In this document: piece by piece, positions 1 through 44,071 of the stretch
Numbering within the stretch: position 1 is the first letter of the stretch
Layout: each line of letters begins with the position of its first letter
From: Gammaproteobacteria bacterium
GTDB lineage: Bacteria > Pseudomonadota > Gammaproteobacteria > Pseudomonadales > Azotimanducaceae
Assembly: GCA_009846005.1 (NCBI GenBank)
Contig: VXYL01000004.1
Location: 1 to 44,071, forward strand
Direction: 5' to 3'
Length of the DNA stretch: 44,071 nucleotides
Program-made: the position numbers and the translations under genes
Notes under the pieces: generated by a model
What the model was told of the DNA's origin: nothing
Database searches by the model: none
The model's input: only the letters and a program-made list of their open reading frames with translations

Positions 1-11
1 GGGGCACCGGG

Positions 12-157
12 TTGGGGACTCCCACCTTGGCAGAGGCACCGGGCACCGGCTTGGGGACTCCCACCTTGGCGGAGGCACCGGCACCGGCTTGGGGACACCC
101 ACCTTGGCGGCACCGGCTTGGGGACACCCACCTTGGCGTGGACTGGTTGGGGACACC
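12..157. repeat. Degenerate tandem repeat, about five units
   Basis: The motif TTGGGGACWCCCACCTTGGC begins at 12, 51, 89 and 118, and a truncated copy begins at 147. Spacing is 39, 38, 29 and 29 bases. The longer units hold an additional GAGGCACCGG-type filler, so the array looks like a decaying minisatellite with unit-length variation. It continues to the left edge and may extend outside the window. Reading frames through it are open only because the repeat has no stops; none has a start or ribosome site that suggests a real protein. Confidence 0.8.
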
Positions 158-202
158 GACGCAGAACGTTTCCGCCGGCAGGTTGCCGACACTCGCAGGG
201 TT

Positions 203-244
203 AACGCTTTGGCGTTCGAAGTTGTGCCAGAATGACAATGTCAT
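203..244. promoter_or_regulatory. Dyad symmetries upstream of the SDR gene
   Basis: Two inverted repeats sit in the leader of the SDR-like gene: AACGC-TTTG-GCGTT at 203-216 and the 13-base palindrome ATGACAATGTCAT at 232-244, which ends 57 bases before the start codon. Such spacing suits a repressor operator near a promoter. No convincing -35/-10 pair was identified, so the role is inferred from symmetry and position only. Confidence 0.35.
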
Positions 245-301
245 CCCGACGCCAACAGTACGTCGGCGTCCGTTCACCACCAGCGCAAAGGAGACGCAAG
301 C

Positions 302-1057
302 GTGAAACCTGTTTGCCTCGTGATCGGCGCCGGAGGTGGCATCGGCGGCAATGTCGGCCGCCGATTCGCGCGCGAGGGCTACCACGCCGTTTTGTGCCGC
401 CGCAGCGACGAGGAAGGCCTGAACCGGCTCATCGCGACGATCGAGTCCGACGGCGGCACCGCATCGGGCTACCTGCTCAACGCCGTTGAGGACGAGAGCA
501 TCGAGAGTCGAGTCAAGGCAGTCGAAGCGGAGATCGGACCGATCGAGGTGGCGGTCTACAACCTCGGCGCACAGATCGGAAACCGATCGCTTCGGGATAC
601 TACCCACAAGGCATTCGAGATGGGCTGGCGGCTCGCCACGTTCGGCCTGTTTCGCCTAGCCCAGTCGGTCTGCCCGCTCATGGAAGAACGTGGGCGGGGC
701 ACGCTGTTGGTCACTTCGGCCACGGCGGCGATGCGCGGCAATCCCGGGCAACACTCGCACGCTGCGGCCATGGGCGGACGGCGGCTGCTTTGCCAGACCC
801 TGAACGCCGAGTACGGCCCGAAAGGTGTCCACGTTGCCCACTTGGTCGTCGACGGGAGCGTCGATGCGCCCGATACGCTCGGCAAGATGCTCGGACCCGA
901 GCGCTACCGCAAGTTGCGGGAAACCCGCGGCGACGGTCTCATGCGGCCAGACAAGATAGCCGATACGTTCTGGCACGTAGCCCAACAGCACCGCTCGGTG
1001 TGGACACACGAACTCGACTTACGCCCGTTCTCGGATAGTCCATGGTGGAACGAGTAG
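302..1057 (+). CDS. SDR-family protein with substituted catalytic residues
   Basis: A 251-residue Rossmann-fold protein of the short-chain dehydrogenase/reductase superfamily. The nucleotide-binding glycine motif GAGGGIG is at residues 9-15, the usual Asn-Leu-Gly stretch at 87-89 and the catalytic Ser position at 139. The C-terminal half (YGPKGVHVAH and VVDG) matches SDRs that ordinarily carry Tyr-x3-Lys. Here His153 and Met157 occupy the Tyr and Lys positions, so normal SDR hydride-transfer chemistry is doubtful although the cofactor site looks intact. The start is GTG, supported by AAGGAG at 288-293, 8 bases upstream. The next gene, an LLM oxidoreductase, follows after 79 bases on the same strand. 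Substrate unknown. It may be an enzyme with altered chemistry or a binding protein. Confidence 0.85.
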   Translation: MKPVCLVIGAGGGIGGNVGRRFAREGYHAVLCRRSDEEGLNRLIATIESDGGTASGYLLNAVEDESIESRVKAVEAEIGPIEVAVYNLGAQIGNRSLRDTTHKAFEMGWRLATFGLFRLAQSVCPLMEERGRGTLLVTSATAAMRGNPGQHSHAAAMGGRRLLCQTLNAEYGPKGVHVAHLVVDGSVDAPDTLGKMLGPERYRKLRETRGDGLMRPDKIADTFWHVAQQHRSVWTHELDLRPFSDSPWWNE

Positions 1058-1136
1058 CGCGCCGAGCACGGAGCATCGATCCGACGCGACGTAGCCCGAC
1101 GCCGCCATTTCCACACCGAGGATAGGCTCGCGCCGT

Positions 1137-2192
1137 ATGGGAACAACACCCGAGTTTGGGCTAAACCGTTTCGACTGGACATCCACGGAGTCCTTCGTGG
1201 CCGACGTAAGGCGAGCCGAGGAGCTTGGCTTCGGCTACGCGCTCATCCCCAGGAACCCGCTGTCGCGCCCCGATCCCTACATGCAACTGGCCGTCACGGC
1301 CGAACGAACGTCTCGAATCCGACTCGGTCTCTTGCTGGACAACCCCGTACTTCATCATCCTGCAACTTCGGCAAGTTCCATCGCGACACTCGACGAAATC
1401 TCGGCAGGCCGGGCATTACTGACCTACGGAATCGGCGACACCGCCGTGCGCTGGCTAGGGCTACGCCCAGCCCGTGTGGCCGAGCTGGAGAAAGCCACGG
1501 TCTTGGCGAAACGACTGCTCATGGGAGAGGAAGTCGAGATCGGAGCGGTCCGTCCGGCCCGCCTGCAGCATGCTAGGCCCGTCCCCGTGTGGATCGCCGC
1601 GGGAGGACCGAAAACCATCGAGATGGCGGCACGAGTAGCCGACGGCGTGTTCCTTCGCGTCGGCCGCCACCCAGATAACCTGCGCGCCGCCATGGCGCGC
1701 ATCCGCCGCGGCGCAATGGCGGCGGGACGAAACCCGGTCGACATCGGCATCGGGCTGATCTTCCACACCGTGGCGAGCGACGATCCCGCCGAGACTCGCG
1801 CCATCGCGCGCTCGATGGCCGCGGGGTACTACGAGTACTCCCCCGCCCTCTTCGAGATCCCGGGCCTGCGCTGGAACGGCCCACCCGTCGAAGCACTGAA
1901 ACGCCGCGTCTATCCGGACTTCCACCACGCCCCCGACCTCGCAGCGTCGGGCAAGCTCGTCGACTTCCTCGACGACGAGACCGCAGACTCGTTCTCGTTG
2001 TTCGGAACGGCGCAAGACATCGCGGGCCAGCTGCAAAGGGCCATCGAGATCACCGGCAGGGCAGACATTGTCGTTCCCCATCCCGTGCCGATGCCTAAAC
2101 CCGGGGAGCCGGTCGCTCGCGTACTGCGCTCGGCTCCGCCCGGGGCCGACTACAAAACCTGGTTTGCTAGCGAAGTGATGCCGCTGCTGTAG
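1137..2192 (+). CDS. LLM-class (luciferase-like) flavin/F420 oxidoreductase
   Basis: A 351-residue TIM-barrel protein of the bacterial luciferase-like superfamily. The N-terminus FGLNRFDWTS begins strand 1. The RIRLG segment, the ATLDEISAGRALLTYGIGD segment and VPVWIAAGGPK further on are family landmarks around the flavin or deazaflavin site. Members oxidise or reduce small organic molecules with FMN or F420; the substrate cannot be read from sequence. The ATG at 1137 has only a weak upstream AGG, so the start is moderately supported. It follows the SDR-like gene on the same strand and may be co-transcribed. A 239-base gap separates it from a second LLM gene that belongs to a different subgroup. 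Confidence 0.85.
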   Translation: MGTTPEFGLNRFDWTSTESFVADVRRAEELGFGYALIPRNPLSRPDPYMQLAVTAERTSRIRLGLLLDNPVLHHPATSASSIATLDEISAGRALLTYGIGDTAVRWLGLRPARVAELEKATVLAKRLLMGEEVEIGAVRPARLQHARPVPVWIAAGGPKTIEMAARVADGVFLRVGRHPDNLRAAMARIRRGAMAAGRNPVDIGIGLIFHTVASDDPAETRAIARSMAAGYYEYSPALFEIPGLRWNGPPVEALKRRVYPDFHHAPDLAASGKLVDFLDDETADSFSLFGTAQDIAGQLQRAIEITGRADIVVPHPVPMPKPGEPVARVLRSAPPGADYKTWFASEVMPLL

Positions 2193-2431
2193 GAGAGCCT
2201 GCGGCGCCCCGTGGGACGCCGTTCCAGGTCCATCGGTTCAGGCGCGTGATGCCCGGAAACAGTACAACTTAAATTATTGATATTGTTAATTATTTTAATC
2301 GTTTTTCTCTCCGACTACAGCGAGATGCACGACAAAGCGCCATCATCATCCGCCACGGTCACTATCCGAGCCGTCTTCGAATCCGAGGCTCGAAATCAGC
2401 TACCTAAGCCAACAAACCTAGAAACAGATAC
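2193..2431. other. Intergenic region with AT-rich island
   Basis: This 239-base gap between two LLM genes contains a sharply AT-rich patch at about 2265-2308, in strong contrast to the GC-rich surroundings. It probably includes promoter elements for the downstream LLM gene, but no -35/-10 pair with good spacing stands out. No small coding region with a ribosome site was seen. Confidence 0.5.
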
Positions 2432-3373
2432 ATGAGGTACGGGATCTACTTGCCAACACGGGGCCCGCTGGCGGAACCCGACGCGCTTGCGGCCGTTGCG
2501 CGCGGTGCCGAGTCGATGGGGTACGCGAGCATCGTCGTTGGCGACCACATCGTGTTCCCCGTTCAGGTCGAGTCACAATACCCCTATACGATCGACGGAG
2601 GATTCCCCGGTCGGGGCGATGCCTTGGAGCAGCTCTCGCTCCTGGCTTTCGTGGCCGGCGTCACGGAGCGTGCACGCCTCGTCACCAGCGTCATGATCCT
2701 CCCGCACCGAAATCCGCTGCTGACGGCGAAGATGCTCGCAACCATCGACGTCCTGTCCAAGGGACGGCTGACGGTCGGCGTCGGTGTGGGCTGGATGCGC
2801 GAAGAGTTCCAAGCGCTCGGTGCGGCCGACTTCGACAAGCGCGGCAGCGTTAGCGACGAATACCTCGAGATACTCAGGAAGTGCTGGACGCGGGATCCGG
2901 TGGCGCATCGCGGGCGGTTCTATGCGTTCGAGGCCTTGCACTGCATCCCTCGTCCGGTCCAGCAACCCCATCCGCCGATCTGGATCGGCGGCCACAGCAT
3001 CCGTTCCCTGCGGCGCGTGGCGCGGCACGGGGACGGATGGCATCCGGTCGGCGCAACGTCTGCTTCGCCGCTGCCCCCGGCGGAATTGCGATCGCTGCTG
3101 GACCGGTTGAAGCGTCTGACGGACGCCGAAGGGCGGGACTACGACTCCCTGACCATCTCGTTCAAAGCGCCATCCTACGACCCCGGGCGCATACCGCCGG
3201 GCCACGGTCGTTTGCACTTCACCGGTGAGCCGGACCAGATCGCGGAAGATCTGCTGGCCTACGAAGCATTGGGCGTCGACGAAGTGTCGTTCGACTTCCG
3301 CAGTCCGCCGGTCTCTCAAACCCTCGACCGCATGCAGCGCTTCATGGACGAGGTGGCACCGCTCGTTCGATGA
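2432..3373 (+). CDS. LLM-class F420-dependent oxidoreductase
   Basis: A 313-residue luciferase-like TIM-barrel protein that resembles the F420-dependent LLM group (TIGR03619-like). Landmarks are the MRYGIYLPTRGP start, GDHIVFP near residues 37-43, the GRLTVGVGVGWMREEF segment and PPIWIGGHS. The GVGWMREEF motif is typical of enzymes that bind the deazaflavin F420. Start ATG at 2432; no strong ribosome site is visible. It converges on the sulfatase gene with only 26 bases between the stops and no obvious terminator hairpin. Substrate unknown. Its subgroup differs from that of the LLM gene at 1137, so a recent duplication is unlikely. Confidence 0.87.
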   Translation: MRYGIYLPTRGPLAEPDALAAVARGAESMGYASIVVGDHIVFPVQVESQYPYTIDGGFPGRGDALEQLSLLAFVAGVTERARLVTSVMILPHRNPLLTAKMLATIDVLSKGRLTVGVGVGWMREEFQALGAADFDKRGSVSDEYLEILRKCWTRDPVAHRGRFYAFEALHCIPRPVQQPHPPIWIGGHSIRSLRRVARHGDGWHPVGATSASPLPPAELRSLLDRLKRLTDAEGRDYDSLTISFKAPSYDPGRIPPGHGRLHFTGEPDQIAEDLLAYEALGVDEVSFDFRSPPVSQTLDRMQRFMDEVAPLVR

Positions 3374-3399
3374 ACGACCGAATCAGGTGCCGTTGGGCG

Positions 3400-4830
3400 T
3401 CACGGTAGTTTCGCCAGGTTGACGTCCGCGAGCAGCGTGGACAGGTGTTCTTCGCTGATCGCCTCGCGAACGCCCGCAAGCGCCGGGTCGTCAACACGGT
3501 TATGCAACTCGCGCGGATCCTCGGCCATGTCGTACAAGTCCAAGGGCTCGCGGGTGCGGGTGTTCACAGTCATCTTGTAGCGGTCGGTGAGAACCATCGA
3601 ATAAGGGTCCCGGCCCGCGAATTCGCTCAATACCGCCGCCTGGTGCCGCTGCGCATTCGCATCGCCCGAGCCAGCATTGACCAACGGCACCAGGGAGCGG
3701 CCGGGGCTGGCCTCGAGGGCGTCTGCCCCGGCGGCATCCACCACCGTTGCGCCAATGTCCAAGTGATCGGTCAGCCCAGCACTCACCCAGCCATCGGCAC
3801 CGCCTGGGGGACGTACGACAAGGGGCACCTTGACTGCGCCTTCGTAGAACACCTTCTTCGCGATCAGGCCGTGGTCGCCGAGCATCTCGCCGTGATCCGC
3901 CGAATAGATGATCCAGGTATTGTCCAGGTGCCCGTTCGCCTCGAGGGCCTCGATGACCAGGCCAATACCGTCATCGATCAGGGTCACCTTGCCGTAGTAG
4001 TAGGTCTTCATGACTTGGTTCTGGGCGACACTCATCCCGTCAAGCTGGGCAGCAGCACCCGCGAGCATCATCTCCACGAGCGGCGCCACGGGGCCTCTTT
4101 GCTGTTGCGTGATCGACAGCGGCATGCTGTCAGCGTCGTAACGGCGACGGTATTCCGCCGGCGAATCCCAGGGGTTGTGCGGACCCCCGAAACAGACCTG
4201 CAGGTAGAACGGTTCCTCACGCTCGTAGCTGCGGACCCACTCCGCAGCCGTCCGGGCGATGTACATGTCCAGATGATCTTCGGTGGGCAGCAGGCACGGC
4301 GGCGTTTCCCAGGGTTGCTGCACCCGCTCCCGTTCACCGCGAACGTAGGTGCGCAGGTACTCCCGATGAACATCCAGAAGCCCCTTCGCCGCCAAGTGAT
4401 CGGTGTACGGGGAGTCCGTCGTCATCGACTCCACGGGACCGGTGATCTCCTGGGCGTCGATGTATCCCCATTCGTGCAACTCTCCGATGTGGTCGCGGGT
4501 ATGCACTTGGCCGTGCCGCATATGGGTCTTGCCTACAACCGCCGTGTGGTAGCCGGCATCCCGGACATTGCGCACATGACTCGGCCCATGCCGCAGTTCG
4601 GGGTCGGCCATTGACCAGACCCCGTGTTGGTGCACCGGCTTGCCCGAGATCAGGCTGGCGCGCGTCGTCATGCAAACCGGCGCACTCGCGCAGCATCGCG
4701 GAAAGACAACACCTTCAGCCGCCAATCGGTCGGCATTGGGCGTTATCGCGACCGGATCCCCCGCGTAGCCGAAGGTATCCGCGCGTTGCTGGTCGGTGAA
4801 GATCAGGACGACATTGGGTTTGGCGGTCAT
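3400..4830 (-). CDS. Sulfatase-family hydrolase with variant active-site motif
   Basis: A 476-residue alkaline-phosphatase-superfamily protein. The N-terminal metal-binding segment VVLIFTDQQR (Asp13) and the later SADHGEMLGDHGLI segment are classic for sulfatases. The position of the formylglycine motif reads APVCMTTRASLISG, with Cys53-Met-Thr-Thr-Arg57. The usual form is Cys-x-Pro/Ala-x-Arg, so Pro is replaced by Thr. If Cys53 is still converted to formylglycine, the enzyme would cleave sulfate esters (or phosphonate esters, as related hydrolases do). No signal peptide is seen, so it is probably cytoplasmic. The ATG at 4830 is preferred to a TTG 18 bases upstream because the protein then begins directly with the family N-terminus; neither has a good ribosome site. 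Confidence 0.9.
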   Translation of the reverse strand: MTAKPNVVLIFTDQQRADTFGYAGDPVAITPNADRLAAEGVVFPRCCASAPVCMTTRASLISGKPVHQHGVWSMADPELRHGPSHVRNVRDAGYHTAVVGKTHMRHGQVHTRDHIGELHEWGYIDAQEITGPVESMTTDSPYTDHLAAKGLLDVHREYLRTYVRGERERVQQPWETPPCLLPTEDHLDMYIARTAAEWVRSYEREEPFYLQVCFGGPHNPWDSPAEYRRRYDADSMPLSITQQQRGPVAPLVEMMLAGAAAQLDGMSVAQNQVMKTYYYGKVTLIDDGIGLVIEALEANGHLDNTWIIYSADHGEMLGDHGLIAKKVFYEGAVKVPLVVRPPGGADGWVSAGLTDHLDIGATVVDAAGADALEASPGRSLVPLVNAGSGDANAQRHQAAVLSEFAGRDPYSMVLTDRYKMTVNTRTREPLDLYDMAEDPRELHNRVDDPALAGVREAISEEHLSTLLADVNLAKLP

Positions 4831-4870
4831 GGAGACACGATACTTCAATACGAAGCCGCCGGGCTACGGA

Positions 4871-5596
4871 CTAATGGCTCCCGCTGGCAAGCTGGGCCGC
4901 CGCCACATGAAATGCCGGATCACGCTTGCGGGACATGATCGCGGCCGCCGTCCTGCCGTCGCGGTCGGGAATGTCCCCCCTGGCGCCGTATGCCGCGAAC
5001 GTCCGGAAGTGCCGAATGTCGCTTCTCTTCTTCAGCATGTAGTGCAACGCGGTCATCCCGCGCACGTCCCGGTAGTCCGGGTCGGCACCTGCCTCGAGCA
5101 GCGCCTTGGCACCCCGGAACCTGCTGTACTTGGCGGCGTGCAGGAGCGGCGTTTCCGCTTCCGCAACGGCCTCCAGGTTCGCTCCCGCGTCCACGAGCAG
5201 CGCGACCATGTCGAGGTCATCGCGATAGACCGCCGCCCAGAGGCAGTGTTCCGGCGATGATCCGGACGCCAGCAGGTACCGTGCCAAATCGATATTGCCG
5301 CCCCGGGAAACGGCGTACCACAGCGGCGTAGCCCGCCAAGTCCCCTCGGTGAACGCGGCCGCGTTGACGTCGATTCCGAGGTCGAGCAGCGCGCCCGCCA
5401 GCGGAATCGCGTCTGCCGGGTCCAAACCTCCCACGCGCGCATCGACACTCGCGCAGAGGTGCAGCCAGTTCCGGCCACGCTCGTCGACGTGGTACAGCAA
5501 TTCGGGGCGCGACTTGAGTCCGGCGACCACCGCCCCAGCGTCGAATGCTCTTACGCACGCCGTGAGGCGACTCTTCGAAGTCGGCACTACACCCAT
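4871..5596 (-). CDS. Ankyrin-repeat protein
   Basis: A 241-residue protein made almost wholly of ankyrin repeats, which mediate protein-protein binding. Five to six repeats can be read: about residues 40-78, 88-115 (ATPLWYAVSRGG), 116-141, 148-173 (TPLLHAAKYS ending in GADPDY), 180-207 (MTALHYML) and a degenerate one after 214. No signal peptide or membrane segment. The ATG at 5596 has AAGGA 9 bases upstream and starts after the ParB-like stop; longer open frames would overlap that gene. It follows the ParB-like gene by 62 bases on the same strand and may share its transcript. Ankyrin proteins occur in symbionts as secreted effectors but also as housekeeping partners; export by the T3SS 3 kb away is speculation. 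Confidence 0.85.
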   Translation of the reverse strand: MGVVPTSKSRLTACVRAFDAGAVVAGLKSRPELLYHVDERGRNWLHLCASVDARVGGLDPADAIPLAGALLDLGIDVNAAAFTEGTWRATPLWYAVSRGGNIDLARYLLASGSSPEHCLWAAVYRDDLDMVALLVDAGANLEAVAEAETPLLHAAKYSRFRGAKALLEAGADPDYRDVRGMTALHYMLKKRSDIRHFRTFAAYGARGDIPDRDGRTAAAIMSRKRDPAFHVAAAQLASGSH

Positions 5597-5658
5597 GAGA
5601 CTTCGTCCTTCATGGTCCGTCTTTGAAAGTCGGGCGAGTAGGACAGCATCCGGTCCGG

Positions 5659-6888
5659 CTATGGGTTCGACTCCGGGTCTTTCGACCCCGACGCGTTGCG
5701 AATCGCATCCACGACTGCACGTTCCCAGCCGCCGCGTTGCGCCCGTAGGACCTCCGCCACCGCCGCGCATCGCCACCGGTCCCACTCCAATCCGCTCGCG
5801 CGTGCCGTCGACCAGACGCAACCCTCTAGCCATGCTCGCTCCGCGTCCTTCGCAACCTCACCCGTAAGGGTCGCCGCCAAGCGCCGTCCGAGCCGCACCC
5901 GCGCTGCCCCGGACATTTCCACCGCCAACAGCGCCTCGATCTGTTCCGCCAGTTCCGCCTGCTCCGCATCCGTCTGTTCGTGCGCACGTACGTTGACCGA
6001 GAAACCGCCGCGGCGGTCGCGGTCGATCTTCGCCATCACAGGTCCGCCGCGGTTCCTTCTCTTGCGGCGTTCAAAGAGCGTCTCCCGGTCCATTCGGGCA
6101 CCTGCGGCGCCGAACAATGCGTCATACAGGGCAATCGCCGGCAGTTCTCCCGGCGTCAGCGCCTTCGCCCGCCGCATTGCCTCCGGCTTGAGCGTCGCGT
6201 CCTCGCACGCGGCCGCGAGCCGTTCGGCCTGGCGGCTGGTTAGTTCGTGCATCACGGGGTAGACGAGGCGCTCGATCCACGCCTCGTCCAACAGTGCCGT
6301 CGCACTCTTGATCGCCCGCGAGACCGTGTTCCGACTGCACCCGATATCCGCTGCAAGCGCCGATTGGTTGACGAACACGCCGGCCTCCAAGAGCGCCTTC
6401 CACTGTCGGGCGTTCTCAAGGGGCGATACGCCTTCCGACCACTCGTTCTCGCCATACATCAAGGCCGCACAGTGCGCATCGGACAGCGACGCTTCGCGGA
6501 CCTCTGCGCGCCACGGTACCCCCGCGCGCCGACATGCCTCGAGGCGACGCACGCCGAACACCGCCTCGACGACGTGCGAGTCTCCCGGCGGCAGACGACG
6601 CGCCAACCCCAACTGCTGCTGTCCGTCGCGGCGGATTGACGCGGCCAGCGCCTCCAGAGACTCATCGTCCATTCCGGACCGCGTACGGTTGTGGTAGTCC
6701 CACGGACGCACCTGGGCTGGATCGAACGCCTCGATGTGCACGACTTCCGGCGTTCCACCCGAGGGGTCCAGCCCAGACTCCGGCGGCAGCGCTACATCAC
6801 CGCTGCCCGACTCCGACGCACTCCGGGGCATGGGCCCCGCTCCGGCGACCGGAATCTCTCCCGGCCCCATCGTCTGATCCTTGGTCAT
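5659..6888 (-). CDS. ParB/Spo0J-like DNA-binding protein, orphan
   Basis: A 409-residue ParB-family protein. The ParB/Sulfiredoxin-type N-domain runs from about residue 60. It includes SLEALAASIRRDGQQQ, the VFGVRRLEACRRAG segment (counterpart of the GERR box) and an ENEWSEGVSPLENARQW segment (counterpart of the ENxQR box). The helix-turn-helix follows (ADIGCSRNTVSRAIKSA). The C-terminal third is unlike chromosomal ParB and resembles plasmid or phage partition proteins. No parA lies beside it, so a classical partition operon is not evident; it may act as a DNA-binding regulator or belong to a mobile-element remnant. ATG at 6888 is preferred because GGAG sits 8 bases upstream; the GTG 6 bases earlier would be too close to it. 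Confidence 0.82.
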   Translation of the reverse strand: MTKDQTMGPGEIPVAGAGPMPRSASESGSGDVALPPESGLDPSGGTPEVVHIEAFDPAQVRPWDYHNRTRSGMDDESLEALAASIRRDGQQQLGLARRLPPGDSHVVEAVFGVRRLEACRRAGVPWRAEVREASLSDAHCAALMYGENEWSEGVSPLENARQWKALLEAGVFVNQSALAADIGCSRNTVSRAIKSATALLDEAWIERLVYPVMHELTSRQAERLAAACEDATLKPEAMRRAKALTPGELPAIALYDALFGAAGARMDRETLFERRKRRNRGGPVMAKIDRDRRGGFSVNVRAHEQTDAEQAELAEQIEALLAVEMSGAARVRLGRRLAATLTGEVAKDAERAWLEGCVWSTARASGLEWDRWRCAAVAEVLRAQRGGWERAVVDAIRNASGSKDPESNP

Positions 6889-6906
6889 GCTCACTACTCC
6901 GCACGA

Positions 6907-6928
6907 TCTCGCCTAAATCTCGGCGAGA
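6907..6928. promoter_or_regulatory. Inverted repeat upstream of the ParB-like gene
   Basis: TCTCGCC at 6907-6913 and GGCGAGA at 6922-6928 form a perfect 7-base dyad with an 8-base centre, ending 19 bases before the ParB-like start. ParB-family proteins often autoregulate through sites near their own promoter, so this may be an operator. It does not resemble the chromosomal parS consensus. Confidence 0.4.
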
Positions 6929-7100
6929 ACCTCGAAAGAGCGCCCGAGCATCGGCCGGTCCAAACACCGTCCCGCCTCACAATAGAGTACGCCTTTCCCG
7001 TCGGGCTGTTGACTCATTTGTTGCAGCTTTCAAGTAGCGCATCGGCGGTATGGCAATCGCTCATAAACCAAGCGTTTAAGGTGACCTCACTAGAAAGTTC

Positions 7101-7124
7101 CTGTATCATCTACGGTTGATACAG
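7101..7124. promoter_or_regulatory. Inverted repeat ahead of the DUF6788-like gene
   Basis: CTGTATCA (7101-7108) and TGATACAG (7117-7124) form a perfect 8-base dyad around an 8-base centre, in the gap between the divergent ParB-like and DUF6788-like genes. It lies just upstream of the ATG at 7143 and could be an operator or the end of a lost mobile element. Its half-site spacing does not fit a LexA box. Confidence 0.45.
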
Positions 7125-7142
7125 ATCACAAAACAAGCGTAC

Positions 7143-7523
7143 ATGGTCGTGACGGACGAAATCGAAACACTGCGGCGAACCCGGGATGACCTACGCAACG
7201 AACTGGCTTGTGTCGGGGACCTCCGCCCCGGCACGCTAGTTGAGATCGCCCGCAAGTGCGGGAAACCGGGTTGCCGCTGCGCGAGGCCGGGGAATCCCGC
7301 CCATCGCGGCTGGGCGCTCGCGCGCAGCGTCGGCGGCAGGCGGGTGAACCGCGGCGTACCCAGGGACGCCCTCGACCTGACGCGGGCGCATATCGCGGAA
7401 CACGCGCGGTTCAAGGAACTCGCGCGGCGGTTCGTGGACGCGAACGAGGCACTGTGCCGGGCGCGGCTCAAAGCCAGCGGGGAAAAGGAGAACGCGACAA
7501 AGGGAGATGTTTCCGTTCGCTGA
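7143..7523 (+). CDS. Small DUF6788-like protein with a Cys cluster
   Basis: A 126-residue basic protein. The motif ARKCGKPGCRCARPG (Cys-x4-Cys-x-Cys) followed by a GWALARSVGGRRV segment matches, from memory, the DUF6788 family, whose members are often found near transposases and other mobile genes. The cysteines could bind metal, but function is unknown. The C-terminal half is helical and charged (LTRAHIAEHARFKELARRF). The start is uncertain. ATG at 7143 is used because an in-frame TTG at 7116 falls inside the inverted repeat; neither has a clear ribosome site. No transposase is visible next to it. It converges on sctQ with a 100-base gap. Confidence 0.6.
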   Translation: MVVTDEIETLRRTRDDLRNELACVGDLRPGTLVEIARKCGKPGCRCARPGNPAHRGWALARSVGGRRVNRGVPRDALDLTRAHIAEHARFKELARRFVDANEALCRARLKASGEKENATKGDVSVR

Positions 7524-7623
7524 ACCGATCCCTACGCGGCTACGCGATCACCCACACCGTGGTCGCCGACTGGACCGGGGCGATCGCGGGACGGGTCGGC
7601 CGTCGCCCGCCAATCCGCGCCGT

Positions 7624-8394
7624 TCACCCGATGCCGGACTCGCTCGCAATCGTCGCGCGTCCGCACCCCAGCGTCGCCATGCGGAAGGCGCGCCCGGCGA
7701 CGTTGACGCGGAGGGTTTCGTCGGCGAAATAGCACCGATCGAACAACACGATGTCGCCGGGCGAGATCGATCCCAGGTCGGTAGCCGACAACTCGGTGCT
7801 GCCCAGTTCGAACGTCACCGGAACCGGCACCTCCCCGCAGTCGCAGCGCAACGCGCCACGCGCCAAGGTCTCCACCGTCGCTGCCGGCAATGGCGAACTC
7901 AGCTCCACCAGCACGGAGCAGCGGACCCCGCCCGCCGGATCGCCGATGTCGAATAGAAGCGCGACCGCAAGTCCGTCCGCAACCGCCTCCGCGCCAGCGT
8001 CAGCGTCCAGCACGTCTTCCAGGATGACTTCTGCATCCAGCCATTGCCTTAAGGCCGCCAAGGGGCCAACCAGCGCCGTCTCGAGCACGGCGGCCTGCAA
8101 CTCCTTGTCCAGCACCTGGAACGCGGGCGCGGCAACAAGGCCGCCGATCAGCGTCTCGACCGCAGTGGCATCGAGGCGAGCCCGCTGCCCGCTGCCACCA
8201 ATGCGAATGCCAAGCGTCAGATACGGCTCGTATGTGTCAACCGGCAGCCGCACCCGAACCGTCCAGGTGCCCCCGCCTGCGGCAAGCTCCGCAGTCGCGG
8301 CACCCGACACGACGGCGTTGACCGACCCGACCAGCGCCTCCGCCAACGGCGGGTATGCCAAGGGCCGCGCGCCGGCCCTATCCGTTGCGGACAT
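7624..8394 (-). CDS. sctQ: T3SS sorting-platform protein SctQ, N-terminal part with SpoA1
   Basis: A 256-residue protein equivalent to the N-terminal and first SpoA (surface presentation of antigens) domain of SctQ/YscQ, part of the cytoplasmic sorting platform. The SpoA1-like segment spans about residues 189-250 and includes VPVTFELGSTELSATDLGSI and SPGDIVLFDR. A typical SctQ is 300-370 residues and continues into a second SpoA domain; this one stops after the first. The missing part is present as a separate gene at 24644-24955 on the other strand. It is the last gene of the long minus-strand operon and overlaps the sctP stop. The ATG at 8394 is used; an ATG at 8403 is possible. Fold assignment rests on domain pattern and position after sctN-sctO-sctP. 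Confidence 0.8.
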   Translation of the reverse strand: MSATDRAGARPLAYPPLAEALVGSVNAVVSGAATAELAAGGGTWTVRVRLPVDTYEPYLTLGIRIGGSGQRARLDATAVETLIGGLVAAPAFQVLDKELQAAVLETALVGPLAALRQWLDAEVILEDVLDADAGAEAVADGLAVALLFDIGDPAGGVRCSVLVELSSPLPAATVETLARGALRCDCGEVPVPVTFELGSTELSATDLGSISPGDIVLFDRCYFADETLRVNVAGRAFRMATLGCGRATIASESGIG

Positions 8395-10057
8395 CGGACC
8401 CATCCGGTTCGACGGTGTCCTCGGCGATGTACCGCTGACGCGACCGCCCCTCGGCATCGTCGCGGTCCAGACCACCGGATTGCGGCGTAGTCACACCAAG
8501 TTGCACGCGCTCGCCAGGCAGCCGCTCCGCAAGCGTCTGCCGCAGAACGGATTGATTCTCCGCCAAGAACCGCTGCGACGCTTCCGTCGGCGCCTCGAAG
8601 ACCACGCGAAGCTCTCCTGCCTCCCGGTATATCCGGATGCTGCTACCGTCGAGAACCGATGCGTTGAGCCCGATGCGGATCTCGTCGGACCTGCCCGACT
8701 GCGGAACGGAGACCAAGATACGGTCGACGACCTCGCGAGTCGTCGCGGCGACATCCCGGGTCGGCGACTGTTCGGCCGGCGCTACGGCGGACGCGGACGG
8801 CGCGGAACCGTCAGCGGCGATCATGCTCGATACCTGCTCAACCTCGGCGGCACCCGTCTCAATGGCGTCCGGTTCGCGCCCGGCCTCCGGCGGCGTCTCC
8901 TCTTCGACCGAGGCCCGGGAACTACGTTCGGCGACGCCTGGCATCGGCCGCCCATCGCCGGACCCGGGAACGCGCGGGTCAGCGTCCACGACTCCGCCGG
9001 GGACGTCGTGCCGCAACGTATCGCCGACCGACCGCATTCGTCCCCGCGCCGGCGCATGCGTGTCTACACCACCGGCGTCCGGCGCGCCATGCGCCGGTCT
9101 CCGCGTGCCGGCAACAGTCGGTGACCCGATGGATGCGCGGTCGCTGGTTTCCCGGGATCTCGAATCCCTGGGCCTCGGCGGGGCCACCGGTCCGGGCGGA
9201 GTGCCGGTCGCGGTGGACGCGACGCGTTCAGGGCGGCTCGGCGTCGGCGGGCCGGTCCCCGATATCGGCGGGTTTGTGCGACCCAAGGTTCGGCCCGGGT
9301 CGGCCGCCGTCGGTCCGACTGCTGGCGCAGCGGTAGTCGCCGATGGCCGAGCATTGGTCTGAATCTCGTCCCGCGGGCCCGAGATCGGCGGCGCCGTTCG
9401 GTGCGGACCGCCTTCGGCGGTGGCAGTCGGGGCAGTGGCGGGCGCGCCTACAACCCCTTCCCGGGCGAGGGTTTCCCGCCCATCGGCATGCCCACTGCCG
9501 GTATGCGCAACGCGCTCGGCTTGCCCTGGCGGATCTGTCAGCGCGCTTCCTACGGCCTCCGTCGCGACGCTTCCGCGTACGTCCGCCCGTGCCACGCCAA
9601 CAGGGGCCATGCGCTCCGTCCGTCCGGACGGAACGGAGGCTCTTTCCACGGGTTTCCCGGCGACGGCGTGCCGTTGCCGGCCTCCGCCAGCAGGCGTCAT
9701 GCGCTGGCCCTGCCGGGAAGGGTCAGCCGGTGCCCTTTCCGCGGCTTCTGCGGGGGCCGCGGCGGTCGCTTCGCGCCCTGCTGCCCCTCCCCCGCCGGCG
9801 GGTGCCGCGTGTTCCGCCTGCCCCGACGCGTCGGACGGCGAGCTATCCGCCGCCTTCGAGGTCGCGAAACGACCTAGCGAGCGGTTTATCGCCCGGCGCG
9901 TCTCGGGCGCCTGTGCCTCGTTCAACTCGTCGCCGTGCGCGAGCGCCTCGTCGAACGCGCGCTCGTTCTCCGGCGCGGCGCGCTCCTGGGTCGGCGGCGC
10001 AACCGCCGGCGCCGCTGCGGCACCGGGGTTGCCCGGCACGCCTTTAATGTCGCTCAT
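8378..10057 (-). CDS. sctP: T3SS needle-length regulator SctP (YscP-like)
   Basis: A 559-residue Pro/Ala/Gly-rich protein in the sctP position between sctO and sctQ. SctP acts as a secreted molecular ruler and triggers the SctU substrate switch. The conserved C-terminal type III substrate-specificity domain is at about residues 458-523 (counted from the ATG), including DEIRIGLNASVLDGSSIRIY and LRVVFEAPTEASQRFLAENQ. The middle is disordered-type sequence with four degenerate 31-36-residue repeats (DNA 9437-9832) built on a D-P-x-G-Q-A-E-R-M-A-P-type core. The whole is near the length of large YscP alleles, which would predict a long needle. ATG at 10057 is used; a GTG at 10072 overlaps the sctO stop (GTGA) and could be the coupled start. 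Confidence 0.82.
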   Translation of the reverse strand: MSDIKGVPGNPGAAAAPAVAPPTQERAAPENERAFDEALAHGDELNEAQAPETRRAINRSLGRFATSKAADSSPSDASGQAEHAAPAGGGGAAGREATAAAPAEAAERAPADPSRQGQRMTPAGGGRQRHAVAGKPVERASVPSGRTERMAPVGVARADVRGSVATEAVGSALTDPPGQAERVAHTGSGHADGRETLAREGVVGAPATAPTATAEGGPHRTAPPISGPRDEIQTNARPSATTAAPAVGPTAADPGRTLGRTNPPISGTGPPTPSRPERVASTATGTPPGPVAPPRPRDSRSRETSDRASIGSPTVAGTRRPAHGAPDAGGVDTHAPARGRMRSVGDTLRHDVPGGVVDADPRVPGSGDGRPMPGVAERSSRASVEEETPPEAGREPDAIETGAAEVEQVSSMIAADGSAPSASAVAPAEQSPTRDVAATTREVVDRILVSVPQSGRSDEIRIGLNASVLDGSSIRIYREAGELRVVFEAPTEASQRFLAENQSVLRQTLAERLPGERVQLGVTTPQSGGLDRDDAEGRSRQRYIAEDTVEPDGSDVRNG

Positions 10058-10068
10058 GGCATCCCCAC

Positions 10069-10527
10069 TCACGACCTTCCCGACATGGCATCCTCCGCCT
10101 CCTCGTCCTCGCGGGCCTGCGCGGCCCGCTGCTCATCCGCGGCCAGCGTCTGGCCGTAGTCCTCGAACTTGGTCACTTCCCGGTTCGCCTCTAGGCGCCG
10201 CTGACGCGCCTCCGCCAGATTTGCTGCGGCACGGTTTGCCGCCTCGACGGCGTCAACCAGCTCCTCGTCGAGTTGGAGGTGGCGCTGGCGCAGTGCGCCG
10301 ACGGCCTCGCGGTACTTCGCGAGCACGTCGCGGCTTACATTCCGGCCGTGCAGCTCCGCGTACAGGCGTTCCTTCTCGGTGGCCTGCCACCTTGCATACT
10401 CGGCAAGATCCCGCTGCTTCGCCTCCCGAGCAGCCTCTGCGCGTTGCGCCGCGTCCTTCGCTTCGGCTAGGGCCGTCGCGGCGCTGTCCTCGCGGCGGCG
10501 CTTGATGCGCATCAGTTCGTCGAGCAT
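10069..10527 (-). CDS. sctO: T3SS stalk protein SctO (YscO/FliJ-like)
   Basis: A 152-residue, highly charged, almost entirely alpha-helical protein with long heptad character from residue 10 to 140, as expected for the FliJ/YscO coiled-coil stalk that sits in the pore of the ATPase hexamer and recycles chaperones of late substrates. Primary sequence of SctO is poorly conserved, so the call depends on composition, length and the order sctN-sctO-sctP. It begins with an ATG two bases after the sctN stop; its own stop overlaps the GTG that could start sctP, which implies translational coupling. Confidence 0.82.
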   Translation of the reverse strand: MLDELMRIKRRREDSAATALAEAKDAAQRAEAAREAKQRDLAEYARWQATEKERLYAELHGRNVSRDVLAKYREAVGALRQRHLQLDEELVDAVEAANRAAANLAEARQRRLEANREVTKFEDYGQTLAADEQRAAQAREDEEAEDAMSGRS

Positions 10528-10529
10528 GC

Positions 10530-11885
10530 CTAGCCCCCGACCGCCTGTCGAAGTCGCTCGGTTGTCTCCTCCAGGCTCGACCGCTCGAACATGCCCTGCT
10601 TGAGTACGGCGTTGATCGGCTCCACCCTGTCGATCGCCTCGTCGGCGAGGGCGTCCGCGCCGCGCTTGTACTCGCCGATCCGGACCAGGAGTTCAACCTC
10701 GCGATACTTGGCGAGCAGCTCCCGTGCGCGGCCCGCCACGCGCAGGTGGTCCGGTCCGACGATGTGATTCATCACCCGGCTCACGCTCGCGAGCACGTCG
10801 ACGGCAGGATAGTGGTTCGCCTGCGCCAACGAGCGCGACAGGATGATGTGGCCGTCGAGAATCGACCGCGTCTCGTCGGCCACGGGTTCGGTCATGTCAT
10901 CGCCCTCGACGAGGACTGTGTAGAGTGCGGTGATCGAGCCGGCGTCGGACTGGCCGGCCCGTTCCATGAGCTGCGGCAGCGCCGCGAACACCGACGGCGG
11001 GAAACCCCTTCGCGTCGGCGGTTCGCCCGCTGCCAGCCCGATCTCGCGTTGCGCGCGCGCGAAGCGCGTGACGGAGTCCATCATTAGCAGGACGCGCATG
11101 TCCCGGTCGCGGAAGTACTCGGCGATCGCCGTGGCGACGTAGGCCGCCTTCAGTCGCTCCATCGCCGGGCGCTCCGACGTCGCCACGACCACGACGGACT
11201 GCTTGAGCCCCTCGGCGCCGATGTCCTGCTCGATGAACTCGCGGACCTCCCGGCCCCGCTCGCCGATCAGCGCAAGAACCTTGACGTCCGCCGCGGCGTT
11301 ACGGATGAGCATCGACAGCAGCGTGCTCTTGCCGCCTCCCGCGGCCGCGAAGATGCCCATGCGTTGACCCTCACCGCAGGTAAGCAGCCCGTCCAGCACG
11401 CGCACGCCCGTGCCGAGCGGCGTGTCGATCACCTTGCGCTGCATCGGATCCGGTGGCTCGGCGAGTACCGGGTAGTTCGCTCGGCAATCCGCCGGGCCGC
11501 CGTCGAGAGGCCGTCCGAGGCCGTCAAGAACCCGACCAAGCAGGCCGTCGCCCACCGCCACCTCGCGGCGGCGTCCCGTGGCGGCCACCGGCGTCTCGGC
11601 AGAGATACCCACCGTCGTGCCCAACGGCGACAGCAGTACGTCATGGCCCTCGAAACCGACCACCTCGGCCAAGGTCTCGGGCTCGTGCGCACCGTTGCCC
11701 TCAAGGCGGCACAGGTCGCCGACGCCGACACGGCCGACGGCTGCACGGACCAGCGAACCGGTCACGCCGACCACGCGGCCCCGCCGCTTGACCAGCGGCG
11801 CCGTACGCAGGGCGTGCTCAATGCCGTCCATCGTGCGGTCCAGCATCGCGCGCACGTCTACGCCGTCCTTCATTGCGCCTTCCAT
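10530..11885 (-). CDS. sctN: T3SS ATPase SctN
   Basis: A 451-residue F1-beta-like ATPase that unfolds substrates and strips chaperones at the export gate. Walker A is AAGGGKST (residues 181-188). The Walker-B-type strand is VLLMMD (265-270). The catalytic Glu is in [11 protein letters not shown], and the arginine-finger segment is ASVSRVMN near residue 370. The N-terminal oligomerisation domain and C-terminal helical domain are both present, so the protein looks complete and active. AGGAGG lies 7 bases before the ATG, one of the best ribosome sites in the window. It starts 11 bases after the sctV stop and is followed by sctO. Confidence 0.96.
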
Positions 11886-11896
11886 CGCGCGCCCTC

Positions 11897-14008
11897 CTAC
11901 AGCGCAATCCGCCCCAGGGGCTGCACCGTCACCTCCGGGGTCAGCTCCTGAAACGACAGCACGGCAAGGTCGGAGATCTCAAGCTCCAGCATCTTGCGCA
12001 CATAGCGGCGGATGTCCATGGCCGTGACGACCACGGGCTTGTGTTCCAGGCGACCGATGTCGCCGACCAGCGATTTCGCCTGCGCGACCAGCTGCCGCGT
12101 CGCCGACGGCTCGAGCGCGAGGTAGTTCCCGGACGCCGTCTGGCGGATGCCGCCACGCACGAGTTCCTCAACGTCCTCGTCGAGCAGGTACGCCGACAGG
12201 ACGTTCTGGTCGCTGCTGTACTTGTAGCTGATGTAGCGCTTGAGATTGCCGCGGACGTACTCGGTTAGAACCACGACGTCCTTCTCCTGCTGGCCCCATT
12301 CGACCAGCGACTCGAGGATCAGCCGCACATTGCGGATGGAGATGTCCTCGCCCACCAAGCGCTTGAACACTTCCGTCGTCTGGTTGACCGGCAGGACGCG
12401 CTGCGCCTCCTTGATGAGGTCTGGAAAGGTCTGCTCGAGGCGCCCGAACAGGTTGTAGGTCTCCTGGATGCCGATGAACTCCTCGGCATACCGCTTCATC
12501 ACGTAGGCGAGGTGGAAGGTCAGCACGCGGTGCATTTCGAGATAGGACATCGACGCCTCGGCAAGTGCTTCGGCATGGGCGCTGTCGAGCCAGACCGTCG
12601 GCACATTCGGCAGGAACGGCTCGCCGGTTTCGTGCGGAAGCCTCAGGACATCGAGTTGGCGCGGACTGTCCGCATAGAGCACGTTTCCGGGGCGCAGTTC
12701 GCCCCGGGCCACGGGAATCTCCTGGAGCAGGATGGCATAGGCGTTCTCCGCGAGGTTCTCATTGAAGCGCACGTGCATGCCTGGGAACGGCACGCCGAGA
12801 TCGAGATAGAGTGCGCGGCGGACTTTCGCCGCCTCCCGGTTGAGCGCGGGCATGTCGAGGTGCTCCTGAAGCGATGCGGAGATGTCCATCAAAAGCGGCG
12901 CGCCGAGCGTGATCTCCTGCTCGCCGCGAAGCTCCGCCTCCACCTCCGCCTCCGTGCTGGCCTCGGCGGGCACGGGTGTCAGCACCGCGGCGACGTCGCG
13001 CTCCGCCGCCCCGGCACGCCGACGCGAAGCCCGCATCAGTAGAATTCCCGTGCCGCCCGTGACCGTGGCGAGGGCTAGGAAGGTCACCGTCGGGAACCCG
13101 GGGATCAGGCTGAACGCCACCATGAGCGCCCCGGCCACCAGCAGCGCCTTTGGCTGGGCACCGAACTGCTCGCCGATGTCGGTGGCTAGGTTCTCCGTAT
13201 CGTCGGTGCTGACCCGCGTGACGATGATCCCCGCCGTCATCGCGATCAGGAGCGCCGGTATCTGTGCCACGAGGCCGTCGCCGATGGTGAGGATCGAGTA
13301 GACCTGCATCGCCTCCTCGATGCTCATGCCTCGCTGCGTCACCCCGATCACCAACCCGCCGACCAGATTGACGGCGATGATGATGAGTCCGGCGATGGCG
13401 TCGCCCTTGACGAATTTCATGGCGCCGTCCATGGAGCCGTAGAGCTGGCTCTCCTTCTCCACCTTCTCGCGCCGCCGACGCGCCTCGTTCATATCGATCA
13501 CGCCGGCGCGCATGTCGCCGTCGATGCTCATCTGCTTGCCCGGCATCGCATCCAGGGAGAACCGCGCGCTCACTTCGGCAACCCGCTCGGCGCCCTTGGT
13601 GATCACCAGGAACTGCACGATCGTGATGATGAGGAAGATGACCAGTCCGACCACGAGGTTGCCAGCGACGACGAAATTGCCGAACGTGTCGATGATTGCG
13701 CCCGCATCCGCCTGCAGCAGCACCAGCCGTGTCGTGGCGATCGCCAGCGCGAGGCGAAACAGGGTGGAAAGCAGCAATACCGCCGGGAACGCGAAGAACT
13801 CGCCGGCCGACGAGATGTACACCGCCAGCATGAGCAGCACCACGGCGATGCCCATGCTGGTCCCGATCAGCACGTCGACCAACGCCGTCGGCAACGGCAG
13901 GATCATCATGAAGATGATGGCGACCAGAAGCGATGCGAGCAGGACGTCCTTGCGCTGGGTCAGCGCGTTGAGCGCGTGTTGGACGTTGTCCGGAAAAATC
14001 AGCGCCAA
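11897..14008 (-). CDS. sctV: T3SS export-gate protein SctV
   Basis: A 703-residue inner-membrane protein of the FHIPEP/SctV family. The N-terminal half (about 20-320) holds the transmembrane helices and the conserved cytoplasmic loop with [35 protein letters not shown] and [13 protein letters not shown]. The C-terminal half (about 345-703) is the soluble domain that forms the nonameric ring and binds chaperone-substrate complexes. Length is normal for the family. The start is an unusual TTG at 14008; no in-frame ATG lies before the first membrane helix, and a TTG is consistent with the family N-terminus. It follows sctX-sctY as in Yersinia. Confidence 0.96.
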
Positions 14009-14066
14009 TGGTCCGCGCGCGCCGCCGTCCGCTCACGGATCCGGGCCGATCTGCCAGCAATCCCCA

Positions 14067-14366
14067 TCAGGCTTCCCCGCTGGTCGCGCCGCGCCGCAGC
14101 ATTTCCATCGCGGCCCGGTCTGCGGCGGCGAGAGGCTCAAGCAGAACGTCGTTCGCCAATGCGGCGGCGCGGTCTTGGTCACCATCGAGCCAGCAGGCGT
14201 AGGCGAGCATCTTCCGGCACTGCACGTTCCCGGGCTCGATCATGCGGAGCAGATCGAGCAGCGCCGCGGCGCGCTCCCCGCGGCGCTGGAGAAGCTCATT
14301 GTGCGCCGCCACCAGGAGCCACGAGGCGTGGTCCTCCCCAAGCGCATCGAGCGTACCCGCCGCCAT
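14067..14366 (-). CDS. sctY: T3SS SctY (YscY-like) chaperone
   Basis: A 99-residue TPR-like helical protein. SctY (YscY) binds SctX and the SctV cytoplasmic ring and is confined to Ysc-type systems. The helices include HASWLLVAAHNELLQRRGER and CRKMLAYACWLDGDQDRAAA, a paired-helix pattern typical of this family. No membrane segment. It lies between sctX (5 bases upstream) and sctV (58 bases downstream), exactly as in the Yersinia yscX-yscY-yscV order, which strengthens the call. Confidence 0.82.
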   Translation of the reverse strand: MAAGTLDALGEDHASWLLVAAHNELLQRRGERAAALLDLLRMIEPGNVQCRKMLAYACWLDGDQDRAAALANDVLLEPLAAADRAAMEMLRRGATSGEA

Positions 14367-14371
14367 GTGCG

Positions 14372-14752
14372 TCAGGCTCTGATCAGCGCGCTTCGCGCAC
14401 CGTCGAGCGCCGCGAAATCGGCCTTCATGGCGAGCAGCAGCGCCCGCGCCGACTGCACGACCCGCCCGGTCTCGTCCTCTTCCGCCGCGTGATCGCGCGT
14501 CGCGGTCTCGATTTCCTCGAAAAGCTGCCGGTAGCGATCCGGCACGACCACGTAGGGGTTCGCGAGGCGCGGACGAATTGCGCGGGCCATTGCCTTCTCG
14601 CTGCCGTCAAGCTTGAACACGGTATGAACATGGGACGCGATCGCCGCGCCCGCCGGTAGGGCGACCCTGCGCTGCGGGTAGTCGGTGGGCGACGCGTCAA
14701 TGGCGCGTTGGTAGGAAACGCCCTCGATACCGAAAGCCACTGCGACGGCCAT
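14372..14752 (-). CDS. sctX: T3SS SctX (YscX-like) export substrate
   Basis: A 126-residue protein in the yscX position between sycN and sctY. SctX is an early secreted protein that needs SctY as its partner and is essential for secretion in Ysc systems. Visible family traits are the N-terminal GIEGVSY segment, a central VALPAG turn, ARAIRPRLANPYVVVPDRY and a helical C-terminus (SARALLLAMKADFAAL). ATG at 14752 directly follows the SycN stop. The match is by short motifs and by order; sequence alone would be less certain. Confidence 0.78.
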   Translation of the reverse strand: MAVAVAFGIEGVSYQRAIDASPTDYPQRRVALPAGAAIASHVHTVFKLDGSEKAMARAIRPRLANPYVVVPDRYRQLFEEIETATRDHAAEEDETGRVVQSARALLLAMKADFAALDGARSALIRA

Positions 14753-14755
14753 CGC

Positions 14756-15139
14756 CTAGAGTCCCATGTCCGCGTAAATGCCCAGGATCAATCCCAGCGC
14801 ATCGAAAAGGCCGCGCGACTGCGCGCGTTCGACGCGCGCCGCGAGCACGAGGACGTCAGCACCCTTCAGGCCCGCCTGCAGAAAAAACGGATGGTCGTGT
14901 TCGAAGCCGGTGGCGCGCAGCAGAAGGCGTGCCTTGGCCTCCACCTCGGCGACCGGGGCGCGGCGCAGCACCGCCAGGACGACGGTCTCGCCGGTACGCT
15001 CGACGTCGATCAGATACTTGCCTTCCTCCACGGCGAGATTCAGCACGTCCCCCGTCCACGCCCGGGCATCGGCGAACCCGAGCCCCGCGCCGAAGTCCGC
15101 CAGCGCGGCACGCCACCAGTCCGGCCCGGGCTCAATCAT
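14756..15139 (-). CDS. sycN: SycN-like T3SS chaperone
   Basis: A 127-residue protein with the alpha/beta pattern of small T3SS chaperones (CesT/SycN fold). An N-terminal helix WWRAALADFGAGLGF is followed by beta strands (GKYLIDVERTGETVVLAVL) and a C-terminal helix. In Yersinia SycN pairs with YscB to chaperone the gatekeeper YopN; no separate YscB is evident here. Its place between sctW and sctX matches the yopN-tyeA-sycN-yscX order. The ATG at 15139 overlaps the sctW stop and suggests coupling; an in-frame ATG at 15151 is an alternative. Confidence 0.75.
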   Translation of the reverse strand: MIEPGPDWWRAALADFGAGLGFADARAWTGDVLNLAVEEGKYLIDVERTGETVVLAVLRRAPVAEVEAKARLLLRATGFEHDHPFFLQAGLKGADVLVLAARVERAQSRGLFDALGLILGIYADMGL

Positions 15140-16262
15140 CGAAGTCTTCATTGTCAATGGCGATGTCGAGCGCTTGCTGAACGGAGATCATGACGCGATC
15201 CCGCTTGGCCGCGTCGTCGCCGAACGCCTTGAGCGGCACGAAGCGGACCAGTTCCTTGAACCCCTGCAGGAGGTAGATGCCGGCCTGGTCGCCGTGTACG
15301 CCCATCTTCCCCGGCAGCCCGGCGAACGCGTCCGCGGCCTGCCACGCCCGGTCCTGCGCACTAAGCAGCTCGCCGAGCAACTCCCTCGGCGCAGCGGAAT
15401 CCAGGTCCGCATCGAAGTTCCTCCGCACCCGGCGGACGAGGTCCTCGCACTGCTCGTGCACCGAGTTAAGGGCCTTCAACTGGTACATGTCGTCCATGAG
15501 CTGCTTGATGTGCGGCTTCGATACGGACTGTGCGGTCGCCGCCAGATCGGCGCCGAGCCCCCGCAGCAGGAACCGCACCGCGTCGTCGAAATCCCTGCCG
15601 GGATGGTCCGCCACGACGCGCTCGTAGGCCGCGCCTATGTCGGCGCAGTCGAGCACGATGTCGCGGTAGAAGTCCCGTAGTTCCTGGACGTCACTGCCGG
15701 CACGACCTGCGAAGTCGCTGGCCACGGCGGACACGTTTAGGCCCGCCCGGACGGCGGCACCTTGTTCGGCATCCAACTCCGCGATCGCCTCGTCGAGCGC
15801 AGCCACCAGGTGCGGATCCGCCCCTTCCTCAACCGCCTCGTCGCGGGCGAAAGTGAGCGCTAGGTGCTGGTGGGTCCCATCCGCGGAGAACTGTCGGGCG
15901 CGCTCCCTTAGTAGCGCCGCGTCCGCAGCCGTCCCGCCTTCGAGTACCGACGACGCGAACTCGGCCAACCGGGCGTTGCGCTCCACGTCCGGGACGTCGC
16001 GTAGGTACTCGCGGATGCGCTCGAGGCGCGCAGACGACGCGCCGTCGCTGCTACGCAGACGGCGTTGCGAAAGCCGCTTCTCGACCACCTCGCTTTCCGC
16101 GAAGGTCAGTTCCTCGGCAGCATCCTGCAGTTCGGCGGTGGGGTCGCGGACGTGGCGGACGCGCTCGCCGCGGAACCGTCCGTCCGCGGCGGGTGCCTCC
16201 CCGGACCGGGCCACCGGCGCGGCGCCGCCGAGCGGCACGGTCGCATTGACAGTGTCGCTCAC
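15132..16262 (-). CDS. sctW: T3SS gatekeeper SctW (YopN-TyeA fusion)
   Basis: A 376-residue helical protein that fuses the YopN and TyeA parts, as in MxiC, InvE and CopN. SctW blocks translocator and effector export until host contact. The N-terminal 60 residues are secretion-signal and chaperone-binding type (unstructured, Ala/Pro/Arg rich). The helical YopN core runs to about 260 (DVQELRDFYRDIVLDCADIG is characteristic). The TyeA-like end is about 270-376 (HIKQLMDDMYQLKALNSVHE, GFKELVRFVPLKAFGD). The start is GTG at 16262 with a poor ribosome site; the gene lies 27 bases after sctB. Confidence 0.87.
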   Translation of the reverse strand: MSDTVNATVPLGGAAPVARSGEAPAADGRFRGERVRHVRDPTAELQDAAEELTFAESEVVEKRLSQRRLRSSDGASSARLERIREYLRDVPDVERNARLAEFASSVLEGGTAADAALLRERARQFSADGTHQHLALTFARDEAVEEGADPHLVAALDEAIAELDAEQGAAVRAGLNVSAVASDFAGRAGSDVQELRDFYRDIVLDCADIGAAYERVVADHPGRDFDDAVRFLLRGLGADLAATAQSVSKPHIKQLMDDMYQLKALNSVHEQCEDLVRRVRRNFDADLDSAAPRELLGELLSAQDRAWQAADAFAGLPGKMGVHGDQAGIYLLQGFKELVRFVPLKAFGDDAAKRDRVMISVQQALDIAIDNEDFDD

Positions 16263-16289
16263 GCTGCGGTAACCGTGCGCCGTACGGGA

Positions 16290-17237
16290 TCAGGCACGCG
16301 ACCAGACCGCCTTGTTGGTCTGATGGAGGCTTTCGTCCATCTGCTGGAAAACCTGCAGCATGTCCTGGGCGCCTTTCTGCATCGAGTCCGCGAACCCCTT
16401 GGTCCGGTCGAGGTAGGCGCGCTGCTCCTCCGCCCGGGCCTCGGCATCCTTGCTGGCGGCGTCCGTTTGGCGCGACTCGTAGTCCAGCGCCGACTTGATC
16501 ATCTCGCCGGTCGCCGTGGACAGCTTCGACAGGCCCTCGGTCATGAGCGCAACGTTTTGCGAACGCGCCGACAACTGCTGAGAGCGGGTGTGGTCGAGCC
16601 GCCGCGCGGCCGTCTTCCGCTGCGCCGAGTCCTCCTCGACCGTATCCGCCGCCGTCTCCTCGCCCGGCGCCTCCGACGCGGGCGTGGTGGCGGTCTCGCC
16701 AGACACCGTCTCGGCGGGCACTCCCCCCGGCGCCGATGCCGTCGGCGCCTCGACCGTCGGTTCCATCGCAGCGCTGTTCGACGTCATGCGCATCCCCTGG
16801 ATACCGCCGCCGATGCTGATGCCGGCGCTGGCGATCTGGGTGGCGCCGGAGACCACGCCGCCGGCCAGCGCAAGCTTCGCGCTCTTGCGGATGTCGTCCG
16901 CGGAGGCGTGCATCTCGCGCGCCACCGAGTCGATTTGGGCCACCTCCGCGTCCCGCGTCGCGCGGGCGATCTCGGAATCGATCTGCATCATCAAGGCCGC
17001 GATGTGCCCGAAGTCGACGCCAACGTTATCGGCAATCGACTGCATCCCTGCCCCCGCCAGCCCGTAGTCGATCGGCTGCCGGCCGGCAGGCAGCGGTGCC
17101 ACCGACTCCGGCGGCGGGGCGGCGGCCGTGGCTGGTGCCGTGTCGATGGCTGGTCCCGCCGCGGGCGGCGGTGTCGCATCCGGTGCAGGGGTCTCGATCA
17201 TCCGACCGGGGCCGGACACTGGGTCTAGATCGCTCAT
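16290..17237 (-). CDS. sctB: T3SS minor translocator SctB (YopD-like)
   Basis: A 315-residue secreted protein with one hydrophobic segment (about residues 121-148, LALAGGVVSGATQIASAG), an Ala/Pro-rich N-terminus and a long charged helical C-terminus ending near QQMDESLHQTNKAVWSRA. This architecture and length match YopD-type translocators, which insert with SctE into host membranes. The middle (155-205) is low complexity. AGGA lies 7 bases before the ATG. The ATG overlaps the sctC stop (ATGA). It is separated from sctE by the genes 17234-21505, unlike the yopB-yopD pair of Yersinia. Sequence identity to known members is likely low, so the call is by architecture. Confidence 0.75.
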   Translation of the reverse strand: MSDLDPVSGPGRMIETPAPDATPPPAAGPAIDTAPATAAAPPPESVAPLPAGRQPIDYGLAGAGMQSIADNVGVDFGHIAALMMQIDSEIARATRDAEVAQIDSVAREMHASADDIRKSAKLALAGGVVSGATQIASAGISIGGGIQGMRMTSNSAAMEPTVEAPTASAPGGVPAETVSGETATTPASEAPGEETAADTVEEDSAQRKTAARRLDHTRSQQLSARSQNVALMTEGLSKLSTATGEMIKSALDYESRQTDAASKDAEARAEEQRAYLDRTKGFADSMQKGAQDMLQVFQQMDESLHQTNKAVWSRA

Positions 17238-19408
17238 GGGAAGTTCCTAGGGTTCGTGGTGGAGCGGAGTGCTGGTCGATGTGCGAGGCCAGTTTCCGGG
17301 GGGATCGGCGTCGGTGTCCGAAGGCTTTCCAGCCGGCGGATGAAGGGAATCCCGAACCGATCATCGTCACGCAGGCGCTCGGCAGCGGCGAGCGCGGCGG
17401 CCCGGTCCGGATAAACGCCCTCGAGCAAGGCGAAACCCGCCGCCGCCGCGCCGTGCCGGGCGACGCCCATCATGTGCTGCAGCCCGTGCGCCTGCACGAA
17501 GGCCTCAAGCCTGTCGGCGCTCGACAGCGCAATGACCTGCACCGCGTAGTGATCGGCCGGGTAGGCGCCGACGCCGATGTAGCCCAGCCGGTCCAGCGAT
17601 TCGGCTCCGTTGTCGGAGGACGGCGAGCGGACATTCCGCGGCGACTCTTGCGCCGGCAGGTCCGATGACGGCTCCGGTGCGTCGGTTTCTTCAACGGGCC
17701 CGGATACCGGCACCGGTGCCTGCGGTGCTGGATCCGGATTCGCCGCTGCGCTCACGGCCGTCACGGCATCCGCGCTGTCGAGCGCTTCGCCCTCGAAGCC
17801 GGTGTTTATCGAGTACGAGATTCCTGCGCGCAGGATCGTCGGCGTGATCAGGAAGTAGCGCGCCACCGACTGGTCCCGATCGGCGCGCGTCGACAGCAGC
17901 CGGCCGACGAGGGGAATCCGGCCGACCACGGGAATCCGCTGCCGGAAGCGGGTCTGTTCCCGGACCGTGTAACCGCCGATCAGAAGACTGCCGCCTTCGC
18001 GAACCACCGCGCGGGTCCGGATGACATTCTGCGAGACCTCCGGAACACCGGTTACCGCCAAGTCCGCGCCCCCGCGGCTGCCGTCCTCGATATGGATCGC
18101 GAGCTGCACCAGCCGGTGATCGCCGCCGTAGACGATGTGCGGGCGGATGCGTACCACCCACCCGTAAGACACCGGTGCGAGGTCGACGGCCTCGGCGTCG
18201 TTGCCGCCCAAGCGTACGTAGAAGGTTCGATTGTTGCGGAACGACGCCTCGTGGTTGTCGAGCGTCGTCACCGACGGCCGGGTCAGGACGCGGCTCCGCC
18301 CGGCATTGTGCAAGGCGCGGATGCGCACCGCGATTCCCTCCACGTCGAGCGCCTCCTCGTCGTAGCGGATGGCACCGTCGGCGGCGCCGATGTCGAACTC
18401 GAACGGGCCGGAGGCGAACTCGAAGCCGAGTTCCTCGGCCGCCGACGCATCGACGTCGAGCACCGAGACTGCGATCTCGATCTGGTCCACGGGGCGGTCG
18501 AGTTCGGCGATCAGCCGCTCGTAGACCGGCATCCGTGCCGCCAAGTCGCGCACGACGATGGCGTTGAGCCGCGGGTCGCCGAACACGAAGGCCTCGTCGC
18601 CCGCCGCCCGCGCGGCGACGACGGGGCCGACACCGGCGGAGGCCGCAGGGGCGCCGACCACACCAGACCCGCGCAGCTTCGGCACAGCGTCCGCCGCCGC
18701 TCCCACCGCCGTGCTAGCCGCGCCCGACATGTGGCCGACGTTCATCAGCTTTGCGACCATCTCGGCGAGTCCCGCAAGCCCCACCCCGTCCGTGCTCCCG
18801 GTAGATCCGTCCGCGTAGCCGTGCTCGACCTCGAAAATCCGGATCGCGAAGTCAGCTTCCCCGAGCGGCGCCGTCATGTCGCCGGTTCCTGCGAGTCCCT
18901 TGGCCAGTTCCGCCGCCCACTCGACGAAGCGTGGCGGGCCGGAAAGCTGCAAGGCGTTCTCGGCGGGCAGGTGAATCCAGTTAAGTGGCACGCCGCGAAT
19001 GCCGGTCGTCTCGACAGCATCCTGGAAGGCACCGCGGAGGGCGGACGGAAACGGCACCGTCTCGCTGACCGATTCGGTGCCGTCGTATAGGTAGAGCATG
19101 GTCCCGTCGTACACCCAGATCAGCCCGAAACGCGTGTGGACCTCGGCGAGGAAACGTTCGGCGGACGCGACCGGAACTTCACCGTCGGCGACAGCGTTGA
19201 CGGCACCGCTGACGATGACCGGCACGCCCAGCGTAGTACCGAACTCGTAGAGCAATGCGCGTAGCGACTCGTTGTCCGCAACGTAGCCGAACTGCTTGCC
19301 GAGCCAGTCGTCCGAGGCTTGTGTCGGCACCGGCGTCTGCGCGCACACGGTTGCCCAGTAGAGGGCGCCCGCGAGTAGCGAGAGCGCGGTCGGTGTGCCG
19401 CGGCGCAT
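17234..19408 (-). CDS. sctC: T3SS outer-membrane secretin SctC with C-terminal SPOR-like domain
   Basis: A 724-residue secretin. The signal peptide is about residues 1-23 (cleavage after ATVCA). N0/N1 domains follow (ESLRALLYEFGTTLGVPVIV, then SAERFLAEVHTRFGLIW), then a second ring domain (LNAIVVRDLAARMPVYERLI, 281-300) and the beta-barrel secretin core at about 310-530 (VLTRPSVTTLDNHEASF; GGSLLIGGYTVREQTRFRQR). After a Pro/Ser linker (545-615), residues 620-695 read as a SPOR-like domain: YAVQVIALSSADRLEAFV, then GFALLEGVYPDRAAALAAAE. SPOR domains bind glycan strands of peptidoglycan, so the fusion could anchor the secretin. The usual C-terminal pilotin-binding segment is replaced. ATG at 19408; its stop overlaps sctB. 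Confidence 0.92.
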   Translation of the reverse strand: MRRGTPTALSLLAGALYWATVCAQTPVPTQASDDWLGKQFGYVADNESLRALLYEFGTTLGVPVIVSGAVNAVADGEVPVASAERFLAEVHTRFGLIWVYDGTMLYLYDGTESVSETVPFPSALRGAFQDAVETTGIRGVPLNWIHLPAENALQLSGPPRFVEWAAELAKGLAGTGDMTAPLGEADFAIRIFEVEHGYADGSTGSTDGVGLAGLAEMVAKLMNVGHMSGAASTAVGAAADAVPKLRGSGVVGAPAASAGVGPVVAARAAGDEAFVFGDPRLNAIVVRDLAARMPVYERLIAELDRPVDQIEIAVSVLDVDASAAEELGFEFASGPFEFDIGAADGAIRYDEEALDVEGIAVRIRALHNAGRSRVLTRPSVTTLDNHEASFRNNRTFYVRLGGNDAEAVDLAPVSYGWVVRIRPHIVYGGDHRLVQLAIHIEDGSRGGADLAVTGVPEVSQNVIRTRAVVREGGSLLIGGYTVREQTRFRQRIPVVGRIPLVGRLLSTRADRDQSVARYFLITPTILRAGISYSINTGFEGEALDSADAVTAVSAAANPDPAPQAPVPVSGPVEETDAPEPSSDLPAQESPRNVRSPSSDNGAESLDRLGYIGVGAYPADHYAVQVIALSSADRLEAFVQAHGLQHMMGVARHGAAAAGFALLEGVYPDRAAALAAAERLRDDDRFGIPFIRRLESLRTPTPIPPETGLAHRPALRSTTNPRNFP

Positions 19409-19444
19409 CGGCCCACAGACCTCAGCGGCACCGCCGCCGGCCTC

Positions 19445-19684
19445 TCATCGGTGGAAATGGTACCAAGCGCTGACCAGAACTCGGCGCGCTGACTCGAGCC
19501 CCGTCTTGAGGGTGGCGAGCCGCGTGTATTCCGCCGGCGGCGCGCCGCGGCGCATCGCGGCGTCTACCGTGGCGAGTTGCTCGTCGATGTCCGCCTCGAC
19601 CGAGGACCGCAACTCACCGTCGGCGTCCTCCTTAAGGCGCACCTCGATATCCATGACGATCCGCTCTTCCTCCGAATTTGGCAC
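19445..19684 (-). CDS. YscE-like needle co-chaperone
   Basis: A 79-residue helical hairpin protein. The core IDEQLATVDAAMRRGAPPAE, then Tyr and, after a short gap, GLESARRVL follows the pattern of YscE/SsaE-type proteins, which with a YscG-type TPR protein hold needle monomers in the cytoplasm. The GTG at 19684 is chosen because GGGGAGG lies 6 bases upstream; a GTG at 19720 and an ATG at 19654 have no usable ribosome site. The predicted partner, sctG, and the needle gene sctF are in a different operon 13 kb away. Remote similarity, so moderate confidence. Confidence 0.65.
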   Translation of the reverse strand: MPNSEEERIVMDIEVRLKEDADGELRSSVEADIDEQLATVDAAMRRGAPPAEYTRLATLKTGLESARRVLVSAWYHFHR

Positions 19685-19720
19685 TTGTGGCCTCCCCAGT
19701 TGTCGCACTTCGTTGTTCAC

Positions 19721-20191
19721 CTAGACGCGGACGATGCCTGGTGCCGGCGTTTCCGGCTCATCGCCGCCGCGCGCCGTGCCGGTGGTCTCGTACTGTCCGC
19801 GCCGAATCTGCTCCGCCCACCGCTCCACGGCGTTCACGAAATCCTCGACCAGCGCCTCCAGGCGCCCTAGGCGGAGCGTCTCGAGCCGCTCCGCCCGGAT
19901 CAGCACGATGCCGCCGGAACGCGGATCAAGACTAAAGGTCGACCCGGCGGTGCCTTCGAGCGCGTAGTTGGCGCGCAGCAGCGCCGGGTAGGCGACCGCA
20001 GTGTCGGCTTCGGCAACCGTGCCGACGAGGGAGTACACGTACAGGCTCTCGTCGTCGGGACCGAGCTGGAAGCTCACGGCAACGTCGTCGAACATCATGT
20101 TGCAGCGCAACTCCGCGTCGGGCTTCAAGTCGGGGATGCCGACCACGGCGCCGAACTCCGCCAGCAGGCTCGTCATGGTAGCCAAGGACAT
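19721..20191 (-). CDS. CesT-family T3SS chaperone
   Basis: A 156-residue acidic protein with the helix-strand-strand pattern of class I (CesT/SycE-type) chaperones: an N-terminal helix (MTSLLAEFGAVVGIPDL), a beta sheet (RCNMMFDDVAVSFQLG, ESLYVYSLVGTV), then YPALLRANYALEGTAGSTFS. C-terminal helix from about residue 110. Such chaperones dimerise and hand effectors to SctN. The substrate cannot be told; it lies between the LcrH-type chaperone and yscE-like genes, with no effector-like gene adjacent. The ATG at 20191 is preferred to one 36 bases upstream because it begins the family helix. Confidence 0.8.
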   Translation of the reverse strand: MSLATMTSLLAEFGAVVGIPDLKPDAELRCNMMFDDVAVSFQLGPDDESLYVYSLVGTVAEADTAVAYPALLRANYALEGTAGSTFSLDPRSGGIVLIRAERLETLRLGRLEALVEDFVNAVERWAEQIRRGQYETTGTARGGDEPETPAPGIVRV

Positions 20192-20243
20192 GGTTCCACC
20201 TAGCTCCGAATGCAAGGAAAACGCCAACGGATACTCAGCACCA

Positions 20244-20798
20244 TCACGACCCGCCCGCCGCGGAGTCGATGGCCGCTGCCAGGACCGCGACCCGGCCCAG
20301 TACGCGCTGTTGAGCCTCCGGTGCGACAGCCTCGTCGCAAATCAGCCGCACGGCATCGAGCGCTTTGCGCGCCCCGTCGAGGGCACCGGTGGCCAAGTAG
20401 CACTCGGCCGCGCGCAGCGGCGGCTCCGGGTTGGTTGCGTCAAGCACCGCTGCGACGGCGTACGCAGCCACCGCCTGGTCGTGGCCGCCCGTCATGTGCA
20501 GACAGGCCCCGAGGCCCATCCAAAAGCGGCCATCGGTGTGATCATTCTCCGCAAGGAAGTGGAACAGCTTCGCCGCGTCCTCGTACTTGCCCTGCCGGTA
20601 GGCGTTGTGCGCGAACGCGTAGACCGCCTCCATTTCGTCGTTGGTATAGCCCCGCACGTCCGCGAGGGTCGCCCCCGACCCCAGACACCGTCTGGCCAGT
20701 TCCTCCACCGTGGCGAGTTGACCGTCGGTCAGCCCGTCAAGCACGGCCAGCGCATCGGTATCCGGGGTGGTCGCCCCGGGCGTCGTTGGTGTCACCAT
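20244..20798 (-). CDS. LcrH/SycD-type translocator chaperone (copy 1)
   Basis: A 184-residue TPR protein of the class II chaperone family, which keeps hydrophobic translocators soluble before secretion. After an N-terminal helix region come three TPR repeats between about residues 57 and 160 (AVYAFAHNAYRQGKYEDAAK, FWMGLGACLHMTGGHDQAVA, PPLRAAECYLATGALDGARK). ATG at 20798 overlaps the stop of the upstream tip-like gene, so the two are probably coupled. A second, shorter paralogue is at 22803-23264 next to sctE. The likely client of this copy is SctB or the adjacent tip-like protein. Confidence 0.85.
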   Translation of the reverse strand: MVTPTTPGATTPDTDALAVLDGLTDGQLATVEELARRCLGSGATLADVRGYTNDEMEAVYAFAHNAYRQGKYEDAAKLFHFLAENDHTDGRFWMGLGACLHMTGGHDQAVAAYAVAAVLDATNPEPPLRAAECYLATGALDGARKALDAVRLICDEAVAPEAQQRVLGRVAVLAAAIDSAAGGS

Positions 20799-21505
20799 CG
20801 CGACACCAGATTCTTGAGTGTGTCGTGGCTTTTGTCTGCCATGCTGTTCGCCCCCTCGAGCGCTTCGTTCATCGAGTTCACGACGCTCTTGAATCGGGTC
20901 ATGAACAGGTTGTTGCCGTCGTTCTGCTGGTCGATGTAGTTGTTGACCTCCTCCTTGAGCGAGTCGAGGTCGTCCCTTCGGATGCAGGTCACGTCGGCAA
21001 TCTGGTGCCGACCGTGGACATTTTTGCCGCCGGCGTGGCTGATCGTAAAGGAGCCGCCGCTGCCTTTGCCGTCATTGTCGAAACCGTAGTAGTCGCGAAC
21101 CGACGGCGGGAGCCGGGAAACGCCGCTGCCGTAGTAGACCACCCGATTCTTGTACTCGCTCGGCGAGCAGCCGACGTCCTGCTTGAGGAAGCGGACCATG
21201 TCCGGCGTCACCGGCATCCGCCCGTGGTAGCTCTTTGCCTCGTCGCTGAACTTCCCGAGGCCGATCAGGTCGGTCAGGAACTGGCGCGCCGCCTTGATTC
21301 GGTCGAGGTGCTGCTGGGCCATCTCGGTACGATCGGCGCCGACCTTCTTCATCACCGCGGTACGGTGCAGCATGACCAATTCCGCGGCGTCCGCCGGGGA
21401 CAGTGTTACGCCGCCGACCGTGACCATTCCTTCCTCTTCGACTGCTGAGCCGCCGCGCACCATGGGGCCGGGCGCCACGCCCGCTGTCGGGCCTATTTCG
21501 CCCAT
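20792..21505 (-). CDS. Putative hydrophilic translocator / needle-tip protein (SctA-like, copy 1)
   Basis: A 237-residue soluble protein without signal peptide or membrane segment. It sits between the translocator sctE and an LcrH chaperone, where needle-tip or EspA-like proteins occur. The C-terminus (residues 180-237) is a helix-rich tail (LDSLKEEVNNYIDQQ, then LFMTRFKSVVN) of the kind that packs in the needle. It is paralogous to the protein at 23382-23984: residues 180-219 align without gaps to that protein's 141-180 with 16 of 40 identical. Start ATG at 21505 has AGGAGG 6 bases upstream, ruling out a longer frame that would overlap sctE. Alternative: a T3SS substrate of unknown role. Confidence 0.6.
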   Translation of the reverse strand: MGEIGPTAGVAPGPMVRGGSAVEEEGMVTVGGVTLSPADAAELVMLHRTAVMKKVGADRTEMAQQHLDRIKAARQFLTDLIGLGKFSDEAKSYHGRMPVTPDMVRFLKQDVGCSPSEYKNRVVYYGSGVSRLPPSVRDYYGFDNDGKGSGGSFTISHAGGKNVHGRHQIADVTCIRRDDLDSLKEEVNNYIDQQNDGNNLFMTRFKSVVNSMNEALEGANSMADKSHDTLKNLVSRW

Positions 21506-21542
21506 TCCTCTCCTCCTCGCGACGCTTTCGCCCGCGACCGCA

Positions 21543-22748
21543 TCAGATGGTCCGCCGGATGTGCATCTCGGTATCGCGCGACTCGTCAATGGTGCCGATC
21601 ACCATAGTCGCCGCGTTCTGCATTTCCTCGATAAGCTTGCGGATCCGCCGCAGGTCCTCGAGGGTGACCTCCTGCGCCTCGGCGAGCTCCGCCCTTTCGT
21701 CCTGAGTATCGGCACGCGCCGTGGCGGCTTGGTAGCGAAAGTCCGACGTCGCGATCTGCGCCGAACCGCCGCCCGCCTGGGGCACCGCCTGGGCGATCAC
21801 GGCCGCGGACCGCACGCGGTTCGCAACCTGTACCAACCGCCCCGAGCGCTGCGTGGCGGACGCAACGCTGTCCGTCGCCGTCGACGTTTGCTCGCCCGCC
21901 CCAGCTGCGGATTCCGCCGCCGTGCCGCTGGCCTCGGCTCCCGCCACGGATGCATCCGTCGTCGCCTCGACGCTGGCCGCCGCGACCTCCCCCGCAGCGG
22001 CACCGGCTTCGGCACCCGTGGTTCCGACTTCGGCCCCTGCAGCACCCGCCTCGGCGCCGGCTGCGGCGACGTTCGCCACCCCCGACGCGACGCCACCGGC
22101 TGCCGCGCCACCGCTTAAGATGCATGCGCCGATGTTCACCACCAGCATGGCTGCCGCGAGGCCGATCTGCACGCCCATGGCGCCTTTCTCGTCGAGGTTC
22201 ATGGCCCCGATCGCCTTGTCCGTGGCACCGGTCTGTTGACAGATCATGAGCGCCGTCATGGCGGTTGCAGCAACCGCCAAGGGCACCGCGGCTGCGCCGC
22301 CGGACACCACGGCGACCACACCGACAGCGATCCACGCCAAGCCGACTCCGATCCAGCCGAACGCCATGCCGACCTTGGCCCCGACGCCCCCCTTGTGCTC
22401 GGCTTCGTGCATCTTCTTGATCTTGTCCATGATCTCTTCGTGTTTCTTCTGGCGCTCGGTCTGCTTGTCGTCGATCCGCGTCTCCGCCGTCTTGATCTGG
22501 TCCTGGCCCTGCTTCTCCTGGACGGCATAGAGAAGCGTCATCATGACGTCCGCGTCCATGTTCCGCGGCAACGCAAGGACCGGTACCGACGCGTTCCCGA
22601 CCCCGGTCGTGAACGTCAGCATTTCCTCGCCCGGATCCTGCCCCGGCACGACGGCCACCTCCGCGCCGACGCGACCGACTGGCGCTTGCCCGGTGCGCTG
22701 GTTCGGTACCGGCACCGGGTTCGTGCCCGGGCCTATGCTATCCACCAT
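21543..22748 (-). CDS. sctE: T3SS major translocator SctE (YopB-like)
   Basis: A 401-residue secreted protein with two hydrophobic regions (about 126-170, FGWIGVGLAWIAVGVVAVV, and 190-225, IGLAAAMLVVNIGACIL). A charged coiled coil (83-118) precedes the first and a helical tail (345-401) ends it. That is the architecture of YopB/IpaB-type pore proteins, which insert into host membranes. Between the second hydrophobic region and residue 300 lies a Gly/Ala/Glu-rich stretch containing tandem GAEAGAAGAEVGTTG-like repeats (231-255). The ATG at 22748 has GGGGGAG 3 bases upstream. Flanked by an LcrH chaperone upstream and a tip-like protein downstream. Confidence 0.85.
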   Translation of the reverse strand: MVDSIGPGTNPVPVPNQRTGQAPVGRVGAEVAVVPGQDPGEEMLTFTTGVGNASVPVLALPRNMDADVMMTLLYAVQEKQGQDQIKTAETRIDDKQTERQKKHEEIMDKIKKMHEAEHKGGVGAKVGMAFGWIGVGLAWIAVGVVAVVSGGAAAVPLAVAATAMTALMICQQTGATDKAIGAMNLDEKGAMGVQIGLAAAMLVVNIGACILSGGAAAGGVASGVANVAAAGAEAGAAGAEVGTTGAEAGAAAGEVAAASVEATTDASVAGAEASGTAAESAAGAGEQTSTATDSVASATQRSGRLVQVANRVRSAAVIAQAVPQAGGGSAQIATSDFRYQAATARADTQDERAELAEAQEVTLEDLRRIRKLIEEMQNAATMVIGTIDESRDTEMHIRRTI

Positions 22749-22802
22749 GCTCTCCCCCTTCCGTTGCTTTTTGCTTGGCTGTGGACCCTCGCGGTTGCCC
22801 GG

Positions 22803-23264
22803 CTAACCCTGTTCGCCTGCGGACACGCGTTCCAGACGGTCCGCGAGAACCCGGACTTTGGCGGCGGACGCGTCGTCCAATTCGGCTGCGGCAAGCGGCT
22901 CGAGCGCGACCGCCGCAGCCTCGAACGCCGCTGCGGCGAGCAGGCACTCAACCAACTGCAACTGCAGGGCGACGTCGACTCCGTCGCACTGCCCGACGGC
23001 GAAGGCAAGCGCCTCGGCAGCGCCCGCGTAGTCGCCTAGCGCCTGCCGGCACAGCCCGAGCGCCTGCCAGTTGCGCGGGTCCGCGTGGTCGTAAAGACAA
23101 AGCGCCTCGAAGCTCGGCAACGCCTCGCGGTGATGGCCGTTGGCGTACAGCTCACGGCCGACGCCGTAGATGCTGTCGAGGGCCGCGTCCGGAATGCCCC
23201 GGGCGGCCGCCAGGGTCGGCTTGCCGTCCAGTAGACCCACCAGTCCCTTGACGGTGCTCGCCAT
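22803..23264 (-). CDS. LcrH/SycD-type translocator chaperone (copy 2)
   Basis: A 153-residue TPR protein of the class II T3SS chaperone type. Three TPR units are visible (IYGVGRELYANGHHREALPS, NWQALGLCRQALGDYAGAAE, LQLVECLLAAAAFEAAAVAL). It lies directly upstream of sctE, so SctE is the likely client. Diverged from copy 1, so the duplication is old. Start uncertain: ATG at 23264 has GAGG 8 bases upstream, but a GTG at 23318 after GGGGAGAGG would add 18 residues. The 117-base gap to the preceding gene is one of the longest within this operon. Confidence 0.83.
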   Translation of the reverse strand: MASTVKGLVGLLDGKPTLAAARGIPDAALDSIYGVGRELYANGHHREALPSFEALCLYDHADPRNWQALGLCRQALGDYAGAAEALAFAVGQCDGVDVALQLQLVECLLAAAAFEAAAVALEPLAAAELDDASAAKVRVLADRLERVSAGEQG

Positions 23265-23381
23265 CGTCGCCACCTCGTCCCCGCCGGACTGTGTTTGCGC
23301 CGCACTTGATTCGTCCACCACGCCTCTCCCCACGCGTTTCGCCCGCCACACCGCGACGGCGTGCACGGTCCTCTGCACGCC

Positions 23382-23984
23382 CTAACGCGACATGTTGTTG
23401 GTGATAGTCTGCATGAGTTGCTTGAGATCCTGCAACAACCCGTCTGCCGCGGCCAATGCCTCCTGCGATTTGTTCACCGTGGTCTTGAGGTCGAGCATCT
23501 TGAGCTCGTTGGTGCTGCTCAGCTGGTCCACGCGGCTGGTGAACTTGCTCTCGAGGCTGTCAAGCTTCGCACCGTCCGGCGGGTCTCCGATGCTGTCCGT
23601 GTCCACGCCGTTGTCCGTCATCCATTTGGTGAGCGAAGCGCTGGCTGCCGTTGTCGGTTTCTGGAAGGCTTTGCCCGAGGCGCGTGCCTCGCGCACGGCG
23701 TTGAGCCAGTCGTTGGTCTCGTTGATCTGGTTGACCTGGTCCTGCATCGCCTGGGTTTTCTGCGCGGTGCTGTCGCTCAGCGCCAGGTAGCGGTTCTGCA
23801 GCACGACACAGACCGCCTCGAGCGGCGACAGCTTCGTGGGCTTGCCGTCGACCATCATCTCGAAGTGCCCGGCGACGTAGTGGACCTGGTGGTCGTCAGC
23901 GACCGCCGATGCGCCGCCATCGCCCGAGACCGGCGTCGTAGTCTGACCGCCCCCCGCAGGCGGTACCGATGGAACGTCCGACAT
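23382..23984 (-). CDS. Putative needle-tip / hydrophilic translocator protein (SctA-like, copy 2)
   Basis: A 200-residue soluble protein that starts with a disordered Pro/Gly/Ser segment (1-30) and then forms helices, with a long C-terminal helix (LDSLESKFTSRVDQL to the end). Positions and order mirror lcrG-lcrV-lcrH-yopB of Yersinia, so it holds the LcrV slot although it is shorter than LcrV (about 320). It is homologous over most of its length to the protein at 20792-21505: both have an LSP turn before the first helix (residues 52-54 here) and the 40-column tail alignment. Start ATG at 23984 follows GGGGA. It could equally be EspA-like filament protein; sequence cannot separate these. Confidence 0.6.
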   Translation of the reverse strand: MSDVPSVPPAGGGQTTTPVSGDGGASAVADDHQVHYVAGHFEMMVDGKPTKLSPLEAVCVVLQNRYLALSDSTAQKTQAMQDQVNQINETNDWLNAVREARASGKAFQKPTTAASASLTKWMTDNGVDTDSIGDPPDGAKLDSLESKFTSRVDQLSSTNELKMLDLKTTVNKSQEALAAADGLLQDLKQLMQTITNNMSR

Positions 23985-23993
23985 TGCGTTCCC

Positions 23994-24308
23994 CTAGATT
24001 CTAGTCATGCGCCGCGACCTGCGGTGCGGTTTGCGGACGCTGGGCCGTCCGGTGCTGGCCAGCAGCGCAGCGGTCGAGTCGGACATCTCCCGGTCCAGGC
24101 GCGCGAGATCCTCCTCGATCATGGCCCGCAACGCCGGCGAGCACTTGTCGCTGCGCACCAGTTCGCCAAGGACGGTCTCGTCCTCGATGCCCATCTCCTG
24201 GAACATGCGTGCCATCCGTGCAGACGTGTCGTGCGCCTCGGCGATGGTGGACTCCATCTCTCCGATCAGCCCGTCGATGCGCGCCTGTCGGGTTTCGTCT
24301 TCGGTCAT
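23994..24308 (-). CDS. LcrG-like small protein, first gene of the long minus-strand operon
   Basis: A 104-residue charged helical protein. It resembles LcrG/PcrG, the partner of the needle-tip protein, in three ways: size, position directly upstream of a tip-like gene and pattern. The pattern is an N-terminal helix (IGEMESTIAEAHDTSARM), a short FQEMGIEDETVL turn, a middle charged helix, and a basic RKPHRRSRRM tail like the basic C-terminus of LcrG. The identification comes from memory of LcrG sequence and is not proven. GGAG lies 6 bases before the ATG. The stop is 9 bases ahead of the tip-like gene. Confidence 0.5.
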   Translation of the reverse strand: MTEDETRQARIDGLIGEMESTIAEAHDTSARMARMFQEMGIEDETVLGELVRSDKCSPALRAMIEEDLARLDREMSDSTAALLASTGRPSVRKPHRRSRRMTRI

Positions 24309-24643
24309 TTAGAGCTCCTCTCGGCTTGCCCGACTTGCCCGTTTCCGCGGACTCGTCGCAATCGGCCACCGGACGGCATGAGCCGCCACCAATCTCGCGG
24401 TCGAGAACCCGCTCCGGCGTCCAATCGGTGCGCCAAGCATATCGTTTTGCGGCGAAGGCGCAAACAGCACGCGGTCAGCCGCGCGGCAGTGTACACGTCG
24501 CCGGGCGCAGACGTTGACATTCCGCGCATGCCCCTCGACACTACTCCGCACTCGTGCCTCGGGGCGGCCCGTCCATACAGTCCGACGCGGTCGCGCCACG
24601 GTGCCGTACCCGAACCGCTCCGCGAATCAAGGAGACATTGGCG
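24309..24643. promoter_or_regulatory. Divergent promoter region between T3SS units
   Basis: This 335-base gap separates the 19-gene minus-strand operon from the plus-strand sctQ(C)-sctR-sctS-sctD operon. It contains no supported gene; frames open through it are antisense or lack a ribosome site. For the minus strand, the best promoter seen is weak: TTGCGC and TATGCT read on the minus strand at 24458-24463 and 24436-24441 with a 16-base spacer. The plus-strand candidate is listed separately. Confidence 0.5.
24514..24542 (+). promoter_or_regulatory. Candidate sigma-70 promoter for the sctQ(C)-sctR-sctS-sctD operon
   Basis: A consensus -35 hexamer TTGACA (24514-24519) is followed after 17 bases by GACACT (24537-24542), a poor -10 with 3 of 6 matches. 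A weak -10 with a perfect -35 would suit an activated promoter. It would put the transcript start about 95 bases before the TTG start of the SpoA gene. Confidence 0.4.
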
Positions 24644-24955
24644 TTGACTGAAGCCGAATCCGGCCGCGAAGATCAGGCGCGTGAACTCCCTGCAACGCCC
24701 GTTGCGGAAACGACCGCGCCGCTCGATGTGGACACGCTCCCCGTCAAGCTCGTCTTCGTTGCCGGCGAGACCGAGGTGCCGCTGCGCCAACTGCAGGACA
24801 TGGCACCGGGGTACGTGTTCGACCTGCGCGAGCCTGTGGACGGCCACGTCGAGGTCCGCGCCAACGGTCGGCCTGTTGCGCGCGGCGAACTCGTCGAGAT
24901 CGCTGGCCGGGTTGGCGTGCGCATCCTCGAGTGCCACCTGCCGCCCGCCGTCTGA
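24644..24955 (+). CDS. sctQ: T3SS SctQ C-terminal SpoA2 protein (HrcQb/FliN-like)
   Basis: A 103-residue protein whose residues from about 32 on form one SpoA domain (LPVKLVFVAGETEVPLRQLQ, APGYVFDL, NGRPVARGELVEI, GVRILE). This is the C-terminal domain of SctQ/FliN and would form a homodimer in the sorting platform. It plays the role of HrcQb of Pseudomonas syringae or the internally translated YscQ-C of Yersinia. The first part of SctQ is encoded 16 kb away on the opposite strand. The start is a TTG at 24644, with AAGGAG ending 9 bases upstream; a TTG at 24638 is too close. No ATG is available. It heads the operon that continues with sctR. Confidence 0.85.
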   Translation: MTEAESGREDQARELPATPVAETTAPLDVDTLPVKLVFVAGETEVPLRQLQDMAPGYVFDLREPVDGHVEVRANGRPVARGELVEIAGRVGVRILECHLPPAV

Positions 24956-25002
24956 GCAGCGTCCGCTTCGGCAACCGCCACCACGCGTCGTAGCCAAGCA
25001 CC

Positions 25003-25653
25003 ATGGACAGCCTGCCCGATCCCGTCACCCTCATCGTGATCCTGGGCGCACTCAGCATGTTGCCCTTCCTGGTCGTGATGGGCACCTGCTACGTCAAGCT
25101 GATCATCGTCTTCGCCCTGGTCCGCAACGCGCTCGGCATCCAGTCCATTCCGCCGAACATCGCCTTGCACGGGCTGGCGCTCGTCTTGACGCTCTACGTC
25201 ATGATGCCGGTCGGCGTGGAGAGCTACGACAACCTCGTCGGCCAGGATTTCACGCTCGACAGCCCGGCGTCGCTCGAGGCCGCCGCAGGCGTCGCCGTCG
25301 TCCCCTATCGCAAGTTCCTCGCCAGGCACGCGAGTGAGAACCAACTCGACTTCTTCGTGGACACCGCCGCCTCGATCTGGGGCGACGACTACACTCACGA
25401 ACTCACCCGCGACAACCTGTTCATCCTCATCCCGGCGTTCGTGGTCGGGGAACTCACCAACGCCTTCAAGATCGGATTCCTCATCTACCTGCCGTTCATC
25501 GTCGTCGACCTCGTCGTATCCAACATCCTGCTGGCAATGGGCATGATGATGATCTCGCCGATGACCATCTCCCTGCCGTTCAAGCTGCTGCTGTTCGTAT
25601 TCCTCGACGGTTGGACCCGCCTCGTCCAGGGTCTCGTCCTCTCCTACCAGTGA
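25003..25653 (+). CDS. sctR: T3SS export-gate protein SctR
   Basis: A 216-residue inner-membrane protein of the FliP/SctR family, five copies of which form the core export pore with SctS and SctT. Family landmarks are LPFLVVMGTCYVKLIIVFAL, VRNALGIQSIPPN, the central periplasmic stretch and the C-terminal FVVGELTNAFKIGFLIYLPF and MGMMMISPMTISLPFKLLLF. Length is standard. ATG at 25003 lies 47 bases after the SpoA gene stop, and the sctS ATG follows 9 bases downstream. Confidence 0.96.
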   Translation: MDSLPDPVTLIVILGALSMLPFLVVMGTCYVKLIIVFALVRNALGIQSIPPNIALHGLALVLTLYVMMPVGVESYDNLVGQDFTLDSPASLEAAAGVAVVPYRKFLARHASENQLDFFVDTAASIWGDDYTHELTRDNLFILIPAFVVGELTNAFKIGFLIYLPFIVVDLVVSNILLAMGMMMISPMTISLPFKLLLFVFLDGWTRLVQGLVLSYQ

Positions 25654-25662
25654 CGCCGGTCC

Positions 25663-25929
25663 ATGTCCGAGGTTGAAATCATCACCCATGCCGCAAACGC
25701 GCTCCTGCTCGTGCTCGTCCTGTCGCTGCCGCCGATCCTCGTCGCGGCGCTTGTCGGCGTGTTCGTCGGCATCGTCCAGGCGCTGACGCAGATCCAGGAG
25801 CAGACGATCTCCTTCGCGTTCAAGCTGGCGGCGATCATCCTGGTCATCTTCGCGATCATGGGCTGGCTGGGGACGGAACTGCTCGGCTACGCCGCCGACT
25901 CGTTCGACCGCGTACAGCGCGTACGCTAG
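25663..25929 (+). CDS. sctS: T3SS export-gate protein SctS
   Basis: An 88-residue protein with two transmembrane helices, full length for the FliQ/SctS family. The loop GVFVGIVQALTQIQEQTISF between the helices is diagnostic. It packs around the SctR-SctT complex in the export gate. It begins 9 bases after sctR and ends 10 bases before sctD, so the operon is tight. Confidence 0.95.
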   Translation: MSEVEIITHAANALLLVLVLSLPPILVAALVGVFVGIVQALTQIQEQTISFAFKLAAIILVIFAIMGWLGTELLGYAADSFDRVQRVR

Positions 25930-25939
25930 GGCGCAACCG

Positions 25940-27328
25940 ATGCCTGGCCGGCTCTGGACGATGAAGGTGCTCGCCGGTGTGCATGCCGGCGCGGAAGTCA
26001 CCCTGCCCGACGAAGAGGTCGTCGTCGGCCGCGACGACGACTGCGACTTCGTGTTCGAGGACGCAGGGCTCGCGGCCCGCCAGTTCGCTCTGCGCGCCGG
26101 CGACGCCGGTGTCACGCTCACACCCCTGGACACGCCAAGCGCCATCCTGATCGACGGCCGCCGCGTCGAGGCACGCATGGAAGTTCCGGCGTACCAGGCG
26201 GTGACGTGCGGGAGACTCGCACTGGCCTTCGGGGTTGCCGGCGAGCCCTGGCCAGAGGTCGATCTTGCCGCCGCCGCGCCGGCCGAGGCCGAACCGGACG
26301 CGACCGAGGCGCCGGACGAAGCGGAGATCCCCACCGAAACGTCTGGCGCGCCGCCGAACGAGGACACTTCCACCCCCGCCCCGCAATGGCGGTCGCGGGT
26401 GACACTTGCCGTGGCCGCGACTGCGGCTGCGGCGGTGATCGCAGCCGCGGCATGGCTCCTGATCCCGCGCCAGGTCGAACCTCATCACGGCAGCGCGGCG
26501 GACGCCGCTGCTGCGATCAATGAGATCGCGACGCGGCACGGCGCAGCCGTCACCGCGGATGCCGCCGACGACGGCACGATCACGGTATCCGGCCACGCCC
26601 CAACCAACCGCGCCCGCGCGCGTCTGCTGAGCGATTTGGCCGACGCCGGTCATCCGGCCGTCGTGCACATCGTCTCCACCGAGCAGCTCGCGGCCTACGC
26701 GAGGTCGGTGCTGGAGGCGGCGCTGGACCCCGACGCCGACGACGCGGTGGATGTCTCTCCCGTCGAGGGCGTGCCGGGGAAGCTAAAGATCTCCGGCTAC
26801 GTTGCGGACGAGGCCCGCCTCGCGCGGGCGAAGCGCCTGCTCGAACGCGACGTCAACGAGGCCACGGGCTTCACTTATGCCGTGCAGACGCGGGCAATGC
26901 GCACGGCGATCCTGCGCAAACGCCTCGACGCGCTTGCCTTCGGCGGAGGGCTCCACATCCAGAATTTCCCCGACCGCACCGGGCTGTTCGGCCCGATCCA
27001 CTCGTCGGCGGAACTCTCCCGGATCAAGGCGCTGGCCGACGCGTTCAACGCGGAGTTCGACGGTAGACCCAGACTCGAACTCAAGGGATCGGACGTGCTC
27101 CTCGGTGAGTCCACGGTCAGCGTCGCCGTCCGCGCCGTCGTGCTCGGCGACAACGCGCACGTCGTCCTTCACGACGGCACGACCGCCGGCATGGGGGACA
27201 AAGTCCGCAGCGGGCACGTGATCGACGAGATCACGCCCCGCTACATGATCCTGCGCCCCGCGGAGACCCGCCTGTCCGACGCCGGACGCGCACCGGACAA
27301 CGACTACTTCATCTTCGAGGATCCCTAG
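25940..27328 (+). CDS. sctD: T3SS inner-membrane ring protein SctD
   Basis: A 462-residue single-pass protein. The N-terminal cytoplasmic forkhead-associated fold is at about residues 8-100 (EEVVVGRDDDCDFVFED is the usual first loop region). An acidic linker (105-148) leads to one membrane helix at about 152-175. The periplasmic ring-building domains follow, with a BON-like start (ITVSGHAPTNRARARLLSDL) and further domains to the C-terminus. SctD surrounds SctJ and contacts SctC across the periplasm. It follows sctS here, whereas in Yersinia yscD is next to yscC. The stop converges on sctU with a 110-base gap. Confidence 0.88.
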   Translation: MPGRLWTMKVLAGVHAGAEVTLPDEEVVVGRDDDCDFVFEDAGLAARQFALRAGDAGVTLTPLDTPSAILIDGRRVEARMEVPAYQAVTCGRLALAFGVAGEPWPEVDLAAAAPAEAEPDATEAPDEAEIPTETSGAPPNEDTSTPAPQWRSRVTLAVAATAAAAVIAAAAWLLIPRQVEPHHGSAADAAAAINEIATRHGAAVTADAADDGTITVSGHAPTNRARARLLSDLADAGHPAVVHIVSTEQLAAYARSVLEAALDPDADDAVDVSPVEGVPGKLKISGYVADEARLARAKRLLERDVNEATGFTYAVQTRAMRTAILRKRLDALAFGGGLHIQNFPDRTGLFGPIHSSAELSRIKALADAFNAEFDGRPRLELKGSDVLLGESTVSVAVRAVVLGDNAHVVLHDGTTAGMGDKVRSGHVIDEITPRYMILRPAETRLSDAGRAPDNDYFIFEDP

Positions 27329-27364
27329 CGGGGCTGCGCCGGAGGCGGCGTACAGCGAATGCGA

Positions 27365-27390
27365 AGCGCCGGCCCGGCTTTTGGGGCGCT
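27365..27390. terminator. Hairpin between convergent sctD and sctU
   Basis: AGCGCC (27365-27370) and GGCGCT (27385-27390) form a 6-base stem with a 14-base loop inside the 110-base gap between two convergent operons. No T-run follows on either strand, so it is at best a weak or Rho-assisted terminator. Confidence 0.3.
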
Positions 27391-27438
27391 CAGACCACGA
27401 AAGGCCGCCCGCGCGCAAGCCGTTGCGGCCACGTCTCG

Positions 27439-28482
27439 TCACAGACTCCGGACCAGCCGCAGCACCTCGGCAACCGGGCCGATCAGGTCGCTCGGGATGT
27501 AGGCGTTGACCCGGGCGTCCCACAGCAACGCGCGGGCAAGCGGTACGTTCTCCATCACCGGCACGCCCTCTCGCTCGGCGGTGGCAACGACGCGCTGGGC
27601 GTTCAGTCCTCGCTCCATCAGCGTCACGACCGGCAGCGGCGTCCGTTCCCGTTCGTAGAAGAGGCCCACGGCGACATGCACCGGGTTCACGACCACCACG
27701 CTTGACCGCCGCACGTTCGCAGTCTCCTGGGAGTTGACGATCTCCATGAACAGGCTGCGCCGGCGCGACTTCATCTCCGGGTTGCCCTCCGACTCCTTGT
27801 ACTCACGTTTGACCTCGTCCTTGGACATGCGCAGGCCCTTGATGTAGGAGAACTTCTGGAACGCGTAGTCCAGGACTGCCAGGACGATGAAGGCGAGCGA
27901 CACGTATACCGCCAGTTCCCCGAACAAGGCCCCGAGCATGGGCAACAGGCATTGTTGCCCGCAGTGCACGATGCCGATCAGGTCAGGCATGCCGTTCCAG
28001 ACGACATGGGTGACGGCGGCGCCGAGCACCACGATCTTGACCAGTGATTTCACGAGCTCCACGAGGTTCTTCTTCGAGAAGATGTTCTTGACCGCCTTGC
28101 CCGGGTTGAGCCGGTTCAGGTTGGGCTTGACGGATTCGGCGGAGAACAACGCTCCCACTTGGGCGAAGTTGGCGAGCACGCTCGTCGTCAACGCGATCCC
28201 GAGCGGCGGCGCGATCAGGGAGATTCCCAACGTGAACGCCTTGCCCACCATGTCGTCGAAGGCTTTCTCGAAAGTCACGCTCTCGAGCCACACCGGCGTG
28301 TCGAAGAGGTCGCGGAAGAGGCCGAGGTAGTAGTCGTGCCCGGCCGCAAGAAACGCAAGCAGCGACACGATGACGGCGGCGCTGACCACCTCCTTGCTCT
28401 TCGCCACCTGGCCCTTCTGGCGCGCGTCGCGCAGCCGCTTCGGCGTCGGCGGCTCGGTCTTGTCCCCGGACGACTCGCTCAA
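27439..28482 (-). CDS. sctU: T3SS substrate-switch protein SctU
   Basis: A 347-residue FlhB/SctU-family protein. N-terminal EKTEPPTP-like motif (KTEPPTPKRLRDARQKGQVA at 8-27), four membrane helices to about residue 210, then the cytoplasmic domain. The autocleavage site usually reads Asn-Pro-Thr-His; here residues 266-269 are NPVH within VVVVNPVHVAVGLFY. Asn and Pro, which make the cleavage, are kept and only the Thr changes. After cleavage SctU lets SctP switch export from early to later substrates. Start is TTG at 28482 overlapping the sctT stop by 4 bases; no ribosome site of its own is visible, so coupling is likely. Last gene of the operon. Confidence 0.95.
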   Translation of the reverse strand: MSESSGDKTEPPTPKRLRDARQKGQVAKSKEVVSAAVIVSLLAFLAAGHDYYLGLFRDLFDTPVWLESVTFEKAFDDMVGKAFTLGISLIAPPLGIALTTSVLANFAQVGALFSAESVKPNLNRLNPGKAVKNIFSKKNLVELVKSLVKIVVLGAAVTHVVWNGMPDLIGIVHCGQQCLLPMLGALFGELAVYVSLAFIVLAVLDYAFQKFSYIKGLRMSKDEVKREYKESEGNPEMKSRRRSLFMEIVNSQETANVRRSSVVVVNPVHVAVGLFYERERTPLPVVTLMERGLNAQRVVATAEREGVPVMENVPLARALLWDARVNAYIPSDLIGPVAEVLRLVRSL

Positions 28483-29267
28483 CCGAAAAGCTCCACGAGT
28501 AGGCCCGGCGTGTCGATCTCACGCAGCATATCGCCGAAGAACACCACCAGCACCCCCCAGAAGAGCACCAGCATCAGGCAGGCAACGCCGCTCTTCACCG
28601 GCATGGACAGAAAGAAGACATTGAGCTGCGGCGCGAAGCGACTGATGAAACCCAAGCCTAGTTCGGCGAGGAACATCGCGATCACCACGGGCCCGCCGAC
28701 CAGCACCGCCATCTCCGCGACGAGCACGAACTGAGCAACGACAAAGCGCACGACGTGGCCATCCACCGTCGGCCAGAAGGCGGTTGCCGGCCACATCGCG
28801 TAGCTCTCGTAGATTCCGCCCAGGAAGGCGTTGAAGAGGCCCGTGCAGAAGAACACGGCGACCAGCGTCTGGGTCAGGAACAGGCCGAAGGGCGAGGACT
28901 GCTCCCCGACGAACGGGTCCATGGCGCTTGCCATCGTCGCCCCGCGCTGGTTGTCGATGAAGTTCCCGACGGCCTGCACGCACCAGAACACGACCATCGC
29001 CACCGTCCCGATCAGCATCCCCACGATGAACTCCTTGCCCGCTGCGCCCGCGAACGCGAGACCAGACAGTTCCGCAACGGCAATCTGCTCGAACACGACC
29101 GGGTACACGAGCAACGCAAGAGCCGCGGCCACGCCATTGCGCGTCAGCGCGCCGCCGAGGACGTTCGGACCTAGGAACGAGAGCGCCGTCATCGCGCCCA
29201 CCATGCGCGGCATCGCGAGCGCCATGGTGTAGGTGATCTCCTTGACCAGGTCGGCTAGCGCTTCCAC
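28479..29267 (-). CDS. sctT: T3SS export-gate protein SctT
   Basis: A 262-residue inner-membrane protein of the FliR/SctT family with about six hydrophobic segments, including a first part ALAMPRMVGAMTALSFLGPN and the later KEFIVGMLIGTVAMVVFW, VGNFIDNQRGATMASAMDP and LFLTQTLVAVFFC. One SctT caps the helical SctR/SctS assembly. Start is GTG at 29267; the stop overlaps the sctU start. A CesT-type chaperone gene sits between it and sctL, which departs from the usual clustering of sctT with sctR and sctS. Confidence 0.95.
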   Translation of the reverse strand: MEALADLVKEITYTMALAMPRMVGAMTALSFLGPNVLGGALTRNGVAAALALLVYPVVFEQIAVAELSGLAFAGAAGKEFIVGMLIGTVAMVVFWCVQAVGNFIDNQRGATMASAMDPFVGEQSSPFGLFLTQTLVAVFFCTGLFNAFLGGIYESYAMWPATAFWPTVDGHVVRFVVAQFVLVAEMAVLVGGPVVIAMFLAELGLGFISRFAPQLNVFFLSMPVKSGVACLMLVLFWGVLVVFFGDMLREIDTPGLLVELFG

Positions 29268-29304
29268 GACCGCTGCGGCACCGACACCGCGTTCCGGTCA
29301 GCGG

Positions 29305-29748
29305 TCACGGCCGCAGGGCCTGCCGCGCGAAGCGTTCCGCAATGTCCGCGTCCGGTGCCCGCGCCGCCCCGACGGCGCGTTGGTACCCCTCGTGGGCGTT
29401 GACGTGCTCCTCGATCAACGTCTCGAGGTCCCCGACCGCGAGGTCCGCCAAGGCACGGCGCGCTAACACCACGGCGCTACCGTCCGCATCGACCGCCGGC
29501 GTACAGCGGCTTCCTTTCATCCGCTTGAGCGCCATGTTGAGGAGCCGGCGCAGCCACGCCGCCGCGGTGTGATCGTCCGGTACGCGCCCGAGCGGCGACA
29601 CGAGGCACAACTGCCCGAACCGCTCGAAGCACGCCACGTGCACGTCGTCGTCCGCGACGACGTGGAACCGCCCGTCGGCGTCCGGGTACGGCGCATCCAT
29701 CCCGTTACGGCGCGCGAATTCGTCCAGCAGCAGGGCCAAGCTCGACAC
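29305..29748 (-). CDS. CesT-family T3SS chaperone, second copy
   Basis: A 147-residue protein with the class I chaperone layout: an N-terminal helix (SLALLLDEFARRNGMD), beta strands (GRFHVVADDDVHVACFERF, GQLCLVSPLGRV), a central WLRRLLNMALKRMKG helix and a C-terminal helical part (LADLAVGDLETLIEEHVNAH). Client unknown; the unassigned 412-residue protein that heads this operon is one possibility. Start is GTG at 29748, five bases after the sctL stop. Low sequence conservation of this family makes the assignment one of fold pattern plus context. Confidence 0.7.
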   Translation of the reverse strand: MSSLALLLDEFARRNGMDAPYPDADGRFHVVADDDVHVACFERFGQLCLVSPLGRVPDDHTAAAWLRRLLNMALKRMKGSRCTPAVDADGSAVVLARRALADLAVGDLETLIEEHVNAHEGYQRAVGAARAPDADIAERFARQALRP

Positions 29749-29753
29749 CGGCC

Positions 29754-30347
29754 CTACTCCGCCGCAGACCGTTCAAGCGCAGTGCGCAGCGCGTCGAGCT
29801 GTGCTGCGATGCCGGTGTTCACGAACCCGCGCGGTGTCTCCATGCGACAGCCGTCGCTCTCAACGTCGGCGTCGGCAACAACGTCGATCAACTCGACGCC
29901 GAACTCCGCCTGCAAGGCGCGGGCACCGTCTCGAACCGCAGCCAGCCGGCTCGGGGACACCCGTATCCGCACCCGCGACTCGCTCTCCGCCTCGCGCACC
30001 AACTGCCGGACCAGGCGCAGCACGAGCTCCTCGTCGTCGAACTCTCCCAGGATACGGCGCACAGCCCCCAGCACGATGTCGGCCAGCCGCTGCTGCGCGT
30101 CGTGGATGTAGCCGTGCGCCGCAGCCAGCGTCTCCGCCATCAGCGCTGCGGCTGCCCGCCGGCCCTCGGCCTCGCCCGCCACGCGACCTCGGGCCGCCGC
30201 GGCATCGGCTGCGCGCCGGCCCTCTGCCTCGGCTTCGGCCAGCGCGTGTTCCGCAGCGACGATGCACTGATGCACGTCGGCCTTGACAAGGTTCCCGAGC
30301 GGCGAGACGCCTGGGTCGTCGAGCTTCCTGATCGCGAGTCGGGTCAT
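29754..30347 (-). CDS. sctL: T3SS ATPase regulator SctL
   Basis: A 197-residue protein of the FliH/YscL family. The N-terminal 80 residues are an Ala/Glu/Arg-rich helix (AAEHALAEAEAEGRRAAD) of the type that reaches the SctQ domains. The C-terminal domain (YIHDAQQRLADIVLGAVRRI, LVRQLVREAESESRVRIRVS) ends in a V-ATPase-E-like fold that binds SctN. ATG at 30347 overlaps the sctK stop (ATGA); longer open frames upstream would read through sctK and are not genuine. Confidence 0.88.
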   Translation of the reverse strand: MTRLAIRKLDDPGVSPLGNLVKADVHQCIVAAEHALAEAEAEGRRAADAAAARGRVAGEAEGRRAAAALMAETLAAAHGYIHDAQQRLADIVLGAVRRILGEFDDEELVLRLVRQLVREAESESRVRIRVSPSRLAAVRDGARALQAEFGVELIDVVADADVESDGCRMETPRGFVNTGIAAQLDALRTALERSAAE

Positions 30348-30994
30348 GGCACCGCGACCTGTCCATCGAGCAGACCGAAGAGACGTTGGAACCGGGCGGG
30401 CTCGCCCGCCAACGGCGTCCAGTGGCGCGCCACGGACTCCATGTTGAGCATCAGCTGAATCCGGCGCGTGAAACCCGCGGTCGTGCCCTGCAGCGCCGCG
30501 GCCAAGCCGCCGATGCCCAAACGCCAGCACGCCTCCGCAGTGTCGGCGAGGTCGGTTTCGCCCAGATCCGCCGATGTCGGCGCAAGCCGCGCCTGGTGCA
30601 GAAGCAAGCGCCCGCGACGGAGCGCGAACGCGTAGTCGTCTTCCCCGAGCGCTGCCTTGACGAGCCGGCGATCGGCGCCGCGCAGGATCTGCGCGATGCG
30701 TCCTGACAGCAAAGTGACACCCGCGAGCACGACAAGCCTCTCTAGGCGTCGGGCGCCGAGGCAGAGCAGGCGCGCTTCGAGGGACTCCGCAACAACGGGG
30801 CCGACATCGCCAAGCTCCAGCGTCCGGACAACGAAGCGCGACAGCCAGCCTGCGCTTCGCGGCTCCCCCCGCAAGCGTTCGAAGAGTGCCTGCGGCAGCC
30901 AGTCGTCTCGCCACCAGCTCAGGTCCATGTACGTCGCTGGCAGGCACGCGAAAGCGAAGGCCGCCGGCACCGGGACGCCGTCCGTTGCGCTCAC
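30344..30994 (-). CDS. sctK: T3SS sorting-platform protein SctK
   Basis: A 216-residue, mostly helical protein in the standard place between sctJ and sctL. SctK links the SctQ pods to the SctD cytoplasmic domain. Sequence traits of the family include the early FNFLPATY-like element (here FACLPATYMD), an L-L-CLGARRLERLVVLAGVTL segment and a C-terminal RRIQLMLNMESVARHWT helix. The GTG at 30994 has AAGGAG 7 bases upstream. SctK is poorly conserved, so position carries much of the weight. Confidence 0.85.
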   Translation of the reverse strand: MSATDGVPVPAAFAFACLPATYMDLSWWRDDWLPQALFERLRGEPRSAGWLSRFVVRTLELGDVGPVVAESLEARLLCLGARRLERLVVLAGVTLLSGRIAQILRGADRRLVKAALGEDDYAFALRRGRLLLHQARLAPTSADLGETDLADTAEACWRLGIGGLAAALQGTTAGFTRRIQLMLNMESVARHWTPLAGEPARFQRLFGLLDGQVAVP

Positions 30995-31055
30995 CTCCCG
31001 ACTCCTTGACGACGCGAACGCGCCGTACCGCCGTGGATGTACATCGACTTCGCCG

Positions 31056-31811
31056 CTATCCGGCGCGAAGCCTGGTCGCCAGGTAGACGTTGCCGCCGAT
31101 GGAGAGCAACAACGCCCCGCCGAACCCGGCGAGCAGGAAATAGAAGACCCTCACGGACCGCGCGGTCATCTCGACCGACAGTACGGAACGCAGCGGCTCG
31201 TCGTTGCCAAGGCGGATCACGTCGGCCTGCGCGGCGGGGAACAGCGCCACGTTCACCGCATCGTAGTCGAGGCTGTCGATCCCGCTCGCGACAATCGATT
31301 TGATTTGCGGGATGTGCTCGTCGAGGTCGTAGTTCGGATTGTGCTTGATGAACACCGCGGAGGACGCGACCGTCTCTTCGTCGTCCTCGTTCGGGATCAC
31401 GAGATGAACGCGCGCGGTCATCACGCCGTCGACGCGCGACAGCGTGTCCGCCAGTTCCTGCGACAGCCCGTAGATGTACCGCGTGCGGTCTTCGTAGGGG
31501 GTCGCGATGAGCTTGTCCGCGTTGAACAGGTCCGCGATCGTCGAGAACTTGTCCTTCGGGTAGCCGTTCTTGCGGAGCAGCCCCATCGCGAGGGGAATCT
31601 TGTCGGTGTCGACGAAGAGGCTCACCATGTTGTCCTTGGCGGCGCGCTTCTCGCTGCGGATGTCGTGCTGCAGTAGCAGGGCGAGCATTTCGTTGCCTTC
31701 CTGCTCGTCGAGTTGCGAATACAACTCGGTCATGTTGCACCCCGATACCGCAAGCGTCGCCGCCAGCACCGTTCCGCGCAGCCACCGCCGCAGAAGCCGA
31801 CGCCCACGCAC
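31056..31811 (-). CDS. sctJ: T3SS inner-ring lipoprotein SctJ
   Basis: A 251-residue lipoprotein of the YscJ/PrgK/FliF-like family. Signal peptide with lipobox AVSGC; the lipidated Cys is residue 25. Two ring-building domains follow (NEMLALLLQHDIRSEKRAAK; VARVHLVIP-like TARVHLVIPNEDD) with the GLSQELADTLSRVDGVM element between them. A C-terminal membrane helix is at about 224-245 (FYFLLAGFGGALLLSIGG). It forms the 24-subunit inner ring around the export gate. Start is GTG at 31811, directly after the sctI stop; SctJ is followed by sctK after 61 bases. Confidence 0.96.
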   Translation of the reverse strand: MRGRRLLRRWLRGTVLAATLAVSGCNMTELYSQLDEQEGNEMLALLLQHDIRSEKRAAKDNMVSLFVDTDKIPLAMGLLRKNGYPKDKFSTIADLFNADKLIATPYEDRTRYIYGLSQELADTLSRVDGVMTARVHLVIPNEDDEETVASSAVFIKHNPNYDLDEHIPQIKSIVASGIDSLDYDAVNVALFPAAQADVIRLGNDEPLRSVLSVEMTARSVRVFYFLLAGFGGALLLSIGGNVYLATRLRAG

Positions 31812-31813
31812 GG

Positions 31814-32332
31814 CTATTGCGACTTCAGCAAGGTGTCGATGCCCTGCGAACTCTTCTGCACCACATCCGCAGCGAGACCGACTTCCGCCTTGAGCTCCGC
31901 CATGCGTAGCTGAACATGCAGACTGTCCATGGGATCGCCGATGTCGATCCCGGGCCTTGGGGTGACGGGTGTGGCGGCACCGACATCCCCGCCCGGGGCG
32001 GTTCCCATGGCGGCCAGGATACGGTCGCCGACGGTGGATTCGGCGGGTTCCACTGCCCGGGCAGGCTGGCTCTCCTGCGCGCGCGGCACGGCCGATGCAT
32101 CGGGCGCGCCGGATGGGTCAGGGGCACCGGCAGCGGCCGGGGCGCCCGGCGGGGACGCCTGCGCCTCCGGGGTGTCCATCAGACGCTCGAAGTCGCCCGC
32201 ACCACTCGGGTCCGGCTCACCACCAACCTCCGCCTGTTCCGCCACCTGCGACTCCAGGCGGTCGACGAAGCGCTGCTGCAGTTGTGACAGGTCTATGGCG
32301 ATGTTTGCGTCCTCCGGGGTCCGTGCCCCCAC
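31814..32332 (-). CDS. sctI: T3SS inner-rod protein SctI
   Basis: A 172-residue protein with a low-complexity Pro/Ala/Asp middle (about 40-110). The C-terminus is the diagnostic part of SctI/YscI: VGDRILAAMG, a Pro/Gly break, DSLHVQLRMAELKAEVGLAA and a final DTLLKSQ. The rod connects SctR/T to the needle and is secreted early. It is longer than many SctI (110-140) because of the low-complexity insertion. Start is GTG at 32332, four bases after the sctG stop, with a weak ribosome site. Longer frames upstream overlap sctG. Confidence 0.86.
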   Translation of the reverse strand: MGARTPEDANIAIDLSQLQQRFVDRLESQVAEQAEVGGEPDPSGAGDFERLMDTPEAQASPPGAPAAAGAPDPSGAPDASAVPRAQESQPARAVEPAESTVGDRILAAMGTAPGGDVGAATPVTPRPGIDIGDPMDSLHVQLRMAELKAEVGLAADVVQKSSQGIDTLLKSQ

Positions 32333-32336
32333 GCGC

Positions 32337-32726
32337 TCAGCGTCGGCGGATCTCGTTGTCCAGCAGCGACTGCGCCAGCCTAGTTGCGTCCGCGTCGCCG
32401 GCGTCGGCGACCACGGCGTCCGCAACACCTTCGGCCTCCCTAGCGCGGTCGGCCATTACCAGGAACAGTCCCAGGAAGGCGCGCGCCAGCAGGTCCCCGG
32501 ACACCGCAGAGACGCCCTGTTTCGACATGAAGGCACACGCCGCGCCCGGGTCGTCGTCGGCGTTGGCGTAGACCATCGCCGTGCCGATGATCCATGCCGC
32601 GCTGTCGGGCGCGGCGACCCGGACGGCCTCGAAAATGTTCAGCGACGCCTCGCGCATGGAAGGCAGTCGGCACGACATCAACCCCAAGCCCACGCACTGG
32701 CGCAGGACGTCTTTCGGTATTTCCAT
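32337..32726 (-). CDS. sctG: T3SS needle chaperone SctG-like TPR protein
   Basis: A 129-residue helical, TPR-type protein in the yscG position between sctF and sctI. Helical repeats include LGLMSCRLPSMREASLNIFE, AAWIIGTAMVYANADDDPGA and ARAFLGLFLVMADRAREAEG. YscG with YscE sequesters monomeric needle protein in the cytoplasm. The likely YscE partner gene is at 19445-19684 in another operon. ATG at 32726 has GGGGAG 4 bases upstream. Related HrpB1-like proteins in plant pathogens have similar size, so exact subfamily is uncertain. Confidence 0.72.
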   Translation of the reverse strand: MEIPKDVLRQCVGLGLMSCRLPSMREASLNIFEAVRVAAPDSAAWIIGTAMVYANADDDPGAACAFMSKQGVSAVSGDLLARAFLGLFLVMADRAREAEGVADAVVADAGDADATRLAQSLLDNEIRRR

Positions 32727-32798
32727 ATTGCTCCCCAACCCCGTGCGCGAACGCGACGGTTACGTTGGCGCCCCAAGGGCGCCTCGGCCGCAGACGGC

Positions 32799-33029
32799 CT
32801 AGACCTTCTGGATGATCTGCTGCTGGACCTCGCTCAGGTCCTTAACGAGGGCCGACATCAGCGACATCTCCGCCTTGTACTTGGAGACCTCCATCTCCAG
32901 CTTGAACGCCGCCATCGGGTCGTTCGGGTCGTAGTGTTCCGTCAAGTCGCCAATCTTATCCTGCTCCGCCTTGAGATTCGCCCCCATGCTATTGGCGACC
33001 CCGCCGATCGAAAAGTCCGAACCAGCCAT
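32799..33029 (-). CDS. sctF: T3SS needle protein SctF
   Basis: A 76-residue two-helix protein with the pattern of YscF/PrgI/MxiH: a polar N-terminus, a first helix, the central turn DPNDPMAA and a second helix ending VKDLSEVQQQIIQKV. It polymerises into the extracellular needle. Length is typical (about 80-87). GGAGG 8 bases before the ATG is among the strongest ribosome sites in the window, matching the need for many copies. It follows the 412-residue unknown after 96 bases, and that leader holds a stem-loop. Confidence 0.9.
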   Translation of the reverse strand: MAGSDFSIGGVANSMGANLKAEQDKIGDLTEHYDPNDPMAAFKLEMEVSKYKAEMSLMSALVKDLSEVQQQIIQKV

Positions 33030-33081
33030 TTCTTCACCCTCCGGTTTCTCTGTCGTGTTCTACTGCCCATGTTCATCCAGT

Positions 33082-33099
33082 CGCGTTCTTGGAAACGCG
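33082..33099. promoter_or_regulatory. Stem-loop in the sctF leader
   Basis: CGCGTT (33082-33087) and AACGCG (33094-33099) make a perfect 6-base stem with a 6-base loop between the stop of the 412-residue gene and the sctF ribosome site, 53 bases ahead of the sctF start. No U-run follows on the minus strand, so a processing or mRNA-stabilising hairpin is more likely than a terminator. Confidence 0.35.
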
Positions 33100-33125
33100 G
33101 TTGACCGCGCACTACAGCCGCCTGG

Positions 33126-34364
33126 CTACCCCGAGCCCTCCGTACGCACGTGGTCGGCGATCAACGCCCGCGCCTGAACTTTCACCTCAGCATACGCAAC
33201 CAGTTGGTCCGCTTCAACGATCGACCGTCTGACCGCCTCGAGCATGCGTGTCGAGGCCATCAACTCCTCGCCGTGGCGTATCTTTCGCCGCGCACCGGCT
33301 TTCTTGAGCGCTTCCCCGTACCAGCGCCCTACCCGGTTGTCTATGACCCAGGCCGCGGTGTGCTCGTTGGTGCGCTTCGCGAGCGCCGCGCGGTCCGTGA
33401 CCGTCCCGGATTTCACCAGCCGGCGCATCGCCGAGGAGACCTTGCCGGGGAGTTTCGCGTTGCGGAGTTCTCGCAGCAGCTCGCCGCGGCCCGCGGGCGC
33501 GGTGCGAACCGGGGGCACCGCGACATCCGTCGTGGTCGGCGACGCGGTCGCAGGGGTGGTCGCCGGCCCGGTCGCCGCCGCAGTCGTCAACGTCGCCGGC
33601 GTGGTGGCGTCTGGTCCATCCGGCGGGCGCTGTCGCGGGAGCCCCGGCGACTCGGTTGACGCGGCCGTGGCGCCGGGGTCTTCGCCCGACCCCTCACTCG
33701 TTTGTGTACGTTCCAGGGCCTTTGCCGCGGCGTGCGCCTCGGCGGCGGCCTCCGCGCGCGTCGCCGCCCTTTGCGCGAGGAACCCGTCCACGACGCCATA
33801 GGTTATTGCCGAGGCCTCAGTGAAGCTGACCTTGCGTCGGCCGTCGCCGCCCGCTTGGTGGATCGCGCGATCGATCCGGCCCTCCAACGCTCTGCCCTCG
33901 TCCTCACTCGGCGCCTCCGCCAACTGCTCGCGCAACCGCTGTTCCACGCCGCGCGTCGCCATCCAAGCCGCCGTCGTTCGGTTTTCGCGCATCGCCGGCG
34001 TGGAACGCCCGTCGAGGTCCTCGATTACCTCCGCGATCCGCCGGGTCGTCAGCGGCTTGCCATTGAGCAGGTCGACAGTAAGCAATGCCTCGGCCCGGCT
34101 CACATCGCCACTGTCGTAGACCGGCGACTGGGCGATGGCGCGCAGGAACCGGTTGTGGGGCACGGCGCGCTCCGTCTCTGCCAGCGGATTAGGCGAGATC
34201 CGCTCGCGGATCCAGTCGACAGCACGGTTCATGAAGGTCTGCCGGCGCACCCTGAGCTCATCGCTCTTGGTGTCGAGAAGCACGCGACCATCGCGAATCT
34301 GGCCAAGGCTGCGAAACGCGGCAAGGCTCATGTCATGCAGCGGCGCACGGCAGTGCGCGTCCAT
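33126..34364 (-). CDS. Unrecognised 412-residue protein heading the needle operon
   Basis: No family recognised. It has no signal peptide or membrane helix. Two helical parts flank a disordered linker of Pro, Ala and Thr (about 221-292). Both parts carry one copy of a roughly 50-residue module: residues 102-151 and 307-356 align without gaps with 15 identical positions, centred on TAAW (131-134 and 336-339). As the first gene of the operon with sctF, sctG, sctI and others, behind a good promoter, it may be an exported substrate, effector or regulator. A CesT-type chaperone gene lies downstream. Two starts are possible, ATG 34364 or ATG 34331, neither with a clear ribosome site. Confidence 0.8.
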   Translation of the reverse strand: MDAHCRAPLHDMSLAAFRSLGQIRDGRVLLDTKSDELRVRRQTFMNRAVDWIRERISPNPLAETERAVPHNRFLRAIAQSPVYDSGDVSRAEALLTVDLLNGKPLTTRRIAEVIEDLDGRSTPAMRENRTTAAWMATRGVEQRLREQLAEAPSEDEGRALEGRIDRAIHQAGGDGRRKVSFTEASAITYGVVDGFLAQRAATRAEAAAEAHAAAKALERTQTSEGSGEDPGATAASTESPGLPRQRPPDGPDATTPATLTTAAATGPATTPATASPTTTDVAVPPVRTAPAGRGELLRELRNAKLPGKVSSAMRRLVKSGTVTDRAALAKRTNEHTAAWVIDNRVGRWYGEALKKAGARRKIRHGEELMASTRMLEAVRRSIVEADQLVAYAEVKVQARALIADHVRTEGSG

Positions 34365-34743
34365 TAAGGGAATACAGGCGGCGGACTATAGTGGCGGCGA
34401 CGAACTCGGTCAACGCCGTTGGCCGGAGGTCGAATCGTACCGAACCCGCACCGCCGCACGGCTGCCCAAGTGAAGCTACGGCGACACGCCATTCGTTGAC
34501 CTGGACGAGCCGTCCAGCCCCTCCCGCGGCCGTTGACGTCACCGGGCAGCGCCGCGAACAGAAACGCCGGTTCGGCCATGGTGTTTTGACCTCGTTAGCC
34601 GATTTAACGCCAGTTCGGTTCGAGAGGTTGGCAGCGAATCGCCCCAGCACTTCCATCCGACCACGGCGATGCCTGTAAACTAGGCTTCACAGACACCCAT
34701 CGAGCCCTGCACGATCCGCCTGCGGACAGGAGAGCCACGAACA
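34365..34743. promoter_or_regulatory. Divergent control region between the needle operon and the LuxR-type regulator
   Basis: This 379-base region holds no supported gene. It carries the minus-strand promoter listed separately. The 11-base dyad CAACG-C-CGTTG (34411-34421) overlaps the outer end of that -35, where an activator or repressor might bind. For the plus-strand regulator only a weak -10 (TAAACT, 34676-34681) without a matching -35 is visible. Three other TTGAC-type hexamers lie in the region on the plus strand but lack a -10 at proper distance. Confidence 0.5.
34385..34413 (-). promoter_or_regulatory. Sigma-70-type promoter of the needle operon
   Basis: On the minus strand TTGACC (34413-34408) and TATAGT (34390-34385) are separated by exactly 17 bases: five of six matches at both hexamers. 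Transcription should begin near 34378, 14 bases before the first ATG of the 412-residue gene or 47 before the second. This is the best promoter seen in the window. Confidence 0.65.
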
Positions 34744-37500
34744 ATGGACGACGACTTAGCGCCCGCGCCGGGCACCGGACGGCGTGCGCCCCAGCCGGAT
34801 TTGGTTCTCGACTCAGAAACGTTCCCGTCCTGGCTGCGCGAACACAAGGTCGAGATTCCCGACCCGGTGCCGGGATACGTCCAGCGCCCGGAACTCGAAC
34901 AGCGCTGTTCGCCCACGGGCCGCGAACTTACCGTCCTTCAAGCGCCCGGCGGGTTCGGCAAGACGGCACTGCTCGCCGCCTGCTGCCGACGGCTGCGCGA
35001 CGCCGACGTCCCGGTCGCCTGGCTCGAACTGGGCGACGCCGACGATCCCGCGGCGCTCGCCATGTACCTGGCGCTATCCTTCGAGCGTGCCGGGATCGCA
35101 ACGTTCGACGCCGTCACCGATGTCGCCGCACCCGCCGGGGAGCGCGAGTCCGATACGCAGGCGCAGTACCGCGCCAACCTGCTCATCCGCGCCATCCGCC
35201 ACGTCGAGGCACCGTGCATCCTCGCGCTGGACGAAGTCGAGCACCTGCGAAACCCCGAGGCGGTGGCACTCCTCAACGCATTCCTCGAGGCGGCACCACG
35301 CCAGTTGTCCATAGCGCTCGCCTTCCGCGAACGCCCGCCCGGCCTCGACATCGCCACGCGCCTGCTCGACGGTCGCGGCGGGACACTCACGGTCGAGGAC
35401 CTGCGCTTCTCCCGCGCCGACGTCGGCCGGTTCTTCGGCAGCCGCCTGTCACGCCGCGAACTCACGTCCATCGCGGATTACTCCGCGGGCTGGCCGATTG
35501 CGCTGACCATCCACCGCAATGCCCTCGGTGCGGGTGCCCCGCCAAGCGATCCCGTCACCGACGATGCCGCCGCCGCGTGGATCGACGCTCGCTTGCTGCG
35601 CGGTCTCGACGACGACGACCGCGAGTTTCTGCTGGACATCTCATTGTTCGACTGGATCGACCCGGAGCTCATCGATGAGGCCACCGGGCGCGCCAGCTCG
35701 CGGCGCCGAATCCGCACCATGGCACCGCTCGCCGGCCTGCTGCGGACGGCTGGCGGCGCAAACGCGGCGCAGCTTCACCCCCTCATCCGTGACCACTGCG
35801 CCGAACGCCGCTTCCGCGAGAATCCGCAACGCTACCGCGCCGTCCACGCCGCGATCGCCCGGGGCCTCTCGCGCCGTGACCATGTCGTCGAGGCACTGCG
35901 CCACGCCGCTGAGGCGGGCGATCCCGAACTGCTTGCCGACGTCGCTGCCAGCGCGGACCCGGTCGCCCTGTGGATCGGCCGCGGTTTCGATGCCCTGCAG
36001 CTTATGGACAACTACCTGACCGCTGACCTGGTTGCTGCACACCCGCGCCTTGCCCTCGTGCGCTGCCTCGTCCGCGCCCTGTCCGGCGATATGGAGGGAG
36101 CTCGCCGGGTCTACCAAGCCGCCGCCCCGGGTGACAGTTTCCGCAACGCCGACGTTCGCTCCATGGACCGCAACCATCTCCTGATCCTCGGCATTCTCCA
36201 CGTCCTCGGTTGTTCGCCGCTGGCGCACTTCAGCGAACTCGTCGACGTTGGTTCGGCGCTCGTGGCCGAGCCGGACCTCGACCCGATGGTGCGCGGCATG
36301 CTGCGCCAAGGGATGTGCCTTTCGCTCACCGACATGGCTGAGTTCGACCGCGCCACCACCGAGGCAGAGTACGCCCGCGCCGACCTAGGCCACCACACCC
36401 AGTACCTTTCGCCGCACCTCGACCTCCAACTCGGCATCGCCGCGATGGCCCAAGGCCACACAGCGGACGCCTCCGGCCGCTATCAAGCCGCACTCGCGCT
36501 CGCGCGCGAGGCGCACCTTGGGGACACCGGCACGGTCATGTTCGGCGAGATACTCGCAGCCGAACTCGAACTCGAGCGAAACGTGAGCGCACGCCCGCTC
36601 GCCTCGCCAACCGTCTCCACTCGCCTGCTCAGCGAATCCGGCGCATCGCACGACATATACGCCGCCAACGTCGGTGTCGCCGCCGAACTCGCGATCGCCA
36701 GCGGTGCGCCCGATCGAGCACTGGCAACCGTCCTCAGCGCCCGCGACTTCGCGCGCAGCACCGAACGCACGGCACTCGCCACGTTGCTATCCGCGATGCG
36801 GGTTTCGATCCTCGTAATCGCCGGCCGCGTGGAAGATGCGCGGCGCGCCTGGCATGGCGACGACTTGCCGGGCCGCGACGACGCCTGCCTCGACTTCGCT
36901 ATCTACCGCTGGCGGGAGGTCGAAGCGATGGCATGCGCGCGCCTGCGCCTTCTGATCGCCTGTGCCGACTTCAAGGCGGCGCGCGACCTCGCCAATCGCC
37001 TAGACATAGCAACCGCATCGCGCCGCCTTGTGCGAACACGGATGCGTGGGCTTGCGCTATCGATGCGCCTCGAATCTCTCGCCGGTTGTGTGGACCACGC
37101 CGCAGCGCATCTCCGGACTTACCTCGGCCTTTTCACCCGCGCCGACTACGCCCGCCCACTCGCCCGCGAACGCACAGTGGCCGTCCCCTTGCTGGGACAC
37201 GTCGCGGAAACTTGCACGGAAGAGACCGTCGCCACGGCCGCCCGGGACATCGGCGATGCGCTCGCCGCCGCCGCGTCGCCCTTCGCACCGACAATGCCGA
37301 CCCTCACGGCCCGCGAGCTCGATGTTCTTAAACGCCTCGAGCACCACGCCGACGGTCAGATCGCGAGGGATCTCAACCTCACCTATGATCGCGTCCGCTA
37401 CCAAGTACGCAGGCTTTTCGCCAAACTCGGCGCCCGCAGCCGCCTCGATGCCGTGCACCGGGCCCGGGCACTTGGCATCCTGCCCGAGCCCCCGCTCTGA
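34744..37500 (+). CDS. MalT-like large ATPase transcriptional regulator with LuxR HTH
   Basis: A 918-residue LAL (large ATP-binding LuxR) regulator. The STAND-type ATPase lies in the first 330 residues: Walker A APGGFGKT (67-74) and Walker B ILALDEVE (159-166). A long tetratricopeptide-like helical sensor part (about 340-840) follows. The LuxR-type helix-turn-helix is at about 854-912 (LTARELDVLKRLEHHADGQI, ARDLNLTYDRVRYQVRRLF). Such proteins activate transcription when a small inducer and ATP are bound. Divergent placement next to the needle operon promoter makes it the candidate master regulator of this T3SS. ATG at 34744 has GGAG about 11 bases upstream. Confidence 0.9.
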   Translation: MDDDLAPAPGTGRRAPQPDLVLDSETFPSWLREHKVEIPDPVPGYVQRPELEQRCSPTGRELTVLQAPGGFGKTALLAACCRRLRDADVPVAWLELGDADDPAALAMYLALSFERAGIATFDAVTDVAAPAGERESDTQAQYRANLLIRAIRHVEAPCILALDEVEHLRNPEAVALLNAFLEAAPRQLSIALAFRERPPGLDIATRLLDGRGGTLTVEDLRFSRADVGRFFGSRLSRRELTSIADYSAGWPIALTIHRNALGAGAPPSDPVTDDAAAAWIDARLLRGLDDDDREFLLDISLFDWIDPELIDEATGRASSRRRIRTMAPLAGLLRTAGGANAAQLHPLIRDHCAERRFRENPQRYRAVHAAIARGLSRRDHVVEALRHAAEAGDPELLADVAASADPVALWIGRGFDALQLMDNYLTADLVAAHPRLALVRCLVRALSGDMEGARRVYQAAAPGDSFRNADVRSMDRNHLLILGILHVLGCSPLAHFSELVDVGSALVAEPDLDPMVRGMLRQGMCLSLTDMAEFDRATTEAEYARADLGHHTQYLSPHLDLQLGIAAMAQGHTADASGRYQAALALAREAHLGDTGTVMFGEILAAELELERNVSARPLASPTVSTRLLSESGASHDIYAANVGVAAELAIASGAPDRALATVLSARDFARSTERTALATLLSAMRVSILVIAGRVEDARRAWHGDDLPGRDDACLDFAIYRWREVEAMACARLRLLIACADFKAARDLANRLDIATASRRLVRTRMRGLALSMRLESLAGCVDHAAAHLRTYLGLFTRADYARPLARERTVAVPLLGHVAETCTEETVATAARDIGDALAAAASPFAPTMPTLTARELDVLKRLEHHADGQIARDLNLTYDRVRYQVRRLFAKLGARSRLDAVHRARALGILPEPPL

Positions 37501-37777
37501 GGGGTTGAGCGTGTCGTCCACCAAATTCCCTAGCACCCACCACGGCGGCAACGGGTGGACACAGCAGATCCGGGCGCTGCGTCGCTGGGAACCCAGCCCG
37601 GGTACTACGCATCAATCGCCCGTTGTCCCGCGCGCGTGACAATCTTTACATTTTGTCTAAATATCTAATTTATTCACTTGTTTTTAAACGAGATTTAACC
37701 AAGATCATGGGGTGATCTTTCCCGAGCGGAACCGGCAGGAGTACGATTCCCCGCGGATCGGACCCTCGCCCTTGGCA
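37501..37777. other. Intergenic region with AT-rich island
   Basis: The 277 bases after the regulator gene contain an AT-rich patch at about 37636-37700 in otherwise GC-rich DNA. It is plausible as promoter or boundary sequence of the T3SS region. No hairpin-plus-T-run terminator, tRNA or direct repeat matching the left flank was found by eye. AGGAG near 37736 has no in-frame start at suitable distance. Confidence 0.45.
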
Positions 37778-38677
37778 ATGGGAGATTGCGTGCAGATGCG
37801 GAGCCGGGGCACAGGACGCACCGCGGCGGCCGGACCAAGCGTCGCCCAAGCGACGTGGCTCGACTCCCGTGGTGTGCCCGGGCCGTTCCAGCTTCTCGGT
37901 GTCGGATTCCGTACCGACGTCCATGAGTCCAGCGCCGGATTCATCGTTCGTATCGGCAAGTCTGCGGTCGATGGCAACACGTTCTCGACTGAGCGACGGC
38001 TGATGGACGTCGTACGAACCTGCGTCGACATCGAGATTCCACGACCGACGCTTGCCGAGGACAGCCTGGCGGCGTTTCCCTACGGCGTCATGGTCTACCC
38101 GAAACTCGCGGGGTCCCCGCCCACCGCGCCTTCCGGTGTCCTCGCGAGAGGTGTGGCGTCAGCCTTGCGACAACTCCACGCGATGGCCACCGCGACACCC
38201 GCGCCGGCGCAGGTCGTCGATGGCAACGCCCTTGCCGCCCTGGTTCGCTCAACGAGGCCCTACTTGACGGAGGCGCAACGGCGCGAAACGGGGCAGTGGC
38301 AGGTCGATCAGCGCAACTTCCTTGCGGCGAAACCGACCCGCTGCATGATCCATGGCGACTTTTGGCATGCCAACTGGCTCTGCACCAAGGACGGGCGGAC
38401 CATCACTGGCCTGCTTGACTTCGAACGCTGCGGGATAGGACTTCCCCACCAGGACCTCGCGCCGCTCAGGTACTTGGGCGAGGCCTTTCGCGCCGCTGCG
38501 CTCGATGCCTACTGCGAGGGGACAACTAGAGATCCGGCCTCGCTACTGCAGGAAGTCCGAATGTTCGACGCGTTGCGGGAACTGCAAGGGCTCGACTGGG
38601 CATTGCGCAATCCTGACGCCAACGAGGTTGACGATGCCGTCGAGAAGGTCGCAGAAGCGCTTGCCAACTACCGCTAG
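37778..38677 (+). CDS. Aminoglycoside-phosphotransferase-family (APH) kinase-like protein
   Basis: A 299-residue protein of the APH/choline-kinase fold. The catalytic loop MIHGDFWHANWL has His192, with Asp two residues later and Asn at 199. The metal-binding Asp is in GLLDFERCG (Asp214). The N-terminal lobe with VGFRTDVHES and FIVRIGKSA resembles the nucleotide loop and lysine strand. Substrate unknown: family members phosphorylate antibiotics, sugars, amines or macrolides. The start is uncertain; ATG 37778 is used, but ATG 37793 or a GTG at 37712 are also in frame. It follows the T3SS regulator on the same strand but is probably transcribed separately. Confidence 0.75.
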   Translation: MGDCVQMRSRGTGRTAAAGPSVAQATWLDSRGVPGPFQLLGVGFRTDVHESSAGFIVRIGKSAVDGNTFSTERRLMDVVRTCVDIEIPRPTLAEDSLAAFPYGVMVYPKLAGSPPTAPSGVLARGVASALRQLHAMATATPAPAQVVDGNALAALVRSTRPYLTEAQRRETGQWQVDQRNFLAAKPTRCMIHGDFWHANWLCTKDGRTITGLLDFERCGIGLPHQDLAPLRYLGEAFRAAALDAYCEGTTRDPASLLQEVRMFDALRELQGLDWALRNPDANEVDDAVEKVAEALANYR

Positions 38678-38686
38678 CCAAGCGCC

Positions 38687-39604
38687 TCAACGACCGGCAA
38701 CCTCGTGAATGAGCAGGTCCATTGCCCCGAACTTCTCGGCGTGCTCGCCTAGGGTGGCATCCGAAACGATGATCTCGTCGACGCCGACCTCCTCGAACCC
38801 GGCGACGATGTCCCGCAACTCGGCCGGCGAGCCGACGATTATGCGGCTGGGCGAGGGAGGCGGCTCGTTGCCACCGGAGTACGCAGCCCAGCGCGCTTCT
38901 GCCTCGACCTTGGTTCGACCGATGAACAGCAGAATCGCCGCCGAACGCTGGATCTCCCGCGGGTCGCGCCCCACCGCCGCGCAGTGCGCGTCGAGGATCG
39001 CGCCTTTCTGGGCCATCGTGGCGGCGTCGCCCCAATGGTTCCACTCGTCGGCGTACTTCGCGGTGATCTTCAAGGTGACCTTTTCACCACCCCCGCCGAT
39101 CAGCAGCGGGAGTGGCCGCTGCACTGGCTTTGGATCCAGCGTCGCGTCGGTGAGTTGATAGTAGCGACCGGCGAAGTTGCTGACCGGCCGGGTATAGAGC
39201 GACTTGATGACTTGGCATGCCTCGTCGAGCCGGGCTAAGCGCCCGGGCACGTCGCTGAACTCGATTCCATACTGGCGGTGCTCGTTTTCCTGCCATCCGG
39301 ACCCCAGGCCGAGCACCACGCGACCGCCCGTGATGTGGTCCAAGGACGCGGCCATCTTCGCAAGCACGGCGGGATGCCGGTAGGTATTGCCGGTCACCAT
39401 CGTGCCGACCCGTACACGGGGTACCCGGGCGCCAATCGCAGACAGCGTCGTCCACGCCTCCGGGAAGGGCCTCGGCGTGCTTCCCGCCGCCATGAAGTGG
39501 TCGGCAACCCAGACGCCATCCCATCCGGTTGCCTCCGCATGGCTACAGAGGTCTATCACCTCCGTATACGGCAACCACGGACATGGCCAAAAACCGAATC
39601 GCAT
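38687..39604 (-). CDS. LLM-class F420-dependent oxidoreductase
   Basis: A 305-residue luciferase-like TIM-barrel protein. Landmarks are the start MRFGFWPCPW, DGVWVADHFM near residues 29-38, GRVVLGLGSGWQENEHRQYG (the deazaflavin-contact segment) and LPLLIGGGGEK. It belongs to the group predicted to use F420. AGGAG lies 6 bases before the ATG. It is followed by the phosphotransferase convergently (9 bases between stops) and preceded by a VOC-family gene 35 bases upstream on the same strand, so those two may be co-transcribed in a small catabolic unit. Confidence 0.88.
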   Translation of the reverse strand: MRFGFWPCPWLPYTEVIDLCSHAEATGWDGVWVADHFMAAGSTPRPFPEAWTTLSAIGARVPRVRVGTMVTGNTYRHPAVLAKMAASLDHITGGRVVLGLGSGWQENEHRQYGIEFSDVPGRLARLDEACQVIKSLYTRPVSNFAGRYYQLTDATLDPKPVQRPLPLLIGGGGEKVTLKITAKYADEWNHWGDAATMAQKGAILDAHCAAVGRDPREIQRSAAILLFIGRTKVEAEARWAAYSGGNEPPPSPSRIIVGSPAELRDIVAGFEEVGVDEIIVSDATLGEHAEKFGAMDLLIHEVAGR

Positions 39605-39639
39605 GCTTATCTCCTGTAGTTCTCCTAACGGTCGCCGAC

Positions 39640-40104
39640 CTAGGTCTCCGGCGCCATCCCCTTGCCGCGCAACTCGTCGAGCGCGTCGGCGGTCTTGCGT
39701 AGGTGCGAAAGGCCCATGCCTCGCAGCACATGGTCCGCCTTGGTGTACTGGATCTTCGCATAGGTGGTGATCTCGACCCGGTTTCCCCAGGGGTCCAGGA
39801 AGTCCATGAAGGGGCCGTCCAGAAACTTGACGCCAAGATCCTCGAGCCGCCGCCGCGCGAGATCCTTGTCGTCCACCGCGATCCCGAAGTGCCGACGTTC
39901 GTCCGGGCCCTGGCGGCGTCCCCTCGCGAAGTTGATGAACTGGTCGCCGAAATAGACGAACGCCGCATTGTCGCTGCGGCGCGCGACATCGAAGTCGAGG
40001 AAGGCGCCGTAGAAATCGAGCGCGGCATCGATGTCGCCGACCTCCAGCGCGACGTGGTTGATTCCCACGGCACGGGCCCTTCGTGGCTCTGTCGCATCGT
40101 TCAT
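39640..40104 (-). CDS. VOC (glyoxalase/dioxygenase) superfamily protein
   Basis: A 154-residue vicinal-oxygen-chelate protein with two paired beta-alpha-beta modules. Candidate metal ligands are His17 (NHVALEVGDID), His72 (HFGIAVDD) and Glu111 (PWGNRVEITTY), at the usual positions, so it could be an active dioxygenase, lyase or isomerase. Substrate unknown. The ATG at 40104 follows a G-run 6-7 bases upstream. It lies ahead of the LLM gene in the same orientation. Confidence 0.85.
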   Translation of the reverse strand: MNDATEPRRARAVGINHVALEVGDIDAALDFYGAFLDFDVARRSDNAAFVYFGDQFINFARGRRQGPDERRHFGIAVDDKDLARRRLEDLGVKFLDGPFMDFLDPWGNRVEITTYAKIQYTKADHVLRGMGLSHLRKTADALDELRGKGMAPET

Positions 40105-40159
40105 CGCACTACCCCCCGTTGCAGCGGAGACTGAATGACTCGGTTGGACGCCGAGTAGA

Positions 40160-41167
40160 TCACAGGTCCCGCGCGACGCGGAACCCGATCACGACGTCGC
40201 GGCCACCGACTTTCACCCGCCGCCGAAGCCAGTTCGTCGGTGGCGGGCCGAAACCGCGGCTGGCGGCGCGAAGGTCGCGCGGCGTGACACCCGTCCGGAA
40301 GCCTTCGGCATCGCTGGCCCAATGGCCACCGCGCAGCACGTACCGGTTGCAGTTGCCGGAACGCCAGGCGCTGCCGTCCGCGGGGGCACCCACGTAGTTG
40401 GCGTTCCAGCAGTCCGCGCACCACTCGGCGACGTTGCCGAGCATGTCGTGAAGGCCGAATGGATTGGGCGGGTAGCTGCCCACCGCCACCGGCCTGCCGA
40501 CGAAGTATCGGCCGTAGTTGGCCTGGTCCTGGGACACGGAATCGCCGGTGTAGTAGGGAGTCGTCGTGCCCGCCCGCGCGGCATACTCCCACTCGGCCTC
40601 GCTCGGCAAGCGGTATCGCTCCCCGGTTTTCCCGGCGAGCCACGCCAAGTAGGGCTCGATGTCGTTAGGGTCAACGCGCGTCACCGGATACTGCGGATGA
40701 CCCCAATCGCGCCCGAAGAACCGGCGCTTCGGTCGATAGCCGTCGCACCCGCCGTCCTCGACGCAGGCTTCCCATTCGGCGAACGTTACCTCGTAGACGC
40801 CGAGTGCGAAGGCTTGCCGAATCGTTACCGGGTGTACCGGCCCTTCACCCGATCGCCTGCCCGGCTCCGAATCGGGCGAACCCATGACGAAAGTTCCCGG
40901 CGGCAGAACGACCATCTCGGGACACGCTGGGCAATCCCGAAAGCGGCTACCTGGGGTGTGGTCGGTGTTCAAGCGGTGGTCCTCCCGATTCTCGGCCAAC
41001 GCCGACGTCGAGAACACTGCTCCCGCCGTCAGTTGGATTGCCAGTGCAGCGGTCGCGACCAAACTGGCCGCATGGGTCGCCGCCACGCGCCGTTTCGAGC
41101 TGACGGCTGAACCCGCCGGGGACCAAGCGCTCCCGGAAATCCGGGCTGACGCGGCAGGTGAATGCAT
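40160..41167 (-). CDS. Exported SUMF1/formylglycine-generating-enzyme-domain protein
   Basis: A 335-residue secreted protein. A hydrophobic segment (AASLVATAALAIQLTAG, ending in TSALA) looks like a signal peptide. The SUMF1 fold follows: MVVLPPGTFVMGSPDSE, PVTRVDPNDIEPYLAWLAG, YRLPSEAEWEYAARAGTTT and MLGNVAEWCADCW to VIGFRVARDL. In true formylglycine-generating enzymes a Cys pair near RGGSxxC performs the chemistry; here the segment is LRGGHWASDAEGFR with no Cys, so sulfatase activation is unlikely. Function unknown; similar proteins act as oxidases of other kinds or as binding proteins. The start is uncertain; ATG 41167 is used and a GTG at 41086 would place the hydrophobic segment nearer the N-terminus. 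Confidence 0.83.
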   Translation of the reverse strand: MHSPAASARISGSAWSPAGSAVSSKRRVAATHAASLVATAALAIQLTAGAVFSTSALAENREDHRLNTDHTPGSRFRDCPACPEMVVLPPGTFVMGSPDSEPGRRSGEGPVHPVTIRQAFALGVYEVTFAEWEACVEDGGCDGYRPKRRFFGRDWGHPQYPVTRVDPNDIEPYLAWLAGKTGERYRLPSEAEWEYAARAGTTTPYYTGDSVSQDQANYGRYFVGRPVAVGSYPPNPFGLHDMLGNVAEWCADCWNANYVGAPADGSAWRSGNCNRYVLRGGHWASDAEGFRTGVTPRDLRAASRGFGPPPTNWLRRRVKVGGRDVVIGFRVARDL

Positions 41168-41316
41168 GTCGGGCCTCAATCGGCGTCGAAGGACTCCGAG
41201 CTTTGCCGCTTGAACCGACATCTGCAACCTGCAATGCCGAAGTGCCGGTGTTCGGGCCGATCAGTACTGCCGTACAGGACCAACGGTTCGAGAACCGCGG
41301 CGTTGGACCGAACGCG

Positions 41317-44071: not shown

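What the first reader, a model, noticed from the sequence alone, without database searches (positions are those of the whole stretch)
17324..17551. T3SS secretin fused to a SPOR-like domain
The last 100 or so residues of SctC, after a Pro-rich linker, have the beta-alpha-beta pattern of SPOR (YAVQVIAL to ALAAAERLR). SPOR domains bind denuded peptidoglycan. In usual SctC the C-terminus instead binds a pilotin lipoprotein, and no pilotin gene is seen here. The fusion might replace a pilotin or a wall-anchoring factor, or place the injectisome at division or remodelling sites.
Basis: partly seen in the sequence, partly recalled or inferred. Interest (0 to 1): 0.8.

Follow-up and report, generated by a model that had tools for sequence, protein, structure and literature searches.

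The report
Injectisome secretin with cell-wall-binding tail
The outer-membrane ring protein of a bacterial injection machine carries an extra end domain of the kind that elsewhere grips bare cell-wall sugar chains, which suggests that the machine ties itself to the cell wall.

Summary
The gene at 17234-19408 (minus strand) encodes a type III secretion secretin (SctC, TIGR02516). After the secretin domain come about 85 residues predicted disordered, then a SPOR domain (residues about 614-697). Pfam alone is borderline (20.3 bits, cut-off 21). In the PDB, E. coli DamX SPOR is the top sequence match: E 0.05 with the window tail alone, 6e-4 with three SctC tails, 8e-11 once a SPOR domain of the same genome is added. 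AlphaFold predicts the SPOR strand-helix order, and five of the six best structural matches are SPOR domains. Between close relatives the domain is under purifying selection (dN/dS 0.10; linker 0.82). Three assemblies carry the fusion; two related SctCs, both in one genome, lack it. Its closest relatives among the domains compared are SPOR domains of chromosomal proteins of the same lineage. A secretin-SPOR fusion in another T3SS-like locus uses a different SPOR subtype, and Endozoicomonas-type SctCs carry an N-terminal LysM: wall-binding modules appear to have been added to T3SS secretins repeatedly. Most likely the tail tethers the ring to peptidoglycan; binding and division-site targeting are inferred. 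Pilotin replacement is not supported. SPOR on a secretin has a precedent: Legionella T2SS LspD, N-terminal, predicted.

The parts
17234..19408 (-). sctC: T3SS outer-membrane ring secretin with C-terminal SPOR domain, 724 aa
   Evidence: ORF; TIGR02516 295.2 bits over cut-off 238.45; Pfam Secretin, N0, Secretin_N
19082..19285 (-). N0 domain, residues 42-109
   Evidence: PF21304, E 8.8e-10
17828..18316 (-). secretin (beta-barrel) domain, residues 365-527
   Evidence: PF00263, E 8.5e-29; last predicted strand 507-526; dN/dS 0.041 against L069
17567..17824 (-). post-secretin segment and Pro/Ala-rich linker, residues 529-614, predicted disordered, no helix predicted
   Evidence: pLDDT < 50 over 529-614 in the full-length model; linker 561-613 dN/dS 0.82
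17318..17569 (-). DamX-type SPOR domain, residues about 614-697
   Evidence: PF05036 618-685; PDB sequence matches to 2lfv; predicted strand/helix order 621-692; structure matches; dN/dS 0.096
17237..17317 (-). C-terminal tail, residues 698-724, predicted disordered; absent from L070
   Evidence: pLDDT < 50 over 697-724; alignment
16290..17237 (-). next gene of the operon (SctB-like translocon subunit), overlaps the sctC stop codon as ATGA
   Evidence: ORFs; NF038055 24.1 bits, below its cut-off of 37
15132..16262 (-). sctW gatekeeper with TyeA region
   Evidence: TIGR02568 and TIGR02511, both over cut-off
11897..14008 (-). sctV export gate
   Evidence: TIGR01399 927.6 bits, over cut-off
10530..11885 (-). 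sctN ATPase
   Evidence: TIGR02546 628.3 bits, over cut-off
31056..31811 (-). sctJ, the only hit of the lipobox scan of the window
   Evidence: TIGR02544 191.9 bits, over cut-off; lipobox scan

Best explanation
The gene encodes a T3SS secretin (SctC) to which a DamX-type SPOR domain has been joined through a long disordered linker. Shown by sequence: domain identity, gene context, conservation and selection. [quoted passage not shown] These would bind glycan strands stripped of stem peptides and tether the ring to the wall with high avidity, as a built-in anchor, possibly with enrichment where amidases create such strands (division sites or remodelling gaps). The domain is most likely a copy of a SPOR domain from a chromosomal protein of the same lineage; the closest one found in this genome looks like a lipoprotein.
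For: SPOR identity. Purifying selection on SPOR (dN/dS 0.096, 91 codons) against linker (0.82, 52 codons), window against L069. Strand-1 Gln invariant in the three SctC tails and in the own-genome SPOR; DamX W364, S354, W416 and K418 correspond to F, A, F and R in the window protein (ungapped mapping; the roles come from passages of PMC6895207; RlpA also has Ala at the S354 position). No helix predicted between barrel and SPOR. Closest SPOR relatives among 28 compared: L004 (own genome, 37 percent; lipobox-like start read by eye), L128, L123; the SctC tail also found the L004 place in the own genome at E 2.7e-7. Repeated addition of wall-binding modules: a different SPOR in L068/L141 beside SctJ and SseC homologues; LysM in Endozoicomonas-type SctCs. 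Precedents, passages read: T2SS LspD with a predicted SPOR, PilQ with AMIN domains, PG anchoring said to be essential for envelope-spanning machines (PMC9239104; PMC6617341).
Against: The single-sequence Pfam score is below the cut-off; the window tail alone finds DamX only at E 0.051; no Foldseek match reached E 0.001. The DamX R380 position is Gly here, although Arg and His lie two and one positions before it. Against the more distant L070 the SPOR dN/dS is 0.39. Two related SctCs lack SPOR, so it is not required in all systems of this clade. No binding or localisation data exist. The ring copy number and C-terminus position come from other SctCs.
Confidence: 0.7

Rival explanations
1. The SPOR tail replaces the pilotin and S domain: by holding the secretin C-terminus near the wall or outer membrane it does the job of targeting and assembling the ring.
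For: No helix is predicted in residues 529-614; the lipobox scan of the window finds only SctJ; YscW-type pilotin found in 0 of 4 genomes, positive control rang.
Against: The two SPOR-less SctCs of the same clade also lack a long tail, and many Endozoicomonas-type SctCs end 0-5 residues after the secretin match, so absence of an S domain does not go with SPOR. Pilotins deliver via a lipid anchor and this SctC shows no lipobox by eye (sequence). Some secretins need no pilotin (PMC6532946 passages). InvH search uninformative; MxiM-type not tested.
Confidence: 0.12
2. The SPOR chiefly sends new injectisomes to division or remodelling sites, coupling placement to the cell cycle.
For: The family targets denuded septal glycan (passages of PMC6895207); the top PDB sequence match is the septal-ring protein DamX.
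Against: No localisation data; avidity for the wall could serve anchoring anywhere along the cell.
Confidence: 0.3
3. The domain keeps the SPOR fold but has lost glycan binding and serves as a spacer or protein-binding module.
For: DamX W416 is replaced by F and R380 by G.
Against: The Gln is invariant, aromatic or basic character is kept at W364, W416 and K418, and dN/dS is 0.096 against the closest relative.
Confidence: 0.13

Closest known systems
E. coli DamX SPOR domain (2lfv)
   Different: DamX is an inner-membrane cell-division protein (recalled; a reference title says inner membrane for the Salmonella product); here the domain is the tail of a secretin
Legionella T2SS secretin LspD
   Same: A secretin carrying its own SPOR or SPOR-like domain (passages of PMC9239104 and PMC6617341)
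   Different: T2SS, N-terminal before N0; here T3SS, C-terminal after a linker, DamX-type
T4P secretin PilQ with AMIN domains; TsaP LysM
   Same: Secretin channel anchored to peptidoglycan by added modules (passage of PMC9239104)
   Different: Other domain families, N-terminal or on a partner protein
Endozoicomonas-type SctC with N-terminal LysM (L076, L107 and others)
   Same: T3SS SctC with a peptidoglycan-binding module
   Different: LysM, N-terminal, almost no C-terminal tail
Secretin-SPOR of G739 (L068/L141)
   Same: Secretin with C-terminal SPOR (50.5 bits) in a T3SS-like locus with SctJ and SseC homologues
   Different: SPOR nearest CwlC and RlpA in the PDB (E 0.012-0.19), not DamX; TIGR02516 204.5 bits, below cut-off; same class but another order

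Membership tests
T3SS secretin SctC (TIGR02516) | Score over the curated cut-off | tested here: met
   295.2 bits against 238.45
T3SS secretin SctC (TIGR02516) | Encoded among T3SS core genes | tested here: met
   SctV, N, W, X and J over cut-off; FliP and Bac_export families, SctL, SctD-type
T3SS secretin SctC (TIGR02516) | C-terminal S domain with helices, pilotin site | tested here: inconclusive
   No helix predicted in 529-614, but pLDDT < 50 there; pilotin helices can be disordered when unbound (PMC9239104 passage)
SPOR domain (PF05036) | Score over Pfam cut-off of 21 bits | tested here: inconclusive
   20.3 whole protein, 23.5 in genome search; orthologous tails alone 24.5 and 21.3, whole L070 protein 17.6
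SPOR domain (PF05036) | RNP-like fold, four strands and two helices | tested here: met
SPOR domain (PF05036) | Conserved strand-1 Gln that contacts glycan | tested here: met
   Invariant in 4 of 4 aligned sequences; role from PMC6895207 passages
SPOR domain (PF05036) | Binds denuded peptidoglycan | not testable with these tools
   Needs a binding assay

The most novel reading that the evidence does not exclude
T3SS secretins have repeatedly become self-anchoring by capturing peptidoglycan-binding modules (DamX-type SPOR here, another SPOR type in G739, LysM in Endozoicomonas-type systems), in lineages whose SctC lacks a usual S domain; such injectisomes would be placed and held by wall chemistry, including at division sites, rather than by a pilotin.
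Probability: 0.3. Interest if true: 0.75.

Novelty: new variant of a known kind. Interest (0 to 1): 0.58.

Why it matters
How injectisomes are fitted into and held by the cell wall is, as far as I know, poorly understood; one known link is on a partner protein (the pilotin InvH binds peptidoglycan, PMC9239104 passage). A secretin that carries its own wall-binding domain makes the question testable with one small soluble domain. The introductory statement that all known SPOR proteins act in division or morphogenesis (PMC6895207 passage) would need widening, as LspD already suggests.

Tried and rejected
Frame or assembly artefact: rejected, since the same fused frame is in three assemblies with selection on the domain. 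SPOR-less relatives as frameshifts: rejected for what could be seen, since 300 codons of each of the three frames after the stop of L071 and L179 gave no match better than E 0.22 to a local SPOR profile (L071 also read). Direction of change (gain or loss): left open. The SctC tree joins L070 with SPOR-less L071 (92/94), as do SctV (85/75) and the concatenate (80.9/83); the SctN tree puts L071 outside (90/94). With L179 added the best tree joins L071 and L179, and the AU test rejects neither L070 with the other SPOR carriers (p 0.30) nor L070 with L071+L179 (p 0.73), but rejects L070+L071 without L179 (p 0.003). My earlier assumption of a loss in L071 (notebook) is therefore not upheld. Pilotin search: PF09619 0 of 4, control rang; PF04741 0 of 4, nothing rang, so uninformative. 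Literature: the listings (7 of 7 shown; 10 of 48; 10 of 40; 11 of 11; 6 of 6; 0 papers each), show no title or abstract start on SPOR in a T3SS secretin; passages were read in five papers only. on sponge symbionts: listing only (8 of 9). Structure comparison: the top VIA row is 6ozd, a putative exported protein whose SPOR content I did not check.

Full report
What is there. The minus-strand ORF 17234-19408 encodes a 724-residue protein. It is a T3SS secretin, SctC (TIGR02516 295.2 bits, cut-off 238.45) with N0, Secretin_N and Secretin domains. It lies in a T3SS gene cluster: SctW, SctX, SctV, SctN, YscO, a YscP/HpaP-like protein, a FliN/SctQ-like protein, SseC-like translocon subunit, FliP and Bac_export families, YscD-type, SctL, SctJ. 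The stop codon overlaps the start of the next gene as ATGA. The window is a whole contig, C73 of a 4.96-Mb, 106-contig genome. The SctC of a same-genus genome (G010) is identical to that of L069, whose record is titled Gammaproteobacteria bacterium IRC1_bin_7; the next relatives are a Pseudomonadales MAG (L070) and RHO1_bin_72 (L071). That IRC and RHO stand for the sponges Ircinia and Rhopaloeides is my guess.

Selection. Window against L069: dN/dS 0.041 secretin, 0.82 linker, 0.096 SPOR, 0.26 C-terminal tail of 20 codons. Against L070, which is more distant (SPOR 52 percent identical), SPOR gives 0.39 and linker 0.73, with synonymous sites near one change per site.

Glycan-binding residues. 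From passages of PMC6895207: DamX Q351, S354 and W416 matter for septal localisation, R380 and K418 form the basic patch, and W364 may add a contact. In the window protein the positions of Q351, S354, W416, R380, K418 and W364 hold Q, A, F, G, R and F. RlpA also has Ala at the S354 position. Binding is therefore plausible but untested.

Who has it. A TIGR02516 search at E 1e-60 matched 34 of 390 genomes of the order and 2 of 369 of the class, including the window's own. At E 1e-40 it matched 100 of 398 of the phylum, 14 over cut-off. In the family, 4 of 206 genomes hold a close SctC at E 1e-50, five genes in all. SPOR is in three (window, G010, G1286, the last identical to L070) and absent from two, both in G1138. 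Of 67 secretins scanned (of 84 distinct collected, some of them not SctC), SPOR is in 4: window, L070 and L068, and by inference L069, whose tail matches alone. Ten more SctCs had none. The 17 left out of the scan end 0-5 residues after the secretin match.

Origin. BLAST of the SctC tails against 28 other SPOR domains of four genomes (of 29 taken; L127 dropped because its frame was not found) gives L004 (37 percent), L128 and L123 as closest. The frame of L004 contains a start followed by a lipobox-like stretch, read by eye, and the SPOR at its end; I did not test the other two for a lipid anchor. The SPOR-bearing and SPOR-less systems are close kin, but the trees do not settle whether SPOR was gained once after the split or lost in the SPOR-less ones.

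Repeated capture. L068/L141 (G739, another order of the class) has a secretin with a C-terminal SPOR of 50.5 bits, beside YscJ/SctJ and SseC homologues. It is below the SctC cut-off (204.5 bits), so SctC identity rests on its neighbours. Its SPOR hits other SPOR domains and not the window's at E 0.01, and its nearest PDB relatives are CwlC and RlpA; two origins are likely, though SPOR domains diverge fast. Only five genomes of its order are held, and only G739 itself matched. In Endozoicomonas-type SctCs an N-terminal extension holds a LysM: Pfam-confirmed in L076 and L107, in 5 of 67 and 3 of 10; a local profile seeded from five of them matches 32 of 70 locus entries, with some genes fetched twice and seeds included.

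How it probably works. [quoted passage not shown] About 85 disordered residues could span several nanometres (my estimate). I infer a ring of SPOR domains that binds denuded glycan and tethers the injectisome. Anchoring is the most likely benefit. Enrichment at division sites is possible. Pilotin replacement is weakly supported, because related SctCs lack both features and because some secretins need no pilotin (PMC6532946 passages).

Known context. LspD of the Legionella T2SS carries a predicted N-terminal SPOR domain, PilQ carries AMIN domains and TsaP a LysM (passages). So wall-binding secretins are known. What appears new is a T3SS secretin with a C-terminal SPOR, and its recurrence; my paper searches (listings, with passages of five papers) did not show it, but the library lacks most subscription papers.

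Noticed in passing
L141 1862-4276 (G739:C23): Second secretin-SPOR fusion, in another order of the class, beside SctJ and SseC homologues and near an integrase gene.
   Followed up: partly
L076 7284-9485, L107, L168, L169, L176: Endozoicomonas-type SctCs with an N-terminal LysM domain and almost no residues after the secretin domain.
   Followed up: partly
L181 (G1138:C152): The genome with the SPOR-less SctC (L071/L178) holds a second, more divergent T3SS locus whose SctC is also SPOR-less.
   Followed up: partly
L071 about 9672-9992: About 320 bases between the SPOR-less sctC and the next gene hold what look like short direct repeats and an inverted repeat (read by eye); not tested for copies elsewhere.
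   Followed up: no
L059, L171, L172: Some SctCs carry a C-terminal extension with weak similarity to TraK_C (PF23536), seen in 6 of 67 and 2 of 10 scanned.
   Followed up: no
L129, L132, L138, L139 (G784:C76): One 710-aa frame holds four SPOR matches; own-genome C80 (L005, L006) holds two in a 514-aa frame.
   Followed up: no
window 4871-5833: Ankyrin-repeat protein encoded just outside the T3SS cluster.
   Followed up: no
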